Below, piece by piece: positions 1 to 64,000 of a DNA stretch of 64,000 nucleotides; within the stretch, counting starts at the first letter, position 1; each line of letters opens with the position of its first letter. The position numbers and the translations under genes were made by a program. The stretch is from Gelidibacter salicanalis (GTDB lineage: Bacteria > Bacteroidota > Bacteroidia > Flavobacteriales > Flavobacteriaceae): positions 1 to 64,000 of the forward strand of contig NZ_VORX01000004.1 of the NCBI RefSeq assembly GCF_007997285.1. The letters run 5' to 3'. The notes under the pieces are model-generated. The model had not been told where the DNA came from. It ran no database searches and saw nothing but the letters and a program-made list of their open reading frames with translations.

Positions 1-8
1 TAAAGCTT

Positions 9-114
9 AAGGTGGTTATAGCGACGGGGCTCACCTCTTACCATTCCGAACAGAGAAGTTAAGCCCGTTTGCGCCGATGGTACTGCACCTCGTGGGAGAG
101 TAGGACATCGCCTT
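9..114 (+). rRNA. rrf: 5S ribosomal RNA
   Basis: The sequence is a recognisable Bacteroidota 5S rRNA: it has the conserved internal block CCGAACAGAGAAGTTAAGCCC and the 3' block GGGAGAGTAGG. Its ends (AAGGTGG and CATCGCCTT) can pair to form helix I. The window starts just upstream, so the 23S and 16S genes of this operon should lie to the left. The ends were set by helix I pairing and may be off by a few bases. Confidence 0.95.
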
Positions 115-122
115 TTTTAGAG

Positions 123-155
123 AATCCCTAACATTTATTTGTTGGGGATTTTTTT
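123..155 (+). terminator. rRNA operon terminator
   Basis: AATCCCTAACA, a short AT-rich loop and TGTTGGGGATT form a hairpin that runs straight into a T tract. It follows the 5S gene by under 10 bases, as expected for an intrinsic terminator of the rRNA operon. Confidence 0.8.
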
Positions 156-569
156 GTTTATATAACTCAAAATATTCGATTTATATAGAAAAAATCTTCT
201 AGATTCATTTTTCCTGAAATTGTTGAACTTTAATAGTATACACTCAACCAATATTAAAACCCTATTGGTCTGATGCATTTTTGTATGTTAGGGCGTTCTT
301 TCATTAAGATACAAGAGCTAATAACGCTCATCTACTTATAATATACTATTCGATACAAGTCAGGTCAATCCAGATATAAGCCGAAATTCACATATGTCGT
401 TTTATATGAATTAGTATTTCGCACCACACCTAGCAACTTAATTGATGGGAATCGAGGGAAGTGACGATATGTTACCTAGAGTAATCACGTATACTGCTAC
501 AGATAAGAATATCTAGAGCGTATTATAAAATATGACCATTATGAATGGGTCAGGGGAAGGGTTTTTCTC
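156..569. other. Gene-free stretch after rRNA operon
   Basis: About 410 bases with no credible reading frame, no tRNA and no recognisable repeat. It lies between the rRNA terminator and the end of a minus-strand gene. I see no conserved feature in it. Confidence 0.5.
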
Positions 570-800
570 CTAATCATTAAATAAACTCTTCATGATGATG
601 TAGATGCCTCTAAAGAGAAAGAAAATAGCGCCTAAAGAGAGCAGGATACCAATACTTAAGACTAAAATATATGTTGCTTTGTCTTGATTGCTGAAAGCCA
701 GATAAAGTATGGTAGGGCCCACGAACATCAAAAACAGGCAAATGCCCATATTCTGAACACCTTTATACAATAAGTTTCTATTTGTTTTCTTAGGTTCCAT
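570..800 (-). CDS. DUF6095 family small membrane protein
   Basis: A 76-residue protein starting MEPKKTNRN, which matches my memory of the flavobacterial DUF6095 family (short basic N-terminus, two membrane helices, conserved ending). Hydrophobic segments lie at about residues 18-35 and 43-65, joined by a short polar loop. An in-frame start 16 codons upstream exists, but the added residues do not look like the family, so I chose the ATG at 800. It stands alone, between the rRNA operon and the TonB/DUF4249 pair. No function is known to me; the family call is from recognition only. Confidence 0.75.
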   Translation of the reverse strand: MEPKKTNRNLLYKGVQNMGICLFLMFVGPTILYLAFSNQDKATYILVLSIGILLSLGAIFFLFRGIYIIMKSLFND

Positions 801-1038
801 CAGGAAGTGTTTAGTAATTACGTTTTCAAAAATAAGACAAGTTCTCACAAATCGTTACAGATATTAGACTTATTTGAGCGGCCGGATGACGCAAGATATA
901 AATCATTATCAAAAGTTTATTATTTTGTTTTTTAGGTGAAGACGTCTGAACCTTCTTAAGAATCCATATGGAAGTAGCATCAGGTTCAAATCGATCGTTA
1001 CATTACTTATTGCAGCATCATTATAATGATTAATTAGC

Positions 1039-1854
1039 CTATTGTACAGTATATACTACTTCTGAAACTTCAGAAAGTCTAAAATAGCCCAATGGAAAAT
1101 TTTCAGGATTAGTTTCATTCACACAATTTCCTCTAACAATAGCTGGCTGGGTCTCAAAAGGGCCACCGCCAGAGTCGCTATTTTGTTGCAAAAGAATATA
1201 CATATAATTATAGAACCGTTCTGAGATGCCGTAGTTTTTAATGATTACGATATCTCCAGAACTTAAATTTTCCTCGCTGTAAAATCCGAAATTTTCGTTG
1301 CCATTATTAAATTTGTCCTCATAAATTGATAAAGAAGGGATAGCAGGGATATGGCTTAAAAATTCGAAAAAATAGAAGTTTTTTTCATCAGCGAGATCGC
1401 TATAAAAAGCTTTTAACTCTATATCTTCTCCTGAGAAACCTCCTTCATTATTTTGATCCACACGATTGATAGAGGCCACTGATTGAAATATTTCCTGACC
1501 ACGGTACTGTTCATCTTTATAGGTAATTAGCAATTCGTAATTTCTATTTATTACCGGTTTAAAAGTGTTGTTTTTGTAAATCCCCGTTGCACCGTCTTCA
1601 ATAAACTGATATACCGTATTAGTTGCGCTGATAATTTGCACTTGAGCCCCAGTTGCAGGAGGAATTTCAGAATCGAAATAGGGTGCTGTTAAAGAAAGTT
1701 TCACCATTTGTTCATTTCCTGATGTTCCTTTTGTCCAATTAATGGAGGCTTCAATTACTAATTTTGGATCTACCGTATTTAAATCTACCTCTATGACATC
1801 TTCACATGAAAACTGAAAGAAGCAAATCCAGACTATAAATATAATTTTTTTCAT
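1039..1854 (-). CDS. DUF4249 family outer-membrane lipoprotein
   Basis: A 271-residue protein with a lipoprotein signal peptide (FQFSC, acylated Cys17) followed by CEDVIEVDL, the usual start of DUF4249 proteins. The family is known in Bacteroidota as a surface or periplasmic partner of a TonB-dependent receptor, but its ligand is unknown. Here it starts 2 bases after the stop codon of the receptor gene, so the two are surely co-transcribed with the receptor first. The acidic residues just after the lipidated cysteine resemble the Bacteroidota surface-export signal; that is inference. Confidence 0.88.
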   Translation of the reverse strand: MKKIIFIVWICFFQFSCEDVIEVDLNTVDPKLVIEASINWTKGTSGNEQMVKLSLTAPYFDSEIPPATGAQVQIISATNTVYQFIEDGATGIYKNNTFKPVINRNYELLITYKDEQYRGQEIFQSVASINRVDQNNEGGFSGEDIELKAFYSDLADEKNFYFFEFLSHIPAIPSLSIYEDKFNNGNENFGFYSEENLSSGDIVIIKNYGISERFYNYMYILLQQNSDSGGGPFETQPAIVRGNCVNETNPENFPLGYFRLSEVSEVVYTVQ

Positions 1855-1856
1855 GT

Positions 1857-4232
1857 TTAAAATTTGAAATTGTAGGAAATTGAGGGAATAATACCGAAGA
1901 GTGCCAATCTATTGGCTTCGTTAACTCCAGTGTCTCTATTTTCACTGAATCTGATAGACGCGGCATTCTTACGATTATATAGATTATATACACCAAATAC
2001 CCATTCGCCTTGCCACTTTTTTGTCCCATCTGGATTCGGATTGTAAATTGCGGAGACATCCAAACGGTGATAATTGGTTAATCGACTCGAATTCCTAGCT
2101 TCGTAATTGGGAATGCTTATCCCATTGTATTCATATTGACCATTTGGGAATGTGGTGGGTTGCCCAGTCTGAAAAACCAACGTACCACTGAAACTCCAAT
2201 TGTCGCTAGATTTATAATTGGATGTAATTGAAATGTCGTGGGTTTTGTCATAAGGGGTGTTGTACCATTTTCCATCATTTATTCCAGTTTCCGTTGGTGT
2301 TCTTCCTGGAGTTTTTTGTTCTGATTTTGAAAGTGTATAAGCTACCCATCCCGTTAATTTGCCTTCATTTTTTCGGAATAAAACTTCTAAACCATAGGCT
2401 CTCGCTTTCCCATTTAAGATAACTTGTTCAATGGCATCATTAGCAATTAAATTGGCACCATCAATATAATCGATGCGGTTTTTAATATCCTTGTAAAAGG
2501 TCTCGACTTCTAAAGCATAATGGTTGTTACTAAACGTCCTGAAATATCCCAATGCTACCTGGTCCAATACCTGAGGTTGGATGTAAGGACCGCTAGGTGC
2601 CCAAATATCTAGTGGGGTTGGAGAGCTGGTGTTTGAAAGTAAATGCAAATACTGACTCATTCTGTTATAACTCGCTTTGATGGACGAGTTGTCGTTTAAT
2701 TGATAAGCTAGGGCCAATCGTGGTTCTAAATTCATAAACGATGCTATAACTGCTGATCGCTCATACGTGTTAACTCCAATAGGCTCAGCTTTCTCATAGA
2801 TTTGAAGCGCTTCATTAAAACTTACCGCTTGGTCATTATCATAGCTGTTGAGTTCGGCTTGGCCTAAGCGATGGAATGAACTTAATCTTAAACCATAAGA
2901 TACTGCCAACTTCGAGTTGAGTTGATGCTCAGCGTCCACATAAATAGCATTTTCTATAGCATATTTTTTTATAAGGTTATACGGATTGATACCTGATGTT
3001 TCAGAGGTAGGAGTGATTTCACCTGGATTAAAAGTCAGGTATAAACTATTCAACCCATAATCAAGTTTGAAATTGGAATTGATATAATGCTTAAAATCAT
3101 ATTTCAGATTAAAATTTCTAATTCCTGAAGACCAATCAAATTCCACGAAATTTAAAGCGAGTCCGTAATAGTAGTCCGAGTAAATTAAGGACAGATTAGA
3201 AAACAATTTAGCGGAGTAGAGATGGTCCCATCTAAAATTAATGACCGCATTTCCATATGTGTTTTCAAAGCTGTCAGAGATATTGAATACATCACGTCCA
3301 AAATATCCGGAAAGATATATATTGTTATTCTGATTAATTCTATAACTCAATTTTGTATTGATATCATAAAAATAAGCTTTACTATCCAAATCAAATAAGG
3401 GCAAAAACAGATGAGCGTAACTGGAGCGTCCTCCTAATAAAAAGGAGCCTTTTTCTTTCTTTAAAGGACCTTCAGCCAATAACCGACTTGCCACGATTCC
3501 TACACCACCGCTCATATGAAACGCATTGCTATTACCTTCTTTTTGATATATGTCTAAAACCGAAGATACGCGTCCACCGTATTTGGCAGGAATCCCACCT
3601 TTATACAGCTTAAGGTCTTTAATGGCATCTGGATTAAATACTGAAAACAACCCAAATAGATGGGAGGAGTTGAAAATTGTGGCCTCGTCCAAAAGAATCA
3701 AATTCTGATCTGCAGCACCTCCTCTAACATTGAAGCCGGAAGACCCTTCGCCAGCATTAGTTACTCCAGGCAATAAGGTGATGGATTTTATCACATCTAC
3801 TTCTCCCAAAACGACGGGCATTTGTTTAATAGTATTTACGGAAAGTGAATTGACACTCATTTGAGGTTTCCGGATATTTAAGCGTTCTACATTTTCAGTA
3901 ATGACGATTTCTTGTAAGCTTTCTGTGGATTCACTAAGTTGAAAATTTAATGTTTTGTTGTCATCAATTGCTATGCTTTCAGAAATACTATTAAAGCCTA
4001 GATAACTGATTTGAAATTTGTAGGTGCCTTTGGGCAAAGTGATACTATAGAATCCATACTCATTGGTGATGGTTCCCATTTGTAGTTCAGGAAAGATAAT
4101 ATTGACTCCAATTAAGGTTTCATTACTGCTTTGATCGGTTATTTTACCACTTATGGTAAATTTTTCTTGTGCATTAAGGTAGAGTGGCAAGCACAAGATA
4201 AGCCAAAGCGAAACCTTCAATTTAGAAATCAT
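1857..4232 (-). CDS. TonB-dependent receptor with carboxypeptidase-like domain
   Basis: A 791-residue outer-membrane receptor. Order: signal peptide (1-21, ending LNAQ), a carboxypeptidase-regulatory-like beta domain (about 25-105, with TLIGVNI and YGFYSITLPKG), a plug domain (about 125-230, with GFNVRGG and the FGLFSVFNPDAI region), then a 22-strand-type barrel ending in phenylalanine, as needed for BamA-dependent insertion. It would import an unknown ligand across the outer membrane with TonB energy. It is not a SusC: no SusD partner is present, and a DUF4249 lipoprotein follows instead. This receptor/DUF4249 pairing recurs in Flavobacteriaceae. The substrate cannot be told from sequence. 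Confidence 0.92.
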   Translation of the reverse strand: MISKLKVSLWLILCLPLYLNAQEKFTISGKITDQSSNETLIGVNIIFPELQMGTITNEYGFYSITLPKGTYKFQISYLGFNSISESIAIDDNKTLNFQLSESTESLQEIVITENVERLNIRKPQMSVNSLSVNTIKQMPVVLGEVDVIKSITLLPGVTNAGEGSSGFNVRGGAADQNLILLDEATIFNSSHLFGLFSVFNPDAIKDLKLYKGGIPAKYGGRVSSVLDIYQKEGNSNAFHMSGGVGIVASRLLAEGPLKKEKGSFLLGGRSSYAHLFLPLFDLDSKAYFYDINTKLSYRINQNNNIYLSGYFGRDVFNISDSFENTYGNAVINFRWDHLYSAKLFSNLSLIYSDYYYGLALNFVEFDWSSGIRNFNLKYDFKHYINSNFKLDYGLNSLYLTFNPGEITPTSETSGINPYNLIKKYAIENAIYVDAEHQLNSKLAVSYGLRLSSFHRLGQAELNSYDNDQAVSFNEALQIYEKAEPIGVNTYERSAVIASFMNLEPRLALAYQLNDNSSIKASYNRMSQYLHLLSNTSSPTPLDIWAPSGPYIQPQVLDQVALGYFRTFSNNHYALEVETFYKDIKNRIDYIDGANLIANDAIEQVILNGKARAYGLEVLFRKNEGKLTGWVAYTLSKSEQKTPGRTPTETGINDGKWYNTPYDKTHDISITSNYKSSDNWSFSGTLVFQTGQPTTFPNGQYEYNGISIPNYEARNSSRLTNYHRLDVSAIYNPNPDGTKKWQGEWVFGVYNLYNRKNAASIRFSENRDTGVNEANRLALFGIIPSISYNFKF

Positions 4233-4254
4233 TGGTAATTTTTTATCAAAAATA

Positions 4255-4284
4255 GAAAAAGCCCCTTTATAAAAGGAGCTTTTT
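4255..4284 (-). terminator. Terminator after icd
   Basis: AAAAAGC-CCTTT / AAAGGAGCTTTTT hairpin with a three-base loop, between the stop of the isocitrate dehydrogenase gene and the start of the TonB receptor gene. On the minus strand the 3' arm runs into T residues. Confidence 0.7.
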
Positions 4285-4344
4285 GAGTTAATTTTGTTTA
4301 ATTATTTTAAAATATTACTAAACAAATTAGATGTTTGTAATTAA

Positions 4345-6609
<2,265 letters not shown>

Positions 6610-6619
6610 TTAGGCTGTG

Positions 6620-6650
6620 CAAATATACAAAATTGCGCTTAGCTTAGAAA
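6620..6650 (-). promoter_or_regulatory. Promoter of icd
   Basis: On the minus strand TTTC, 19 bases, then TATATTTG. The second box is an exact TAnnTTTG (-7) element of Bacteroidota sigma factor and the first differs from TTTG by one base. It lies about 50 bases upstream of the start codon. Confidence 0.65.
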
Positions 6651-6666
6651 ACCGAACTTTGATGTA

Positions 6667-7239
6667 TTATACAATTTTAATTTGATAGCGCTGCAACAGA
6701 CCCAAGACATTTTCTTTTGAAAATTTTGCTTGTTTTATCCCGTTGTTTTCAGGATTGATGTTGAAGTTCTCAGAAGAACTCAAGTCGGCATTTTTTAAAT
6801 TTGTTTGATCGAAAATAGCATGCTTAAAATCGCAGTTATCAAATAAAGCATTGCTAAAATCGGCTTCCACAAGATTTGCATCATTAAGGTTGCAGTTGTT
6901 GAAGGCAGTTCCGTTTAGTTTTAACTTGTAAAAAGATGAGAATTGCAACTGACAATTGGAAAAGCTAAAGGACAACAAAAACGGATTACAATCTTGAAAC
7001 TGAAGTCCAGTAAGTTTACAATCTATAAATTCTCCATCTCTGATAATTGTATGTTTGATATTGGCATTACTAAAATTGCAAGTATCAAACACGCAATCAA
7101 TGAAAGTGATGGAAGATAAATCTGAACCTGTAAAATTACAGTTTTGGAAATTGCAGTTATCATATTCCGCTTTTTCAAGTGGTTGTTCAGTATAATCTTT
7201 TGAATTATATTCTGCTGAATCAATAAAGGTTGGTGTCAT
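6667..7239 (-). CDS. Pentapeptide-repeat protein
   Basis: A 190-residue protein made almost wholly of A(D/N)LXX-type pentapeptide repeats, for example CNFQN, CNFTG, SDLSS, CNFSN, ANIKH, ANLVE, ADFSN, CDFKH and ADLSS, from about residue 25 to 170. Such repeats fold into a right-handed quadrilateral beta helix. Size and Cys-Asn-Phe-rich repeats resemble Qnr/MfpA-like gyrase-protecting proteins, but that similarity is shared by many uncharacterised family members and I do not claim it. I chose the start at MTPTFIDSAEY (7239); a longer frame upstream adds 23 residues unlike the family. It appears to be monocistronic. Confidence 0.82.
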   Translation of the reverse strand: MTPTFIDSAEYNSKDYTEQPLEKAEYDNCNFQNCNFTGSDLSSITFIDCVFDTCNFSNANIKHTIIRDGEFIDCKLTGLQFQDCNPFLLSFSFSNCQLQFSSFYKLKLNGTAFNNCNLNDANLVEADFSNALFDNCDFKHAIFDQTNLKNADLSSSENFNINPENNGIKQAKFSKENVLGLLQRYQIKIV

Positions 7240-7888
7240 TGAAATTAAAAAATTGGGTGAGGGATGCAAATTTAAGCCGAAAGTGTGTAAAAACAAAAGC
7301 CATATCATTGTAGCTAAACTACCTTGACATGGCTTTCTTTGAAATAGTAACGTGATCTAATTAACATTGCTGCTAAATCAGCCGACTAAAACTCTCGTTT
7401 TACAATCGTCTTTTTCAATTCAAGTTGAACTATTTCAATAAAATATGCTCTAACTTTCAAAATGTATTGACCTGTTAGGAACATATTTCAATGTGTTGTT
7501 TTTCTTGATGTATTGTATGTTGTTGATCGTTTACACAAACAACAATTTTAAATACATTGCTTCCTACCTTGGTGTACACTTTCGTTGCGACCACCTTTGG
7601 AAACTTTCAACTTTACGAGTTACACCCTACAGTTGTATGGTGCACTTACTAAAGCCTCATGATTTTGTTCGGATGCACTTGCGTGCAGAGCCTAAAAATC
7701 TCAAAAAACAAACGAGTAAAGAATAGACTTTACCAAATTCAATTTAAGATCAATTTTTTAAATTGATACCAGCACAAGGCTGTAATTGAACCGTTATACT
7801 AAGATACAAAAAACAACCACAGAAACCTATTAAATCAAGCGTTTAGTTTTCAACGAGTTATGAACTTCGGATATTAACAATTGTTCAT
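7240..7888. other. Long noncoding stretch, possible structured RNA
   Basis: About 650 bases without a credible gene. The middle (about 7500-7720) is less AT-rich than normal intergenic DNA here and holds several self-complementary blocks: TGCAC-GCAA-GTGCA on the minus strand (7674-7687, a GNRA-loop hairpin), TGTTGTT/AACAACA (7520-7546) and TCAATTTAA/TTAAATTGA (7739-7767). I could not match it to tmRNA, SRP RNA, RNase P or a riboswitch. It may be a small RNA or decayed sequence. Confidence 0.35.
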
Positions 7889-7920
7889 AAAAAAAGCCTT
7901 GAAATAGTTCAAGGCTTTTA
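7889..7920 (-). terminator. Terminator after rplS
   Basis: AAAAGCCTTGAA-ATAG-TTCAAGGCTTTT is a perfect 12-bp hairpin with a four-base loop, about 22 bases past the rplS stop codon. A and T runs flank both sides, so it could stop transcription from either strand. Confidence 0.85.
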
Positions 7921-7941
7921 TATGCTATACGCTTAAGGAGT

Positions 7942-8292
7942 CTATCCTCTTCTTTCTTTAATTCTAGCTTTCTTACCAGTAAGACCTCTAAAGTAGAAGA
8001 TACGTGCGCGTCTCACTTTACCTTTCTTGTTCACTTCAATTTTTTGAAGTGCTGGAAGATTCACCGGGAAAATACGCTCTACACCTATAGTTCCAGACAT
8101 TTTACGGATGGTAAACGTTTCTGAACTACCAGTACCTTTACGTTGTAATACAACACCTTTAAAGAACTGTGTACGTTTCTTTTCACCCTCTCTAATTTCG
8201 TAATACACTGTGATAGTATCACCAGCGCCGAATTTAGGATATTCTTTTTTTTCTACAAATTCGTCTTGTACAAATTTTACTAAAGAATTCAT
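7942..8292 (-). CDS. rplS: 50S ribosomal protein L19
   Basis: A 116-residue protein with the whole L19 fold. The block GDTITVYYEIREGEKKRTQ and the following GVVLQRKGTGSSETFTIRK and GVERIFP segments are diagnostic, and it ends in the basic KARIKERRG tail. L19 sits at the 30S-50S interface. In many bacteria rplS follows trmD directly in one operon. Here trmD lies upstream on the same strand, but the two are separated by 400 bases holding a repeat tract, and rplS has its own promoter (8366-8396) and terminator. Confidence 0.98.
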   Translation of the reverse strand: MNSLVKFVQDEFVEKKEYPKFGAGDTITVYYEIREGEKKRTQFFKGVVLQRKGTGSSETFTIRKMSGTIGVERIFPVNLPALQKIEVNKKGKVRRARIFYFRGLTGKKARIKERRG

Positions 8293-8365
8293 CTCTCTTA
8301 ATTTTTAAATTTTAATCCATACCAACATTCACGGAGATCGCCAGAGGTTAATATGAAATTGGATG

Positions 8366-8396
8366 CAAAAGTAATCAATAAAAAATAATTGACAAT
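8366..8396 (-). promoter_or_regulatory. Promoter of rplS
   Basis: On the minus strand ATTG, 19 bases, then TACTTTTG: an exact TAnnTTTG box and a one-mismatch TTTG box at the preferred spacing. The start codon lies about 75 bases downstream, leaving a leader of roughly 70 bases. Confidence 0.65.
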
Positions 8397-8529
8397 AGTA
8401 ATGCCTTAAAATTTTAGTAAATTTTATTGTCAGAAACACTATGGTGCTACTCGACTATAAACTCCGAAAATCTGAATCTCCAAATCATAATCTCATTGTT
8501 CCCTAAATTATAGCATCAATAAAAAACCA

Positions 8530-8686
8530 ACTGCAAGCTGAACACTGCTTATTGAATACTGTCAACTGACTATCGCCAACCGAATACTGCCAACTGAATA
8601 CTGATTACTGAATACTGATTACTGAATACTGCCAATTGAGTACTGAATACTGCCAACTGAATACTGATTACTGAATGCCTACTGAT
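8530..8686. repeat. Degenerate 14-bp tandem repeat
   Basis: A tract built from ACTGAATACTG followed by ATT or CCA. Exact copies of the 11-mer start at 8593, 8607, 8621, 8642 and 8656, with worn copies on both sides (for example GAACACTG, GAATACTGTCA and CGAATACTGCC). The period is 14 bases except for one 21-base step. It fills the gap between rplS and trmD and ends a few bases from the trmD stop codon. Confidence 0.85.
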
Positions 8687-8692
8687 ACCAAA

Positions 8693-9370
8693 TCAATCCT
8701 CCAACAAATCAGGACGTCTTTCCTTGGTGTGCTCGTAGGCCATATCCTCGCGCCACTTTTCTATCTTTGCAAAATGGCCACTGAATAAAATTTCAGGAAC
8801 TTTCATACCCTTATACTCCCTAGGTTTTGTGTAGATGGGCGGTGCCAATAAATTGTCTTGAAAGGAATCTGTCAGTGCCGAGGTTTCATTACCCAAAACA
8901 CCCGGAATCAATCGTATTACCGCGTCACAAAGTACCGCCGCTCCAAGTTCGCCCCCAGAAAGCACATAGTCTCCTATGGAGATCTCCTTGGTAATGAGTA
9001 AGTCCCGTACCCGTTGATCAACGCCCTTATAGTGTCCGCAGAGTATGATAATATTCTTTTTTAGAGAAAGGGTATTAGCGATGCCTTGATTTAATGTTTT
9101 TCCGTCCGGGGTCATATAGATGACTTCATCATAGTCGCGCTCCTCTTTTAATTTAGAGATGCATTTGTCTATAGGCTCAATCATCATTACCATCCCCGCG
9201 CCACCACCAAATTGGGTGTCATCTATAGATTTGTAATTGTCCGTAGTGTACTCTCTTAAATTATGGAAATGGACCTCTACCAAACCTGCTGTAATGGCAC
9301 GTTTCAAAATAGAAGCTTCAAAAGGGCTTTTTAGTAATTCGGGTAATACCGTTATAATATCTATGCGCAT
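8693..9370 (-). CDS. trmD: tRNA (guanine37-N1)-methyltransferase TrmD
   Basis: A 225-residue SPOUT-class enzyme that methylates G37 of tRNAs reading CNN codons, using S-adenosylmethionine, and so prevents +1 frameshifting. It starts [13 protein letters not shown] and has [28 protein letters not shown] and the trefoil-knot segment [15 protein letters not shown], all TrmD hallmarks. I chose the ATG at 9370 because homologs begin MRIDI; seven extra codons upstream are possible. The next gene upstream, a coiled-coil membrane protein, is separated by a terminator. Confidence 0.97.
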
Positions 9371-9436
9371 GGTAATATATCTTCGATGCAAATATGCGAA
9401 AAAACTAGGCAGTGTTCAGTGATAGGTGTAGAGAAA

Positions 9437-9464
9437 AAAATCTGCAAGTTGCCTTACAGATTTT
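9437..9464 (-). terminator. Terminator after coiled-coil protein gene
   Basis: AAAATCTG, a 12-base loop, CAGATTTT, with further T residues on the minus strand, beginning six bases after the stop codon at 9471. Confidence 0.65.
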
Positions 9465-9470
9465 CGTCAT

Positions 9471-10088
9471 TTACTTGATGCTTTTTTGCTTATTGATTTC
9501 GTCTTGAAGTTGGCGTCTGACTTTTTGCTCACGCTCCAAAGCTGTGCGTCTGTGTTCTTCAAACTCTTCCTCAGTTTCCACTAAGGATTTTTGGGCTAAT
9601 TTGGTAACAGAATTACTGTTTTTGTATTTATAAATGAACAATAGTAACAATGCGAGAAGACCTCCAATGATACTCCACATTAATACATTGTAATTACCCT
9701 TGCTCATTTGTAAACCGAACAATGCCATGTTATCCTTTTCTTCATTGGTCTCCGCTAAGGTGGTTTTGGTTTCAGAGAGGTTGCTTTTTAAGCTCGTAAT
9801 TTCCTGAGCTAAACTGTCAACCGTATTTTGAGTTTTAGTTAAATTATTTTGAAACGCTTTTAAAGAGTCTAGCGTATGTGCTTTTAACTGGTACAACCAG
9901 GTTTTTTTGACATTCTTGTAGTCTTGCCAGTTATTCGATTTTTGAATCACATATTCAAATTGGTTGTCAATACTTCCTTCAGTTAAAGATAATTTGTCTT
10001 CTTCTTTAGTTGTCGGTTCTTGAGCATTGCCCACTACAAAAAATAGACTGGCGAGAAGTGTAAAAGTTAATGTTTTTAATGAATGCAT
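9471..10088 (-). CDS. Signal-peptide coiled-coil membrane protein
   Basis: A 205-residue protein: signal peptide (1-22, ending VVGNAQ), a heptad-patterned polar segment (about 70-120), one membrane helix (about 133-152, LMWSIIGGLLALLLLFIY), then a charged second coiled coil (about 165-205) rich in Glu, Arg and Lys. I recall that homologs beside flavobacterial trmD are often labelled tRNA (guanine-N1)-methyltransferase in databases; nothing in this sequence supports that, and no SAM-binding or knot motif is present, so the label is probably copied from the neighbour. It may be an envelope structural or tethering protein; the function is unknown. Confidence 0.8.
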   Translation of the reverse strand: MHSLKTLTFTLLASLFFVVGNAQEPTTKEEDKLSLTEGSIDNQFEYVIQKSNNWQDYKNVKKTWLYQLKAHTLDSLKAFQNNLTKTQNTVDSLAQEITSLKSNLSETKTTLAETNEEKDNMALFGLQMSKGNYNVLMWSIIGGLLALLLLFIYKYKNSNSVTKLAQKSLVETEEEFEEHRRTALEREQKVRRQLQDEINKQKSIK

Positions 10089-10164
10089 TCGTTTAGATTT
10101 ACTGATGATGTTAAAATTTGAACAAGATAAAAAATAAAATAGATGTCAACTCGTATTTAAAACA

Positions 10165-10190
10165 AATAGCCTCTCATTTAGGAGGCTATT
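10165..10190 (-). terminator. Terminator after GAPDH gene
   Basis: AATAGCCTC-TCATTTAG-GAGGCTATT, a perfect 9-bp stem. On the minus strand the 3' arm continues into TTGTTTTAAA. It lies 40 bases after the GAPDH stop codon. Confidence 0.75.
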
Positions 10191-10230
10191 GTTATATACG
10201 GTAATAATTATCTTTTAGATGTTGGGCCTA

Positions 10231-11679
10231 CTAATAATATGTATAACGTCTTACTTTAGATATATATTTTGCCAAGCGCATCACTTGATGACTGTATCCA
10301 TATTCATTGTCGTACCAAATGTATAGAACCACATTCTTTCCATCAGATCTCATAATGGTTGCCTTACTGTCATAAATTGCTGGAGCGGAACATCCTATGA
10401 TGTCACTGGATACCAATTCATCACTCATTTCATATTTAATTTGCTCTACGAGATGTCCCTCTAAAGCATATTTTTTCATGGTAGTATTTATTCCTTCCAA
10501 AGAAGTTGGGGTATCCAATTCTAGATTTAAAATGGCTAAAGATCCATTAGGGACGGGAACACGGATGGCGTTTGAGGTTAATTTTCCTTCCAAAGATGGT
10601 AAGGCTTTGGCCACAGCGCTTCCTGCACCCGTTTCAGTGATGACCATATTTAAACCTGCAGCGCGACCACGACGGTATTTATCGTGAAAATTATCTACCA
10701 AATTTTGATCATTGGTATACGCGTGAATGGTTTCTAAGTGGCCATGTTTTACGCCAAAAGTATCTTCTATTGCTTTCAAAACTGGCGTGATGGCATTCGT
10801 TGTACAGGATGCCGCTGAAAAAATATCAACCGTATCTGGATTATGGTCTAAATGGTTAACCCCGTGTACAATGTTGGGAATTCCTTTTCCAGGAGCCGTT
10901 AATAAAACTTTACTCACTCCTTTAGACTGTAAATGTCTACTTAGCGCCTCTTTGTCTCTAAAGGCACCCGTATTATCAATCACCAAAGCGTCATTGATAC
11001 CATATTTAGTGTAATCAATATCTTCAGGCGCATCGGCTGAAATGATATTTACGGTGGTACCATTGATTATTAGAGCACTGTTTTCCAAATCTGCGATCAC
11101 CGTTCCTGAGAATTCACCGTGAACGGAATCATTGCGGAGTAAAGATGCTCTTTTTTCTAAAACTGTTTGATCGATTTTCCCTCTGGTGACGATGGCTCTC
11201 AAACGCATTTGACTACCTTTACCAGTTTTCGTCATCAGTTCACGAGCAAGCAATCTGCCGATGCGACCAAAACCATAGAGTACAACGTCTTTTGGTTTAT
11301 TCATTTCATTTCTACTCGCGCCTTTCAGCCTGTCTGCGACAAAAGCTGTAGCGTTTGAGTACTTCTGATCTTCTAAATGGTATTCAAACGTCAGTTTTCC
11401 GATATCCAGTTTTGCTGGTGGAACATCCAAGGTTTTGATGGCTTGAGCAATTTCAACAGAATCGAAAATAGAAATTGGTTTCTGAACAAACGCACCTGCA
11501 TATTCATGCAAATTTAAAATTTCACTGACATTTCTGTCAATCAATTGATTTCTAAATAGTACCAGTTCAATAGATCTATCATACCACAGATCACTGACTA
11601 TTTTGATAAATTCAACCGTTGCTTTTCTTCGGTCTGCTTGAAAAGCTAATTCGTTCTCATAAATTCCATTCAAACCCAT
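10231..11679 (-). CDS. Glyceraldehyde-3-phosphate dehydrogenase, long form
   Basis: A 482-residue NAD(P)-dependent GAPDH. The Rossmann motif YGFGRIGR is at 135-142, the catalytic SCTTN block at 291-295 (Cys292), and the C-terminal WYDNEYGYS motif is intact. It differs from the common 335-residue enzyme by about 130 extra residues before the nucleotide-binding domain (helical, charged, with no domain I recognise). Many Bacteroidota carry such a long paralog as well as a short GapA. Whether it works in glycolysis or gluconeogenesis cannot be told here. It is monocistronic, with a TACTTTTG box upstream (11750-11757) and its own terminator. Confidence 0.93.
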   Translation of the reverse strand: MGLNGIYENELAFQADRRKATVEFIKIVSDLWYDRSIELVLFRNQLIDRNVSEILNLHEYAGAFVQKPISIFDSVEIAQAIKTLDVPPAKLDIGKLTFEYHLEDQKYSNATAFVADRLKGASRNEMNKPKDVVLYGFGRIGRLLARELMTKTGKGSQMRLRAIVTRGKIDQTVLEKRASLLRNDSVHGEFSGTVIADLENSALIINGTTVNIISADAPEDIDYTKYGINDALVIDNTGAFRDKEALSRHLQSKGVSKVLLTAPGKGIPNIVHGVNHLDHNPDTVDIFSAASCTTNAITPVLKAIEDTFGVKHGHLETIHAYTNDQNLVDNFHDKYRRGRAAGLNMVITETGAGSAVAKALPSLEGKLTSNAIRVPVPNGSLAILNLELDTPTSLEGINTTMKKYALEGHLVEQIKYEMSDELVSSDIIGCSAPAIYDSKATIMRSDGKNVVLYIWYDNEYGYSHQVMRLAKYISKVRRYTYY

Positions 11680-11749
11680 TGTTTCAAAGTTTAGAGTGTC
11701 TGCCTTTTAGGCAGAACATTGTTGTGTTTATGCCGACTATTCGGAAATG

Positions 11750-11757
11750 CAAAAGTA
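11750..11757 (-). promoter_or_regulatory. -7 element upstream of GAPDH gene
   Basis: Minus-strand TACTTTTG fits TAnnTTTG exactly and lies about 70 bases before the start codon. I found no convincing -33 TTTG at the right distance. Confidence 0.45.
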
Positions 11758-11797
11758 ATATATTTCAAACGTTTTCGTAAGCTTTTATTCACTAAAA

Positions 11798-11829
11798 AAC
11801 CCTTTGAAAACGAATTGTTTCAAAGGGTT
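11798..11829 (-). terminator. Terminator after htrA
   Basis: AACCCTTTGAAA / TTTCAAAGGGTT, a 12-bp stem with an eight-base loop. The minus-strand 3' side runs into TTTTTT. It lies 24 bases past the htrA stop codon. Confidence 0.85.
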
Positions 11830-11852
11830 AAAATTTGGTTTTAGTGCTTAAC

Positions 11853-13268
11853 TTATCTAAAGATAAAACTCTCTTTTTGACCTGAACTTGTGATGACCGA
11901 TAATTTTTTGATATTCTTTTCTAAATCATCACCATACTTAAGTTTGAGTTTCATGATGTCATCCACATTTTTAATGACTTCGCCGTTAATTTCAGTAATC
12001 ACGTAACCAGTGTTGATGCCTAGGTTTTTATATAGTGCATAGTTTTCGTTTTTAATGACCGCAACGCCATAGGTAATGTTGCTGCTTTTTTTAACCTCAT
12101 TAGGGATATTTCGCAATTGCATGTCCAAAAATTCAATGGTCATAATTTCACTCTTAGATAAAGTAACCGGAATTTTCTTTTCTGAACCATTTCTGATAAT
12201 ATACAAATCAACCACATCATTGGGGCGTTTAGTACTCAAATACCCACTCAAATCTGAAAATTTAGAAATGCTAATATTGTCGATCTTCTTAATAATGTCT
12301 CCTTTTTTAATGCCCGCTTTATCGGCACCAGAGCGCTCTTCAACATCACTCACGTAAAAGCCTTGGGTTGCACTGACCTCAAAAGATTCGGCAGATTTAC
12401 TGTTAAGTTCGCCGCCTCTTACCCCTAAAATACCGTTTTGGACATTTCCAAATTCCATAATATCCTCCACAACTTTTCGGGCAATATTACTCGGTACGGC
12501 AAAAGAATAGCCAATATAGGAGCCGGTTTGGGAGGTGATGGCCGTGTTTATGCCAATGAGTTCTCCTCGGGTGTTGACTAATGCTCCACCAGAGTTTCCA
12601 GGATTGACAGCGGCATCTGTTTGCAAGAATGATTGTGAATTAATACCTGACAAATCTCTAGATTTAGCGCTAATAATTCCGGCCGTCACCGTAGAGGTCA
12701 AATTAAACGGGTTGCCCACCGCCAAAACCCATTCACCAACTTTTACCTGGTCTGAATTTCCAAAGGTTGCAAAAGGCAATGCTTCTCCCGCATCAATTTT
12801 TAAGAGGGCGATATCTGTTTTTTCATCAGTTCCAATCAACTCAGCCTCGTAAATTTTGTTGTCATTAAGGGTAATAGAAAGTTGTTGTGAGCCATTAATG
12901 ACGTGATTATTGGTTATAATATAACCGTCCGGTGATATGATCACCCCACTACCTGTGCCTACTTGGGCACGTTCAGAACTTCTACCCATAAAAAGATCTT
13001 GCATGGTCATCGGCGCTCTGCTGATAGTGGTGTTCTTTACGTGAACCACAGCATGCACGGCGTTTTCTGCGGCTTCCGTAAAATCGGGCGCATATAATGT
13101 CCCGTAGGAGCTGACCGCTGTGTTACTCGTTGGGAAATAAGATAGACTAGAATCGGATTTGGCCAAAGTAGCGCCAATGTCATCCTCTTCTAAGAAATAT
13201 TTATAGGCAGAAAGTGTCATGATTCCACCTAATGCTGATACTAAAATTAGGGTTAAAATCTTCTTCAT
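11853..13268 (-). CDS. HtrA/DegP-type periplasmic serine protease
   Basis: A 471-residue envelope quality-control protease and chaperone. N-terminal signal or anchor (about 1-22), trypsin-like domain (about 62-255) with the complete triad His122 (TNNHVI), Asp152 (TDIALL) and Ser226 (NPGNSGGAL), then two PDZ domains (about 270-370 and 385-470). The substrate-binding and loop motifs GTGSGVI and GNPFNL are present. This is the Deg/Do architecture with two PDZ domains. It is a single-gene unit ending at a strong terminator. The 180 bases upstream separate it from divergent dapF. Confidence 0.95.
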   Translation of the reverse strand: MKKILTLILVSALGGIMTLSAYKYFLEEDDIGATLAKSDSSLSYFPTSNTAVSSYGTLYAPDFTEAAENAVHAVVHVKNTTISRAPMTMQDLFMGRSSERAQVGTGSGVIISPDGYIITNNHVINGSQQLSITLNDNKIYEAELIGTDEKTDIALLKIDAGEALPFATFGNSDQVKVGEWVLAVGNPFNLTSTVTAGIISAKSRDLSGINSQSFLQTDAAVNPGNSGGALVNTRGELIGINTAITSQTGSYIGYSFAVPSNIARKVVEDIMEFGNVQNGILGVRGGELNSKSAESFEVSATQGFYVSDVEERSGADKAGIKKGDIIKKIDNISISKFSDLSGYLSTKRPNDVVDLYIIRNGSEKKIPVTLSKSEIMTIEFLDMQLRNIPNEVKKSSNITYGVAVIKNENYALYKNLGINTGYVITEINGEVIKNVDDIMKLKLKYGDDLEKNIKKLSVITSSGQKESFIFR

Positions 13269-13432
13269 TTTAATTAGAGTTTAATAATAATTAATAAGAG
13301 TAATATAATAAGAGTAATACTGTAAATAGATATGTGATTAACGTTTAAAATTAATTTTTTATTTGATGGTCGTAGCTTCATTTAACGATATTTAACGCAA
13401 AAGTTAGCCGCGTTAAAACCATCCATATTTCC

Positions 13433-13440
13433 TATATTTG
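13433..13440 (+). promoter_or_regulatory. -7 element of dapF operon
   Basis: TATATTTG matches TAnnTTTG exactly and ends eight bases before the dapF ATG, so the transcript would have almost no leader. The -33 box is not clear. Confidence 0.5.
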
Positions 13441-13448
13441 CCAAACCT

Positions 13449-14222
13449 ATGAAACAGACTTTTTATAAATATCAAGGAACAGGTAATGATTTTGTGATGA
13501 TTGACAATCGTCTCTTAACCTTTGACAAAAATGATACCAAATACGTTAGAACCTTATGTAACAGACGTTTTGGCATTGGAGCTGACGGATTGATCCTTCT
13601 CGAACCTCATAACGAGTATGATTTTAAGATGGTATACTTCAATGCTGATGGCAATGAAAGTTCTATGTGTGGGAATGGCGGGCGTTGTATTGTTGCATTT
13701 GCGAAATTTCTCGGAATAATTGAAAATGCGACCACTTTTGAAGCGATAGATGGCCTGCACCGTGCCAAAATTGAATCGCATAGTGTTCAGTTGCAAATGC
13801 AGGATGTGCCTCGACTGGAACAGTTTGAATCTCATGTCTTTTTAAATACCGGATCGCCGCATCACGTTCAATTACAGGAAAACTTAGCGGAACTTCAGGT
13901 CAAGGAAACTGGAAGTAGAATTAGATACGGCGCTCCCTACCATGAAAGTGGTTCAAATGTGAATTTTGTCTCTAAAATCTCTGATGCCATTTTTTCAGTT
14001 AGGACCTATGAACGTGGTGTTGAGGATGAAACATTGTCTTGTGGTACAGGTGTCACCGCAGTTGCACTGGCTATGAATTTTATTGGAGAAACAACTAGAA
14101 ATCACATTACTTTAAATACGCAAGGGGGAACATTGGAGGTTGCTTTTAAAAATAAAGATGAAGGCTACACTGATATATGGTTAATAGGTCCTGCCGTACA
14201 GGTTTTTAAAGGCGAATTTTAA
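13449..14222 (+). CDS. dapF: Diaminopimelate epimerase
   Basis: A 257-residue cofactor-independent epimerase converting LL- to meso-diaminopimelate for lysine and peptidoglycan. The two catalytic cysteines are in place: Cys74 (MCGNGGRC) and Cys198 (LSCGTGVTA). The N-terminal KYQGTGNDFVMIDN motif fixes the start. First gene of a compact operon: its TAA overlaps the next ATG (TAATG), followed by mltG, also a cell-wall gene. Confidence 0.98.
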   Translation: MKQTFYKYQGTGNDFVMIDNRLLTFDKNDTKYVRTLCNRRFGIGADGLILLEPHNEYDFKMVYFNADGNESSMCGNGGRCIVAFAKFLGIIENATTFEAIDGLHRAKIESHSVQLQMQDVPRLEQFESHVFLNTGSPHHVQLQENLAELQVKETGSRIRYGAPYHESGSNVNFVSKISDAIFSVRTYERGVEDETLSCGTGVTAVALAMNFIGETTRNHITLNTQGGTLEVAFKNKDEGYTDIWLIGPAVQVFKGEF

Positions 14223-14746
14223 TGGAGACCTTAAAGGGAGAACATATTTATTTACGTGCTTTAGAGCCTGAAGATTTAAACTATATTCACGCCATTGAAA
14301 ACGATGAGCATCTTTGGGAGCTGAGTAATACTCAAACCCCATACTCTCGATATATCCTTGAACAGTATCTTGAAAACTCCCACAGAGATATTTACGAAGT
14401 GAAACAATTGCGATTGGTGATTTCCACTTACCAGCATCAAGCTATCGGACTGATCGATTTATTCGATTTTGATTTTAAAAACAATCATGCTGGCGTGGGA
14501 ATCTTAATCCAGGAAACCCAAAACAGACAGCAGGGTTATGGCAAGGAAGCACTGCAGTTATTAATCAACTATAGCTTTAATCAGCTTAATTTGCATCAAT
14601 TGTATTGCAATATTACCGAAGACAATCAGGCCAGCCTCAACCTATTCAAAAATCAAGGTTTTGAGATAGTGGGGGTTAAAAAGGATTGGCTTTTTAGCAA
14701 CAACAAGTATAAAAACGAATATTTTTTACAACTTATCAATAACTAA
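14222..14746 (+). CDS. GNAT family N-acetyltransferase (RimJ/RimL-like)
   Basis: A 174-residue acetyltransferase of the RimJ/RimL-type GNAT subgroup: it opens with LKGEHIYLRALEPEDL, has the acetyl-CoA-binding segment around residues 90-115 (GVGILIQ and QQGYGKEALQLL), and NQASLNLFKNQGFEIVG near the C-terminus. The substrate is not predictable; homologs near dapF and mltG are common in flavobacteria. It overlaps dapF by one base and abuts mltG without a gap, so it is co-translated with cell-wall genes. Confidence 0.88.
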   Translation: METLKGEHIYLRALEPEDLNYIHAIENDEHLWELSNTQTPYSRYILEQYLENSHRDIYEVKQLRLVISTYQHQAIGLIDLFDFDFKNNHAGVGILIQETQNRQQGYGKEALQLLINYSFNQLNLHQLYCNITEDNQASLNLFKNQGFEIVGVKKDWLFSNNKYKNEYFLQLINN

Positions 14747-15790
14747 ATGTATTTCAAAAAAATCTTTATCGCCATTGCGCTCATCGGTTTGGTAATAGCC
14801 GGCATCATCGCTTACAACATTTATCAAACCATGTTCATCTCCAATACCGCCTTTACTAATGAGGAGGCATACGTATATATTCCAACCAATGCAACCTATC
14901 AGGATGTGAGAGCTCAATTGCAACCACTTTTAAAGGATATGGACAAATTTGAGGCGCTTGCTGAACGTAAAAAATATCCAGCCAATATAAAAGCGGGAAA
15001 ATTTGCCATCAAAAAAGGGATGAATAATAATGACATTGTCAATTCCATACGCAGCAATAATATTCCTGTCAAACTTTCATTTAATAATCAGGAATCATTA
15101 GAACGATTAGCGGGACGCATCTCTACCCAAATTGAAGCGGATAGTTTAGAATTATACACCGTGATGTCATCTCCCGAGTTTTTAAAAGCCAATGATTTTT
15201 CAGAACAAACGGCCTTGGGCATGTATATTCCCAACAGCTACGAGTTTTTTTGGAACACATCCGCAGAACAGTTTAGAGAACGGATGCTGAAAGAGTACCA
15301 CCGGTTCTGGAACGAGACCCGTATGGCGAAGGCTAAAACGATTGGACTTACCCCAGAAAAGGTAATGACCATGGCCTCGATTGTGCAAAAGGAAACCGCA
15401 AAAGTTGATGAACGAAAGCGTGTGGCCGGGGTGTACATGAATCGCTTAAAGATTGGTATGCCGCTTCAGGCTGACCCAACGGTGATTTATGCCATAAAGC
15501 ACACTTCGGGCGATTTTGATCAGGTTATCAAACGTGTACTTTACAAGGATTTAGTTTTGGACTCGCCTTATAATACCTATAAATATGCAGGATTGCCTCC
15601 AGGTTTAATTACCATGCCTGACATTACTTCCATTGATGCGGTTTTGAATTTCGAAAAGCACGATTACTTATACTTTGTAGCTGATGTGACTAATTTTGGA
15701 TATCATAAATTTGCTAAAACACTAGCACAACACAATGTGAACAGACAAGAATACGTACGCTGGATTAATCAGCAGGGTGTAAATAGGTAA
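14747..15790 (+). CDS. mltG: Endolytic murein transglycosylase MltG
   Basis: A 347-residue inner-membrane lytic transglycosylase of the YceG family, which cuts nascent glycan strands and sets their length. One membrane helix (about 5-25) precedes a LysM-like region (about 40-105) and the YceG catalytic domain. The catalytic glutamate is Glu216 in ASIVQKETA, followed by RVAGVYMNRL and MPLQADPTVIYA. The gene starts at the base after the GNAT stop codon. Confidence 0.96.
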   Translation: MYFKKIFIAIALIGLVIAGIIAYNIYQTMFISNTAFTNEEAYVYIPTNATYQDVRAQLQPLLKDMDKFEALAERKKYPANIKAGKFAIKKGMNNNDIVNSIRSNNIPVKLSFNNQESLERLAGRISTQIEADSLELYTVMSSPEFLKANDFSEQTALGMYIPNSYEFFWNTSAEQFRERMLKEYHRFWNETRMAKAKTIGLTPEKVMTMASIVQKETAKVDERKRVAGVYMNRLKIGMPLQADPTVIYAIKHTSGDFDQVIKRVLYKDLVLDSPYNTYKYAGLPPGLITMPDITSIDAVLNFEKHDYLYFVADVTNFGYHKFAKTLAQHNVNRQEYVRWINQQGVNR

Positions 15791-15793
15791 GCT

Positions 15794-16705
15794 ATGGTGC
15801 GGTATATCTTTTGTCTATTTGTTTTTATAATAGCTACCGCAAATTCTTTTTCACAATCTCAAATTGAACGTTTTCTTAAACCGAGTGATACCTTAAATCC
15901 GTCGCGACGGACAGCAGTGTATATCTCTGAGGCGGCTATTGGTGGACTCACCTTAATAGGACTGCACCAGTTATGGTATGCGGACTATGAGCAATCGCGA
16001 TTCCATACCATAAATGATAACAATGAGTGGTTGCAAATGGATAAAGTGGGCCATGTGTATGCATCCTATCAGTTAGGACGACTTGGTGCTAGCGCACTGC
16101 AATGGAGTGGGGCGAGCAGAAATGAGCAACTGCTTTATGGTGCCAAACTGGGCTTTACATTTTTAACCGCCGTTGAGGTTTTAGATGGTTTTAGTAAGGA
16201 ATGGGGGTTTTCTTGGGGAGATATGGCTGCCAATGTTGCAGGTAGTGGAATCTATATTGGTCAAGAGTTACTATGGGAAGAACAACGCATCACCCTTAAA
16301 TACTCGTTTCATCAAACCAGATATGCGCAATTACAGCCTACAAAGTTAGGAAATGGTCTAACCGAAGAGTTTTTAAAGGATTACAACGGCCAAACCTATT
16401 GGTTAAGTTTTAACCTGCAATCGTTTTTTAAAACTGAACACATCCCAAAATGGTTGAATGTCGCTTTAGGATATGGTGCCGACGGTATGTTATTTGATAA
16501 TCCTGAGTCTCATAGTAGTTTGGATGCGAGTAAGAATAGGATGCGGCAATACTATTTAAGTTTAGATGTTGATTTAACGCGGATTGAAACCAAATCACCT
16601 CTTTTAAGATCTGTTTTTGAGGTTTTGAACCTAATTAAAGTGCCTTTGCCAACTGTGGAGTTTAACGGTAAAAAGGGTCTAAAGCTCCATGGTGTCTATT
16701 TTTAG
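15794..16705 (+). CDS. DUF2279 family protein
   Basis: A 303-residue protein with a signal peptide (1-20, ending NSFSQ). The section DKVGHVYASYQLGR and the following ...GFSWGDMAANVAGS are typical of DUF2279 (YfiM-like), whose members are predicted outer-membrane or periplasmic proteins of unknown role. The C-terminal half is rich in alternating aromatic residues, consistent with beta strands. It starts three bases after mltG and is the last gene of the dapF operon. Confidence 0.83.
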   Translation: MVRYIFCLFVFIIATANSFSQSQIERFLKPSDTLNPSRRTAVYISEAAIGGLTLIGLHQLWYADYEQSRFHTINDNNEWLQMDKVGHVYASYQLGRLGASALQWSGASRNEQLLYGAKLGFTFLTAVEVLDGFSKEWGFSWGDMAANVAGSGIYIGQELLWEEQRITLKYSFHQTRYAQLQPTKLGNGLTEEFLKDYNGQTYWLSFNLQSFFKTEHIPKWLNVALGYGADGMLFDNPESHSSLDASKNRMRQYYLSLDVDLTRIETKSPLLRSVFEVLNLIKVPLPTVEFNGKKGLKLHGVYF

Positions 16706-16723
16706 AGAGCTTAATCGATTAAT

Positions 16724-16754
16724 TTTGAGGCTTTAATAAAAAGGCGTATCTTTG
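16724..16754 (+). promoter_or_regulatory. Promoter of the lysozyme-like gene
   Basis: TTTG, 19 bases, TATCTTTG: both Bacteroidota promoter boxes match exactly at the preferred spacing. The start codon is about 55 bases downstream. This is the best promoter in the window. Confidence 0.8.
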
Positions 16755-16810
16755 CACGCTGAAATTTAAGTCTGCTTAAAATCATAAAGGCTTTACGAAT
16801 ATTAGGAAAA

Positions 16811-17479
16811 ATGTTAAAAAAAATCACTAATTATTTTGTTATCCCTTTTGCAATCTGTGTCATATTAATGACGGCACTTTTTCCAAAAACGACTGTGGAT
16901 ATGACTAATTTTTCTACGGAAGGACTAGAATTAAATTACACAGTTTCTGAAGACATCGCTATGTTGTCTCCAGCAGAAGGAACGCACCCCACAATGACCT
17001 ACGATAAGTACTTTCCTTATTTAGGGAAATCGTATTTAGGATTTAAGGAAGCTTTGGCATTTAAAGAATCTCGCGGTAATTATTTTACGGTAAATGATTT
17101 TGGGTATTTAGGAAAGTATCAATTTGGTGCTGAAACTTTAAAACTTTTGGGGGTTTACAATCCTCAATTCTTTTTGTACACTCCTGAGTTACAAGAAAAG
17201 GCGTTTTTGGCCAATTCTGAGCGTAACAAATGGATTTTAAGACAGGATATTGCACGATTTGTAGGTAAAGAAATTCACGGCGTTACCATCACGGAGTCTG
17301 GCATTCTCGCTGCCGCGCATTTGGCGGGACCGGGGAGTGTAAAGAAATTTCTCAGAAGTTTTGGAGGTTATAATTTCTCAGATGCTTACGGATCTTCCAT
17401 TTCCCACTATATGAAACGCTTTTCCGGCTACGATACTTCTTTTATCAAACCAAACCGAAAGGCTAAAGCGATTTTATAA
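16811..17479 (+). CDS. Lysozyme-fold (transglycosylase-like) membrane-anchored protein
   Basis: A 222-residue protein with one N-terminal membrane helix (about 7-25) and an exported domain. FKESRGNY (Glu86), GYLGKYQFG (98-106) and AAAHLAGPG match the catalytic Glu, the GxYQF and the C-terminal helix pattern of SLT/GH23 lysozyme-like folds. Homologs are, as I recall, often called LysM or peptidoglycan-binding proteins, but no LysM repeat is visible. The probable role is peptidoglycan cleavage, by inference. It has its own strong promoter and its stop codon abuts that of the convergent methylase gene. Confidence 0.72.
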   Translation: MLKKITNYFVIPFAICVILMTALFPKTTVDMTNFSTEGLELNYTVSEDIAMLSPAEGTHPTMTYDKYFPYLGKSYLGFKEALAFKESRGNYFTVNDFGYLGKYQFGAETLKLLGVYNPQFFLYTPELQEKAFLANSERNKWILRQDIARFVGKEIHGVTITESGILAAAHLAGPGSVKKFLRSFGGYNFSDAYGSSISHYMKRFSGYDTSFIKPNRKAKAIL

Positions 17480-18196
17480 TCAGTCTTTGTGAATGATAAA
17501 AATGGCCGGGCGTTTGTGCAAGTCTACTTTGGTATGTTTCCAATCTTGCGCAGGGAACGTTTTAATATATTCTGTAGGTAGCGTGAGGTCGCAGGCCACA
17601 CAAACTCTAGTTTGAGGATGCAATGTGCTCCATAAATCTTCCAACATTTTGTTGTTGCGATATGGGGTTTCAATAAACAATTGACTTTGGTTTTGCTCTT
17701 GCGATACGCGTTCTAAGCGTTTGAGTTCTGCTTTGCGTTCTTGCTTGTCAATAGGTAAGTAGCCATTAAATGCAAAACTTTGTCCATTCATTCCAGATCC
17801 CATCAGTGCCATAATGATGGAAGATGGTCCTACCAAGGGAACCACTTGAATGTTGTTTTCGTGGGCCAATTTTACAATATCTGATCCAGGATCAGCTACC
17901 GCAGGACATCCTGCTTCAGAAAGTAAACCCATAGGTTTTCCTGCTTTACAGGCTTCTAAAAATGTTGATTTTTCAGCCTCTTCCGTGTATTTATTTAATA
18001 CATGGAAGTTTAAGGACGGTTGCAATTTTTCAGGAAGGGTCTCTTTTATGAATCTACGTGCTGTTTTTTCATTTTCAACAATATAATCGTCCGTAAATGC
18101 TAGGATTTTTTGTATGGATTGGGGTAAAACATCCCAAACTGGTTGATCACCTAAACCTGTAGGAATTAAGTATAGTTTGCCAAAGTGTTCTGCCAT
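17480..18196 (-). CDS. RsmI-type tetrapyrrole-methylase-fold methyltransferase
   Basis: A 238-residue SAM-dependent methyltransferase of the RsmI group within the tetrapyrrole methylase fold. Motifs: LYLIPTGLG, GLLSEAGCPAVADPGS and VPLVGPSSIIMALMGSGMNGQSFAFNGYLP. RsmI 2'-O-methylates C1402 of 16S rRNA; this shorter, diverged form is widespread in Bacteroidota, and whether it keeps that target is inference. It lies downstream of the phosphatase and dnaA genes on the same strand. Confidence 0.87.
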   Translation of the reverse strand: MAEHFGKLYLIPTGLGDQPVWDVLPQSIQKILAFTDDYIVENEKTARRFIKETLPEKLQPSLNFHVLNKYTEEAEKSTFLEACKAGKPMGLLSEAGCPAVADPGSDIVKLAHENNIQVVPLVGPSSIIMALMGSGMNGQSFAFNGYLPIDKQERKAELKRLERVSQEQNQSQLFIETPYRNNKMLEDLWSTLHPQTRVCVACDLTLPTEYIKTFPAQDWKHTKVDLHKRPAIFIIHKD

Positions 18197-18290
18197 GTGT
18201 TAGTGTTTCAAAATGTGAGAGCGCTAATGTAGTGGATTTGAAAGTTCTAAATTCCACTAAAGTTCAATTGGAATTAAGATCTGATAAAAT

Positions 18291-18746
18291 TTACTCCAAT
18301 AATTTCGCCGCAATTTTATCGCAAGCATTGTCCAAAAGTGTGTAGACTTTATCAAAATCTTTCGCATCTCCCCAATACGGGTCCGGAACTTCTAAATTTT
18401 CATCAAAACCAGCATCTTCCAATATTAATTTTACCTTGGCACTATCGTCAGCATCTCTAGCCAACGTAATCACATTCTCGTAGTTGGAATGATCCATGAC
18501 GTAAATAATGTCATAAGTGTCAAAATCAGATACTGAAAATTGTCTACAACGTTGGTTAGAAATATCAATATCATTCTGTTTTGCAGTGGCAATAGAACGG
18601 TGGTCTGGTAATTTACCGATGTGATAATCGCCTGTTCCGGCAGAATCTATTTCAAAACGATCACCCGGAAGTTTAGCTTCCAATATGCCATGCGCTAATG
18701 GCGATCGGCAAATGTTACCTAAGCAAACCATCAGAATTTTTGTCAT
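18291..18746 (-). CDS. Low-molecular-weight protein-tyrosine phosphatase
   Basis: A 151-residue phosphatase. The P-loop CLGNICRS runs from residue 8 to 15 (nucleophile Cys8, Arg14) and the general acid is Asp122 in DPYWGD. Such enzymes dephosphorylate tyrosine on proteins, often in polysaccharide regulation, but no kinase or export gene is nearby. It lies 31 bases downstream of dnaA and may be read from the dnaA promoter. Confidence 0.95.
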   Translation of the reverse strand: MTKILMVCLGNICRSPLAHGILEAKLPGDRFEIDSAGTGDYHIGKLPDHRSIATAKQNDIDISNQRCRQFSVSDFDTYDIIYVMDHSNYENVITLARDADDSAKVKLILEDAGFDENLEVPDPYWGDAKDFDKVYTLLDNACDKIAAKLLE

Positions 18747-18777
18747 GATAAGGTATTGTGTTTATAGAAGCAACGTT

Positions 18778-20205
18778 TTAAAGCGCTAACTTTTTAGAAA
18801 TATCTTCAACGTACTTTCTAAATTGTTTATCCGTAGAGGAGAGGTTGTCAACCGTTTTGCAGGCATGTAATACTGTCGCATGATCACGTTTCCCAATTTG
18901 AGACCCAATACTCGCCAAAGATGCTTTGGTGAATTTCTTAGCGAAAAACATGGCCAACTGTCGTGCTTGTACAATATGCCTCTTACGGGTTTTAGATTGT
19001 AAGGTACTCACATCCATTTGGAAATAATCTGAAACTACTTTTTGGATGTAGTCAATAGATACTTCGCGTTTGGTGTTTTTGACAAACTTTTCAACAATTT
19101 CTTTTGCCAGGCTAATGGTAATCTCCTTTTTGTTAAAAGACGACTGTGCAATTAAAGAGATGATTGCACCTTCCAATTCCCTAACATTTATTTTGATATG
19201 TTTCGCAACATACTCAATAATATCATCCGGCATTTCAACACCATCACGATACAGTTTGTTTTTCAGAATGGACACGCGAGTTTCAAAATCCGGACTCTGC
19301 AATTCTGCAGATAATCCCCATTTGAAACGCGATAAGAGACGTTGTTCTATATCCTGCATGTCAACAGGAGCCTTATCACTAGTTAAGATGACTTGTTTTC
19401 CGTTTTGATGTAAGTGGTTAAAGATGTGAAAGAATACATCTTGAGTTCCTGATTTCCCAGATAAGAATTGAACGTCGTCAATGATTAAGACATCAATAAT
19501 TTGGTAGAAATGGATGAAATCATTACGGTTATTTTTCTTTACCGAATCGATATATTGTTGGGTGAATTTTTCCGCCGAAATATAAAGTACAGTTTTTTCT
19601 GGATATTTATCCTTAATGTCGATGCCAATTGCGTGCGCTAAATGCGTTTTGCCCAATCCGACACCTCCAAATATTAATAGTGGATTAAAGGACGTCCCGC
19701 CTGGCTTGTTTGCCACCGCTAATCCTGCATTTCTAGCCAATCGGTTTGAGTCGCCTTCCAAGAAGTTGTCAAAACTATAATTAGGATTAAGTTGTGATTC
19801 AATCTTAACATTTCTAATTCCTGGAATAACGAACGGATTCTTTAATTCAGGATTTTTATTTTTTAGTGGGATGTCAACATTTTGAGATTTTACCGCCCCT
19901 CTGTTTGAACTTGGTATTCTTTCAGTAAACGGTTGTTTATTGCCATAAGTGTTTTCCATCTTAATGACATAAACCAATTTTGCGCGTTCTCCAAGCTCCT
20001 TATTAAGGGCCACTTTAAGAATTTTGACATAGTGCTCTTCAAGCCATTCGTAAAAAAATTTACTGGGTACCTGGATACTCAAAGCATTGTCAGTAAGTTT
20101 GACTGCTGTAATAGGTTCAAACCAAGTTTTATATGCTTGGGGTTGGATATTGTCCTTTATAAAAGACAGACAATTATTCCAAACCGATTGCGCAGTTACC
20201 TCCAT
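18778..20205 (-). CDS. dnaA: Chromosomal replication initiator DnaA
   Basis: A 475-residue initiator with all four regions: domain I (1-85), a flexible linker, the AAA+ ATPase with Walker A GGVGLGKT at 180-187 and Walker B IIDD at 241-244, and the C-terminal DNA-binding domain with RDHATVLHACKT. It opens oriC and regulates its own expression. I see no cluster of DnaA boxes in the 190-base upstream gap and no dnaN or gidA neighbours, so this locus does not look like the origin, which is common for Bacteroidota. Confidence 0.98.
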   Translation of the reverse strand: MEVTAQSVWNNCLSFIKDNIQPQAYKTWFEPITAVKLTDNALSIQVPSKFFYEWLEEHYVKILKVALNKELGERAKLVYVIKMENTYGNKQPFTERIPSSNRGAVKSQNVDIPLKNKNPELKNPFVIPGIRNVKIESQLNPNYSFDNFLEGDSNRLARNAGLAVANKPGGTSFNPLLIFGGVGLGKTHLAHAIGIDIKDKYPEKTVLYISAEKFTQQYIDSVKKNNRNDFIHFYQIIDVLIIDDVQFLSGKSGTQDVFFHIFNHLHQNGKQVILTSDKAPVDMQDIEQRLLSRFKWGLSAELQSPDFETRVSILKNKLYRDGVEMPDDIIEYVAKHIKINVRELEGAIISLIAQSSFNKKEITISLAKEIVEKFVKNTKREVSIDYIQKVVSDYFQMDVSTLQSKTRKRHIVQARQLAMFFAKKFTKASLASIGSQIGKRDHATVLHACKTVDNLSSTDKQFRKYVEDISKKLAL

Positions 20206-20396
20206 TTTAAAAGTTAATTTTTTGTTTGTTAGTCAGATTAGCAAAATGAAGAGAAATTCGTGTTTTCTCTAGAATATTTTGTGAGACAAATATGTGAACA
20301 AAATTCTGAAAAAAAAAATCAATTGCTATTGAATTTGCAGTATTTTTTCCCCATGTTTAAATCCTGATCAAATTACAAAAAATAAACCAAAGAAAC

Positions 20397-20807
20397 ATGT
20401 CAAATCCTTTATTTAATGATGAAATTGAACTAAGAGTGCGTTATGGCGAAACAGATCAGATGGGGATTGTCTATTACGGAAATTATGCCCAATATTTTGA
20501 GGTTGGACGTGTCGAATGGCTAAGAAAATTAGGGGTTTCTTATAAAAAAATGGAGCAAGATGGGTTGATGCTTCCTGTGCGAAAATTGACGGTAGAATTC
20601 AAAAGGCCAGCGCTTTATGACGACTTAATTAAAGTGAAAACCCAATTGGTAAAATTGCCTTCCGCAAGCATTGAATTTGACTATGAAATTACCAATCAGA
20701 AGGGTGAAATTTTGACCTCGGGAAACACTGTATTGGTGTTTATGGATGTTCAAAAAAATCGACCTACAAGATGTCCAAAATACCTTTTGGACAAATTACA
20801 GAATTAG
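20397..20807 (+). CDS. YbgC-type acyl-CoA thioesterase
   Basis: A 136-residue hotdog-fold thioesterase. ETDQMGIVYYGNYAQYFEVGR carries the family's catalytic Asp and the YxxY signature. It would hydrolyse acyl-CoA in the cytoplasm; in E. coli YbgC belongs to the Tol-Pal region, but no tol genes occur here. It is divergent from dnaA and its last four bases overlap the stop codon of the convergent yigZ gene. Confidence 0.9.
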   Translation: MSNPLFNDEIELRVRYGETDQMGIVYYGNYAQYFEVGRVEWLRKLGVSYKKMEQDGLMLPVRKLTVEFKRPALYDDLIKVKTQLVKLPSASIEFDYEITNQKGEILTSGNTVLVFMDVQKNRPTRCPKYLLDKLQN

Positions 20808-21424
20808 TTTTTCAACACGTTCACTTTGACGTTGAAAATGGTTTTAAAAGCATCCAAAACCGCTTTTGATTTTTTAAGTCGTACTGAAATGATGATGGTA
20901 CAATCGAGCTCTAAAGTTTGGGATTTTATTTTTAAATTCTTTTCCTTGATGACCCGCATCACTTTATTCATATCTTTATACTCAAATTTGAGCTGAATGT
21001 CTTGATTAATGGTTCGGGTCACAATCTTAGATGCTTCCAAAGCCATTTGTGCGGCAGTTTTATAAGCTGATATGAGTCCGCCCACACCCAATTTAACTCC
21101 CCCAAAGTACCGGACGACGACAATCAATACGTTGGTAACATCAAAAGATTGTAGTTGTCCGTAGATGGGCATGCCCGCGCTGTTGTTGGGTTCGCCATCA
21201 TCATTGGCTCTAAATTGGTATTCATTTTCTGTTTTGCCAATTTGGTAAGCATAACACCAATGTCTGGCCGAATGGTGTTGTTTCTTTAAATCTTCAAGGT
21301 GGACTTTCACCAACTCCTCTGTGGTTACTGGAAATGCATAGCCAAAGAACTTGCTGTTTTTATCCTTAAATAGCACCTCATCAGAAGCTTTGGTAATGGT
21401 TTTATAAGTGTCTTTTTCTGTCAT
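20804..21424 (-). CDS. YigZ/IMPACT family protein
   Basis: A 206-residue protein starting MTEKDTYKTI. The UPF0029 signature is clear: SAGMPIYGQL, then VVVRYFGGVKLGVGGLISAYKTAA. A C-terminal ferredoxin-like domain (about 140-200) follows. Eukaryotic IMPACT modulates Gcn2 signalling; the bacterial role is uncertain. The start was set to the ATG at 21424, one base after the stop codon of the transporter gene upstream, rather than a TTG three codons earlier. Confidence 0.92.
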   Translation of the reverse strand: MTEKDTYKTITKASDEVLFKDKNSKFFGYAFPVTTEELVKVHLEDLKKQHHSARHWCYAYQIGKTENEYQFRANDDGEPNNSAGMPIYGQLQSFDVTNVLIVVVRYFGGVKLGVGGLISAYKTAAQMALEASKIVTRTINQDIQLKFEYKDMNKVMRVIKEKNLKIKSQTLELDCTIIISVRLKKSKAVLDAFKTIFNVKVNVLKN

Positions 21425-21425
21425 T

Positions 21426-22286
21426 TCAAGCAAAAGTTACTAAATATATGGCAATAAGTGCCAATCCTATGCCCATCCAATTTTTCTTGGTGAGATGTTC
21501 TTTAAATGCCCAAAGCCCTATAAGTGTTGAAAGCATCACAATGGCGACATTGTTAATCGTGAAAAATGTAGAGCTCTCCATTTGGGGCACTTGGAGCGAT
21601 TTGATGATAAAATATAAGGAAGCGTAATTGGCCAAGCCCAAAACCAGTCCGCCAATCAAGCTTTTCGGATCTAATTGGATGTCGTTTCTAAGTTTGCTAA
21701 TCGATAAAATTATAATCCCGATAACCCCGGCAAAACCGAAGACACAAGATGAAAACAGAATCACGTTTTCTTCGGAAATTGAGGTGCTTTGGAGGTGGTT
21801 AATATAGGTGTCACTGATGCCTGATCCGAAGAACAATAATAGCGGCCAAGCTAGATTTTTCTTAAAATTAACACTCGTCTTTGATTTGACAGAAACGAGA
21901 TATACTGATAGTAAGGCAAGTACAATGCCGATGAGCTTTTGATAACCTGCGCTCTCCTGATAGAGAAAGATCCCGGCAATAATAGGAATGACGACACTCA
22001 TTTTTGAGGCGACCGATACAACCGAAAGGCCGTTTTTTTGGGTCGTCCAGGCCATCAGGGTAAATAACCCTATAAACATGGCGCCTACAATGACACTTCC
22101 CCAAAACCATTCAGACGCCACAACGTCCGCAACCCCCATGCTGTTTTGATTGGCAATAATTCCAAAACCAAAGGCGACCATATAATTGACCACAATAGTT
22201 TGAAAAGTGTTGACCCCAAATTTTTGTAGCAATTTAAAAATGATGACAATCAATAAGGAGGCTACAATGCTGAGGACTACATACAT
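21426..22286 (-). CDS. EamA/DMT superfamily transporter
   Basis: A 286-residue inner-membrane protein with about ten hydrophobic helices in two repeated halves, the second starting near residue 145. Drug/metabolite transporters of this type export amino acids or metabolites or take up nucleotide sugars; the substrate is unknown. Its ATG overlaps the TGA of the upstream HAD gene by one base (TGATG), showing translational coupling in the ribD operon. Confidence 0.88.
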   Translation of the reverse strand: MYVVLSIVASLLIVIIFKLLQKFGVNTFQTIVVNYMVAFGFGIIANQNSMGVADVVASEWFWGSVIVGAMFIGLFTLMAWTTQKNGLSVVSVASKMSVVIPIIAGIFLYQESAGYQKLIGIVLALLSVYLVSVKSKTSVNFKKNLAWPLLLFFGSGISDTYINHLQSTSISEENVILFSSCVFGFAGVIGIIILSISKLRNDIQLDPKSLIGGLVLGLANYASLYFIIKSLQVPQMESSTFFTINNVAIVMLSTLIGLWAFKEHLTKKNWMGIGLALIAIYLVTFA

Positions 22287-22897
22287 CAAAACAACTCGCT
22301 TTTAGTAGAGAAAAGCGTGGTAATGTCGTCAGTTTCTGGATTAATATGCCAAGTGTGTATGCCTAATTTGGCAGCAGAAATAATGTTTTCTTCTGTATCA
22401 TCAATAAACAGGGATTCCTCGGCCTTGATATTATTTTCAGTTAATACAAATTCGTAAATGTTGGGGTTTGGTTTGCGTAATTGAATTTCATGAGACAAAT
22501 AAAACGCATCAAATTGGTCTTTAAACTCTTCAAAAAAGCCTACATTTTCCTTTATCCAATTGATGTGCAATTCGTTGGTATTGCTCAATAAAATAAGTTT
22601 GTATTTGTTTTCGGCAGCCAATTGCTGTACATATTCCAAGCGGTGGTTTGGGAAATCCCTTAAAATGTAATTCCAAGTGCCTTTAATCTCATCTTCGTCT
22701 AGATGAGGAAAATTGTCACCATAAAATTCCACGAATTCTTCAGTACTCATTAAGCCTTGTTCGTAGAGGATGTTGATCGCGTTTATTTCCTCAGAGAGCG
22801 TGTCCATTCCAAACAAATTAAGAGCTCTTTCCATCGCCCCTTTTTTATCCAGGTTGATAAAGACATCGCCAAAATCAAATATTAAATTTTTAATCAT
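22286..22897 (-). CDS. HAD family hydrolase (YihX-like)
   Basis: A 203-residue phosphatase of the haloacid dehalogenase superfamily. Motif I is FDFGDVFINLD (nucleophile Asp8), motif II LLSNTNELH, motif III around RKPNPNIYEFV, and motif IV FIDDTEENI. The D-x-G-[DN]-V form of motif I is that of sugar-phosphate phosphatases such as YihX. Placed directly after ribD and overlapping it by eight bases, it could supply the missing riboflavin-pathway dephosphorylation step; that is an inference from context only. Confidence 0.9.
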   Translation of the reverse strand: MIKNLIFDFGDVFINLDKKGAMERALNLFGMDTLSEEINAINILYEQGLMSTEEFVEFYGDNFPHLDEDEIKGTWNYILRDFPNHRLEYVQQLAAENKYKLILLSNTNELHINWIKENVGFFEEFKDQFDAFYLSHEIQLRKPNPNIYEFVLTENNIKAEESLFIDDTEENIISAAKLGIHTWHINPETDDITTLFSTKSELF

Positions 22898-23987
22898 TTA
22901 CAATTATTTTTAAAGTATCGTCAAATAGGTTCTGTTTTAATACTAATTTGCCTGAACATTGTGGCGCTTTTGTGCCTGCGCCAAAAGTTGTTGGTCCCGT
23001 AAATACTCGGGCTTCATCCCAAAGATTTTCATTTATAAAGGTTTGTAAGGTCTGTCGTCCACCTTCTATAATGACGGAATTAATATTATTGTTATACAAG
23101 ATTGTACAGATTTGCTTTGCAATTGTATTTTCCAAGCTCCAATCTATTTCTATATAAATGGCATCAAAACCTCTACCTAATGGAGGATGTAATGACCAAC
23201 TTTTTTGATTAGCCTCAGGTTTGGGAAGAATAGCATTATCGCCATGAATAATTAAATTTTTCGCATCATTATTGAGCAAAATGTATTCAGAATTTAACTT
23301 CAATTCTCTATCTAAAATCACTCTAATGGGATTTTTTCCTGTCCAATCTCTCACTGTCAGACTCGGGTTGTCGGCAATAACAGTATTTGTACCTACTAGG
23401 ATTGATTGTTCTTCCGCGCGCCATTTATGCACCAATTGCCTAGATAGTTGATTGGTGATCCAAACAGGTTGTTGTGCATCTCTTGTTTGTGGTGCTATAA
23501 AGCCATCTGAGGTTTCTGCCCATTTTAAAATGACATACGGACGTTGTTTATTGTGAAAAGTAAAGAAACGCTTGTGATGCGCTTTGACATCATCTTCTAA
23601 AATCCCAACAATAACCTCACAACCTGCAGCTTCCAGTTTAGCGACTCCTTTCCCCGCTACCTTGCTGTGGGTGTCAATCGTGCCAATAACGATTTTTGGG
23701 ATGTTATGGGCAATAATGGCATCAGCACATGGCGGAGTTTTTCCGTAGTGGGAGCAAGGCTCCAGCGTGACATATAGCGTTGATTTTGAGAGTAAAGACT
23801 GGTCTTTAACGCTATTTATGGCGTTAACCTCGGCATGAGCGCCTCCAAACGGACTCGTAAAGCCTTCGCCGATAATCTTGTTTGCATGCACAATGACACA
23901 TCCCACCATTGGGTTGGGGGCTGTGGTTCCCAATCCGTTTTTGCCGATGTCTATGCAGCGTTTTATATATTTTTCATGTATATTCAC
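22890..23987 (-). CDS. ribD: Bifunctional riboflavin biosynthesis deaminase/reductase RibD
   Basis: A 365-residue two-domain enzyme of riboflavin synthesis: an N-terminal deaminase with the zinc ligands in GAHAEVNAI and LEPCSHYGKTPPCAD, and a C-terminal NADPH reductase (about 145-365) with ILKWAETSDGFIA. I place the start at the GTG at 23987, since homologs begin MNIHEKYIKR; a TTG two codons upstream is the other option. A TATTTTTG box lies at 24006-24013. First gene of an operon with the HAD, transporter and yigZ genes. Confidence 0.96.
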   Translation of the reverse strand: MNIHEKYIKRCIDIGKNGLGTTAPNPMVGCVIVHANKIIGEGFTSPFGGAHAEVNAINSVKDQSLLSKSTLYVTLEPCSHYGKTPPCADAIIAHNIPKIVIGTIDTHSKVAGKGVAKLEAAGCEVIVGILEDDVKAHHKRFFTFHNKQRPYVILKWAETSDGFIAPQTRDAQQPVWITNQLSRQLVHKWRAEEQSILVGTNTVIADNPSLTVRDWTGKNPIRVILDRELKLNSEYILLNNDAKNLIIHGDNAILPKPEANQKSWSLHPPLGRGFDAIYIEIDWSLENTIAKQICTILYNNNINSVIIEGGRQTLQTFINENLWDEARVFTGPTTFGAGTKAPQCSGKLVLKQNLFDDTLKIIVND

Positions 23988-24005
23988 TCCCAATAATTAG
24001 CGCTG

Positions 24006-24013
24006 CAAAAATA
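24006..24013 (-). promoter_or_regulatory. -7 element of ribD operon
   Basis: Minus-strand TATTTTTG fits TAnnTTTG and lies 18 bases before the GTG start of ribD. No convincing -33 box. Confidence 0.4.
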
Positions 24014-24023
24014 ACATAATATC

Positions 24024-24515
24024 GTGAGCAAAGCCCCCATCCTGATCAGAGAAATAAAAACGGAAGATGATGCACAAGTAGCAGCAGTCATTCGTGACGT
24101 ATTGGTTGAAATGGGAGCGCCAAAAGTGGGGACTGCATATGCTGATGAGGCATTAGATATCATGACCGCTACCTATGCCCAAAATGATCGCGCCTATTTT
24201 GTGGTCGATGATGGCGGCAAAATTATTGGAGGTGCCGGCATAGCGCCTCTCGAAAATTTTGAAGATGCTATTTGCGAACTTCAGAAAATGTATTTTTTAC
24301 CGGAGGCGAGAGGGAAAGGTCTAGGCGCAAAGATGATGGCTATCTGTCTGGAAAAAGCAAAATCTCTAGGCTACGACAAATGCTATTTAGAAACGTTACC
24401 CTATATGACAGACGCTACAAAACTTTACGCTACATCTGGCTTCCAAAATTTAGACGGTCCATTAGGTAATACAGGACATTATGCGTGTAATGTTTGGATG
24501 ATAAAAACTCTATAA
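24024..24515 (+). CDS. GNAT family N-acetyltransferase
   Basis: A 163-residue acetyltransferase with the GNAT core: motif A LPEARGKGLGAKMMAICLEKA (about 92-112) binds acetyl-CoA, and GYDKCYLETLPYM plus ATKLYATSGF complete motif B. It starts with GTG (24024). The substrate is unknown. It ends in TAATG, shared with the prmC start, so the pair is translationally coupled. Confidence 0.9.
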   Translation: MSKAPILIREIKTEDDAQVAAVIRDVLVEMGAPKVGTAYADEALDIMTATYAQNDRAYFVVDDGGKIIGGAGIAPLENFEDAICELQKMYFLPEARGKGLGAKMMAICLEKAKSLGYDKCYLETLPYMTDATKLYATSGFQNLDGPLGNTGHYACNVWMIKTL

Positions 24516-25414
24516 TGCTATTAAAAACCTTACGAGAACATTTTTATACGTCTTTAGAACAAGACTATCCGGAAACCGAAATTCAAACGTTTTTCAATAT
24601 CTTAGCGGATTGTTTTTTAAAATTAAAAGGTTTTGAAATTCCTTTACATCTCTACGCTTCCATTTCAGGCAAGAAGGTTGAGAAGTTTGATCAGGCGATT
24701 AAACGGCTTAAAAAACAAGAACCCATTCAATATATCACTGGTGCAACCGAATTTTATGGGCTTCCGTTTAAAGTGAATGAACACACTTTAATACCAAGAC
24801 CAGAAACTGAAGAATTGGTACAAAGGGTCATAGAAGCAACGGCAGATACAGACGTTATTTCCATACTCGATATCGGAACTGGGACGGGCTGCATTGCCAT
24901 CTCCTTAGCGAAAAACAAACCTGATGCATCAGTGTACGCCATTGATGTAAGTAAAAAAGCATTGGCTGTTGCCAAAATTAATGCTAAGCTGAACGAGGTG
25001 AACCCGGCGTTTAGGGAATTGGATATCCTCAATTGGCAAGACGCTGCGGAAACATTAGATTTTGAGCCCAAGACCTTTGATGTGATAGTTTCCAACCCTC
25101 CTTACGTCAGGGAATTGGAAAAAGCTCACATGAGTGCCAATGTTTTAAAACATGAACCCGCACTAGCTTTGTATGTAGAAGACGCTGACCCGCTTATTTT
25201 TTATAGTGCAATCACTAATTTTGCTACGACCTATCTCAAAGAGAATGGATGTCTGTTTTTTGAAATTAACCAATATTTAGGCGCAGAAATGATGGAATTG
25301 CTTGAAAATTCTGGATTTGAAAGTGTATCGTTACAAAAGGATATCTTCGGCAATGATCGCATGGTGTCTGGGGTGAAAAAACGTCTAGTTACAAATGGTA
25401 GTCAGGATCAATAA
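24515..25414 (+). CDS. prmC: Release factor glutamine methyltransferase PrmC
   Basis: A 299-residue SAM-dependent enzyme that methylates the GGQ glutamine of RF1 and RF2. An N-terminal helical domain (1-80) precedes the Rossmann domain with LDIGTGTGCIAI and the substrate-binding NPPY at 194-197. The ATG at 24515 overlaps the upstream stop codon; a longer frame from a TTG adds seven residues and is unlikely. Its last 26 bases overlap the 3' end of the convergent beta-mannosidase gene. Confidence 0.97.
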   Translation: MLLKTLREHFYTSLEQDYPETEIQTFFNILADCFLKLKGFEIPLHLYASISGKKVEKFDQAIKRLKKQEPIQYITGATEFYGLPFKVNEHTLIPRPETEELVQRVIEATADTDVISILDIGTGTGCIAISLAKNKPDASVYAIDVSKKALAVAKINAKLNEVNPAFRELDILNWQDAAETLDFEPKTFDVIVSNPPYVRELEKAHMSANVLKHEPALALYVEDADPLIFYSAITNFATTYLKENGCLFFEINQYLGAEMMELLENSGFESVSLQKDIFGNDRMVSGVKKRLVTNGSQDQ

Positions 25415-27866
25415 AATCATTGAGGGCTTTAATCTTTACATCGTTTAACGAGGTCGCTTCCGTGGTGAAATCAATCCGAAGAGTTTGGTTGGGGAGCAAA
25501 TCGAAAAAATTATCACTGAAATGTCCTTGTGATGCGCTGTGTAAAAACAACCCTTTCTGAAGCGTGTTTGATGACACTTCAATTGTAAAGCCAGTAGCGG
25601 TTTTAATAATTTGTTTCTTAATTTCTCCCTTCTGAAGTTTTAAATTTTTTGGTCTGTCTAAATAATAATAGACAACTTCATCATTAAAAGTTGTCACTAC
25701 TACCACGCTGTTTTTATCAAAATTTAAATTCTTCCAATCGAGCACATGCTTAACCTCACTACTGTTTTTTGCTACGGTTATGTTTTTGTCAACAGACCAC
25801 AATTGGTTGCCGTTAAAGTCTATGATTCTTATCTGAAGTGTCCCATGTTGCGCATGCAATTTATCGTTAATAATGTAGGTTTTTAAAGTGTCATTCTTGG
25901 CATAAGACGAGATTAATACATTTTTAAACGCTTTTTTTGTGAAATAATGAAGGGCTTTCCAATTTCCCAAATAATCCAAACTCGCCCAAGAAACTGACGG
26001 CCAGACATCATTAAGTTGCCAGTACAAGGTGCCCATGGTGTACGGTCGTGCACGGCGGTGGGCTTCAAATCCCTTAGTCATTCCGTAAGCCTGCAGTAAC
26101 TGACTCATATAAACATAATCTTCAGGCTGGTCAGGAACAGGAAAATCGCGTTTCATATAGTCTTTAATCAACTGAAAACCTCGGGGATGTTTTTGATGCG
26201 ATAAAAACCCGGTTGAAGCCATTGTAATGTCTTCGGATTGATTGACAAATCGCATCACTTCAAAACTTGGAAAGCCTTGAAATCCGAATTCGCTCATAAA
26301 CCTTGGCACATTTTCCTCTAAATACTCAAACGGGTAGGCGCTATGCCAGAGCCACCAATCGTGAGCATCTCCTTCGGTTTTGTACAAGGGGTCTAAACGC
26401 CCGTGCTTTGGTGAGCTTTCCCAATAGTCAGTGTTAGTATGCGATTTGACGATGTTGGGCAGCATTGTATCAAAGACCTTTAGATAGTTGTCCCAGATTT
26501 CTGTTTTTTCGGCTTCTGAACGTCCGCGTTGCCAACCCCAGTTATGCCAGGCTTCATTATTTTCGTTATTGCCGCACCATAAGGCTATTGAAGCATGGTT
26601 GCGCAACCGCTTCACGTTGTCTAGAGCTTCCCGTTTCACGTTTTCTAAAAATTCAGCATCTCCCGGATACATTGCACAAGCAAACATAAAATCTTGCCAG
26701 ACTAAGATACCTTTTTCATCGCATAAATCGTAAAACAAATCCTCTTCATAAATGCCGCCACCCCACACCCGGAGCATATTCATATTGGCATCCACCACGT
26801 TTTGGGTGAGTTGTTCGTAATGGGCAGGAGTGACCTGATCTTGTAAACTGTGTTGCGGAATGTAATTGGAACCTTTCATAAACACATCTACGCCGTTCAC
26901 TTTAAAATAAAAGGATTGGCCAATCCTGTCTTTTTCTGCAACAAGTGCAATGGTCCTGATTCCTTTTTTTACTGAAATGGTGTCTAAGGTTTTTTTGTTT
27001 TGTTTAGCGATGATTTTAATGTCGTATAAATAGGGCGTACCTAAATTATGTGGCCACCATAATTCTGGGTTTTCAATTTCAAATTTTAGGTCAGTAGGGT
27101 TAGTTGTAATAACTTCAGAATTCAAGTTATCATTCACATAGATTTCATAGGTTATAGGATCTTTTACTGAACTAGTTACCTCCAAGTCGACTCTAAATTT
27201 GGCCAGATCTTTTGAGAGTTCTGTTTGTTCAATATAAATATCTCGAATTTTATAATCGTTCCAAGCGGTGATGGTAATGGGTCTCCAAATCCCTGAGGTA
27301 TTTAGTACCGGACCCCAATCCCAACCGTACTGAAATTGTGCTTTTCTGGTAAAAATGCGGTCGCCTTCTGGTAATTCATAAGGCAATTTCGCTTTTGCCA
27401 ACGTTTCATAAGTGGAGGTTTTCTCAAAAATGATGTGCAGATAGTTGTTTTTCTTCAACAGTTTCGACACTTCAACATTAAACCTGCGAAAAGCGTTATT
27501 AGATTTCAGAATAATGCTATCGTTTAAATACACTGTGGCATACGTATCCAGGCCTTCAAAGTTGATCTCAATATGTTTTTTGTTGAGCACTGTATTGTCT
27601 AATTGAAATTCTGTACGGTATTCCCAATCAGTGTCTGAAATCCATTGCAATTCCAAGGCATTGCTGCCAATAAAAGGATCTTTTATGAAACTGTTTCTAA
27701 AGAGATCAGAATGTACACTCCCGGGGACAATGGCTTTAGACCAGGTCGAATCAGTATGATTTTTAAATTGCCAATCGCTCATTAGTACAATGGTTTCTGG
27801 TACAGAATCCTGCTGACAACCATAACTCAAAAGTAGGATGAAGAAAAATAGAAAACGGTTAATCAT
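25389..27866 (-). CDS. Beta-mannosidase, glycoside hydrolase family 2
   Basis: An 825-residue GH2 enzyme that removes terminal beta-mannose from manno-oligosaccharides. Signal peptide with lipobox SYGC (Cys17), so a lipoprotein; sugar-binding jelly roll (about 25-200), Ig-like domain (about 205-305), TIM barrel from about 310. The acid/base is Glu435 (GNNE) and the nucleophile Glu526 (MSEFG); WGGGIYEED and the GWDWGP loop are typical of beta-mannosidases rather than galactosidases. It overlaps cutC by eight bases upstream. No polysaccharide-utilisation locus surrounds it. Confidence 0.93.
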   Translation of the reverse strand: MINRFLFFFILLLSYGCQQDSVPETIVLMSDWQFKNHTDSTWSKAIVPGSVHSDLFRNSFIKDPFIGSNALELQWISDTDWEYRTEFQLDNTVLNKKHIEINFEGLDTYATVYLNDSIILKSNNAFRRFNVEVSKLLKKNNYLHIIFEKTSTYETLAKAKLPYELPEGDRIFTRKAQFQYGWDWGPVLNTSGIWRPITITAWNDYKIRDIYIEQTELSKDLAKFRVDLEVTSSVKDPITYEIYVNDNLNSEVITTNPTDLKFEIENPELWWPHNLGTPYLYDIKIIAKQNKKTLDTISVKKGIRTIALVAEKDRIGQSFYFKVNGVDVFMKGSNYIPQHSLQDQVTPAHYEQLTQNVVDANMNMLRVWGGGIYEEDLFYDLCDEKGILVWQDFMFACAMYPGDAEFLENVKREALDNVKRLRNHASIALWCGNNENNEAWHNWGWQRGRSEAEKTEIWDNYLKVFDTMLPNIVKSHTNTDYWESSPKHGRLDPLYKTEGDAHDWWLWHSAYPFEYLEENVPRFMSEFGFQGFPSFEVMRFVNQSEDITMASTGFLSHQKHPRGFQLIKDYMKRDFPVPDQPEDYVYMSQLLQAYGMTKGFEAHRRARPYTMGTLYWQLNDVWPSVSWASLDYLGNWKALHYFTKKAFKNVLISSYAKNDTLKTYIINDKLHAQHGTLQIRIIDFNGNQLWSVDKNITVAKNSSEVKHVLDWKNLNFDKNSVVVVTTFNDEVVYYYLDRPKNLKLQKGEIKKQIIKTATGFTIEVSSNTLQKGLFLHSASQGHFSDNFFDLLPNQTLRIDFTTEATSLNDVKIKALNDFIDPDYHL

Positions 27867-28584
27867 GGATAAGCTGGAGCATTGACCGAATCATTTCGGG
27901 ATTGGACGCCATTTCTTGCCCATCGTTCAGAAATTTAGGAGTATTCATAGCGACCGGAGCAATTGTTTGGACTTCTGGCAAAAGTACGGCAGAGCAATGC
28001 ACCTCTGTAAATCCGGCGCCTTTAAAAATGAGAATATTTTGTGTATTGATTCCAGATCCGGGAAGGATGATCAGTGGCTCCTCCGCCATTTTCTGTAATT
28101 GATTTAAGATTAAAATCCCCTTTTCAGCTGAACTGCACTGGCCCGAGGTTAATATCCGGTCAACTTTAAGCGCCATTAAGGTCTCTAAAGCTTCAAACGG
28201 ATTTGGAGTCCAATCAAATGCGCGATGAAAGGTAAATGCCATAGGTTTCGCTAGGGTAATAAGTTCTTGAGTGCGTTCTACATCTATCGTTTGGTCAAGA
28301 TTTAAAACTCCAGACACAATCCCTGAACACCCTAATTCTTTACACAATTGTATATCCTGCTTCATGATTTCAAAATCGGCGTCAGAATAAGTGAAATTAC
28401 CACTTCGGGGTCTGATCAGTACAAATACCGGAATTGAGAGTTCTTGCATCACTTGCTTAAGCAGTCCGTACGACGGGGTCACGCCGCCAACAGCCAGTTC
28501 TGAACACAGTTCAATACGATGTGCACCGGCGTTTTGTGCAGATAAAGCTGATTGGAAATTGGAAGCGCAGATTTCGAGTTGCAT
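27859..28584 (-). CDS. cutC: CutC family protein
   Basis: A 241-residue TIM-barrel protein of the CutC family: LEICASNFQSALSAQNAGAHRIELC at the N-terminus, then VFVLIRPRSGNFTY and FHRAFDW. CutC was linked to copper tolerance, but that role is disputed and no metal site is evident. It is translationally coupled to the beta-mannosidase gene. Shorter than E. coli CutC only at the ends. Confidence 0.95.
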   Translation of the reverse strand: MQLEICASNFQSALSAQNAGAHRIELCSELAVGGVTPSYGLLKQVMQELSIPVFVLIRPRSGNFTYSDADFEIMKQDIQLCKELGCSGIVSGVLNLDQTIDVERTQELITLAKPMAFTFHRAFDWTPNPFEALETLMALKVDRILTSGQCSSAEKGILILNQLQKMAEEPLIILPGSGINTQNILIFKGAGFTEVHCSAVLLPEVQTIAPVAMNTPKFLNDGQEMASNPEMIRSMLQLIHD

Positions 28585-28794
28585 AAGATGTAAAATTAAA
28601 AGTGTTATCCGTTGAATTTGGATAGACTACCAAAGTTCGGGAATTTTAGAGAGATACAGAATAGTTTTCGCTCAATTTAATTTTTTAAAGAGATTTTTTT
28701 TGTAACCATCCATTTTAAGATCACCTAACAATGAATTCTATAGTGGATAAGCCGTGAAATATGTGTAAAACTGCTTATAAAAACTAGACTGCTT

Positions 28795-28827
28795 TTTGTG
28801 CTTCTGAAAGTCATTTTAGTATCTTAG
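28795..28827 (+). promoter_or_regulatory. Possible ligA promoter
   Basis: TTTG, 21 bases, TATCTTAG: first box exact, second one mismatch from TAnnTTTG. It lies 40 bases before the ligA start. Confidence 0.45.
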
Positions 28828-28843
28828 AGGTCTCGAAAATTGA

Positions 28844-30871
<2,028 letters not shown>

Positions 30872-30949
30872 AACTCCTACATTTACTGTATTACTATCGG
30901 TGAAGTGTTTATTTTTTTCGGCCAATTGTCAATTTGATCAATTATTTTT

Positions 30950-30957
30950 TATATTTG
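30950..30957 (+). promoter_or_regulatory. -7 element of membrane protein gene
   Basis: TATATTTG, exact TAnnTTTG match, 22 bases before the ATG at 30980. An ATTG 21 bases upstream (30925-30928) may serve as the -33 box. Confidence 0.5.
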
Positions 30958-30979
30958 TTCGAATTATAAGAACTAAAAG

Positions 30980-31714
30980 ATGCTAGTAAATAAAATTTTA
31001 AAAAGTGCTTTAATCGCGCTTTCACTGGTTTTTCTTGTACTTCAAATTTGCCAATATGAATTGGAGGCGACAGGATTACGCGTATTGCTGCTCCTTCTTC
31101 TCACCACTTTATATTGTCATAATGTTAAACATTCGCACATTTTATTTTTTTTATTTTTGGTAGCTTTTGGCATTGCAGAAATTTTGAATTTTATTACTTG
31201 GGTCATTCCATCTTTATCAAGAAATCACATTGGTTACATTTACTTTACTGCAAATTCCATCTACATCATATCCTATGCACTGTTGATCATGCATATGTTA
31301 CGTTCAATGCCATTAAAGGAAATTATTAAAAAATTCCCGTTTCATGTCCTTATCATGCTTCTTCTGGATGTTCTGTGTGTCACTGTTATTACCGGTACAA
31401 CGCCCAGCAGTTTATCTTTTGCCGAGTATTCTATGGAATTAATTTATAATGCGGTGATCATGCTGTTATTGACCGTGGCGTTCATTAACTACATTCATAA
31501 AGAAGATAAGAAATCGATCAATTTATTTATGGGTTCTATACTAATCGTGTTCTCTGAAGTGATTCAATTAGCCTATTTTTACATTACTCAAATTAATTTG
31601 CTGAATATTTTTTATTCCTTGTTTTTAGTACTGGCATTTATGTTTTTTTACCTGCAATCTATGCTGTCCTACGACTCATATGAAGACCGTCGTTTGCATG
31701 AAGACATATTATAG
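30980..31714 (+). CDS. Polytopic membrane protein of unknown function
   Basis: A 244-residue protein with about seven to eight membrane helices covering nearly the whole chain and a short acidic tail. I do not recognise the family with certainty; the overall pattern recalls YhhN/TMEM86-like proteins, but no diagnostic residues are visible. The following gene (31954-32712) encodes a protein of like size and layout. Each has its own TATATTTG box, so they are probably separate transcription units, perhaps an old duplication. Confidence 0.72.
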   Translation: MLVNKILKSALIALSLVFLVLQICQYELEATGLRVLLLLLLTTLYCHNVKHSHILFFLFLVAFGIAEILNFITWVIPSLSRNHIGYIYFTANSIYIISYALLIMHMLRSMPLKEIIKKFPFHVLIMLLLDVLCVTVITGTTPSSLSFAEYSMELIYNAVIMLLLTVAFINYIHKEDKKSINLFMGSILIVFSEVIQLAYFYITQINLLNIFYSLFLVLAFMFFYLQSMLSYDSYEDRRLHEDIL

Positions 31715-31920
31715 TAATTAGTTAAACAAGCTATCACGCTACTCCATTTCTAGATAGATAAGTCTTAACAATTCCCCTACCTACATCGTTAAAAATCCTT
31801 AGGTCACAATCTAAAAGGTAACGGCCCCATTTATTAATCAAGATGAATTAATTTTAAGATATTTTTAACAAAAAACTCGATGAAATGTTATAAATATGCG
31901 TTGAAATTCAAATTATTTGT

Positions 31921-31928
31921 TATATTTG
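31921..31928 (+). promoter_or_regulatory. -7 element of second membrane protein gene
   Basis: TATATTTG, exact TAnnTTTG match, 25 bases before the ATG at 31954. Confidence 0.5.
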
Positions 31929-31953
31929 TCAGACCTACTTAACCTAATTTATA

Positions 31954-32712
31954 ATGGACAGATGGCACGCATTATTGCCCAATTGGGCAATCTTCACACT
32001 GTTGGCTCTAATTGTGGTGTTCAACCTCATTTCTTATCATTTTCAGAATGAGATATTTTCTAATATCATAAGTTTGGCATTAATACCTGTATTGTTTGGT
32101 ATTTATTTCTTTAAGCAGCGGATAATGGCCAATGTATTTCTTACCGCGTTCCTGCTTTATTTTTTGGGAATTGTATTCACTTTAGATGATACCCATATTT
32201 TGTCCGCTAAATTTTCTGAATCTTGCTTTTTAGGTGCTTATGCCTTACTAATTTTTGTGATGATTGGACGGCTCAAGCACGTGAAATTTGAAGGCTTAAT
32301 CTCATGGTACTTGATTGTAGTAGTGTTTATTAATGCTTACTTAATGTACACTATGTTTGCGAACGTTCAAGGCAATTTAATTGATAGTGTGCTCTTAACT
32401 TTGGGCATTGCTAAAGGTGTGGTTTTGTTAGTGATGGCATTTTTGGCCTTTGCCATCTACCTAAGTAAAGAAAGCACACAATCTATCATCTTTTTAAGCA
32501 TGGTGTGCTGCTTTGTTTTTGTGGATGTTTTAAGTTTTACTACAGACCTGTATATTCAGTATTGGCTGTTTGAAGTATTTGCGAAAACTTTGCAAGGTAT
32601 TGGTTTACTTCTTTTGTGTGTTTACGTATATAACCACCAAAGCTATATGAATCAATGTCATATCAAAGAAGACCCTAGACCAATTGAGAAATCCAATCAA
32701 TTAACTGCTTAA
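31954..32712 (+). CDS. Polytopic membrane protein of unknown function
   Basis: A 252-residue protein with about seven to eight hydrophobic helices and a charged 25-residue C-terminal tail. It shares size, topology and a helix-dense pattern with its neighbour at 30980-31714, though residue identity looks low by eye. No catalytic motif is visible. Convergent with the metallophosphatase gene, whose stop codon lies two bases away. Confidence 0.72.
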   Translation: MDRWHALLPNWAIFTLLALIVVFNLISYHFQNEIFSNIISLALIPVLFGIYFFKQRIMANVFLTAFLLYFLGIVFTLDDTHILSAKFSESCFLGAYALLIFVMIGRLKHVKFEGLISWYLIVVVFINAYLMYTMFANVQGNLIDSVLLTLGIAKGVVLLVMAFLAFAIYLSKESTQSIIFLSMVCCFVFVDVLSFTTDLYIQYWLFEVFAKTLQGIGLLLLCVYVYNHQSYMNQCHIKEDPRPIEKSNQLTA

Positions 32713-32714
32713 AA

Positions 32715-33626
32715 TTAGACTAAAATAGACACGCCTTCAGCCGATTTATTTTTTGCATCGTCAAAATAAAAATCGATTTTCCCCAGGTTAATTCCAAAAC
32801 ATCCCACCTGATTTACCAAAACATTCTTGTCCACACTGTTTTTAACGATAGTGGGTTTTGGAAGAAAAGTATGCGTATGGCCTCCAACAAATAGATCGAT
32901 GTCTTTGGTGCGCTTTGCCAAAGAAAGATCACTCGGTTTTTGATCGTTATTTTTATAGTTGTATCCTAAATGCGACAAGCAAATAACCAAATCGCATTTT
33001 TCATTTTCTTTTAGGGTGCGAGCCATGTCTTGTGCAATTTCAACCGGATCGAGATATACTGTTTCTTTATACATTTGTTTGTCCACCAATCCCGCAAGTT
33101 CAATTCCTAACCCAAAAACGCCAATCTTAATTCCGTTTTTCACAAAAATCTTATAAGGTTTTGCATGGGTATCCATGATAGTGTTCGAAAAGTCGTAGTT
33201 GGCACTAACAAAATCAAATTTGGCGTGAGGCAATTGCGCATATAAACCTTCCAAGCCATTGTCAAAGTCATGATTACCAATTGTCGCTGCATCGTACTTT
33301 AGCATGCTCATGAGTTTGAATTCGAGCTCTCCCCCGTAATAATTGAAATACGGGGTGCCTTGAAAAATATCACCAGCATCCAATAAAAGCGTATGCGGAT
33401 TTTCTGCCCTTATCGATTCGATTAAAGTAGCTCGTCGCGCAACCCCACCTTGGTTAGGGTTTCTACCATTCTCCGGTCCGAAAGCGTCAATATGGCTATG
33501 CACATCATTGGTATGTAGAATGGTGATTTTTTTAGGAGCACTTGAAAATGACTGTAAACCTAATCCTCCCAGACCTATAACGGCTGATGCTGCTGTTGTT
33601 TGTTGAATGAATTCTCTTCTTTTCAT
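32715..33626 (-). CDS. Tat-exported metallophosphatase (5'-nucleotidase catalytic part)
   Basis: A 303-residue calcineurin-type phosphoesterase with a twin-arginine signal (KRREFIQ, then a hydrophobic stretch to about residue 30). Metal-binding motifs are those of 5'-nucleotidases: HTNDVHSH, DAGDIFQG, GNHDFDNG, and GGHTHTF. It lacks the C-terminal substrate-specificity domain of UshA; that domain is encoded by the gene just upstream (33662-34420). Together they would dephosphorylate nucleotides or similar esters in the periplasm. Confidence 0.92.
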   Translation of the reverse strand: MKRREFIQQTTAASAVIGLGGLGLQSFSSAPKKITILHTNDVHSHIDAFGPENGRNPNQGGVARRATLIESIRAENPHTLLLDAGDIFQGTPYFNYYGGELEFKLMSMLKYDAATIGNHDFDNGLEGLYAQLPHAKFDFVSANYDFSNTIMDTHAKPYKIFVKNGIKIGVFGLGIELAGLVDKQMYKETVYLDPVEIAQDMARTLKENEKCDLVICLSHLGYNYKNNDQKPSDLSLAKRTKDIDLFVGGHTHTFLPKPTIVKNSVDKNVLVNQVGCFGINLGKIDFYFDDAKNKSAEGVSILV

Positions 33627-33661
33627 AACTTCAAAAAAATATAAATTATAGAATGGGGGAA

Positions 33662-34420
33662 TTAGTCTTGTAATTGAAGAAAGCGATCATCTGCCACTGG
33701 GTTGATGGTATCCGTTTTCATGAAGTAATCCGTTAAAGCATTTCTGATTTTATAATCCAATATGATCACCGCTTCGCTGCCTTTAAAAAAGTCCATCCCA
33801 TCACCACCGTTAATTAGATAATCGTTGGTCGCGATATTATAGGTTTTAGTGAAATCAATGGGTTGGTCGTTAATGGCACTTTCAATAACCTTACCATCTT
33901 TATCTAGGAGTATTTTCAATTTTGAAATAGGATGCGCACGTTTAGCTCTGGAGAGATACTCCAGAAGCTCCTGAACCTGTGCGCCAGGTAATTTCGCAAC
34001 TACGATAGAATTTTCAAACGGCATAATTTCGTAAGCAGTTCTTTTGGATATAGGGCCTTTGGAGATGATGGATCGAATCCCGCCATGGTTTAAAAGCACA
34101 AAATCAATATGCTCTCCGATTCTCTTAAAAAATACCGGATCTGATTCTTCATACACGATGTCTGCCATCAAGTTGCCAATAGCGGTATTAAGATGGCCAT
34201 CACTTTTAGAATAGGTATCCACCGCGTAGCCTAAAACACTGTCCAAATCTTTATTAATGCGTTCTCTGTAAGGTTTTACAAACCTCTCAATAGCAGCATC
34301 GGCTTGCAAGCTGTCGGTAATGTTAACATTTCTACCTTCAATTTTGTAAACATCAGTTGGTGTCTTACAGGAGAAGCTTAAAAGCAGTCCCAAAACAAAA
34401 AAAAGATTTCTAAATTTCAT
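33662..34420 (-). CDS. 5'-nucleotidase C-terminal domain lipoprotein
   Basis: A 252-residue lipoprotein (lipobox SFSC, Cys18) containing only the 5'-nucleotidase C-terminal domain: NLMADIVYEE, LLNHGGIRS, AYEIMPFENS, and TNDYLINGGDGMDFF. In UshA this domain binds the nucleoside and is fused behind the metallophosphatase. Here it is its own gene with its own export signal, 35 bases ahead of the catalytic gene. The two products presumably act as a complex. Confidence 0.9.
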   Translation of the reverse strand: MKFRNLFFVLGLLLSFSCKTPTDVYKIEGRNVNITDSLQADAAIERFVKPYRERINKDLDSVLGYAVDTYSKSDGHLNTAIGNLMADIVYEESDPVFFKRIGEHIDFVLLNHGGIRSIISKGPISKRTAYEIMPFENSIVVAKLPGAQVQELLEYLSRAKRAHPISKLKILLDKDGKVIESAINDQPIDFTKTYNIATNDYLINGGDGMDFFKGSEAVIILDYKIRNALTDYFMKTDTINPVADDRFLQLQD

Positions 34421-34487
34421 TGAATAACTTGTAAAATGATAATTGATAAATGTGACGTGTTTAGTACCTTTGTGAAAACAAAAGTAA

Positions 34488-35006
34488 ATGATTTTAAAGG
34501 CATTTAGAGAAAAATCAATTCAAAAATACACGAACGGATTGTTAAACTCTAAAACTGTTGCCGTTAGGGACAACAAACTAGAATCCGTTGGAGTAATTGT
34601 TGATGGAAGTGAATTTTCTAATGTTGAAGCTTTTAAAACTTATTTCAATGATTTGGGCGTGCCCTTATCCAACATCAAAATCATAATTTTTGCTGGGGGT
34701 AATAAAAAAACCGATAAATTATCGGACAATTACTTCAGTAAAAAAGATTTTGGTTGGAACGGTTGTGTTAAGCGCGTGGAGTTACAATTGTTTATAGATA
34801 CGCCTTTTGATGCCCTCATCTGCTTTTATAAAAATGAAGCTTTAGAGTTGAAATTGGCCACCGCCGCATCTAAGGCAAATTTTAAAATTGGCTTATCTAA
34901 AGTTGATGACCGTTTGTACGATTTCATATTGGACGTCAATACGGATCAATTTGAGGTGTTTAAATCAGAATTAAAAAAGTACTTAATTATTTTAAATAAA
35001 ATATAA
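34488..35006 (+). CDS. DUF6913 family protein
   Basis: A 172-residue soluble protein, recognised as the flavobacterial DUF6913 type from the [11 protein letters not shown] and [23 protein letters not shown] segments. Function unknown. It precedes dapA with a one-base overlap of stop and start (TAATG), a neighbourhood I recall as common in flavobacteria, which hints at a housekeeping role. Confidence 0.78.
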
Positions 35007-35884
35007 TGACAAAATTTTTTGGAACGGGTGTCGCCCTAATCACACCGTTTAAACCGGATTTGAGTATTGATCATCAAGCGCTGGCAACTATTGTTAATTA
35101 CAATATTGATAATGGCACTGACTATTTGGTTATATGTGGGACCACTGCAGAAAGTGCGACCCTTTCAAAACAGGAAAAGAAAGATGTCATTGCCACCATT
35201 AAGAAGGCTGCAAATGGGAGAGTGCCATTGGTGCTGGGGATTGGTGGAAACCATACCATGGCAATCATCGAAGAAATTAAAACGACAAACTTTGATGGTA
35301 TTGATGCAATTCTGTCGGTGTCACCTTATTATACCAAACCAACCCAAGAAGGTATTTATCAGCATTTTAAGGCAATTGCTGAGGTTGCACCAAAACCAAT
35401 AATTCTTTATAATGTGCCGGGGCGTACCGCATCCAACATGTTGCCACAAACTACCTTGCGTTTGGCTAATGATTTTGAGAACATCATCGGGATAAAGGAG
35501 GCTGGAAATAATGTAGGTCAGTATTTACAATTATTAAAAGACAAGCCGGACGATTTTTTGATTATTTCAGGAGATGATGATTTGGCATTGGGAGTCATTT
35601 TAGCTGGTGGGGCGGGAGTGATTTCTGTTTTGGGACAGGCGTTTCCTCATTACTTTACCAGAATGATCCGTTTAGGATTGGAAGGTAAAGCTAAAGAAGG
35701 TTATGAGATCCACTACCAATTGATGGAAGTGACATCTCATATTTTTGAAGAAAACAATCCTGCTGGTATTAAAGCGGTGTTAGAAGCACTCGGATTATGT
35801 GGTGCTACCGTTAGATTGCCGTTGGTGGTAGCGTCAGACGCGTTGAAGTCCAAAATTAAAAAAAGCGTAGTACAACTTAAATAG
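35006..35884 (+). CDS. dapA: 4-hydroxy-tetrahydrodipicolinate synthase
   Basis: A 292-residue TIM-barrel aldolase that condenses pyruvate with aspartate semialdehyde in lysine and diaminopimelate synthesis. The Schiff-base lysine is Lys164 (IIGIKEA), with Tyr135 (YNVPGRT) and the GTTAE loop at 45-49. Later pathway gene dapF lies elsewhere in the window (13449). Coupled to the DUF6913 gene upstream. Confidence 0.98.
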
Positions 35885-35981
35885 ACTATAAACGTTAAAT
35901 ATAACTTAAACGTCTATCTTGCTTGATTCCAACACGTATTTTAGCTTTAAATTTTTTGTTTTATAATACGTTATAAATGTG

Positions 35982-35989
35982 TACTTTTG
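35982..35989 (+). promoter_or_regulatory. -7 element of bamD operon
   Basis: TACTTTTG, an exact TAnnTTTG match, about 105 bases before the bamD ATG at 36095. A TTTG at 35955-35958 is 23 bases upstream, slightly too far. Confidence 0.45.
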
Positions 35990-36094
35990 CATTCTGTTTA
36001 AAAATGTCAAAGTTCCATTACAACATAACTTTCATTTATGACCATATTAAATCAGGTATTCCATTTTAAAAACACAAAGAAGAACATTTATTGG

Positions 36095-36910
36095 ATGAAA
36101 AACATTGTTTATACTTTATTGATCACAGTAGTACTCTCCTCTTGTAGCGAATATCAAAAGGCTCTAAAATCTGAAGATATTTCCACAAAATTTAAGATGG
36201 GAACAGAATTGTATGACGCGGGTAAATATGGTAAAGCCAATCGATTGTTTGCACAGATAGTACCGCAGTACCGAGGCAAGCCTCAAGCTGAGAAGTTGAT
36301 GTATATGTATTCCAATTCATTTTATAAGATGAAGGATTACTATTTGGCCGGTTACCAATTTGAGCGTTTTGCTGATCAATATCCTAAAAGTGAAAAAGCT
36401 GAGGAAGCTTTGTTTTTAGGAGCCAAGAGCTTTTATCAATTGTCTCCGGTGTACAGTAAGGAACAAAAGGAAACTAAAACAGCAATTGAAAAGCTTCAAA
36501 TGTTTATCAATACCTATCCGGATTCAGAATATTTGCCAGAAGCTAATATCCTAATTAAAGAATTGGATTATAAATTGGAAAGGAAAGCATTTGAAATAGC
36601 CAAACTTTACAATCAAATTGCGAATTTCGAATCTGAAGATTATGAGGCGTCCATAAAGGCGTTTGATAATTTTCTTGTGGAATATCCAGGTACAACGTTC
36701 AGGGAAGATGCTTTGTATTACAGATTTGATTCTGCGTACAAACTCGGCATCAACAGTATTGAATACAAACGTAAAGGACGTATAGAAACGGCCATTAAAT
36801 ATTACGATGCTTTTTATAAAGCATTTCCAGAATCTCAGTATAATACTGAAGCTGAAAAAATGAAGAAAGAATTGCAAACTGCCATTCAAACCTATAGTAC
36901 ACAAAGTTAA
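36095..36910 (+). CDS. bamD: Outer membrane assembly lipoprotein BamD
   Basis: A 271-residue lipoprotein of the Bam complex that inserts barrel proteins into the outer membrane. I chose the ATG at 36095 because it begins MKNIVYTLLI and gives a proper lipoprotein signal ending LSSC (acylated Cys17); an upstream ATG at 36038 would bury it. TPR-like repeats fill the chain, with DYYLAGYQFERFADQYP and YPDSEYLPEA typical of BamD. Directly upstream of rpoZ and coaBC. Confidence 0.93.
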   Translation: MKNIVYTLLITVVLSSCSEYQKALKSEDISTKFKMGTELYDAGKYGKANRLFAQIVPQYRGKPQAEKLMYMYSNSFYKMKDYYLAGYQFERFADQYPKSEKAEEALFLGAKSFYQLSPVYSKEQKETKTAIEKLQMFINTYPDSEYLPEANILIKELDYKLERKAFEIAKLYNQIANFESEDYEASIKAFDNFLVEYPGTTFREDALYYRFDSAYKLGINSIEYKRKGRIETAIKYYDAFYKAFPESQYNTEAEKMKKELQTAIQTYSTQS

Positions 36911-36923
36911 TTTTATATACACG

Positions 36924-37256
36924 ATGGATTTAAAAAAGACCAATGCTCCAGTAAGTTCAATTACGTACAACCGTAATGAAATTGATGCGCCAACAGGAAA
37001 TATCTATGAGGCCATCTCTGTTATTGCAAGAAGAGCGGAACAAATAAATACAGACATCCGTAGAGAACTTGTTGATAAGTTGGAAGAATTTGCAACTTAC
37101 AATGATAGTCTTGAAGAAATCTTTGAAAACAAAGAGCAGATTGAAGTGTCTAAATTTTATGAAAAATTACCAAAACCTCACGCGTTAGCAGTTCAGGAAT
37201 GGTTGGATGATAAAATTTATTTCAGAAACACTGAAGACGATATTACAGAAGCATAA
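36924..37256 (+). CDS. rpoZ: RNA polymerase omega subunit, Bacteroidota type
   Basis: A 110-residue protein. The conserved NIYEAISVIARRAEQIN segment is the omega core that wraps the beta' C-terminus. It lacks the usual beta-proteobacterial start but matches the Bacteroidota form, with an extra C-terminal portion ending in an acidic tail. The position between bamD and coaBC agrees, since rpoZ beside coaBC (or gmk) is common. Confidence 0.9.
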   Translation: MDLKKTNAPVSSITYNRNEIDAPTGNIYEAISVIARRAEQINTDIRRELVDKLEEFATYNDSLEEIFENKEQIEVSKFYEKLPKPHALAVQEWLDDKIYFRNTEDDITEA

Positions 37257-37261
37257 TTAAG

Positions 37262-38473
37262 ATGTCAATTTTAAGCGGCAAACATATACTCCTTGGCATT
37301 ACTGCCGGTATTGCTGCTTATAAGACAGCAAACCTAGTCAGGTTATTTATAAAAGCAGGCGCACACGTAAAGGTCGTGATGACGCCTGCTTCTAAAGACT
37401 TCATTACACCTTTAACACTTTCCACTTTATCTAAAAACCCAGTATATTCTTCATTTGTCAATGACGATGATGAAAACGCTATATGGAACAACCATGTGGA
37501 GTTGGGATTGTGGGCAGATCTATTTATCATTGCTCCAGCCACCGCAAATACCTTGGCAAAAATGGCCAACGGTGTTTGTGATAATTTATTAATGGCTACT
37601 TATCTCTCAGCCAAATGTCCGGTATATTTTGCACCTGCGATGGATTTGGACATGTACAAACATCAGAGTACCAAAGCGTCTTTTAAAATTCTAAAAAGTT
37701 TTGGTAACACTATGATTCCAGCCACTAGCGGTGAACTTGCAAGTGGGTTAGTGGGAGAAGGCCGAATGGCTGAACCTGAAGATATCGTGTCATTTATTGA
37801 ACAAGATGTATTAGACCAATTGCCTCTTAAAGGTAAAAAAGTATTACTTACAGCTGGTCCCACTTATGAAGCTATTGACCCCGTTCGATTCATCGGGAAT
37901 CATTCCAGTGGCAAGATGGGATTTGAAATTGCCAAGGCTGCCGCTAATTTGGGTGCTGAGGTTATTCTAGTTTCGGGACCTACGCACGAAACCATATCGC
38001 ACAGTCTTATAAAAGTTATTAAAGTGACCAGTGCAGCACAAATGTACGCTGCAGCTCATGAACATTTTGAATCTGTAGACATTGCTATTCTTTCTGCAGC
38101 CGTGGCGGACTATAGACCAAAACATGTGTCGGAAACTAAGATCAAAAAGAAAGATCCCTCCTTCAGTATTGAATTAGAAAAAACCCAAGACATTCTCAAG
38201 TCTTTAGGACAGCTCAAGTCACATCAATTTTTGGTAGGATTTGCTCTAGAAACGAATAATGAATTGGAGAACGCAAAAGGAAAATTAAAAGCCAAGAATT
38301 TAAATTTAATTGTATTAAATTCGTTAAATGATGACGGTGCAGGCTTTGGAGGTGCCACTAATAAAGTGACCTTTATTACCGATACTCAAGACATCATTGC
38401 TCACGACTTAAAGTCAAAAGAAGACGTGGCCACAGATTTAATGAAGCAAATTATAAAGCAAATCCATGCGTAA
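37262..38473 (+). CDS. coaBC: CoaBC (phosphopantothenoylcysteine synthetase/decarboxylase)
   Basis: A 403-residue bifunctional coenzyme A enzyme. CoaC part (1-185): GITAGIAAYKT, active-site His78 (NNHVELG), PAMD. CoaB part (about 190-403): TAGPTYEAIDPVRFIGNHSSGKMG and KIKKKD. In the CoaC substrate flap the sequence reads ELASGLVGEGRM, with Ser161 where the E. coli protein has its catalytic cysteine (ACG in the same motif). I believe this is shared by Bacteroidota relatives, but have not checked. It overlaps DUF4835 by eight bases. Confidence 0.96.
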   Translation: MSILSGKHILLGITAGIAAYKTANLVRLFIKAGAHVKVVMTPASKDFITPLTLSTLSKNPVYSSFVNDDDENAIWNNHVELGLWADLFIIAPATANTLAKMANGVCDNLLMATYLSAKCPVYFAPAMDLDMYKHQSTKASFKILKSFGNTMIPATSGELASGLVGEGRMAEPEDIVSFIEQDVLDQLPLKGKKVLLTAGPTYEAIDPVRFIGNHSSGKMGFEIAKAAANLGAEVILVSGPTHETISHSLIKVIKVTSAAQMYAAAHEHFESVDIAILSAAVADYRPKHVSETKIKKKDPSFSIELEKTQDILKSLGQLKSHQFLVGFALETNNELENAKGKLKAKNLNLIVLNSLNDDGAGFGGATNKVTFITDTQDIIAHDLKSKEDVATDLMKQIIKQIHA

Positions 38474-39353
38474 ATTTATTCTTATACTTTTTTTAGGATT
38501 AACGTCAATGACGTTTTCTCAGGAGTTAAATTGTAATTTGGTCGTAAATGCGCAGCAAACCGGGAACGAGAATGTGCAGGTTTTTAAAACTCTAGAACGT
38601 CAGTTAAATGAGTTTATCAACAATACCCAATGGACCAATAAAATATACGGACCACAGGAACGCATTGAATGTAATATGGTCATTAATGTGATGGATTATA
38701 ATAGTGATACCTTTCAGGCCACCATTCAAGTACAATCTTCAAGACCTGTTTTTAATTCTAGTTATAGTACGCCTGTTTATAATTTTAACGACCGGAATTT
38801 TACTTTCCAATATTTAGAATTTCAAAATTTGGTGTATAATCCCACTCAGTTTGAGTCGAATCTCGTATCCGTATTGGCATATCATGTTTTTATGATTTTG
38901 GGTTTGGATGCTGATACTTTTGCATTGAACGGCGGAGACCCTTATTACCAACAAGCGCAGACCATTACTAACTATTCCCAACAAGGAAATTTTAAGGGAT
39001 GGAAATTAGAGGACGGACAGCAATCGCGATTCGCCCTTATTGATAATATTCTGTCGCCTACGTTTAAAGAGTTCAGAACTGTTATGTATGATTACCACCG
39101 CAACGGATTGGACCTCATGGCTGAGAATGACAAAAAGGCAAAAGAAACTATTGCCGATGTTTTTGATGATTTGTCAACAATGAACAATAGACGTCCCAAT
39201 TCCTTTTTAATGCGGGTTTTTTTTGATGCTAAAGCCAATGAAATTATGGATATCTTTAGCGGCGGACCTAAAGTGAATGTGACAGGGATCAAGGATGTTC
39301 TCAATAAAGTAGCACCTACACATGCTGTCAAATGGCGTGCAATTAAGTTCTAA
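38466..39353 (+). CDS. DUF4835 family protein
   Basis: A 295-residue secreted protein: signal peptide (1-18, ending MTFSQ), then ELNCNLVVNAQQTGNENVQVFKTLERQL, the recognisable DUF4835 start. In flavobacteria it is routinely found between coaBC and recN, as here. Function unknown; the GxxFxWKxxE-like GNFKGWKLEDG block suggests an envelope role. Last gene of the bamD operon. Confidence 0.9.
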   Translation: MRKFILILFLGLTSMTFSQELNCNLVVNAQQTGNENVQVFKTLERQLNEFINNTQWTNKIYGPQERIECNMVINVMDYNSDTFQATIQVQSSRPVFNSSYSTPVYNFNDRNFTFQYLEFQNLVYNPTQFESNLVSVLAYHVFMILGLDADTFALNGGDPYYQQAQTITNYSQQGNFKGWKLEDGQQSRFALIDNILSPTFKEFRTVMYDYHRNGLDLMAENDKKAKETIADVFDDLSTMNNRRPNSFLMRVFFDAKANEIMDIFSGGPKVNVTGIKDVLNKVAPTHAVKWRAIKF

Positions 39354-39407
39354 CCATCCTTTTTTGATTTGCCCAGGTTGGCGTTGTAAAAATTTTATAT
39401 TAACTCA

Positions 39408-39453
39408 CTCAAACCTCAAACCTCAAACCTCAAACCTCAAACCTCAAACCTCA
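39408..39453. repeat. Heptamer tandem repeat CTCAAAC
   Basis: Six perfect CTCAAAC copies (39408-39449) plus the partial copy CTCA, ending two bases before the recN ATG. No base differs among the six copies. Confidence 0.97.
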
Positions 39454-39455
39454 CA

Positions 39456-41108
39456 ATGCTTAAAGCTCTTTCCATAAAAAATTATGCGTTAATTGATAGT
39501 CTTCAGGTGCAGTTCACTAACGGATTGACTATTATAACTGGAGAAACTGGTGCAGGAAAGTCGATTCTTTTAGGAGGCCTATCCCTTATTTTAGGAAAAC
39601 GCGCAGATTTGAGCAGTGTTAAAAATCCGTCAGAAAAATGCGTGATTGAGGCCACTTTTGATCTTGCGAACTACAATTTAAAATCGCTATTCGAAACCGA
39701 GGATTTAGATTACGAACCCCAAACCATTATCAGACGGGAAATTCTTCCTTCAGGAAAATCGAGAGCTTTTGTAAATGATACGCCCGTAAACTTAGACAGT
39801 CTTCAAGTATTAGGGGCGCATTTGTTGGATATCCATTCTCAACACCAAACGCTGCAGTTGACCAATGACGATTTTCAATTTCAGGTCATAGATGCCTTGG
39901 CTAGCAACAGCAGTTTACTCCAAGATTATGCCAAACAATTACAACGTTTTAAACGTGTAAAGACCGAATTAAAAAAACTACAAAACCAGAAAATTGAAGC
40001 CGCCAAAGCGCTGGATTATAACTTGTTTTTACTTAAAGAATTGGAAGAAGCCAATTTGGTAGACGGTGAGTTGGAAGCTCTAGAAGAAGAATACGAAACA
40101 CTCAATAACATTGAAGAAATAGGGCAGCGTTTAACCACTACTCATGAATTATTGGGCAATGTTGAAATAGGAGTCGTCACCCAGCTGACGGAAATTAAAA
40201 ATCAATTGTCTAAATTGGCGCCTTATGCTGCCGATTATAAGTCAGTGGCCGATCGTGTTGGCAGCAGTTTAATAGAATTGGACGATATATTTGCCGAAAT
40301 CGAAGCCCTTCAAGAGGCCTTAGAAGCAGATCCTAACCGATTGCAAACCGTCAATTCAAAACTTCAGGTTATTAATAACTTGTTGCAGAAACACGGGGTA
40401 GCGGAAGTTGCTGAATTGATTCAAATTAAGAATGACCTCACTGAAAATGTAGCGGTAACTGAAAATTTGGACAGCGTTATTGCCGACACAGAAAGTGAAT
40501 TGTTGACGGTAGAAAACCTGCTCAATTCTTACGCATCCAAACTACAAAAGAATCGGGCAAAGGCTATTCCAGGTTTAATTAAGCAATTGGAAGTGCTTTT
40601 GGATACTTTAGGGATGCCAAACGCGCGCTTTAATGTGGAATTGACCTTGTCTGAAACTTTTTTAAGCAACGGAAAGGATGATCTGAAGTTCCTCTTTTCT
40701 GCCAATAAGGGCGGACAGTTTAATGAACTCAAAAAAGCAGCCTCGGGGGGTGAGCTGTCGCGAATAATGCTCGCTATAAAATCCATTTTAACCAATTACA
40801 CCCACCTTCCGACGATTATGTTCGATGAGATTGACACGGGGGTTTCTGGAGAAATCTCCAATAAAATGGCGGCCATCATGCAACAAATGAGTACAACGAT
40901 GCAGGTATTTACCATTACTCACTTGCCTCAAATTGCGGCTAAAGGCGACACCCATTTTAAAGTCTTTAAGGAAGATGTCAATGAGGTGACCCAAACCCAA
41001 TTGAAACGCTTAAATCCTGAAGAACGTGTGGTTGAAATTGCACAAATGCTTGGCGGGCTCGATATGTCAAGTTCGGCCATAGAACATGCAAAGCAGTTGT
41101 TGAATTAA
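39456..41108 (+). CDS. recN: DNA repair protein RecN
   Basis: A 550-residue SMC-like ATPase of double-strand-break repair. Walker A GETGAGKS is at 29-36; a long coiled coil (about 160-370) separates it from the C-terminal ABC signature GGELSRIMLA and Walker B IMFDEIDTG. The start codon follows a six-copy heptamer repeat by two bases, which could alter translation or transcription if copy number varies. Confidence 0.97.
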   Translation: MLKALSIKNYALIDSLQVQFTNGLTIITGETGAGKSILLGGLSLILGKRADLSSVKNPSEKCVIEATFDLANYNLKSLFETEDLDYEPQTIIRREILPSGKSRAFVNDTPVNLDSLQVLGAHLLDIHSQHQTLQLTNDDFQFQVIDALASNSSLLQDYAKQLQRFKRVKTELKKLQNQKIEAAKALDYNLFLLKELEEANLVDGELEALEEEYETLNNIEEIGQRLTTTHELLGNVEIGVVTQLTEIKNQLSKLAPYAADYKSVADRVGSSLIELDDIFAEIEALQEALEADPNRLQTVNSKLQVINNLLQKHGVAEVAELIQIKNDLTENVAVTENLDSVIADTESELLTVENLLNSYASKLQKNRAKAIPGLIKQLEVLLDTLGMPNARFNVELTLSETFLSNGKDDLKFLFSANKGGQFNELKKAASGGELSRIMLAIKSILTNYTHLPTIMFDEIDTGVSGEISNKMAAIMQQMSTTMQVFTITHLPQIAAKGDTHFKVFKEDVNEVTQTQLKRLNPEERVVEIAQMLGGLDMSSSAIEHAKQLLN

Positions 41109-41213
41109 AAAATGCGGTAAAATCTACTGTTTTAAAACGATCAGAAGGGGTAGAAGCATTCATATAATTGAAGATTTTCAAATCAAAAACGAGCAATACG
41201 TTCAAAGTTTTAT

Positions 41214-41221
41214 TAACTTTG
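41214..41221 (+). promoter_or_regulatory. -7 element of fabI
   Basis: TAACTTTG, an exact TAnnTTTG match, about 42 bases before the fabI ATG. No clear -33 box. Confidence 0.5.
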
Positions 41222-41263
41222 ATTCATCAATTGCATAGCATTAAATAAAAAACAATCAGAAAC

Positions 41264-42079
41264 ATGGCATACAACTTATTAAAAGGAAAACGAGGAATAA
41301 TTTTTGGAGCTTTAGATGAGAATTCAATTGCTTGGAAAACTGCAGAACGCGTGCATGAAGAAGGCGGAACTTTTGTTTTGACCAACGCACCAATTGCAAT
41401 GCGTATGGGACAAATTGACCAATTGGCAAAAAAGACCGGCTCTGAAATCATTCCTGCGGATGCTACATCTATAGAAGATTTAGAAAATTTAGTTGCTAAA
41501 TCGACAGAAATTCTAGGCGGTAAAATCGATTTTGTATTACATTCCATAGGCATGTCTGTCAACGTCAGAAAAGGAAAACATTATACAGATCAAAATTACG
41601 ACTGGACACAAAAAGGAACTGATGTTTCTGCAATGTCTTTTCATAAAGTAATGCAAACACTTTACAAAGCTGATGCGATGAACGAGTGGGGTAGTATTGT
41701 AGCCTTAACCTATATGGCTGCACAACGCGTGTTTCCTGATTACAATGATATGGCAGATAATAAAGCATATTTAGAAAGTATTGCACGTAGTTTCGGCTAT
41801 TTCTTCGGGAAAGAGAAAAAAGTAAGAGTCAACACCATTTCACAATCGCCAACCCCTACAACTGCAGGCCAAGGTGTAAAAGGATTTGACGGATTTATAG
41901 CCTATGCCGATAAAATGTCGCCTTTAGGAAATGCCACGGCTCTAGACTGCGCCAATTACACCGTCACCTTATTTAGTGATCTTACAAAACGCGTCACCCT
42001 GCAAAACCTCTTTAATGATGGTGGTTTTAGTAATATGGGCGTGAGTAACGAAGTGATGGAAGCCTTTGTAAGAGAATAA
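41264..42079 (+). CDS. fabI: Enoyl-ACP reductase FabI
   Basis: A 271-residue NADH-dependent reductase of fatty acid elongation, cytoplasmic. The nucleotide-binding glycine region (KGKRGIIFGALDENSIAWKTA) is typical of FabI, and the catalytic Tyr160 and Lys167 show the family-specific YX6K spacing in FPDYNDMADNKA. VLHSIGMS marks the active-site loop. Monocistronic, with its own promoter box and a clean terminator at 42105. Confidence 0.97.
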   Translation: MAYNLLKGKRGIIFGALDENSIAWKTAERVHEEGGTFVLTNAPIAMRMGQIDQLAKKTGSEIIPADATSIEDLENLVAKSTEILGGKIDFVLHSIGMSVNVRKGKHYTDQNYDWTQKGTDVSAMSFHKVMQTLYKADAMNEWGSIVALTYMAAQRVFPDYNDMADNKAYLESIARSFGYFFGKEKKVRVNTISQSPTPTTAGQGVKGFDGFIAYADKMSPLGNATALDCANYTVTLFSDLTKRVTLQNLFNDGGFSNMGVSNEVMEAFVRE

Positions 42080-42104
42080 ATGCTTTATACCTTATAGAAT
42101 ACCT

Positions 42105-42137
42105 AAAAACCCTTTCCTACTTTGAAAGGGTTTTTTA
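42105..42137 (+). terminator. Terminator after fabI
   Basis: AAAAACCCTTTC, a seven-base loop, GAAAGGGTTTTTT: stem running directly into T residues, 25 bases past fabI. Confidence 0.88.
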
Positions 42138-42209
42138 TTTATAGCCTGATGCATCTAAATTCTTAAATTTACCTAGCGAAAGTGCGCTCACATTTGTGAT
42201 CGGATTCGT

Positions 42210-42217
42210 TACCTTTG
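42210..42217 (+). promoter_or_regulatory. -7 element of glycosyltransferase gene
   Basis: TACCTTTG, exact TAnnTTTG match, only six bases before the ATG at 42224. A near-leaderless transcript would result. TTTG at 42193 is too close for the usual spacing. Confidence 0.5.
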
Positions 42218-42223
42218 TGTGTT

Positions 42224-43231
42224 ATGGAGACCTTGCATTTTTCATTTATCATCCCTGTTTATAACAGACCTGATGAAATTACCGAACTTTTGGAAAGTTT
42301 TACAAGACTGAAAGGTAATGTGGCCTATAGCATTTACATTATTGAAGATGGCTCTACACGAACCTCAGAAGAGCGTATCAAACACTTTGATAAATTGCCT
42401 GTTTACTACTTTTACAAAGAAAATTCAGGTCCTGGAGATTCAAGAAACTACGGCATGTCTCGAGCTCAAGGTAATTATTTTATCATTCTAGATTCTGATG
42501 TTTTACTTCCTGAAGACTATCTTCTAGTGGTCTATGAAAGACTTATGGCAAATTATACGGATTGTTATGGTGGTCCTGATGCAGCCCATGCCTCATTTTC
42601 AAAGCTTCAAAAGGCCATTAATTTCACTATGACTTCAATACTAACGACAGGAGGTATCCGAGGCGGCAAGGCATCAGAGAAGTTTCAGCCCCGAAGTTTT
42701 AATATGGGGCTTTCCTTAAAAGCCTTTAAAGCTACCGGAGGGTTTGGAACCATTCACCCTGGTGAAGATCCTGATTTGTCATTAAGGCTCACTATTTTAG
42801 GGTTTAAGACACAACTCATTAAAGAAGCCTATGTGTATCATAAAAGACGCATCTCTTGGTCCAAATTTTACCAACAAGTTCATAGATTCGGACTGGTAAG
42901 ACCGATATTAAATTTGTGGCATCCAACATCTGAACGGTTAATTTTTTGGATGCCAACCCTGTTCTCTCTCGGATTCTTACTTAGTTTGGTGTCGTATATC
43001 TTTGGTGTAGAATGGTTGTTGTACATTTATATGCTTTATAGTGCGATCGCCTTTATCATGGCGCTATTCAGTACAAAAAGCATAAGCATTGCAATCCTGG
43101 CCGTAATGGCAATATTTGTGCAATTTTTTGGTTATGGTTATGGCTTTCTTAAATCGACTATAGCACTTAAAGTATTAAAAGAAAATCCCCAACAAAGGTT
43201 CCCAAAATTGTTTTTTAAACATGTTCGATAA
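42224..43231 (+). CDS. Family 2 glycosyltransferase
   Basis: A 335-residue GT-A enzyme. FSFIIPVYNRPDEI, the nucleotide-binding DSD (ILDSDVLLPEDY), and HPGEDPDLSLR fit GT2. Three hydrophobic helices near the C-terminus (about 240-315) anchor it to the inner membrane. It would add a sugar to a lipid or polysaccharide; donor and acceptor are unknown. The ATG at 42224 was chosen over an upstream TTG that falls inside the promoter box. It overlaps the YbbR gene by 11 bases. Confidence 0.92.
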   Translation: METLHFSFIIPVYNRPDEITELLESFTRLKGNVAYSIYIIEDGSTRTSEERIKHFDKLPVYYFYKENSGPGDSRNYGMSRAQGNYFIILDSDVLLPEDYLLVVYERLMANYTDCYGGPDAAHASFSKLQKAINFTMTSILTTGGIRGGKASEKFQPRSFNMGLSLKAFKATGGFGTIHPGEDPDLSLRLTILGFKTQLIKEAYVYHKRRISWSKFYQQVHRFGLVRPILNLWHPTSERLIFWMPTLFSLGFLLSLVSYIFGVEWLLYIYMLYSAIAFIMALFSTKSISIAILAVMAIFVQFFGYGYGFLKSTIALKVLKENPQQRFPKLFFKHVR

Positions 43232-44189
43232 ACTTAAAACACAGCTCTCCAGATCTCTAAAAAGCAGAAAATTAAATGTTTTCGGAGCTTTTTTCGTATT
43301 GTCTTTCTGTTTTTGGGCCTTAACTAAGCTTTCCAAAAGTTATACAGAAACCATTGTGTTTGAGATTGTCTATAAAAATGTTCCCGAGCAGCATCATGTT
43401 GAAATTGACAGTTCGAAGAAAGTAAAAGTGGGAGTGAAGGCCTACGGGTTTAACCTATTGAGATATTCGTTTTTCAAACCCACTTTGCAAATAGATTTTA
43501 AAACAGATGTTTCACTTAAAAATAAAACCTACATCTGGAATGCCAAGCAGAATGTCGCTAAGATCAATGCAAAGTTTAAAAATTCGGTAGATGTTTTGTC
43601 CATTCAACCTGACACCTTGCGCTTTCCTTACCAATCCTTAGCGGTTAAGAAGGTGCCTGTAAAAACCAATGTGTCCATTGGGTATGCTTCCGGATATGAT
43701 ATGTCTACAAAACTTCAAGTATTTCCTGACTCTGTGAAGATAATTGGATCAAAAAAAATGATTGCAAAAATCAACGAAGTCACCACCAAATCCTTGGAGT
43801 TGAAAAACGTTAACACTAATATTGACAAATCGTTGCAAATTGAACTCACGGATGCATTAAAGCAGTTGAAGGTCTCTAACAAAAGTGTAACGGTAAAAGG
43901 CCTTGTTGAAAAGTTTACCGAGGGGACGTTTAACGTGCCGGTCACGATTATCAATTTGCCAGCGGATACCAATATCAATTATTTCCCTAAGACCATTCCC
44001 GTGGCCTACAATGTGAGCTTGAACAATTATAAATTGGTTAAAGCGTCAGACTTTAGAGTGGAATGCAATTTTAAAGATATCAATAATACTGAAAAATCAT
44101 TTCTAATTCCCAAATTGGTAAAATTGCCAGAAACTGTTAAAAGTGCACGTTTAAAACAGCATAAAGTCGAATTTATTCTAATGCAATAG
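43221..44189 (+). CDS. YbbR-like domain protein
   Basis: A 322-residue protein with one N-terminal membrane helix (about 19-37) and YbbR-type beta domains outside the membrane. In Firmicutes YbbR (CdaR) regulates the diadenylate cyclase CdaA; no cyclase gene is next to it here, so that role is not implied. It begins inside the glycosyltransferase gene and is followed three bases later by coaE, a flavobacterial order. Confidence 0.82.
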   Translation: MFDKLKTQLSRSLKSRKLNVFGAFFVLSFCFWALTKLSKSYTETIVFEIVYKNVPEQHHVEIDSSKKVKVGVKAYGFNLLRYSFFKPTLQIDFKTDVSLKNKTYIWNAKQNVAKINAKFKNSVDVLSIQPDTLRFPYQSLAVKKVPVKTNVSIGYASGYDMSTKLQVFPDSVKIIGSKKMIAKINEVTTKSLELKNVNTNIDKSLQIELTDALKQLKVSNKSVTVKGLVEKFTEGTFNVPVTIINLPADTNINYFPKTIPVAYNVSLNNYKLVKASDFRVECNFKDINNTEKSFLIPKLVKLPETVKSARLKQHKVEFILMQ

Positions 44190-44192
44190 GCT

Positions 44193-44786
44193 ATGAAAAT
44201 CATCGGAATTACGGGAGGAATTGGAAGTGGTAAAACCACTGTTGCCAAAATGTTTCAAGATTTGGGTGTCCCTTTATATATTGCTGACGATAGAGCCAAG
44301 CATTTGATGAACACTTCTGAATGTATAAAAAAAGAACTTACAGCATTATTTGGCAAAAATGCGTATAATGATGCCCAATTGAACCGTGCTTATTTAGCTT
44401 CTAAAATTTTTGAAAATGCAGAGCTCTTAAAGCAGATGAACGCTATTGTGCACCCCAGAGTAGGTGAGGATTTTAAACATTGGCAGGCCGCTCAGAGCGC
44501 GCCTTATGTTTTAAAAGAAGCTGCCGTGATTTTTGAAAATGATCTTGCTGGACAATTCGATTTTATCATTACCGTAATTGCTGATTTGGATATACGAATT
44601 GAAAGAATCATCCAAAGAGATCAAACTACGGAAGATAAAATCATGGCGATTGTCAAAAATCAGCTATCTGATGATGAAAAAGCGAAAAACTCAGATTTTG
44701 TGATTACTAATCACGATTTGGATCAGACTAAGGAACAAGTGCATATAATTCATCAATATCTTCTAAAAACCTTTGCCAAAAATTAA
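44193..44786 (+). CDS. coaE: Dephospho-CoA kinase
   Basis: A 197-residue P-loop kinase that adds the 3'-phosphate in the last step of coenzyme A synthesis. Walker A GGIGSGKT at 8-15, then DLGVPLYIADDRAKHLM and HPRVGEDF, VLKEAAVIFEND. With coaBC at 37262 the window carries two CoA-pathway genes. Operon with the YbbR and glycosyltransferase genes. Confidence 0.96.
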   Translation: MKIIGITGGIGSGKTTVAKMFQDLGVPLYIADDRAKHLMNTSECIKKELTALFGKNAYNDAQLNRAYLASKIFENAELLKQMNAIVHPRVGEDFKHWQAAQSAPYVLKEAAVIFENDLAGQFDFIITVIADLDIRIERIIQRDQTTEDKIMAIVKNQLSDDEKAKNSDFVITNHDLDQTKEQVHIIHQYLLKTFAKN

Positions 44787-44821
44787 ATCTTTATAATGTG
44801 TTAAGGTAAGGTTAAACCAAG

Positions 44822-44851
44822 TTAGTCCTAAATGTTAAAATCTTAAATTTG
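44822..44851 (+). promoter_or_regulatory. Possible promoter of histidine kinase operon
   Basis: TTAG, 18 bases, TAAATTTG: -7 box exact, first box one mismatch. The ATG follows by only four bases, so translation would begin at or near the first transcribed base. Confidence 0.45.
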
Positions 44852-44855
44852 ACTG

Positions 44856-46430
44856 ATGGGCAGAAAGCTATTCATTTTGTTAGTGATTCTGATGAGTTTG
44901 TCGCTCATTGGAATAATTTTCGTACAGATTTATTTTATAGATAACACCCTTACCAACGAGAAACGACAGTTTACGTTAAACGTAAAACGTTCCTTAAGTA
45001 ATGTTTCTAAACTTGTTGAAGATAGGGAGTTTAAGTTGTTTAGCGATAAGTACCAGGAAATGTTAAACAGCGGCAAGAGTCCGGACACTACCAATATCAG
45101 AGGTATTCTTTTATACAGTTATGATGATGTTTCCAACGAAACAACCATCTATCAAAATGGAATTCTTGAAGAAAGTTTTAAAGTGCCCTCTCTGTTCTTT
45201 GACATTGGAGGTTTAGACAGTTTAAACATCAGTCGCATTACCAACCAAAAAGAAATGAAAGTGTTTAAAAAGAACACTTTTGAAAACGCCATCAATATTG
45301 CGCCTGAAAAAACCATCTCAGAGTACCGCAGAATGGATGAGCTCGATAAAAAGATGTTTGAGATCAGCTATCGGGATTTGTTTAATAATTACCCGATCTA
45401 TAAACGGATTTCTACCGCTGACGTAAAAACCTTTTTATCCAGACAGTTTAATGAAAACGGGATTGAGATTGATTTTGAATTTGCTATTTATGATAAGGAT
45501 CTAGCAACCAAGGTGCAATCGAGTAATTTTGATTTAGATCCGGCAACAACTTATGGTGTACCGATGTTCTTGAACAATAACAATGAAAGTAATTTCAATT
45601 TGTATGTTAATTTTCCGGAGCGTCAAAAGTTTTTATGGTCATCAATTTTGACGATGACCGCGTTGTCGATCATTTTCACCTTAATCATTATTTTGGCATA
45701 CACGAATGCCATTTATCAAATTATCAAGCAACGTCAGATTTCCCAAATTAAAACGGATTTCATTAATAATATGACGCATGAGTTCAAAACACCTATCGCC
45801 ACCATTAATTTGGCTTTAGATGCGATGAAAAACCCTAAGATGATTAACGACAAGGAGAAAACCGCACGTTATTTGCAAATGATCAAAGATGAGAACAAGC
45901 GGATGCATGCGCAAGTTGAAAATGTATTGCGGATTTCTAAACTTGAACGCAATGAACTTAATATTAGTAAGGATAGGGTAAAGCTTCACGACTTAATTGA
46001 AGATGCCATTAGCCATGTCGAATTGATTGTTGAAGATCGAAAAGGGTATGTTAAGTGCGATTTAAAGGCTGAAAAGTCGTCTGTATTAGCCAATGAAACA
46101 CACTTTACAAATGTGTTGGTCAATATTTTGGACAATGCGATTAAGTATTCTGACGATGCTCCAAAAATAGATGTCACTACAGAAAATGTAGGAAATAATA
46201 TTATTTTAAAAATTGCCGATCACGGCAATGGTATGTCAAAACAAGTTCAGAAACGCGTTTTTGAAAAGTTTTATAGAGAACATACCGGAAACGTACACAA
46301 CGTTAAAGGTCATGGATTAGGATTAGCCTACGTGAAACGTATGGTTGATGACCACCAAGGTCATGTAAGCGTCGAAAGTGAAAAAGGAAAAGGTAGCACT
46401 TTTATAATTAAACTACCATTAATATCATAG
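44856..46430 (+). CDS. Two-component sensor histidine kinase
   Basis: A 524-residue inner-membrane kinase. Membrane helices at about 5-27 and 261-283 enclose an exported sensor region of about 230 residues with no domain I can name. The H box NNMTHEFKTP carries phospho-acceptor His308, and N, G1 and G2 boxes follow (NILDNAIKYS, ADHGNGMS and GHGLGLAYV). It signals to the response regulator encoded three bases downstream. Homologs sit at this place in many flavobacteria and may be essential, but the stimulus is unknown. Confidence 0.95.
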   Translation: MGRKLFILLVILMSLSLIGIIFVQIYFIDNTLTNEKRQFTLNVKRSLSNVSKLVEDREFKLFSDKYQEMLNSGKSPDTTNIRGILLYSYDDVSNETTIYQNGILEESFKVPSLFFDIGGLDSLNISRITNQKEMKVFKKNTFENAINIAPEKTISEYRRMDELDKKMFEISYRDLFNNYPIYKRISTADVKTFLSRQFNENGIEIDFEFAIYDKDLATKVQSSNFDLDPATTYGVPMFLNNNNESNFNLYVNFPERQKFLWSSILTMTALSIIFTLIIILAYTNAIYQIIKQRQISQIKTDFINNMTHEFKTPIATINLALDAMKNPKMINDKEKTARYLQMIKDENKRMHAQVENVLRISKLERNELNISKDRVKLHDLIEDAISHVELIVEDRKGYVKCDLKAEKSSVLANETHFTNVLVNILDNAIKYSDDAPKIDVTTENVGNNIILKIADHGNGMSKQVQKRVFEKFYREHTGNVHNVKGHGLGLAYVKRMVDDHQGHVSVESEKGKGSTFIIKLPLIS

Positions 46431-46433
46431 ATT

Positions 46434-47144
46434 ATGGAAGAACAAAACAAAAAGATTTTATTAGTAGAAGATGATCCAAATTTTGGAACCGTCCTAAAAG
46501 ATTACCTGAATATGAACGATTATGATGTTGTTCATGCGAAGAACGGAATGGAAGGCTTTGAGAAATTTAAGAAGGATGATTATGATCTCTGCATCTTGGA
46601 TGTAATGATGCCTTACAAAGATGGATTTACTTTAGCTAAAGAAATTAGGGAGAAAAACAGTGATGTTCCCATTATTTTCTTGACTGCGAAAGCGATGAAG
46701 GAAGATGTATTAAAAGGATATAAGGTAGGTGCGGATGATTATTTAAACAAACCGTTTGACAGTGAGGTGCTCTTAATGAAAATTAAAGCCATCATGCAAC
46801 GCAAAGCTACGGATACAGTGGCAGACAGCAAGCAATTTGAATTTAAGATTGGTAATTTTGATTTGAACTCAAAATTGCGTTTCCTTAAATTTAAAGATGA
46901 AACTCCAGTTAAGTTGTCTCCAAAAGAAAACGAACTGTTACGCTTATTGGCCTTACATGAAAATGATTTGATGCCACGAGAACTGGCTTTAACGAAGATA
47001 TGGAGAGATGACAATTACTTTACATCGAGAAGTATGGACGTTTATATTGCCAAATTAAGAAAATATTTGAAACCGGATGAGACTGTTGAAATTTTGAACA
47101 TTCACGGTGAAGGCTTCAGATTGGTCGTTAATCGTAATGATTAA
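46434..47144 (+). CDS. OmpR-family response regulator
   Basis: A 236-residue transcription factor. Receiver domain with acidic pocket VEDDP, phospho-acceptor Asp56 (LDVMMP) and conserved FLTAKA; C-terminal winged helix (about 135-233) with SPKENELLRLLA and RSMDVYIAKLRKYL. Partner of the kinase upstream. The gene ends 18 bases before a terminator. Confidence 0.97.
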   Translation: MEEQNKKILLVEDDPNFGTVLKDYLNMNDYDVVHAKNGMEGFEKFKKDDYDLCILDVMMPYKDGFTLAKEIREKNSDVPIIFLTAKAMKEDVLKGYKVGADDYLNKPFDSEVLLMKIKAIMQRKATDTVADSKQFEFKIGNFDLNSKLRFLKFKDETPVKLSPKENELLRLLALHENDLMPRELALTKIWRDDNYFTSRSMDVYIAKLRKYLKPDETVEILNIHGEGFRLVVNRND

Positions 47145-47161
47145 GTTGGAACTATAGCCAT

Positions 47162-47195
47162 AAAAAAAGCCTATCATTACGATAGGCTTTTTTGT
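47162..47195. terminator. Bidirectional terminator
   Basis: AAAAAAAGCCTATC-ATTAC-GATAGGCTTTTTTG: perfect stem with A and T runs on both sides, between the plus-strand response regulator and the minus-strand cold-shock gene, serving both. Confidence 0.9.
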
Positions 47196-47213
47196 TTTAA
47201 AAAATTGAAGCGA

Positions 47214-47405
47214 TTATATAACTCTTACGTTTACTGCGTTCAAACCTTTTTTTCCTTCTGTTAAGTCAAATTCTACAGCATCACCTTCACGAACTTCGTC
47301 GATCAAACCTGAAATGTGTACAAAATGCTCATTGTTGTTTCCTTCTTCAGTAATAAAACCAAAACCTTTAGCGTCATTGAAGAATTTTACGGTACCTTTA
47401 TTCAT
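47214..47405 (-). CDS. Cold-shock domain protein
   Basis: A 63-residue single cold-shock domain, an RNA-binding beta barrel. RNP1-like KGFGFIT and RNP2-like HFVHIS are present; it starts MNKGTVKFFND. Such CspA-type proteins melt RNA structure. A TACCTTTG box lies at 47431-47438 on the same strand. Confidence 0.97.
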   Translation of the reverse strand: MNKGTVKFFNDAKGFGFITEEGNNNEHFVHISGLIDEVREGDAVEFDLTEGKKGLNAVNVRVI

Positions 47406-47430
47406 AATAATATTAATGTTAATTAAGCGA

Positions 47431-47438
47431 CAAAGGTA
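47431..47438 (-). promoter_or_regulatory. -7 element of cold-shock gene
   Basis: Minus-strand TACCTTTG fits TAnnTTTG exactly, 25 bases before the start codon. No clear -33 box. Confidence 0.5.
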
Positions 47439-47515
47439 GAATTAATTAATTGAAAAACAGGTGTTTTCATTTTTTATTTAAATTATTAATTAATATACCG
47501 CTGAAGTTGACCGAT

Positions 47516-48424
47516 TTAGTCCATGTTTTCTGTGATCGTTTCTATTATGGTTTCAGGAGAAGTGTGGTAATTGAACCAATGCGCTTCTTCATTCTTTTTA
47601 AACCAAGTTAATTGCCGCTTTGCGTATCGTCTGGAGTTTTTCTTAATTTCTGACACCGCAAAATCTAAAGGCCATTCGCTCTTTAAAAATTTGAACAGTT
47701 CACTGTATCCAACAGTACGAAGGGCATTTAAATGTTGCAAATCTTGTAGTTTTCTTACTTCTTCCAAAAGACCATCGTCCATCATGAGATCTACACGGGT
47801 ATTGATCCTATTATAAATGGTCGCGCGCTCTGCCGTTAAGCCTATAGTGATGGTTTTAAAATCGCGGTTCGGTTTTTCTTTATTTAAAAATGTAGAATAG
47901 GGTTGGCCAGTGCCTATCGAAATTTCTAAAGCTCTGATCACCCGATGAGGATTGTCGATTGCGATGCTGTCAAAAGAAAGGGGGTCAAAGATTTTGAGTT
48001 GGTTTTGTAGATGCTCTAGGCCATGAGTTTGCAATGCCGTGTTCAGTGTCTCTCGAATTTGGGGATCAACCATTGGAAAATGATCCAAACCCTTGGTAAC
48101 TGCATCTACATACAAACCTGAACCACCCACCATAACCACGATATCATGCGTATTATAAAGTTTTTTTAGGCTTTGTAGGGCATCCTTTTCAAATTCCCCC
48201 ACGTTATAATCTTCTAAAATAGATTTATGATGGATAAAGTTGTGGCGCGCAGCTTTCAGTTCTTCAGCAGTGGGTGCAGCCGTACCAATTTGCATTTCTT
48301 TGTAAAACTGCCGCGAATCCGCCGAAATGATTTCAGTTTTAAAATGGTTGGCAAGAGCAATGCTGAGACTGGTTTTGCCAATAGCGGTAGGGCCAATAAT
48401 ACTGATGAGATACTTCTGATTCAC
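47516..48424 (-). CDS. miaA: tRNA dimethylallyltransferase MiaA
   Basis: A 302-residue enzyme that prenylates A37 of tRNAs reading UNN codons. P-loop GPTAIGKT at 11-18, then SADSRQFYKEM and GGSGLYV, and the C-terminal RYAKRQLTWFKKN tRNA-binding motif. It begins with GTG (48424), in the sequence GTGAATCAG; homologs begin MN, so this start is likely. Last gene of the operon with the channel gene. Confidence 0.96.
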   Translation of the reverse strand: MNQKYLISIIGPTAIGKTSLSIALANHFKTEIISADSRQFYKEMQIGTAAPTAEELKAARHNFIHHKSILEDYNVGEFEKDALQSLKKLYNTHDIVVMVGGSGLYVDAVTKGLDHFPMVDPQIRETLNTALQTHGLEHLQNQLKIFDPLSFDSIAIDNPHRVIRALEISIGTGQPYSTFLNKEKPNRDFKTITIGLTAERATIYNRINTRVDLMMDDGLLEEVRKLQDLQHLNALRTVGYSELFKFLKSEWPLDFAVSEIKKNSRRYAKRQLTWFKKNEEAHWFNYHTSPETIIETITENMD

Positions 48425-48441
48425 AATTATAATTTAGTGGC

Positions 48442-49305
48442 TTAAGCGCGACCGTTTAAAATATGGCCACAATTGTAACAAAACTTGGCGTTGTCTTTAT
48501 GCCGTTCCGCAGAACAATTGGGACACGCCTCCGTGTTCATATCCACTTGCGGTGGCTGAGGTATATGAGGAAAATGGCCTCTATGTTGCGACGCATATTC
48601 CGCAGATACAATTCCGGTAGGTACAGCGATAATTCCATACCCTAATATCATAATGATAGAGGCGATAAACTGCCCTATCGGCGTTACGGGAGCGATATCC
48701 CCAAACCCAACCGTGGTGAGCGTTACGATGCTCCAATAGACACTTACGGGAATGCTGGTAAATCCGCTTTGATCACCTTCAACAAAATACATGATGGTGC
48801 CAAAAATGACCGATACGATTAAAACCGTGAATAGGAACACCAAAATTTTAGCGCGACTCGCTTTTAGTGCATTGGCCAACATGTTTGAGGCTCCAACATA
48901 CCTAGCCAATTTCAAAATTCTAAACACCCGTAGTAAACGTAGTGCACGTAGCGCAATAAGCACTTGGGTCCCCATAAAGATTAGAGACAGATATTTTGGA
49001 ATGGTGGAAAGTAAATCTATAATCCCGTAAAAACTGAAAATATACTTTAAGGGCTTTTTAACCGAGATGATTCTCAGGATGTATTCTAAGGTAAAAACGA
49101 TGGTCACTACCCATTCTGCAATGTTTAAAAAGTAATGGTACTTAGCATCAAACTCTTTGACACTTTCCAACATCACAAACAGAATACTGGCTATAATCGT
49201 AATGAGGAGAATAACATCAAATAGTTTGCCTGATGGTGTATCTGCTTCATAGATGATTTCATGAAGTCTGAACTTCCAATCCCTCTTATCCTTTTTATCC
49301 CGCAT
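48442..49305 (-). CDS. Voltage-gated potassium channel with C-terminal zinc ribbon
   Basis: A 287-residue six-helix channel. S4 carries spaced positive charges (Arg120, 123, 126, 129, Lys132, Arg135); the pore loop has the selectivity filter TTVGFGD at 197-203. After S6, instead of an RCK or cyclic-nucleotide domain, a Pro-rich linker leads to a zinc ribbon with Cys261, 264, 276 and 279. The sensor role of that ribbon is unknown. It lies between the DUF3857 gene and miaA in one operon. Confidence 0.93.
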   Translation of the reverse strand: MRDKKDKRDWKFRLHEIIYEADTPSGKLFDVILLITIIASILFVMLESVKEFDAKYHYFLNIAEWVVTIVFTLEYILRIISVKKPLKYIFSFYGIIDLLSTIPKYLSLIFMGTQVLIALRALRLLRVFRILKLARYVGASNMLANALKASRAKILVFLFTVLIVSVIFGTIMYFVEGDQSGFTSIPVSVYWSIVTLTTVGFGDIAPVTPIGQFIASIIMILGYGIIAVPTGIVSAEYASQHRGHFPHIPQPPQVDMNTEACPNCSAERHKDNAKFCYNCGHILNGRA

Positions 49306-49330
49306 AAGTTCAAAAATACTAAAAGATTGC

Positions 49331-51289
49331 TTATTTCTTCTTTAATACAACCAATGAATTTTGCTGTACTTCCAATACCTTATCTATATAAACCTTAAAT
49401 ATATCATAGTATTCTGGGTCATATAAGCTTTCCTTTAAATTAAATTTAAAAAACAGCATGAGCTTTTGCTCGTTTACAGCAGCATTAAGAATGAGTTCAC
49501 CACCATTATTAGGAAGTTTAGCCACAAATGCTTTTGGCGCTTCTATAAGTTCATAGGCATCACCAAAATCAATCTGAACACTGTAAAGATAAGACTTCTT
49601 ATAACCAAAATCTATAGGGTAGGTGCGCTGTTGGAGTTGAAAAGGATTTTTCTTAAAAAATGAATAAATGAAAGGATTTAGATACACCATTGTGCTGTTG
49701 GTGTTGCTATTGGTCAGTTCAATCTGATAGGTTTCCTTAAAAGCTTCAGAATTTTTGTCCGATACCAAAACTTCATGGTCCGAAATTGTTATTTCAGACT
49801 GGCGGTCTGCACTATGGTTGATGTAGGCTTGGGGATTGGCAAAATAATCTTTCTTTTTTTGAAGTGCTTCATAACCCAAATGAGTCGCCTTTACAGTGCC
49901 GTTAACGCTATTCTCATCAACTTTCAAATCGACTTGATACTGAATTTGGGTCGCTACATTTGCTTCAATTGGTACCCACGTGCTGCCCTTGTCAAAATCT
50001 AATAAACGACCATACTGATTTAAACATTTAAATGGCAATTCTCCAAAACTTAAATAAGGATCCGTTGCATCCAATACATACGTATGACCATCTATTTGCG
50101 CCTGAACAATTAAATAGTTAAATTCAGAAATGACCGGGAAGAGTTGGGTGGGCAACCCATTTTCTCTGGTCGACATTAATACGGGCTTGACATTAATGCC
50201 TTGTTCTTCTAAAAGGTTGTGGAGTAAAATATTTATTTCAGAGGCGTTTCCAGATTTTTCCTTAACAAGGTTCTTGACCGATACATCTGTAAACACTTTA
50301 AGTTCACCATTCCAGGTATATTGATTCTGGACATAGGAATACACCTCTTTGGCGACGGTTTTTGCATTGCCTTTATCAGATATGATCGCGGCTACCACGT
50401 CTTTCAATGACGTGCTTTTCCCAATCTGTCGGCCTAAATTGGCATCGGATCGGAGTTCGCTATCTGCATCTTTCCATGTTTTAGTGATATTGTCAATACT
50501 TCCGTCAAAACCTCTAAACACCTTAAGTTCGTATTCCAGCCTTGAGAGGTAATTCGTTTTAGCAGTCATATAATCTTCCGCTATGAAAGCAGGAACAGTC
50601 GTCATGACGTAGACGGTGTTTGCACAATCAGCAGATGCGCCATTGAAAGCGTTTAAACAGTTTTTTACAATGACAGATTCTGTTTTATCTAATTTTTGTG
50701 TGCCTACCAATTTAATATGATAATCGTAATTACCTGGAATGCTGGTATTGTATTCACTGTATAACTTTGGAATTTCGTCCTGAAATTCCCAAGGATGGTA
50801 TTTGTAGATAAAAGGCGTCTCTATAACATAACTGTAGGTAATTACAGACCCTATCTTAATATTGGGTAAGGTAAACTTTATAAGGGTGTACTGATCATTA
50901 TAGGGTTCTTCAAAAATAGCATTTTGTTTAAGTTCAGATGTTGTGATGGCCCCATTTTCTAAATTATAGGTGGTGGCGAAAATTTTAGATACTTTTTCCT
51001 TACCCTTATTATTGTTGAACAGATAAATGGTTTCCGTAGCCCAATGAAAGCCTTCTCTATTTAAAATCTTTATTTTTTTCTTGATCTCCGTTTTAAGCGT
51101 ATAGGTATCCTTATCTATATAACTATTTCCGTATTCATAGATTACCAAGGCCGCCGCAGTGGAATCATTGGCGTAAGAATTAGTAGTGATGTCGTTTCTG
51201 CTTACAGCATAAGTCTCTGCATTAAATGAGGATTGGCCGAAGGTAAGTGTAGTAAGTAGGAGAAGTAGGATAAGGTAGCGGTGATTCAT
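49331..51289 (-). CDS. DUF3857 protein with degenerate transglutaminase domain
   Basis: A 652-residue secreted protein: signal peptide (1-19, ending TFGQS), DUF3857 (about 50-230), and a transglutaminase-like domain (about 290-420). In the latter the expected catalytic Cys-His-Asp appear as Ser350, Asn391 and Asp407, so it is probably not an active enzyme. A C-terminal beta region follows. Its ATG overlaps the exonuclease stop codon (ATGA). Function unknown. Confidence 0.87.
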   Translation of the reverse strand: MNHRYLILLLLLTTLTFGQSSFNAETYAVSRNDITTNSYANDSTAAALVIYEYGNSYIDKDTYTLKTEIKKKIKILNREGFHWATETIYLFNNNKGKEKVSKIFATTYNLENGAITTSELKQNAIFEEPYNDQYTLIKFTLPNIKIGSVITYSYVIETPFIYKYHPWEFQDEIPKLYSEYNTSIPGNYDYHIKLVGTQKLDKTESVIVKNCLNAFNGASADCANTVYVMTTVPAFIAEDYMTAKTNYLSRLEYELKVFRGFDGSIDNITKTWKDADSELRSDANLGRQIGKSTSLKDVVAAIISDKGNAKTVAKEVYSYVQNQYTWNGELKVFTDVSVKNLVKEKSGNASEINILLHNLLEEQGINVKPVLMSTRENGLPTQLFPVISEFNYLIVQAQIDGHTYVLDATDPYLSFGELPFKCLNQYGRLLDFDKGSTWVPIEANVATQIQYQVDLKVDENSVNGTVKATHLGYEALQKKKDYFANPQAYINHSADRQSEITISDHEVLVSDKNSEAFKETYQIELTNSNTNSTMVYLNPFIYSFFKKNPFQLQQRTYPIDFGYKKSYLYSVQIDFGDAYELIEAPKAFVAKLPNNGGELILNAAVNEQKLMLFFKFNLKESLYDPEYYDIFKVYIDKVLEVQQNSLVVLKKK

Positions 51290-52653
51290 AAAGTAAGTTC
51301 CATACGTTTAATATGTTTATTTTTTCTTAGGTAACTCTGAATAATATGTAAGGTGTCTCTCGTGTGATCCATAGGTGTAATAATGGATTCCAATACTTTT
51401 TTGTTGGTAATTTGATAGTTGAGATTAAAGTAACCAAGTCCTTGAAATACACCATTTTCTATAAGAAGCACACTGTGTTCATCTAAAGATCTGCCTTTAT
51501 CAATTAATATAAAATCCTGTTGATCAAAACTATTGTTTATAATAATGTTTTGCACTCTACCATTATAATCTGCTGAAGGCTCTTCTTGAAAACAAGCGCC
51601 CTCGCACTCCTTAACGGCGTATTTGTAACACGCTTTCTTTGTAGTGTCCAGTCCAACTAATTTAGGGCAGAGATTGAATTTATCAATGACGTTGAGTAAA
51701 AACTGCTTGCCACTTTGGTAATTTGAAAAGGTCGTAATTGCTTTTTTTCGACCATCGGCCGCATCAACCTTTAAATTTATATACCCATTTTCATCCATAA
51801 AACTATATAAAGCATGGGTAAATAGATTTCTTCTCATGGAACGGTTAAAAGACGGTTTATTTCTTTTAATTTCTGCACTTTCTTTGAGCAAGGCTACTAA
51901 TTCGCTTCCGGTGGCCTCATGAGTTACGGCAGCAATTTGGCTTTGCATCTTTTTTGATTTCGGAGTAGTACTCGTAAAATGCTGGTTGACTCTATTTTTG
52001 ATGTTTTTACTTTTACCAATAAAGATGATTTTACCGTAACTATCGTGAAGATAATAAACGCCGGTAATGGAGGGCAAATCGTCGATAATATGCTTATGAT
52101 TGGAAGAAAGCTTATATTTTGGTTCTGCTTTAACCGCATCTTGGATGATTTGTTTATCCAGATCCTTAGCTAATAGTATTTTAAATAATTTTACGGTAGC
52201 CAAGGCATCTCCAGAGGCACGGTGTCTATCACTGACCGGAATGCCTAAAGCTCGGGTAAGTTTGCCCAGGCTATAGGAATCCTGTTCGGGCATCAGTTGT
52301 TTAGACAACTCAACCGTGCAGAGTGTTTTGCGTTCAAATTCAAAGCCCAATCGGCTAAATTCTGTGCGCAAAATCCGATAATCAAATTCAGAATTATGCG
52401 CTACGATGATGCAGTCTTCCGTAATTTCTACAATCCGCTTGGCCACCTCATAAAATTTGGGTGCCGTGCGCAGCATATTACTGTTGATGCCTGTAAGGTT
52501 AACTACAAAAGGTTGTATTTCCCGTTCCGGATTGACCAAGCTGATAAATTGATCGACTACCGTGTGCCCATCAAATTTGTAAATAGCGATTTCAGTGATG
52601 CCTTCTTCATTGAATTTTCCGCCAGTGGTTTCTATGTCTAATATTGCGTAAAT
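51286..52653 (-). CDS. DEDD exonuclease/GIY-YIG nuclease with no canonical start codon
   Basis: A protein of about 455 residues joining a DnaQ-like 3'-5' exonuclease (about 1-165) to a GIY-YIG nuclease domain (about 195-275, GVYYLHDSYGKIIFIGKS), a Cho/UvrC-like arrangement. Exo motifs: DIETTG (I), AHNSEFDYR (II), HRASGDALA (III). The reading frame is open from a TAA at 52678-52680, but no ATG, GTG or TTG lies ahead of motif I; the only plausible codon is ATT at 52651-52653 (ATT TAC GCA ATA TTA GAC). A TTG at 52539 would cut away motif I, so I extend to 52653. Coupled to the DUF3857 gene. Confidence 0.8.
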   Translation of the reverse strand: MYAILDIETTGGKFNEEGITEIAIYKFDGHTVVDQFISLVNPEREIQPFVVNLTGINSNMLRTAPKFYEVAKRIVEITEDCIIVAHNSEFDYRILRTEFSRLGFEFERKTLCTVELSKQLMPEQDSYSLGKLTRALGIPVSDRHRASGDALATVKLFKILLAKDLDKQIIQDAVKAEPKYKLSSNHKHIIDDLPSITGVYYLHDSYGKIIFIGKSKNIKNRVNQHFTSTTPKSKKMQSQIAAVTHEATGSELVALLKESAEIKRNKPSFNRSMRRNLFTHALYSFMDENGYINLKVDAADGRKKAITTFSNYQSGKQFLLNVIDKFNLCPKLVGLDTTKKACYKYAVKECEGACFQEEPSADYNGRVQNIIINNSFDQQDFILIDKGRSLDEHSVLLIENGVFQGLGYFNLNYQITNKKVLESIITPMDHTRDTLHIIQSYLRKNKHIKRMELTL

Positions 52654-52782
52654 GAGCTTGTATTTTAAAGAACCTTCTTATGAACTTTTATAAAAATAAG
52701 AGAAAGTGTGAAGATTTAATTAACGATTATAATTCTTTCAGCGTCCTTGATGGACATCTATTATTGGTGATGCATGCTACAA

Positions 52783-53451
52783 TTATCCGTAGTTGCGTTC
52801 GCCAAAAATACTGCTTCCCACCCTAATCATGGTGCTGCCGCAGTCTATTGCCGTGTGATAGTCGCCACTCATGCCCATACTTATAATTTCCAGTTTAGAA
52901 CCTTCCAATTCTAATTTGTTAAGGTCATCAAAAATGGTTTTAAGTCGCTTGAATTCCTGTTCAATTTGGGCAGTATCTTCCGTAAATGTTGCCATTCCCA
53001 TCACCCCAGCAATGGCCACATTGTTTAGGGCTGCAAATGCTTCGGAGCGTAGAATGTCTTGTGCCTCTTGAAATGTCATTCCGAATTTGGAATCCTCATC
53101 AGCAATTTTTATCTGTAACAAACAATTGATGGTTCGGTCATGTTTTTTTGCTTGTTTATCAATCTCCTTCAAAAGTTTAAAATTATCAATACTATGAATG
53201 AGGCTTACAAATTCCGCCATGTATTTCACCTTGTTGCGCTGCACATGCCCAATCATATGCCATTGGATATCTTTTGGCATTTCGGCTTCTTTGTCTACCA
53301 TTTCCTGGATTTTATTTTCTCCAAAAATGCGTTGCCCAGCATTGTAGGCTTCCATGATTTTACTAACCGATTTCGTTTTTGAAACCGCCACTAAAGTCAC
53401 CTGTTCAGGTACTGATGCTTTGATATGTTGAAGGTTCTCTGCTATGCTCAT
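52783..53451 (-). CDS. YggS family PLP homeostasis protein
   Basis: A 222-residue single-domain PLP-binding TIM-barrel protein. The cofactor lysine is Lys25 (VAVSKTK), with GENKIQE, WHMIGHVQRNK and MGMSGDYHTAI typical of YggS. It regulates free pyridoxal phosphate and has no known catalytic reaction. I chose the ATG at 53451 (MSIAENLQ); a longer frame adds 17 residues unlike the family. Last gene of an operon after DUF1015. Confidence 0.95.
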   Translation of the reverse strand: MSIAENLQHIKASVPEQVTLVAVSKTKSVSKIMEAYNAGQRIFGENKIQEMVDKEAEMPKDIQWHMIGHVQRNKVKYMAEFVSLIHSIDNFKLLKEIDKQAKKHDRTINCLLQIKIADEDSKFGMTFQEAQDILRSEAFAALNNVAIAGVMGMATFTEDTAQIEQEFKRLKTIFDDLNKLELEGSKLEIISMGMSGDYHTAIDCGSTMIRVGSSIFGERNYG

Positions 53452-53511
53452 ACTTATAGATTGTAATTTGAATGTCGTGGATTTTACCACTAAAACAAAC
53501 AAGTGTTTATT

Positions 53512-54750
53512 TTAAAATTCGTAAATGGTGACCCCACATCTCAATTTTGGTTCAATAAAAGTACTCTTAGGCGGCATTTTAAAACCGTCGTCGGCTATGG
53601 TTTTCATTTCTTCAATAGAAACGGGAACCATGCCAAAGCCCACTCTGTAATTCCCATTATCAATAGCGCTTTTCATTGAAACGATGTCTTTCTTGCCGTT
53701 GATATAGCCAATTCTACTTTCATTTCTTAAATCCTGTATTCCTAAAATAGGACCTAGAATAGTTTTAAAAAGAATTTGTGCATCCAAGCCGTCTAACGAG
53801 TTTTCAATGGGATAACTCGCTTTTCGCAGGTATATAGAATAGAAATCGCCGTCTAAATACATGCTAAAATGATGCTTTTTATTGGGATGATAGGGGACTT
53901 GGCCGCGGTTTTCAATACGATACATCATGTCCAAATGAATCAGGAATTCTTCCTTGGTCAAACCGTTTAAATCTGTGATGACGCGATTAAATTCATGGAT
54001 TCTTAAATCTGATTCCGGAATGAGGTAACTCATAAAAAAGTTATAGGGTTCCTGACCGGTATGTGTAGGATTAGTCTCTTTCAAATCTTTATAAAGTAAA
54101 TAGGAAGAGGAGGATCTGTGGTGGCCATCAGCAATATAGACCGTTTCCATCTGTTGAAATTCTTGAGAAATCTTTTTAATTTGATCGGCATCATCTACCT
54201 TCCATAACAAATGCGTGTCTCTGTAGGTCGTGGTAAATTCGTACTCTGAACGTGCTTTTTGCACTTCCTTGATAATCTCAGCAATTACAGCATTATCAGG
54301 ATAGGTCAGGAGTACAGGTTCCGCGTTAAAGCCCACTGTTTTTAGATAGTCCTTAAAAATAACCTCACGAAATTCGATGGTGTCTTCATGCTTTTTGATG
54401 ACGTCATTCTCGTAATCTTCAGCACTGGTAGCGGCAACAATACCGTTAAAAACTTGTTGATCTCTATCTTTAATTTGATAGATGTAGTAACACGGCTGCT
54501 GATCTTGAACAAAAATGGCATCTTCCTTAAACTCCAAATACCGGTTTCTAACTAAATTATACCGTGCTTCGCCAGAAATTTGCTTGTCAAATTTATAGCC
54601 AGGGTTAACAATGTGTAAAAACGAAAATGGATTATCCCTTAGTCGCGATTCCCGCTGCTCCAATGTGTAACTTTGATAGGAACGCGCGGCCACAAGACTT
54701 ACTTTGTCTCGTGTGGGTCTAACTGCTTTAAAAGGAATAATATGCGCCAT
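53512..54750 (-). CDS. DUF1015 family protein
   Basis: A 412-residue cytoplasmic protein. It begins IIPFKAVRPTRDKVSLVAA, which is characteristic of DUF1015, and has IADGHHRSSSSY with two adjacent histidines, the most conserved block. Biochemical function is not established. Fifteen bases after the hydroxybutyryl-CoA dehydrogenase gene and 60 before YggS, probably one operon. Confidence 0.93.
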   Translation of the reverse strand: MAHIIPFKAVRPTRDKVSLVAARSYQSYTLEQRESRLRDNPFSFLHIVNPGYKFDKQISGEARYNLVRNRYLEFKEDAIFVQDQQPCYYIYQIKDRDQQVFNGIVAATSAEDYENDVIKKHEDTIEFREVIFKDYLKTVGFNAEPVLLTYPDNAVIAEIIKEVQKARSEYEFTTTYRDTHLLWKVDDADQIKKISQEFQQMETVYIADGHHRSSSSYLLYKDLKETNPTHTGQEPYNFFMSYLIPESDLRIHEFNRVITDLNGLTKEEFLIHLDMMYRIENRGQVPYHPNKKHHFSMYLDGDFYSIYLRKASYPIENSLDGLDAQILFKTILGPILGIQDLRNESRIGYINGKKDIVSMKSAIDNGNYRVGFGMVPVSIEEMKTIADDGFKMPPKSTFIEPKLRCGVTIYEF

Positions 54751-54765
54751 TATAAACTATTCAGA

Positions 54766-55653
54766 CTATAAAAATTGTTGCGATACGTTTTCTGCTTTTC
54801 TACTTTGCGAGTAGTCATAAAAACCTTCGCCAGATTTTACGCCGAGTTTTCCAGCGCGCACCATATTGACCAATAGTGGGCAAGGGGCGAATTTAGGATT
54901 TTTAAAGCCGTCATACATGACATTTAAAATTGAAAGACAAACATCTAAACCAATAAAATCCGCTAGTTGCAAAGGTCCCATTGGGTGTGCCATGCCTAAC
55001 TTCATCACCGTATCAATTTCAGTAACGCCAGCCACACCATTGTAGAGTGTTTCAATAGACTCATTCAGCATTGGCATTAAGATTCTATTGGCCACAAAAC
55101 CAGGATAGTCATTCACTTCTACAGGATCTTTCCCTAAAGTTTTGGAAAGGTCCATAATGGTCTTGGTGACTTCATCACTCGTGTTATAACCGCGAATAAT
55201 TTCTACCAATTTCATAATAGGCACAGGATTCATAAAGTGCATCCCAATAACTTGTTTAGGCCTAGCCGTAACGGCTGCAATTTGGGTAATTGAAATGGAA
55301 GAGGTATTCGTTGCCAAGATCGTGTCTTTAGCACATTGCTCATCCAATTGTTTAAAGATCTTAAGTTTTAGCTCGCTATTTTCTGTAGCTGCTTCTACTA
55401 CTAAACTTGCATTTTTCACGCCTTCGGCAATATCTGTAAACGTGGTGATGTTATTTAAAGTTTCATTTTTTTGAGCTTCATCAATCTTTTCTTTGGCAAC
55501 CATACGATCTAAATTTTTCGTGATGGTATCCATTCCTTTTTGAAGTGAAGCTTCGCTAATATCAATGAGTTGCACTTTAAATCCGCTTTGTGCAAAGGTA
55601 TGTGCAATGCCATTACCCATGGTTCCGGCGCCAATTACTGCTATATTTTTCAT
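54766..55653 (-). CDS. 3-hydroxybutyryl-CoA dehydrogenase
   Basis: A 295-residue NAD-dependent dehydrogenase that oxidises 3-hydroxyacyl-CoA. Rossmann motif IGAGTMGNGIAH at 6-17, then ATNTSSISIT, MHFMNPVP and the C-terminal domain beginning GFVANRIL with HPMGPLQLADFIGLD. Single-domain short form (Hbd/PaaH type), as in fatty-acid or butyrate pathways rather than the FadB fusion. Followed by DUF1015. Confidence 0.95.
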   Translation of the reverse strand: MKNIAVIGAGTMGNGIAHTFAQSGFKVQLIDISEASLQKGMDTITKNLDRMVAKEKIDEAQKNETLNNITTFTDIAEGVKNASLVVEAATENSELKLKIFKQLDEQCAKDTILATNTSSISITQIAAVTARPKQVIGMHFMNPVPIMKLVEIIRGYNTSDEVTKTIMDLSKTLGKDPVEVNDYPGFVANRILMPMLNESIETLYNGVAGVTEIDTVMKLGMAHPMGPLQLADFIGLDVCLSILNVMYDGFKNPKFAPCPLLVNMVRAGKLGVKSGEGFYDYSQSRKAENVSQQFL

Positions 55654-55735
55654 TAAATTTTTATTTTGATGCCCTATAAAAGAGGGTGGAATGTACTAGT
55701 TTAATATAAAATTGATTAGGTGTGTCTTTCAGAAT

Positions 55736-56695
55736 TTAAAACTGTTCAATGATCATCGTGGCTACACGTAGCGCCTCGGTGCCGTCATTAAGGGTTACAA
55801 TTGGTGTTGTGTTGTTATTGATGGCATCTGCAAAAGTCTCTAATTCATCCAAAATGGCATTATTATCAGAAACTTCAGGGTTATCAAAATAGATTTGCTT
55901 TTTTACGCCTTCAGCATTTTGAAGGATCATATCAAAATCACCCGGACTTTCCGGAGCATCTTTCATTTTGACCACTTCACATTTCTTCTCCAAAAAGTCT
56001 ACTGAAATGTACGCATCCTTTTGAAAAAATCGTGTTTTACGCATGTTTTTTAAGGAGATACGACTCGCCGTCAGATTAGCCACACAGCCATTTTCAAATT
56101 CGATGCGAGCGTTGGCAATATCTGGGGTATCGCTGATAACGGATACGCCACTGGCGGAAATTGTCTTGACTTTTGATTGAACCACACTTAAGATGATATC
56201 AATATCATGAATCATAAGATCGAGAACTACTGGGACATCAGTTCCGCGTGGATTGAATTCTGCCAATCTATGGGTTTCGATAAACATCGGATTGTCAATT
56301 TGATGCTTTACCGCTTTAAATGCAGGATTGAAACGTTCAACATGACCAACTTGACCTTTTACATGGTTTTCGGCAACCATCGATCTGATGATTTCTGCCT
56401 CTTCAACAGTATTGGTGATTGGTTTTTCAATAAAAATGTGCTTGCCTTTAGAAATGGCCAATTTAGCACACTCAAAATGGGATAAGGTTGGGGTAACGAT
56501 GTCTACAACATCTACAGCGTCAATGAGACCTTCAATGGTATTAAAATATTTATAGCCCAATTCAGCCTCAATTTTTTTGCCGTTGGTCTCATCGGCATCA
56601 TAAAAACCCACCAAATTATATTTTTTTGACTGATGTAGTAGGCGTAAGTGAATTTTTCCAAGATGACCAGCACCAAGAACTCCTGCTTTTAACAT
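55736..56695 (-). CDS. Gfo/Idh/MocA family oxidoreductase
   Basis: A 319-residue NAD(P)-dependent sugar or sugar-acid dehydrogenase. Rossmann motif GVLGAGHLGKIH (about 5-16), then the EKPI block (HIFIEKPITNT). Substrate unknown. An 82-base gap separates it from the downstream dehydrogenase gene; a shared promoter is possible. Confidence 0.93.
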   Translation of the reverse strand: MLKAGVLGAGHLGKIHLRLLHQSKKYNLVGFYDADETNGKKIEAELGYKYFNTIEGLIDAVDVVDIVTPTLSHFECAKLAISKGKHIFIEKPITNTVEEAEIIRSMVAENHVKGQVGHVERFNPAFKAVKHQIDNPMFIETHRLAEFNPRGTDVPVVLDLMIHDIDIILSVVQSKVKTISASGVSVISDTPDIANARIEFENGCVANLTASRISLKNMRKTRFFQKDAYISVDFLEKKCEVVKMKDAPESPGDFDMILQNAEGVKKQIYFDNPEVSDNNAILDELETFADAINNNTTPIVTLNDGTEALRVATMIIEQF

Positions 56696-56859
56696 AGATT
56701 ATACGTTTTATACAAAAATAGCCTTTTTTTAAGGCAGAAAAAAGAAATAATATACGGAAGTCATTCGCAAGAAATGGAATCTTTGAGCGCCAAACATCTC
56801 CTGAAATTCCTTGTTACTTCCTTTTGTTTGGGTTAATTTAGCCCGCAAACACTACCGCT

Positions 56860-57501
56860 TTGAAAGATACGTTTAAACATAAAGGCTTGCGTCAGCAACT
56901 TGTTGGCATTGTAAAGGATAAAGGAATTACTGATGAAAAAGTACTTAAGGCCATTGGTAAAATTCCGAGACATCTCTTTATGGATTCGAGCTTTTTAGAT
57001 CATGCGTATCAAGATAAAGCGTTTCCTATTGCTGCTGATCAAACCATTTCCCAACCCTATACTGTGGCATTTCAAACCGAACTCATGCAGGTTAAACCTG
57101 GAGACAACGTGCTTGAAATTGGTACCGGAAGTGGATACCAAACCGCAGTATTGTGTGAGTTGGGAGCGAAAGTGTTCAGTATTGAGCGCCAATTGGAACT
57201 GTTTAAAATTACCAGTAAATTTCTTCCCAAACTTGGCTACCGCCCTAAGAAACTGATTTTTGGAGATGGCTATAAAGGTTTAGTAACGGAAGCGCCTTAT
57301 GACAGCATTATTGTAACGGCCGGTGCCCCTTTTGTGCCGAAACCTCTGATGAGCCAACTGAAAGTTGGTGGCCGGTTGGTCATTCCGGTTGGCGATAAGG
57401 TGCAAACAATGACGTTATTTATCAGGAAAGGCCCTAAAGATTTTGAAAAACATGAATTTGGAGAATTCCGATTTGTGCCACTTTTAGAGGATAAAAATTA
57501 A
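56860..57501 (+). CDS. pcm: Protein-L-isoaspartate O-methyltransferase
   Basis: A 213-residue repair enzyme that methylates isoaspartyl residues using SAM. Motif I LEIGTGSGYQTAVL at about 86-99, with ISQPYTVAFQTELM before it, and VGGRLVIPVGD near the end. It starts with TTG (56860); homologs begin MKDTFKHKGLRQQL, which matches. Just downstream is the palindromic array. Confidence 0.95.
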   Translation: MKDTFKHKGLRQQLVGIVKDKGITDEKVLKAIGKIPRHLFMDSSFLDHAYQDKAFPIAADQTISQPYTVAFQTELMQVKPGDNVLEIGTGSGYQTAVLCELGAKVFSIERQLELFKITSKFLPKLGYRPKKLIFGDGYKGLVTEAPYDSIIVTAGAPFVPKPLMSQLKVGGRLVIPVGDKVQTMTLFIRKGPKDFEKHEFGEFRFVPLLEDKN

Positions 57502-57510
57502 TCACGCCTT

Positions 57511-57650
57511 TGTCAGTTCGAGTGTTTTGATCAGCGTCTGAAAGAACGCTGGTCAAAATGTATCGAGAACGGTTGTTAGATTTTGGCTGTTATACGCTTC
57601 TCGATACTTTTTTCAATCACTGCCGTGCTTGAAAAACACTCGAAGTGACA
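57511..57650. repeat. Palindromic element copy 1
   Basis: First copy. Its hairpin has GATCAGCGT against ACGCTGGTC (a T-G wobble), unlike the later copies, so it seems older or diverged. Confidence 0.9.
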
Positions 57651-57662
57651 GCGAGATCATTT

Positions 57663-57802
57663 TGTCAGTTCGAGTGTTTTGAGCAGCGTCTGAAAGAACG
57701 CTGGTCAAAATGTATCGAGAACCGTTTTTAATTCTTTTTATAAATAAGCTTCTCGATAATTTTTTCAACCACTACCATATTTGAAAAACACTCGAAGTGA
57801 CA
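57663..57802. repeat. Palindromic element copy 2
   Basis: Second copy. The loop of the TATCGAGAA hairpin is replaced by unrelated AT-rich bases, while both arms of the stems are intact. Confidence 0.9.
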
Positions 57803-57814
57803 GCGAGATCATTT

Positions 57815-57954
57815 TGTCAGTTCGAGTGTTTTGAGCAGCGCCTGAAAGAGCGCTGCTCAAAATGTATCGAGAACCGTGGTTCGATTTTGGCTGTTATACG
57901 CTTCTCGATACTTTTTTCAATCACTGCCGTGCTTGAAAAACACTCGAAGTGACA
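57815..57954. repeat. Palindromic element copy 3
   Basis: Third copy. First hairpin has GCGCCTGAAAGAGCGC: a C-G pair replaces the T-A pair of other copies next to the CTGAAAGA loop, keeping the stem paired. Confidence 0.9.
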
Positions 57955-57968
57955 GCGCGAGATTGTAT

Positions 57969-58108
57969 TGTCAGTTCGAGTGTTTTGAGCAGCGTCTGAA
58001 AGAACGCTGCTCAAAATGTATCGAGAACCGTGGTTCAATTTTGGCTGTTATACGCTTCTCGATACTTTTTTCAATCACTGCCGTGCTTGAAAAACACTCG
58101 AAGTGACA
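57969..58108. repeat. Palindromic element copy 4
   Basis: Fourth copy. The loop has GGTTCAATT where others have GGTTCGATT. First hairpin of the T-A type. Confidence 0.9.
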
Positions 58109-58122
58109 GCGCGAGATTGTAT

Positions 58123-58261
58123 TGTCAGTTCGAGTGTTTTAAGCAGCGCCTGAAAGAGCGCTGCTCAAAATGTATCGAGAACCGTGGTTCGATTTTGGCT
58201 GTTATACGCTTCTCGATACTTTTCTCAATCACTGCCGTGCTTGTAAACACTCGAAGTGACA
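58123..58261. repeat. Palindromic element copy 5
   Basis: Fifth copy. First hairpin of the C-G type like copy 3, with one unpaired change (TTTTAAGC). Its right end is one base shorter (TTGTAAACACTC). Confidence 0.9.
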
Positions 58262-58275
58262 GCGTAAGACTACAT

Positions 58276-58415
58276 TGTCAGTTCGAGTGTTTTGAGCAGC
58301 GTCTGAAAGAACGCTGCTCAAAATGTATCGAGAACCGTGGTTCGATTTTGGCTGTTATACGCTTCTCGATACTTTTTTCAATCACTGCCGTGATTGAAAA
58401 ACACTCGAAGTGACA
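58276..58415. repeat. Palindromic element copy 6
   Basis: Sixth copy, T-A type hairpin, right part reads GCCGTGATTG. Confidence 0.9.
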
Positions 58416-58429
58416 GAGCGAAATCATAT

Positions 58430-58568
58430 TGTCAGTTCGAGTGTTTTGAGCAGCGTCTGAAAGAACGCTGCTCAAAATGTATCGAGAACCGTGGTTCGAT
58501 TTTGGCTGTTATACGCTTCTCGATACTTTTTCAATCACTGCCGTGATTAAAAAACACTCGAAGCGACA
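58430..58568. repeat. Palindromic element copy 7
   Basis: Last copy; right end reads CACTCGAAGCGACA. Ends 25 bases before the stop codon of the DUF5686 gene. Confidence 0.9.
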
Positions 58569-58592
58569 ACAGAGTATTTGTTTAATACCGCA

Positions 58593-61073
58593 TTACTCAA
58601 TAATATTCAGAAATTTCAATCCAAAAATAACGGCATCACCTTGGTAACCATTTTGGTAGGAACGTACATAATCCACTCTTAAGAATCTGAATTTTTTAAA
58701 CCCAATATTGTCTAAGCCTATTGAAAATTCTTGATATGGTTTTTGGCGTTCTGTAGCGAAAGCATGTGCCCCAATAACCAAGTTGTAATTTAGTTTATTG
58801 AGTAAGGGCACTCGGCTTAAGAGCAAACCTTTAAAATCGTGTTCCGCGTGCATTTCTAAATAGGATGTATTTGTGCTCAATGCGTAATACGGCAGATTAT
58901 TGAATACATTCAAATAGGTGCTAGAAGTTCCCACATGGGTTTCATTGCCGTTGGGATGATAGTAATCCATAAATCCGATGTCATCTGCGTTGATAAAAGT
59001 GCCTGCTTTAATATTGTATTTAAAATCGCCTTTATTACAGACATTAAATTGTTGGGCCAGTCGTAGTTTGAGCTGATCATAATTATACTGTTGTTCTGAA
59101 GCGGCAAATCCCTTTTCGTAACCTGCATAAAGTGTGGGGAATCTACTATTAGGAATGTTCACCTTACTATCTGGGTAACTCAAATAGTCTTGGCCGAAAT
59201 TAAAACGCATATTAAAATTAAACTTTAATAGCTGATGGGTATCAAATGCCGGCACCTCAAAGGAGTAGGGCAATTGCGGATTGTTACTGGTATAAGCATC
59301 TTCTTCCTCATTAAAAAACACTTGATCTGTAGTGTTCACTAAAGCTTTACGACGTTCATAGGCCAAATTGCCATACATATTTATACCATTAGAAATTTCT
59401 TGGGAGTAGCCCACTTCTGCGAAACTCCGATCAAAAATCTTCATATAATTGTCCTCGAAAAAAAGTGAACTTACTGAATTTAATAATGGCAAAATAGGTT
59501 GGGCTTTATTAAACTGTTGTGTTTCTACACCTCCTGAAATGGATAAAAAGGGTTTGTTGATATTGTTGAACTTATATCGAAATCCTGCAGTAGCTCTTAA
59601 ACGTTCATCGGAAACGCCATATTGTAAAGTGGCATTCGCAGAGAAAAACCGTCGGTATTCATCTTGATTTCTCCGGTAGTAAAAATTTAATTTCGAATTG
59701 TAGCCTTGAACCGTATTGAATTGAAAATCTGATAACGGTGAGCTGTAGCCTATTGACCAATCTTCAAAGGAATTTCTATGACTGTAACCAAAAAGCAAAT
59801 TTTGTATTTTAAAGCTATTATTTTTTGCATCGATAGAATCGAGGTAAGGTTTAGATTCCCTAACCGTTTGAATACTATCTTTTACTAAGTAATCACTCAC
59901 TTCTTCATCCGTTAACGGCACTGGCCGGATACCTTTCCAATAAATAGAATCCTTTTTATTGGCTTCAGAAGCGAAAGAAAGAATTTCCTTTCCAAATGAT
60001 TTTTTAGTGAGTTCTGGTGAAAAATTATAATCGCTATACACGGCAGTATAACGGCCATCACCTTTAAATCCAAATAATGAATACCCAAAATCAATACCCT
60101 GTGACAGTTTTACCCACAGTTGATCTTTGTCTGAGTACGAAAAGTTTTGGGTGATGGTAATAACTTCTGCTGGCGGAATCTGGGCTTGAATTCCAGTAAT
60201 GTCCAGTGTTACTGCATAAATGGTCCACTGATTATCCACAATATAGATATGTCCAGAGAAAATGCGGTCATTCTCACGTTTCGGGATCACTTTAATTTTG
60301 TTTATCAAATTCCCTTTGTCATCATAAAACACACCTTCCAATTTGTATCTGTAATAATTGAAGGCATAATCAGCAATGGGTGAAATAATTTGATTGCCCA
60401 ATTCGATCGTATTGTTATAAAAATTGAAATCGACATCACTGGCCGTGTTAAAACTGAATCCATTATTATCGCCGCTGACTTTGGATGCTATAATTTTTTC
60501 CTTCAATTTATCTGGCCGCAGATACGCTATTTCGGAAATAGTTTCAGATAGATATAAAATGCCGGTGCGCGTAGAATCTAGTCCAACCATAAAGTCATCC
60601 AGTTCCTGACCAAAAAATTTCTCGGGAGCGTTTTTTATGCGAATTAATCCGCGCGAGTAGAAATTAGCCTTAAAAGCATTGATTTTTTCCAGATTTGATT
60701 TTCGAGAAGCGATAGCTTTTCTCATGATGATATCCGCAGGATTTTCTTCACTATTGATCACGACTTCATTTAAGGAAATCTGTTCTTCAATAAGTGTGGC
60801 ATCCAATGTATAAGGGAAAGCATTGATCTGAACTTCTTTTCTAACCGTTTTGTAGCCTAAAAACTGAAAAACTATAGTATAAGTATCCGTGGAGCTGAGG
60901 TTAAGTTCATAATAACCCTTATCATTGCTGGTGGTTCCCGTGAAGGAGTTTTCGAGATAAATATTGACAAAGGGGAGGGGTGCATTATTTTGGTCGGTAA
61001 TTCTTCCTTTTAATTGTGAAAATGCTGAAAAGCTTGTAAAAATAAGACAGAGCGTGAGTAATTTTTTTGTCAT
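58593..61073 (-). CDS. DUF5686 outer-membrane protein with carboxypeptidase-like domain
   Basis: An 826-residue protein: signal peptide (1-19, ending SAFSQ), carboxypeptidase-regulatory-like domain (about 20-95, LPFVNIYLENSFTGTTSNDKGYYELNL), then the DUF5686 beta-rich region with many aromatic, alternating strands, ending in FLNIIE. It is likely an outer-membrane barrel, but it is not a TonB receptor: the plug is missing. Function unknown. Its stop codon is 24 bases from the palindromic array. Confidence 0.88.
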   Translation of the reverse strand: MTKKLLTLCLIFTSFSAFSQLKGRITDQNNAPLPFVNIYLENSFTGTTSNDKGYYELNLSSTDTYTIVFQFLGYKTVRKEVQINAFPYTLDATLIEEQISLNEVVINSEENPADIIMRKAIASRKSNLEKINAFKANFYSRGLIRIKNAPEKFFGQELDDFMVGLDSTRTGILYLSETISEIAYLRPDKLKEKIIASKVSGDNNGFSFNTASDVDFNFYNNTIELGNQIISPIADYAFNYYRYKLEGVFYDDKGNLINKIKVIPKRENDRIFSGHIYIVDNQWTIYAVTLDITGIQAQIPPAEVITITQNFSYSDKDQLWVKLSQGIDFGYSLFGFKGDGRYTAVYSDYNFSPELTKKSFGKEILSFASEANKKDSIYWKGIRPVPLTDEEVSDYLVKDSIQTVRESKPYLDSIDAKNNSFKIQNLLFGYSHRNSFEDWSIGYSSPLSDFQFNTVQGYNSKLNFYYRRNQDEYRRFFSANATLQYGVSDERLRATAGFRYKFNNINKPFLSISGGVETQQFNKAQPILPLLNSVSSLFFEDNYMKIFDRSFAEVGYSQEISNGINMYGNLAYERRKALVNTTDQVFFNEEEDAYTSNNPQLPYSFEVPAFDTHQLLKFNFNMRFNFGQDYLSYPDSKVNIPNSRFPTLYAGYEKGFAASEQQYNYDQLKLRLAQQFNVCNKGDFKYNIKAGTFINADDIGFMDYYHPNGNETHVGTSSTYLNVFNNLPYYALSTNTSYLEMHAEHDFKGLLLSRVPLLNKLNYNLVIGAHAFATERQKPYQEFSIGLDNIGFKKFRFLRVDYVRSYQNGYQGDAVIFGLKFLNIIE

Positions 61074-61215
61074 TTAGTTGGATTTAATTCAGCCTTTTCA
61101 CATATACAATTGATCCTATGGATTTTGGGTCTCTCAAACTTAACGATAAAAAGCACTGCTGTTTGTTATAGCAATCTTAAATTACTTGCTGCATGACGTA
61201 TTTTTACAAGAGAAT

Positions 61216-61674
61216 CTAACTGTAGATTTTTTTGATTCTGTCAAGGTTTCTCTTATTTTCACGATCCCTGATGGTGTCGCGCTTGTCAAAGAGTTTTTTA
61301 CCTTTTCCTAATGCAATTTCCACTTTAGCGAAACCCCTGTCATTAATAAACAAGCGTAACGGTACAATGGCGTACCCTTTGGTTTGTACATCCTTATGCA
61401 GCGATTTGAGTTCTCGTTTATTCAGCAGCAGTTTACGCTCTGCTTTTGGTCTATGATTGTAGTAATTGCCAAAAGCATATTCTTCAATATTCATATTGAT
61501 GACAAAAAGCTCGCCCTTCTCATTAAATTCGCAAAAACTCTCAGCGATGGAAGCTTTACCGCTTCTAATGGATTTAATTTCCGTGCCCGTTAAAACGATA
61601 CCGGCGGTATATTTATCCAACAGTTCATAATTAAACCGTGCTTTTCTATTTTTTATGTTGATGTTTTTCTGCAT
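61216..61674 (-). CDS. smpB: tmRNA-binding protein SmpB
   Basis: A 152-residue protein that binds tmRNA and rescues stalled ribosomes. INIKNRKARFNYELLDKYTAGIVLTGTEIKSIRSGKA and KLLLNKRELKSL are diagnostic, with the basic C-terminal tail RDTIRDRENKRNLDRI. Start ATG at 61674, eight bases from a TACCTTTG box. No ssrA gene was seen in the window. Confidence 0.97.
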   Translation of the reverse strand: MQKNINIKNRKARFNYELLDKYTAGIVLTGTEIKSIRSGKASIAESFCEFNEKGELFVINMNIEEYAFGNYYNHRPKAERKLLLNKRELKSLHKDVQTKGYAIVPLRLFINDRGFAKVEIALGKGKKLFDKRDTIRDRENKRNLDRIKKIYS

Positions 61675-61681
61675 AGGAAGT

Positions 61682-61712
61682 CAAAGGTAAAACATTTAAG
61701 ATAACTTTTAAA
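61682..61712 (-). promoter_or_regulatory. Promoter of smpB
   Basis: Minus strand TTTA, 19 bases, TACCTTTG. The -7 box is exact and the other has one mismatch. The smpB ATG follows after seven bases. Confidence 0.6.
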
Positions 61713-61732
61713 GAAGAGCCGTCTGTTATCTT

Positions 61733-61740
61733 TAATTTTG
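61733..61740 (+). promoter_or_regulatory. -7 element of DUF6503 gene
   Basis: TAATTTTG, exact TAnnTTTG match, ten bases before the ATG. It points away from the smpB promoter, which lies under 50 bases to the left. Confidence 0.45.
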
Positions 61741-61750
61741 CACACTCAAC

Positions 61751-62527
61751 ATGAAACTACACATGATATTACGTAATGCACTAATTATAGCCTTAATGCT
61801 GACTTTCTTCAATTGTAAGGAAGAAACAAAGAAACCTGTAACTTCGGAAACAGCTGAAGACATCATTAATAAATCGATAAATGCTGCAGGAGGTGACGTT
61901 TTTGATCATTCTAATATTAATTTCGATTTTCGCGACATACACTACAAAGCTCAGCGTGATAGTGGTAAATTCCGCTTGGAACGTTATATAAAGGATTCCG
62001 TTACTGAGATTAAGGATGTCCTGAGCAATTCCGGATTTGAGCGTTTTGAAAAAGATGCCAAAGTAGAATTGTCAGATTCGTTGGTGGCGCTTTACAGTGC
62101 ATCTGTCAACTCCGTGCATTATTTTTCCGTATTGCCATACGGACTGGATGGAGGCGCAGTTTTTAAAGAAGATTTAGGAACCGAAGAAATAAAAGGCACC
62201 AACTATCATAAGATAAAAGTGACCTTTGCTGAAGATGGCGGAGGGGAAGACCATGAAGATGAGTTTTTGTATTGGATTAATAAAAACACCTACAATGTCG
62301 ATTATTTGGCCTATTCTTATGAAGAAGTTGATGGTATGGGCTACCGATTTAGAGAAGCTTATAATGCGAGAATGGTAAATGGTTTACGTTTTGTAGATTA
62401 CAATAATTACAAACCTACCAGCGTCAATTTTAATTTTGAAGACTTAGGTCTCATGTTTAAGAATGGCGAATTAGAGCTCCTTTCTAAAATAGAACTTTCA
62501 AATATTACGGTGGAGCAGTTTAATTAA
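61751..62527 (+). CDS. DUF6503 family lipoprotein
   Basis: A 258-residue protein with a lipoprotein signal ending TFFNC (Cys22) followed by KEETKK. It matches the DUF6503 type as I recall it: AEDIINKSINAAGG, FDFRDIHY and GYRFREAYN. A LolA/outer-membrane-type beta fold seems plausible. Role unknown. It may start at the ATG four codons later. Its last eight bases overlap the convergent phosphatase gene. Confidence 0.82.
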   Translation: MKLHMILRNALIIALMLTFFNCKEETKKPVTSETAEDIINKSINAAGGDVFDHSNINFDFRDIHYKAQRDSGKFRLERYIKDSVTEIKDVLSNSGFERFEKDAKVELSDSLVALYSASVNSVHYFSVLPYGLDGGAVFKEDLGTEEIKGTNYHKIKVTFAEDGGGEDHEDEFLYWINKNTYNVDYLAYSYEEVDGMGYRFREAYNARMVNGLRFVDYNNYKPTSVNFNFEDLGLMFKNGELELLSKIELSNITVEQFN

Positions 62528-63029
62528 TGCGGAGCACTATATCAGTGACGTTGCCGTTATTTAGCGTTACAATATAGAGATTGCCATTATTGTCATCGTC
62601 CATATGGTCGTATTTTTTTCTTCCTAAAACTGCATTTACAAATTCGGGCGACGTATTGCTGTGTCCCACAATGAGTACTGTTTTTCCTTTAGTTGCTGTT
62701 TGAAAAACGTCATCAAAATAGTGTTCTGTTGTGTATATAGTAAGGTCTAATTTATTTCTATCGGCAATAGGTTGCCCCGTTTGTTTTGTCCTATAATAAT
62801 CCGTAGAATACACGGCGTCAAAAGTGACGTGTTGTAAAACAGTATCCCAATTTTGAGCTCTTTCGTGACCTTTTTCTGTGAGATGCGGATTGCCTTCAGT
62901 GGGGTCAGTACGGTCTTTTTCGGCATGACGGATAAAATAATAGGTCGTAACATCAGAATTGGTTTTCACTTGCGCTTTACAGCCCATAGCAAATAATGAA
63001 ATACAGATGATAGTCAATTGTCGTAACAT
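62520..63029 (-). CDS. Histidine phosphatase (phosphoglycerate-mutase-like) lipoprotein
   Basis: A 169-residue protein of the histidine phosphatase superfamily. Catalytic RHAE at 34-37 (His35) and the second His123 (VGHSNTSP) are present. A signal peptide with lipobox AMGC (Cys17) suggests periplasmic or outer-membrane lipoprotein location, so it is not the glycolytic enzyme. Downstream of deoD in the nucleoside operon, it might act on a phosphorylated metabolite outside the cell. Confidence 0.9.
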   Translation of the reverse strand: MLRQLTIICISLFAMGCKAQVKTNSDVTTYYFIRHAEKDRTDPTEGNPHLTEKGHERAQNWDTVLQHVTFDAVYSTDYYRTKQTGQPIADRNKLDLTIYTTEHYFDDVFQTATKGKTVLIVGHSNTSPEFVNAVLGRKKYDHMDDDNNGNLYIVTLNNGNVTDIVLRIN

Positions 63030-63055
63030 ACAAAAGCTGTTTTTAGTGGTTTGTC

Positions 63056-63754
63056 TTAGGTCAATTCGAGCGCTACGTCAATCATCTCTTTAAAAGTTGT
63101 TTCTCGCTCTTCAGCAGTGGTGCGCTCACCGGTGACCAACGAATCAGAAATGGTAAGAATACTTAACGCCTTTACTTTATGTTTGGCTGCTATGGTATAG
63201 AGACCTGAACTTTCCATATCTACACAAAGTACACCAAATGCTGACCATTTTTTATATGCTTCAACATCATCACCATAAAACTCATCGCTGGTTAAAACAT
63301 TTCCCGCTTTTAATGTGATGTTTTTGATTTTTGCCACCTCCAATGCCTTCTGGAATAATCCAAAATCGGCGGTAGGAGCGTAGTCTGCACCATTAAACCG
63401 CAACCTATTGATCCCCGAAGTAGAGGAAGCTGCCATAGCCAAAACAATATCTCTGACCTTGATTTCTTTTTGATAGGAGCCGGCACTGCCAACCCTAATA
63501 AGGTTTTTAACGCCATACTCCGTAATTAATTCATGAGCGTAAATGGAGATACTTGGAACACCCATACCGGTACCCATTGTCGAAATCGGTTTGCCTTTGT
63601 ATATGCCGGTATAACCAAGCATGCCTCTCACATCGTTAAATAATTTAGGATCTTCAAAATAGGTATGTGCAATCCATTTTGCTCGTAATGGATCACCTGG
63701 AAGAAGTATGGTTTCAGCAATTTCGCCCATTTGGGCTTCAATATGTACACTCAT
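63056..63754 (-). CDS. deoD: Purine-nucleoside phosphorylase, DeoD type
   Basis: A 232-residue hexameric PNP that cleaves purine nucleosides to base and ribose-1-phosphate. [27 protein letters not shown] start, [24 protein letters not shown], and DMESSGLY (phosphate and base binding) are all canonical. In the same operon as deoC, the natural pair for salvage of deoxynucleosides. Confidence 0.97.
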
Positions 63755-63793
63755 GGGCTTGAATAAACCCTAAAGATAAAAATTAATCTGGTT

Positions 63794-64000
63794 TTAAGAT
63801 ACTTTGTCAACCATCATTGCAACACCAGAAGAGGTGCCAATACGGTCAGCTCCTGCATCAATATATTTTAATGCCGTCTCCAAATCTTTGATGCCGCCTG
63901 AGGCTTTAATTTTAGCCTTGTCCTTTACGATTTTTTTGATAATCTTGACGGCGGTAAGCGTTGCGCCGCTTTTGGAGAATCCGGTAGATGTTTTTATAAA
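63794..64000 (-). CDS. deoC: Deoxyribose-phosphate aldolase, C-terminal part
   Basis: The last 68 residues of DeoC, cut off by the window edge. [14 protein letters not shown] holds the Schiff-base lysine region and [29 protein letters not shown] the second conserved lysine and phosphate loop. It splits deoxyribose-5-phosphate to acetaldehyde and glyceraldehyde-3-phosphate. The gene continues past 64000 and starts outside. Confidence 0.95.

Follow-up and report, generated by a model that had tools for sequence, protein, structure and literature searches.

A tandem array of palindromic units in Gelidibacter salicanalis, probably a gene-less form of a REP-like element linked to GIY-YIG nucleases

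Between the 3′ ends of two convergent genes, the genome of Gelidibacter salicanalis carries a tandem array of long palindromic units, which raises the question of what kind of element this is and how it multiplied. The window that we analysed is the whole stretch of 64,000 nucleotides in which this array lies. An earlier note on the window had proposed a MITE-type or REP-like element that multiplied in place, a nucleoid or condensin site, or a bidirectional terminator, and this interpretation is partly supported by our analysis. We estimate a probability of about two in three that the array is the product of local amplification of a REP-like, GIY-YIG-linked mobile element in a gene-less (non-autonomous) form. 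The complete form of this element would consist of a half unit, a single-domain GIY-YIG nuclease gene and an inverted half unit, and the half units would be part of a broad palindrome group with (C/T)GTC, in most cases GTCA, at the start and then a stem of 4 bp or more that varies.

The array at 57511–58568 comprises seven units of 139–140 bp each with a period of 152–154 bp, where the precise number of copies depends on the assembly, as the genome is a draft of 24 contigs (Table 1). The linkers between the units measure 12, 12, 14, 14, 14 and 14 bp. Tandem Repeats Finder places the array at 57510–58568 (period 154, 6.9 copies, 91% matches) and agrees, as do the unit coordinates, with the seven copies of about 140 bp and the linkers of 12–14 bp described before. 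The position between the 3′ ends of pcm and the DUF5686 gene is confirmed by the Pfam matches and by the gene ends: pcm ends at 57501 and the DUF5686 gene at 58593, so that 9 and 24 bases, respectively, separate the array from the genes. The array is also rightly held not to be CRISPR, with repeats of 139–140 bp and linkers of 12–14 bp, some of them recurring, and no unique spacers.

Table 1. Positions of the repeat units, their neighbouring genes and the further arrays of the same family (window coordinates unless a contig of the same genome is named)
Feature	Position	Strand	Remarks
Array unit 1	57511..57650	+	140 bp
Array unit 2	57663..57802	+	140 bp; most diverged, 87% to unit 4
Array unit 3	57815..57954	+	140 bp
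Array unit 4	57969..58108	+	140 bp; folded over 57971–58115
Array unit 5	58123..58261	+	139 bp
Array unit 6	58276..58415	+	140 bp
Array unit 7	58430..58568	+	139 bp; right-end outer motif with one change
Left half unit of unit 4	57969..58027	+	G type: GTCAGTTCGAGTG, hairpin A, GTATCGAGAA
Central loop of unit 4	58028..58055	+	GIY-YIG gene at the equivalent place in two units of the C15 array, same genome
Right half unit of unit 4	58056..58108	-	C type, inverted: GTCACTTCGAGTG, hairpin C, GTATCGAGAA
pcm, protein-L-isoaspartate methyltransferase	56860..57501	+	PF01135, E 1.2e-56
DUF5686 gene, convergent with pcm	58593..61073	-	PF18939, E 7.4e-263
Array	C15, 33.3–36.8 kb		16 left ends; outer-motif search
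Array	C15, 287.6–288.2 kb		2; outer-motif search
Array	C18, 52.4–53.2 kb		six 124-bp right-hand copies; outer-motif search
Array	C23, 18.5–19.7 kb		10 left ends; outer-motif search

From left to right, a typical unit consists of TGTCAGTTCGAGTG, hairpin A, TGTATCGAGAACC, the central loop, GCTTCTCGATACT, hairpin C and CACTCGAAGTGACA. At its conserved ends, the second half approximates the reverse complement of the first, and each unit is thus an inverted pair of half units, which follow the formula GTCA[G/C]TTCGAGTG-hairpin-GTATCGAGAA[C/G]. Of the unit structure described in the earlier note, with terminal repeats and three stems, the repeat ends stand; the remainder is better described as a central loop flanked by two half units in inverted orientation, each of which has a hairpin of its own. 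The outer motif CACTCGAANTGACA has 15 matches in the window when up to two mismatches are allowed, compared to 0.95 expected from shuffles, and 14 of these are the 14 unit ends. Read from the outside in, all 14 outer ends of the seven units carry TGTC and 13 carry TGTCA. Each half unit has an outer stem of 4 bp (GTTC or CTTC), which is followed, after a mismatch, by another hairpin. Terminal inverted repeats, a criterion for MITEs, are present, with 13 paired outer columns in which 98.2% of the cells are paired among 17 distinct units. The folding energy of the unit at 57971–58115 is -62 kcal/mol compared to -36 kcal/mol for shuffles (z -7.2).

The window array is one of several in its own genome. 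In the 3.78 Mb we found 81 matches (43+38) to CACTCGAANTGACA with at most one mismatch, whereas the reversed control gave 3, and 75 of the 81 fall in five arrays, namely the window array and four more of the same family. The conserved ends are common to all five, while hairpins and linkers differ. The largest of the additional arrays, with 16 left ends on contig C15, contains an identical ORF of 107 amino acids in the central loop of two units; in its 96-residue form, the product is a single-domain GIY-YIG nuclease according to Pfam (E 2.5e-16). Inverted GTCA palindromes thus surround a single-domain GIY-YIG gene in 2 of the 16 units of this array, as against 14 units without a gene. The statement in the earlier note that there is no transposase therefore holds for the window but not for the genome, where the nuclease gene lies inside another array. 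The units in the window are without a gene, and their sequence places them in the proposed group of GIY-YIG-linked GTCA palindromes. The window itself contains another GIY-YIG domain, at 51286–52539, which shares a frame of 417 amino acids with an RNase_T exonuclease domain and is not a single-domain gene.

Half units also occur in other arrangements. At locus L033 (2430–3240), an array repeats mainly the right-hand half unit with a period of 124 bp. At L030 (3630–4200), L031 (2234–2450) and L035 (1534–1805), half units or inner motifs stand in direct tandem, about 52–55 or 105 bp apart, which indicates that half units can multiply without an inverted partner.

A search of 149 host-family genomes with the C15 nuclease gave relatives in 105; the 30 best loci were fetched, of which 27 could be placed and 3 could not. 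Half units with TTCGAGTG/TATCGAGA are here termed class A. Class-A motifs lie within a fixed limit of 200 bp from the gene in 20 of the 27 placed relatives, one of which (L094) has class-B-like repeats, and the exact order O I gene I O is present in 15 of the 27. In the flanks that were inspected, the half unit upstream of the gene tends to read GTCAC...GAAG and the downstream one GTCAG...GAAC. Across genomes, 20 of the 149 have a close class-A nuclease (E≤1e-35, from sequence alone). Five or more class-A feet were found in 15 of these 20 genomes compared to 15 of the 129 without such a nuclease, and at least one foot in 19 of 20 compared to 46 of 129, where the counts include the feet beside the gene and the cut-off of five was picked post hoc. 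Within the genus, a close class-A nuclease is present in the window genome (G000) and in G007; G008 has units and no close class-A nuclease.

The type of repeat follows the nuclease clade. In a tree of 161 nucleases, the repeat labels ('none' included) need 24 changes, compared to a mean of 80 for shuffled labels, where the labels come from loose regular expressions with ties scored as none. Nine of 94 loci, to which no frame had been assigned, and 4 proteins shorter than 70 amino acids were left out of the tree. Class A forms one side of a branch with a support of only 33, and classes T, B and E each fall into more than one clade (14, 4 and 5 changes, respectively). Furthermore, the window's own genome contains nucleases of classes A, B and T, each adjoining its own repeat. 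Host kinship alone can thus not explain the match between repeat and nuclease.

Outside class A, small GIY-YIG genes are often bracketed by other palindromes, for example GTCAGGCTGAGCGCAGTCGAAGCC, GTCACCCTGAACTTGTTTCAGGGTC and GTCATTGCGAGGAGCGAAGCGACGAAGCAATC, and many of these palindromes begin with GTCA and then a stem of four variable bases. A crude label with four types left 28 of 86 same-family loci typeless on both flanks. In some of these, such as L144 and L146, no GTCA palindrome was seen by eye; as many others show one, we turned to a general test for GTCA. The same-family set consists of 90 loci minus four on cut contigs (L072, L078, L084 and L091), and 60 host-family loci were picked down the list of the nuclease search, not at random. 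GTCA with a stem of 4 bp and one or more framework marks is present on both flanks at 45 of the 86 loci and on either flank at 70, whereas seven other 4-mers are found on both flanks at 0–1 of 86. Far flanks have GTCA palindromes on both sides at 3 of 86 loci. Without the framework marks, GTCA still ranks first of the 256 4-mers (38/86; runner-up 15). The script detected no GTCA palindrome on either flank at 16 of the 86 loci. Control ORFs have GTCA palindromes on both sides in 0 of 54 cases in the window and in 2 of 91 cases among neighbours. Longer exact stems weaken the signal in the same-family set: with 5 bp GTCA is not among the top 4-mers, with 6 bp it is merely joint first (21 flanks, tied with AGTG; both flanks 6/86, tied with CGTC) and with 7 bp it is sixth. 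The strand asymmetry in the near flanks is modest, with GTCA on 137 of 171 flanks and TGAC on 97.

As the 4-bp stem was chosen after seeing the sequences, the same-family set is exploratory and a set of loci from many phyla is the better test. This set comprises the best 80 of at least 567 loci obtained with a type-T query, which therefore say little about other types; two of the 80 were dropped for flanks shorter than 130 bases. GTCA is again the top of the 256 4-mers, with both flanks at 49 of 78 loci and 24 for the runner-up, and it is absent from at least one flank at 29 of 78. In the far flanks, where 14 of the 80 loci were dropped, the count is 1 of 66. GTCA palindromes in the opposite reading occur on both flanks at 21 of 86 loci in the same-family set and at 23 of 78 in the many-phyla set, where they tie with the commonest AT-rich 4-mer for the top; this is partly because several copies sit side by side. 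In all these counts, the loci are not phylogenetically independent. The record titles of the many-phyla set name Bacteroidota, Pseudomonadota, cyanobacteria, Omnitrophota, Patescibacteria and others, and many are metagenome bins. Taken together, small GIY-YIG genes are associated with inverted GTCA palindromes in many phyla. In one record titled as a Limnohabitans MAG (L170), the nuclease is 77% identical to the flavobacterial query, which may be a binning error.

We also compared the same loci within the genus. At the window locus, no unit is present in six of nine genomes (G001–G006), one in G008, 12 in G007 and seven in G000; G008 has, in addition to its full unit, a truncated half unit. 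Units are 92% identical within an array and 75% identical between G000 and G007, and the linkers are specific to each species. The likeness within arrays and the distinct linkers show that amplification or homogenisation of the array took place separately in each lineage, and thus at this locus in two species. This pattern gives good support to the idea that an element of MITE or REP-like type multiplied in place. A target-site duplication was not identified at the window locus, as by eye the empty-site spacers of G001–G006 are too diverged. At another locus, a type-T GIY-YIG gene is present in G000, G006 and G008, and none was found within 1.3–1.5 kb downstream in the other six genomes. A third case is the L042 spacer (L263–L271), which we take to be that between trpA and trpB. 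Here, G000 and G008 have a palindrome on either side of a GIY-YIG gene, and the other seven genomes lack the gene and by eye have lone palindromes at the start of the spacer; these palindromes have the foot TTCA or TTAC, not GTCA. Such elements are thus present in some genomes and absent from others at the same loci within the genus.

The lone palindromes of the L042 spacer lend themselves to a different explanation, in which the palindromes are older and either passive or useful to the host, small GIY-YIG genes home into palindrome pairs as safe landing sites, and the arrays lengthened independently of the nuclease, through ordinary replication slippage or unequal crossing-over. Slippage is known to alter the copy number of tandem repeats. 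That units without a gene outnumber those with one (14 to 2 in the C15 array), and that 15 of 129 genomes have at least five feet and no close class-A nuclease, would also fit. However, repeat class tracks nuclease clade, and across genomes the nuclease and the repeat tend to be present together; use as a common landing site would not require as much. Furthermore, the flanks of the gene are two whole inverted palindromes and not the halves of one. We thus consider homing into older palindromes rather unlikely, and a GIY-YIG-linked mobile element the better explanation.

The array could also be kept for a host function at the border of pcm and the DUF5686 gene, for example as a bidirectional terminator or as a stabiliser of mRNA 3′ ends. 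The short distances to the two convergent genes and the strong folding are consistent with this, as is the pairing in hairpin A, which is kept between species: 5 of its 13 pairs show changes on both sides (20 units, 17 distinct, from three species). For the whole structure, changes on both sides amount to 20 cells compared to 5.7 in shuffles and 0 to 6 in slid controls, a number that relatedness can inflate; further pair types, with 14 compared to 13.1, are not above shuffles. On the other hand, six of the nine genomes of the genus have no unit at the locus, and one or two hairpins would suffice for such a role. The proposed terminator found no support in a consensus scan of 57300–58800 for intrinsic terminators (GC-rich stem and T run), which gave 0 sites where 1.5 are expected, although such a scan can miss terminators. 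An Rfam scan gave 20 weak matches, none above the gathering score of its family. We regard a host function as the reason for the array as improbable.

REPINs, or BIMEs, are intergenic inverted pairs of palindromes with GTAG ends, and their partner RAYT is an HUH Y1 transposase whose gene is flanked by the repeat. The elements described here resemble this system in the inverted palindrome pairs, in a specific partner gene flanked by the repeat and in their intergenic location, and one Y1_Tnp gene is present in the genome. It is nevertheless very improbable that an IS200-like Y1 transposase moves the units, since the gene inside units encodes a GIY-YIG nuclease instead of an HUH Y1 enzyme and the ends are TGTC(A) instead of GTAG. 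That sole Y1_Tnp gene was rejected as a RAYT partner: it has one motif match with three mismatches in 3.3 kb and is otherwise unflanked. An array of sites for nucleoid proteins, condensin or another candidate DNA-binding protein would fit the regular spacing of near-identical palindromes and is hardly credible given that unit and linker sequences vary across arrays and species and that presence is patchy. An assembly artefact with fewer real copies, conceivable for near-identical units in a draft of 24 contigs, can be set aside with near certainty, as the units carry distinguishing changes (80.7–98.6% identity) and the assembly of another species has 12 units at the same locus.

The closest described repeats are those of the CGTC-tagged REP superfamily (Di Nocera, De Gregorio, Rocco 2013, PMC3733652), which are short, mainly intergenic palindromes from five phyla including Bacteroidetes. 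They carry the tag CGTC, in many cases TGTC or CCTC, at one end and occur as oppositely oriented pairs (PMC3733652). The four described families have stems of 8–9 bp that almost always start with AT, loops of mostly 4–5 bases and mostly a CCA tail, and no dedicated transposase was found (PMC3733652). The window units share the TGTC tag and the inverted pairing. However, their half units have a 4-bp outer stem and a further inner hairpin, and no CCA tail was found after GTATCGAGAA[C/G] in the window units. As stem, loop and tail are not shared, we do not file them in the four described families. Azospirillum lipoferum is named as a CGTC species (PMC3733652), and on a plasmid of this species (L272, 1486–1779) the CGTC REP CGTCATCCCCGCGAAGGCGGGGATCCA lies on both sides of a GIY-YIG gene between sufB and sufC. 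This is one of eight plasmid loci that were hand-picked from 33 records and scored, without a control, by a looser test (GTC and a 5-bp stem); the script found convincing tagged palindromes on both sides in seven. At the eighth (L273), the second match of the script appears to be a chance hit, and inspection by eye reveals a diverged copy. On plasmid p1 of Planktothrix agardhii (L278, 1501–1785), a GIY-YIG gene with TGTC-tagged palindromes lies between an MmeI-type restriction gene and the DISARM gene drmA. Prokaryotic satellites (PMC6749651) are likewise long tandem DNA repeats in prokaryote genomes; palindromic units of the kind in the window and partner enzymes are not treated in the part of that paper available to us. 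Among the literature matches listed, no paper links GIY-YIG proteins with REP-like repeats; subscription journals and bioRxiv were outside the scope of this search, and absence from print is unproven.

The nuclease is similar to known small proteins. Its structure model has a mean pLDDT of 87. By sequence, the nearest proteins are the small GIY-YIG proteins 1zg2 (E 7e-21) and 1ywl (E 4e-16) of the UPF0213 group, and these proteins are also the top matches in a fold search, with 1zg2 as the sole match at E <0.001. Weak fold matches are the branched-DNA nuclease Slx1 (E about 0.1) and the GIY-YIG domain of UvrC (0.5). To our knowledge, UPF0213 proteins have no link to repeats, and their function is not established. 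Two tyrosines, a glycine, an arginine and a glutamate, which we take to be the GIY-YIG active site, do not vary in either of two alignments (16 and 17 chosen sequences).

The association between nuclease and palindromes is strong at the level of sequence, and the mechanism is our proposal. We infer that the nuclease cuts and mobilises the element. It would recognise its own palindrome by foot and stem, perhaps as a cruciform or as a single-stranded hairpin, and would nick or cut it. Repair could then copy the element to new intergenic sites, and when breaks in an existing copy are repaired out of register, an array may expand, contract and homogenise. A parallel is SegB of phage T6, a GIY-YIG homing endonuclease that promotes tandem segmental amplification via breaks and homologous recombination (PMC13096335). 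By analogy, this makes the step from repair to array length plausible. GIY-YIG homing endonucleases such as SegB belong to the same nuclease superfamily as the C15 nuclease, whereas the palindromes on either side of the C15 gene are also present in places where there is no such gene.

In a wider form of this proposal, single-domain GIY-YIG nucleases would be the dedicated mobilising enzymes of very widespread (C/T)GTC-tagged palindromes and thus a second, independently evolved REP system. The variable 4-bp stem under the constant GTCA foot would provide the specificity for the repeat, and nuclease breaks in repeats would drive tandem amplification, as in the window array. We consider this wider form evenly balanced between right and wrong. 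REP-like palindromes are common bacterial repeats, and the GTAG class has a known partner enzyme; the clade-specific link suggests the nuclease of about 95 residues as a concrete candidate partner for the CGTC class. If true, a likely role would emerge for many proteins whose sole annotation is 'GIY-YIG nuclease family protein', and the elements would be a natural system in which one enzyme spreads and tandemly amplifies non-coding repeats.

Two further repeats were observed in the window. A perfect 7-bp repeat of CTCAAAC with 6.6 copies (39408–39453) lies directly before an ORF of 550 amino acids that starts at 39456 and presumably encodes RecN; changes in the copy number of this repeat could tune the translation of the ORF. 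At 8530–8676, a degenerate repeat of 7, 14 and 21 bp is built around GAATACT and ACTGCCA.
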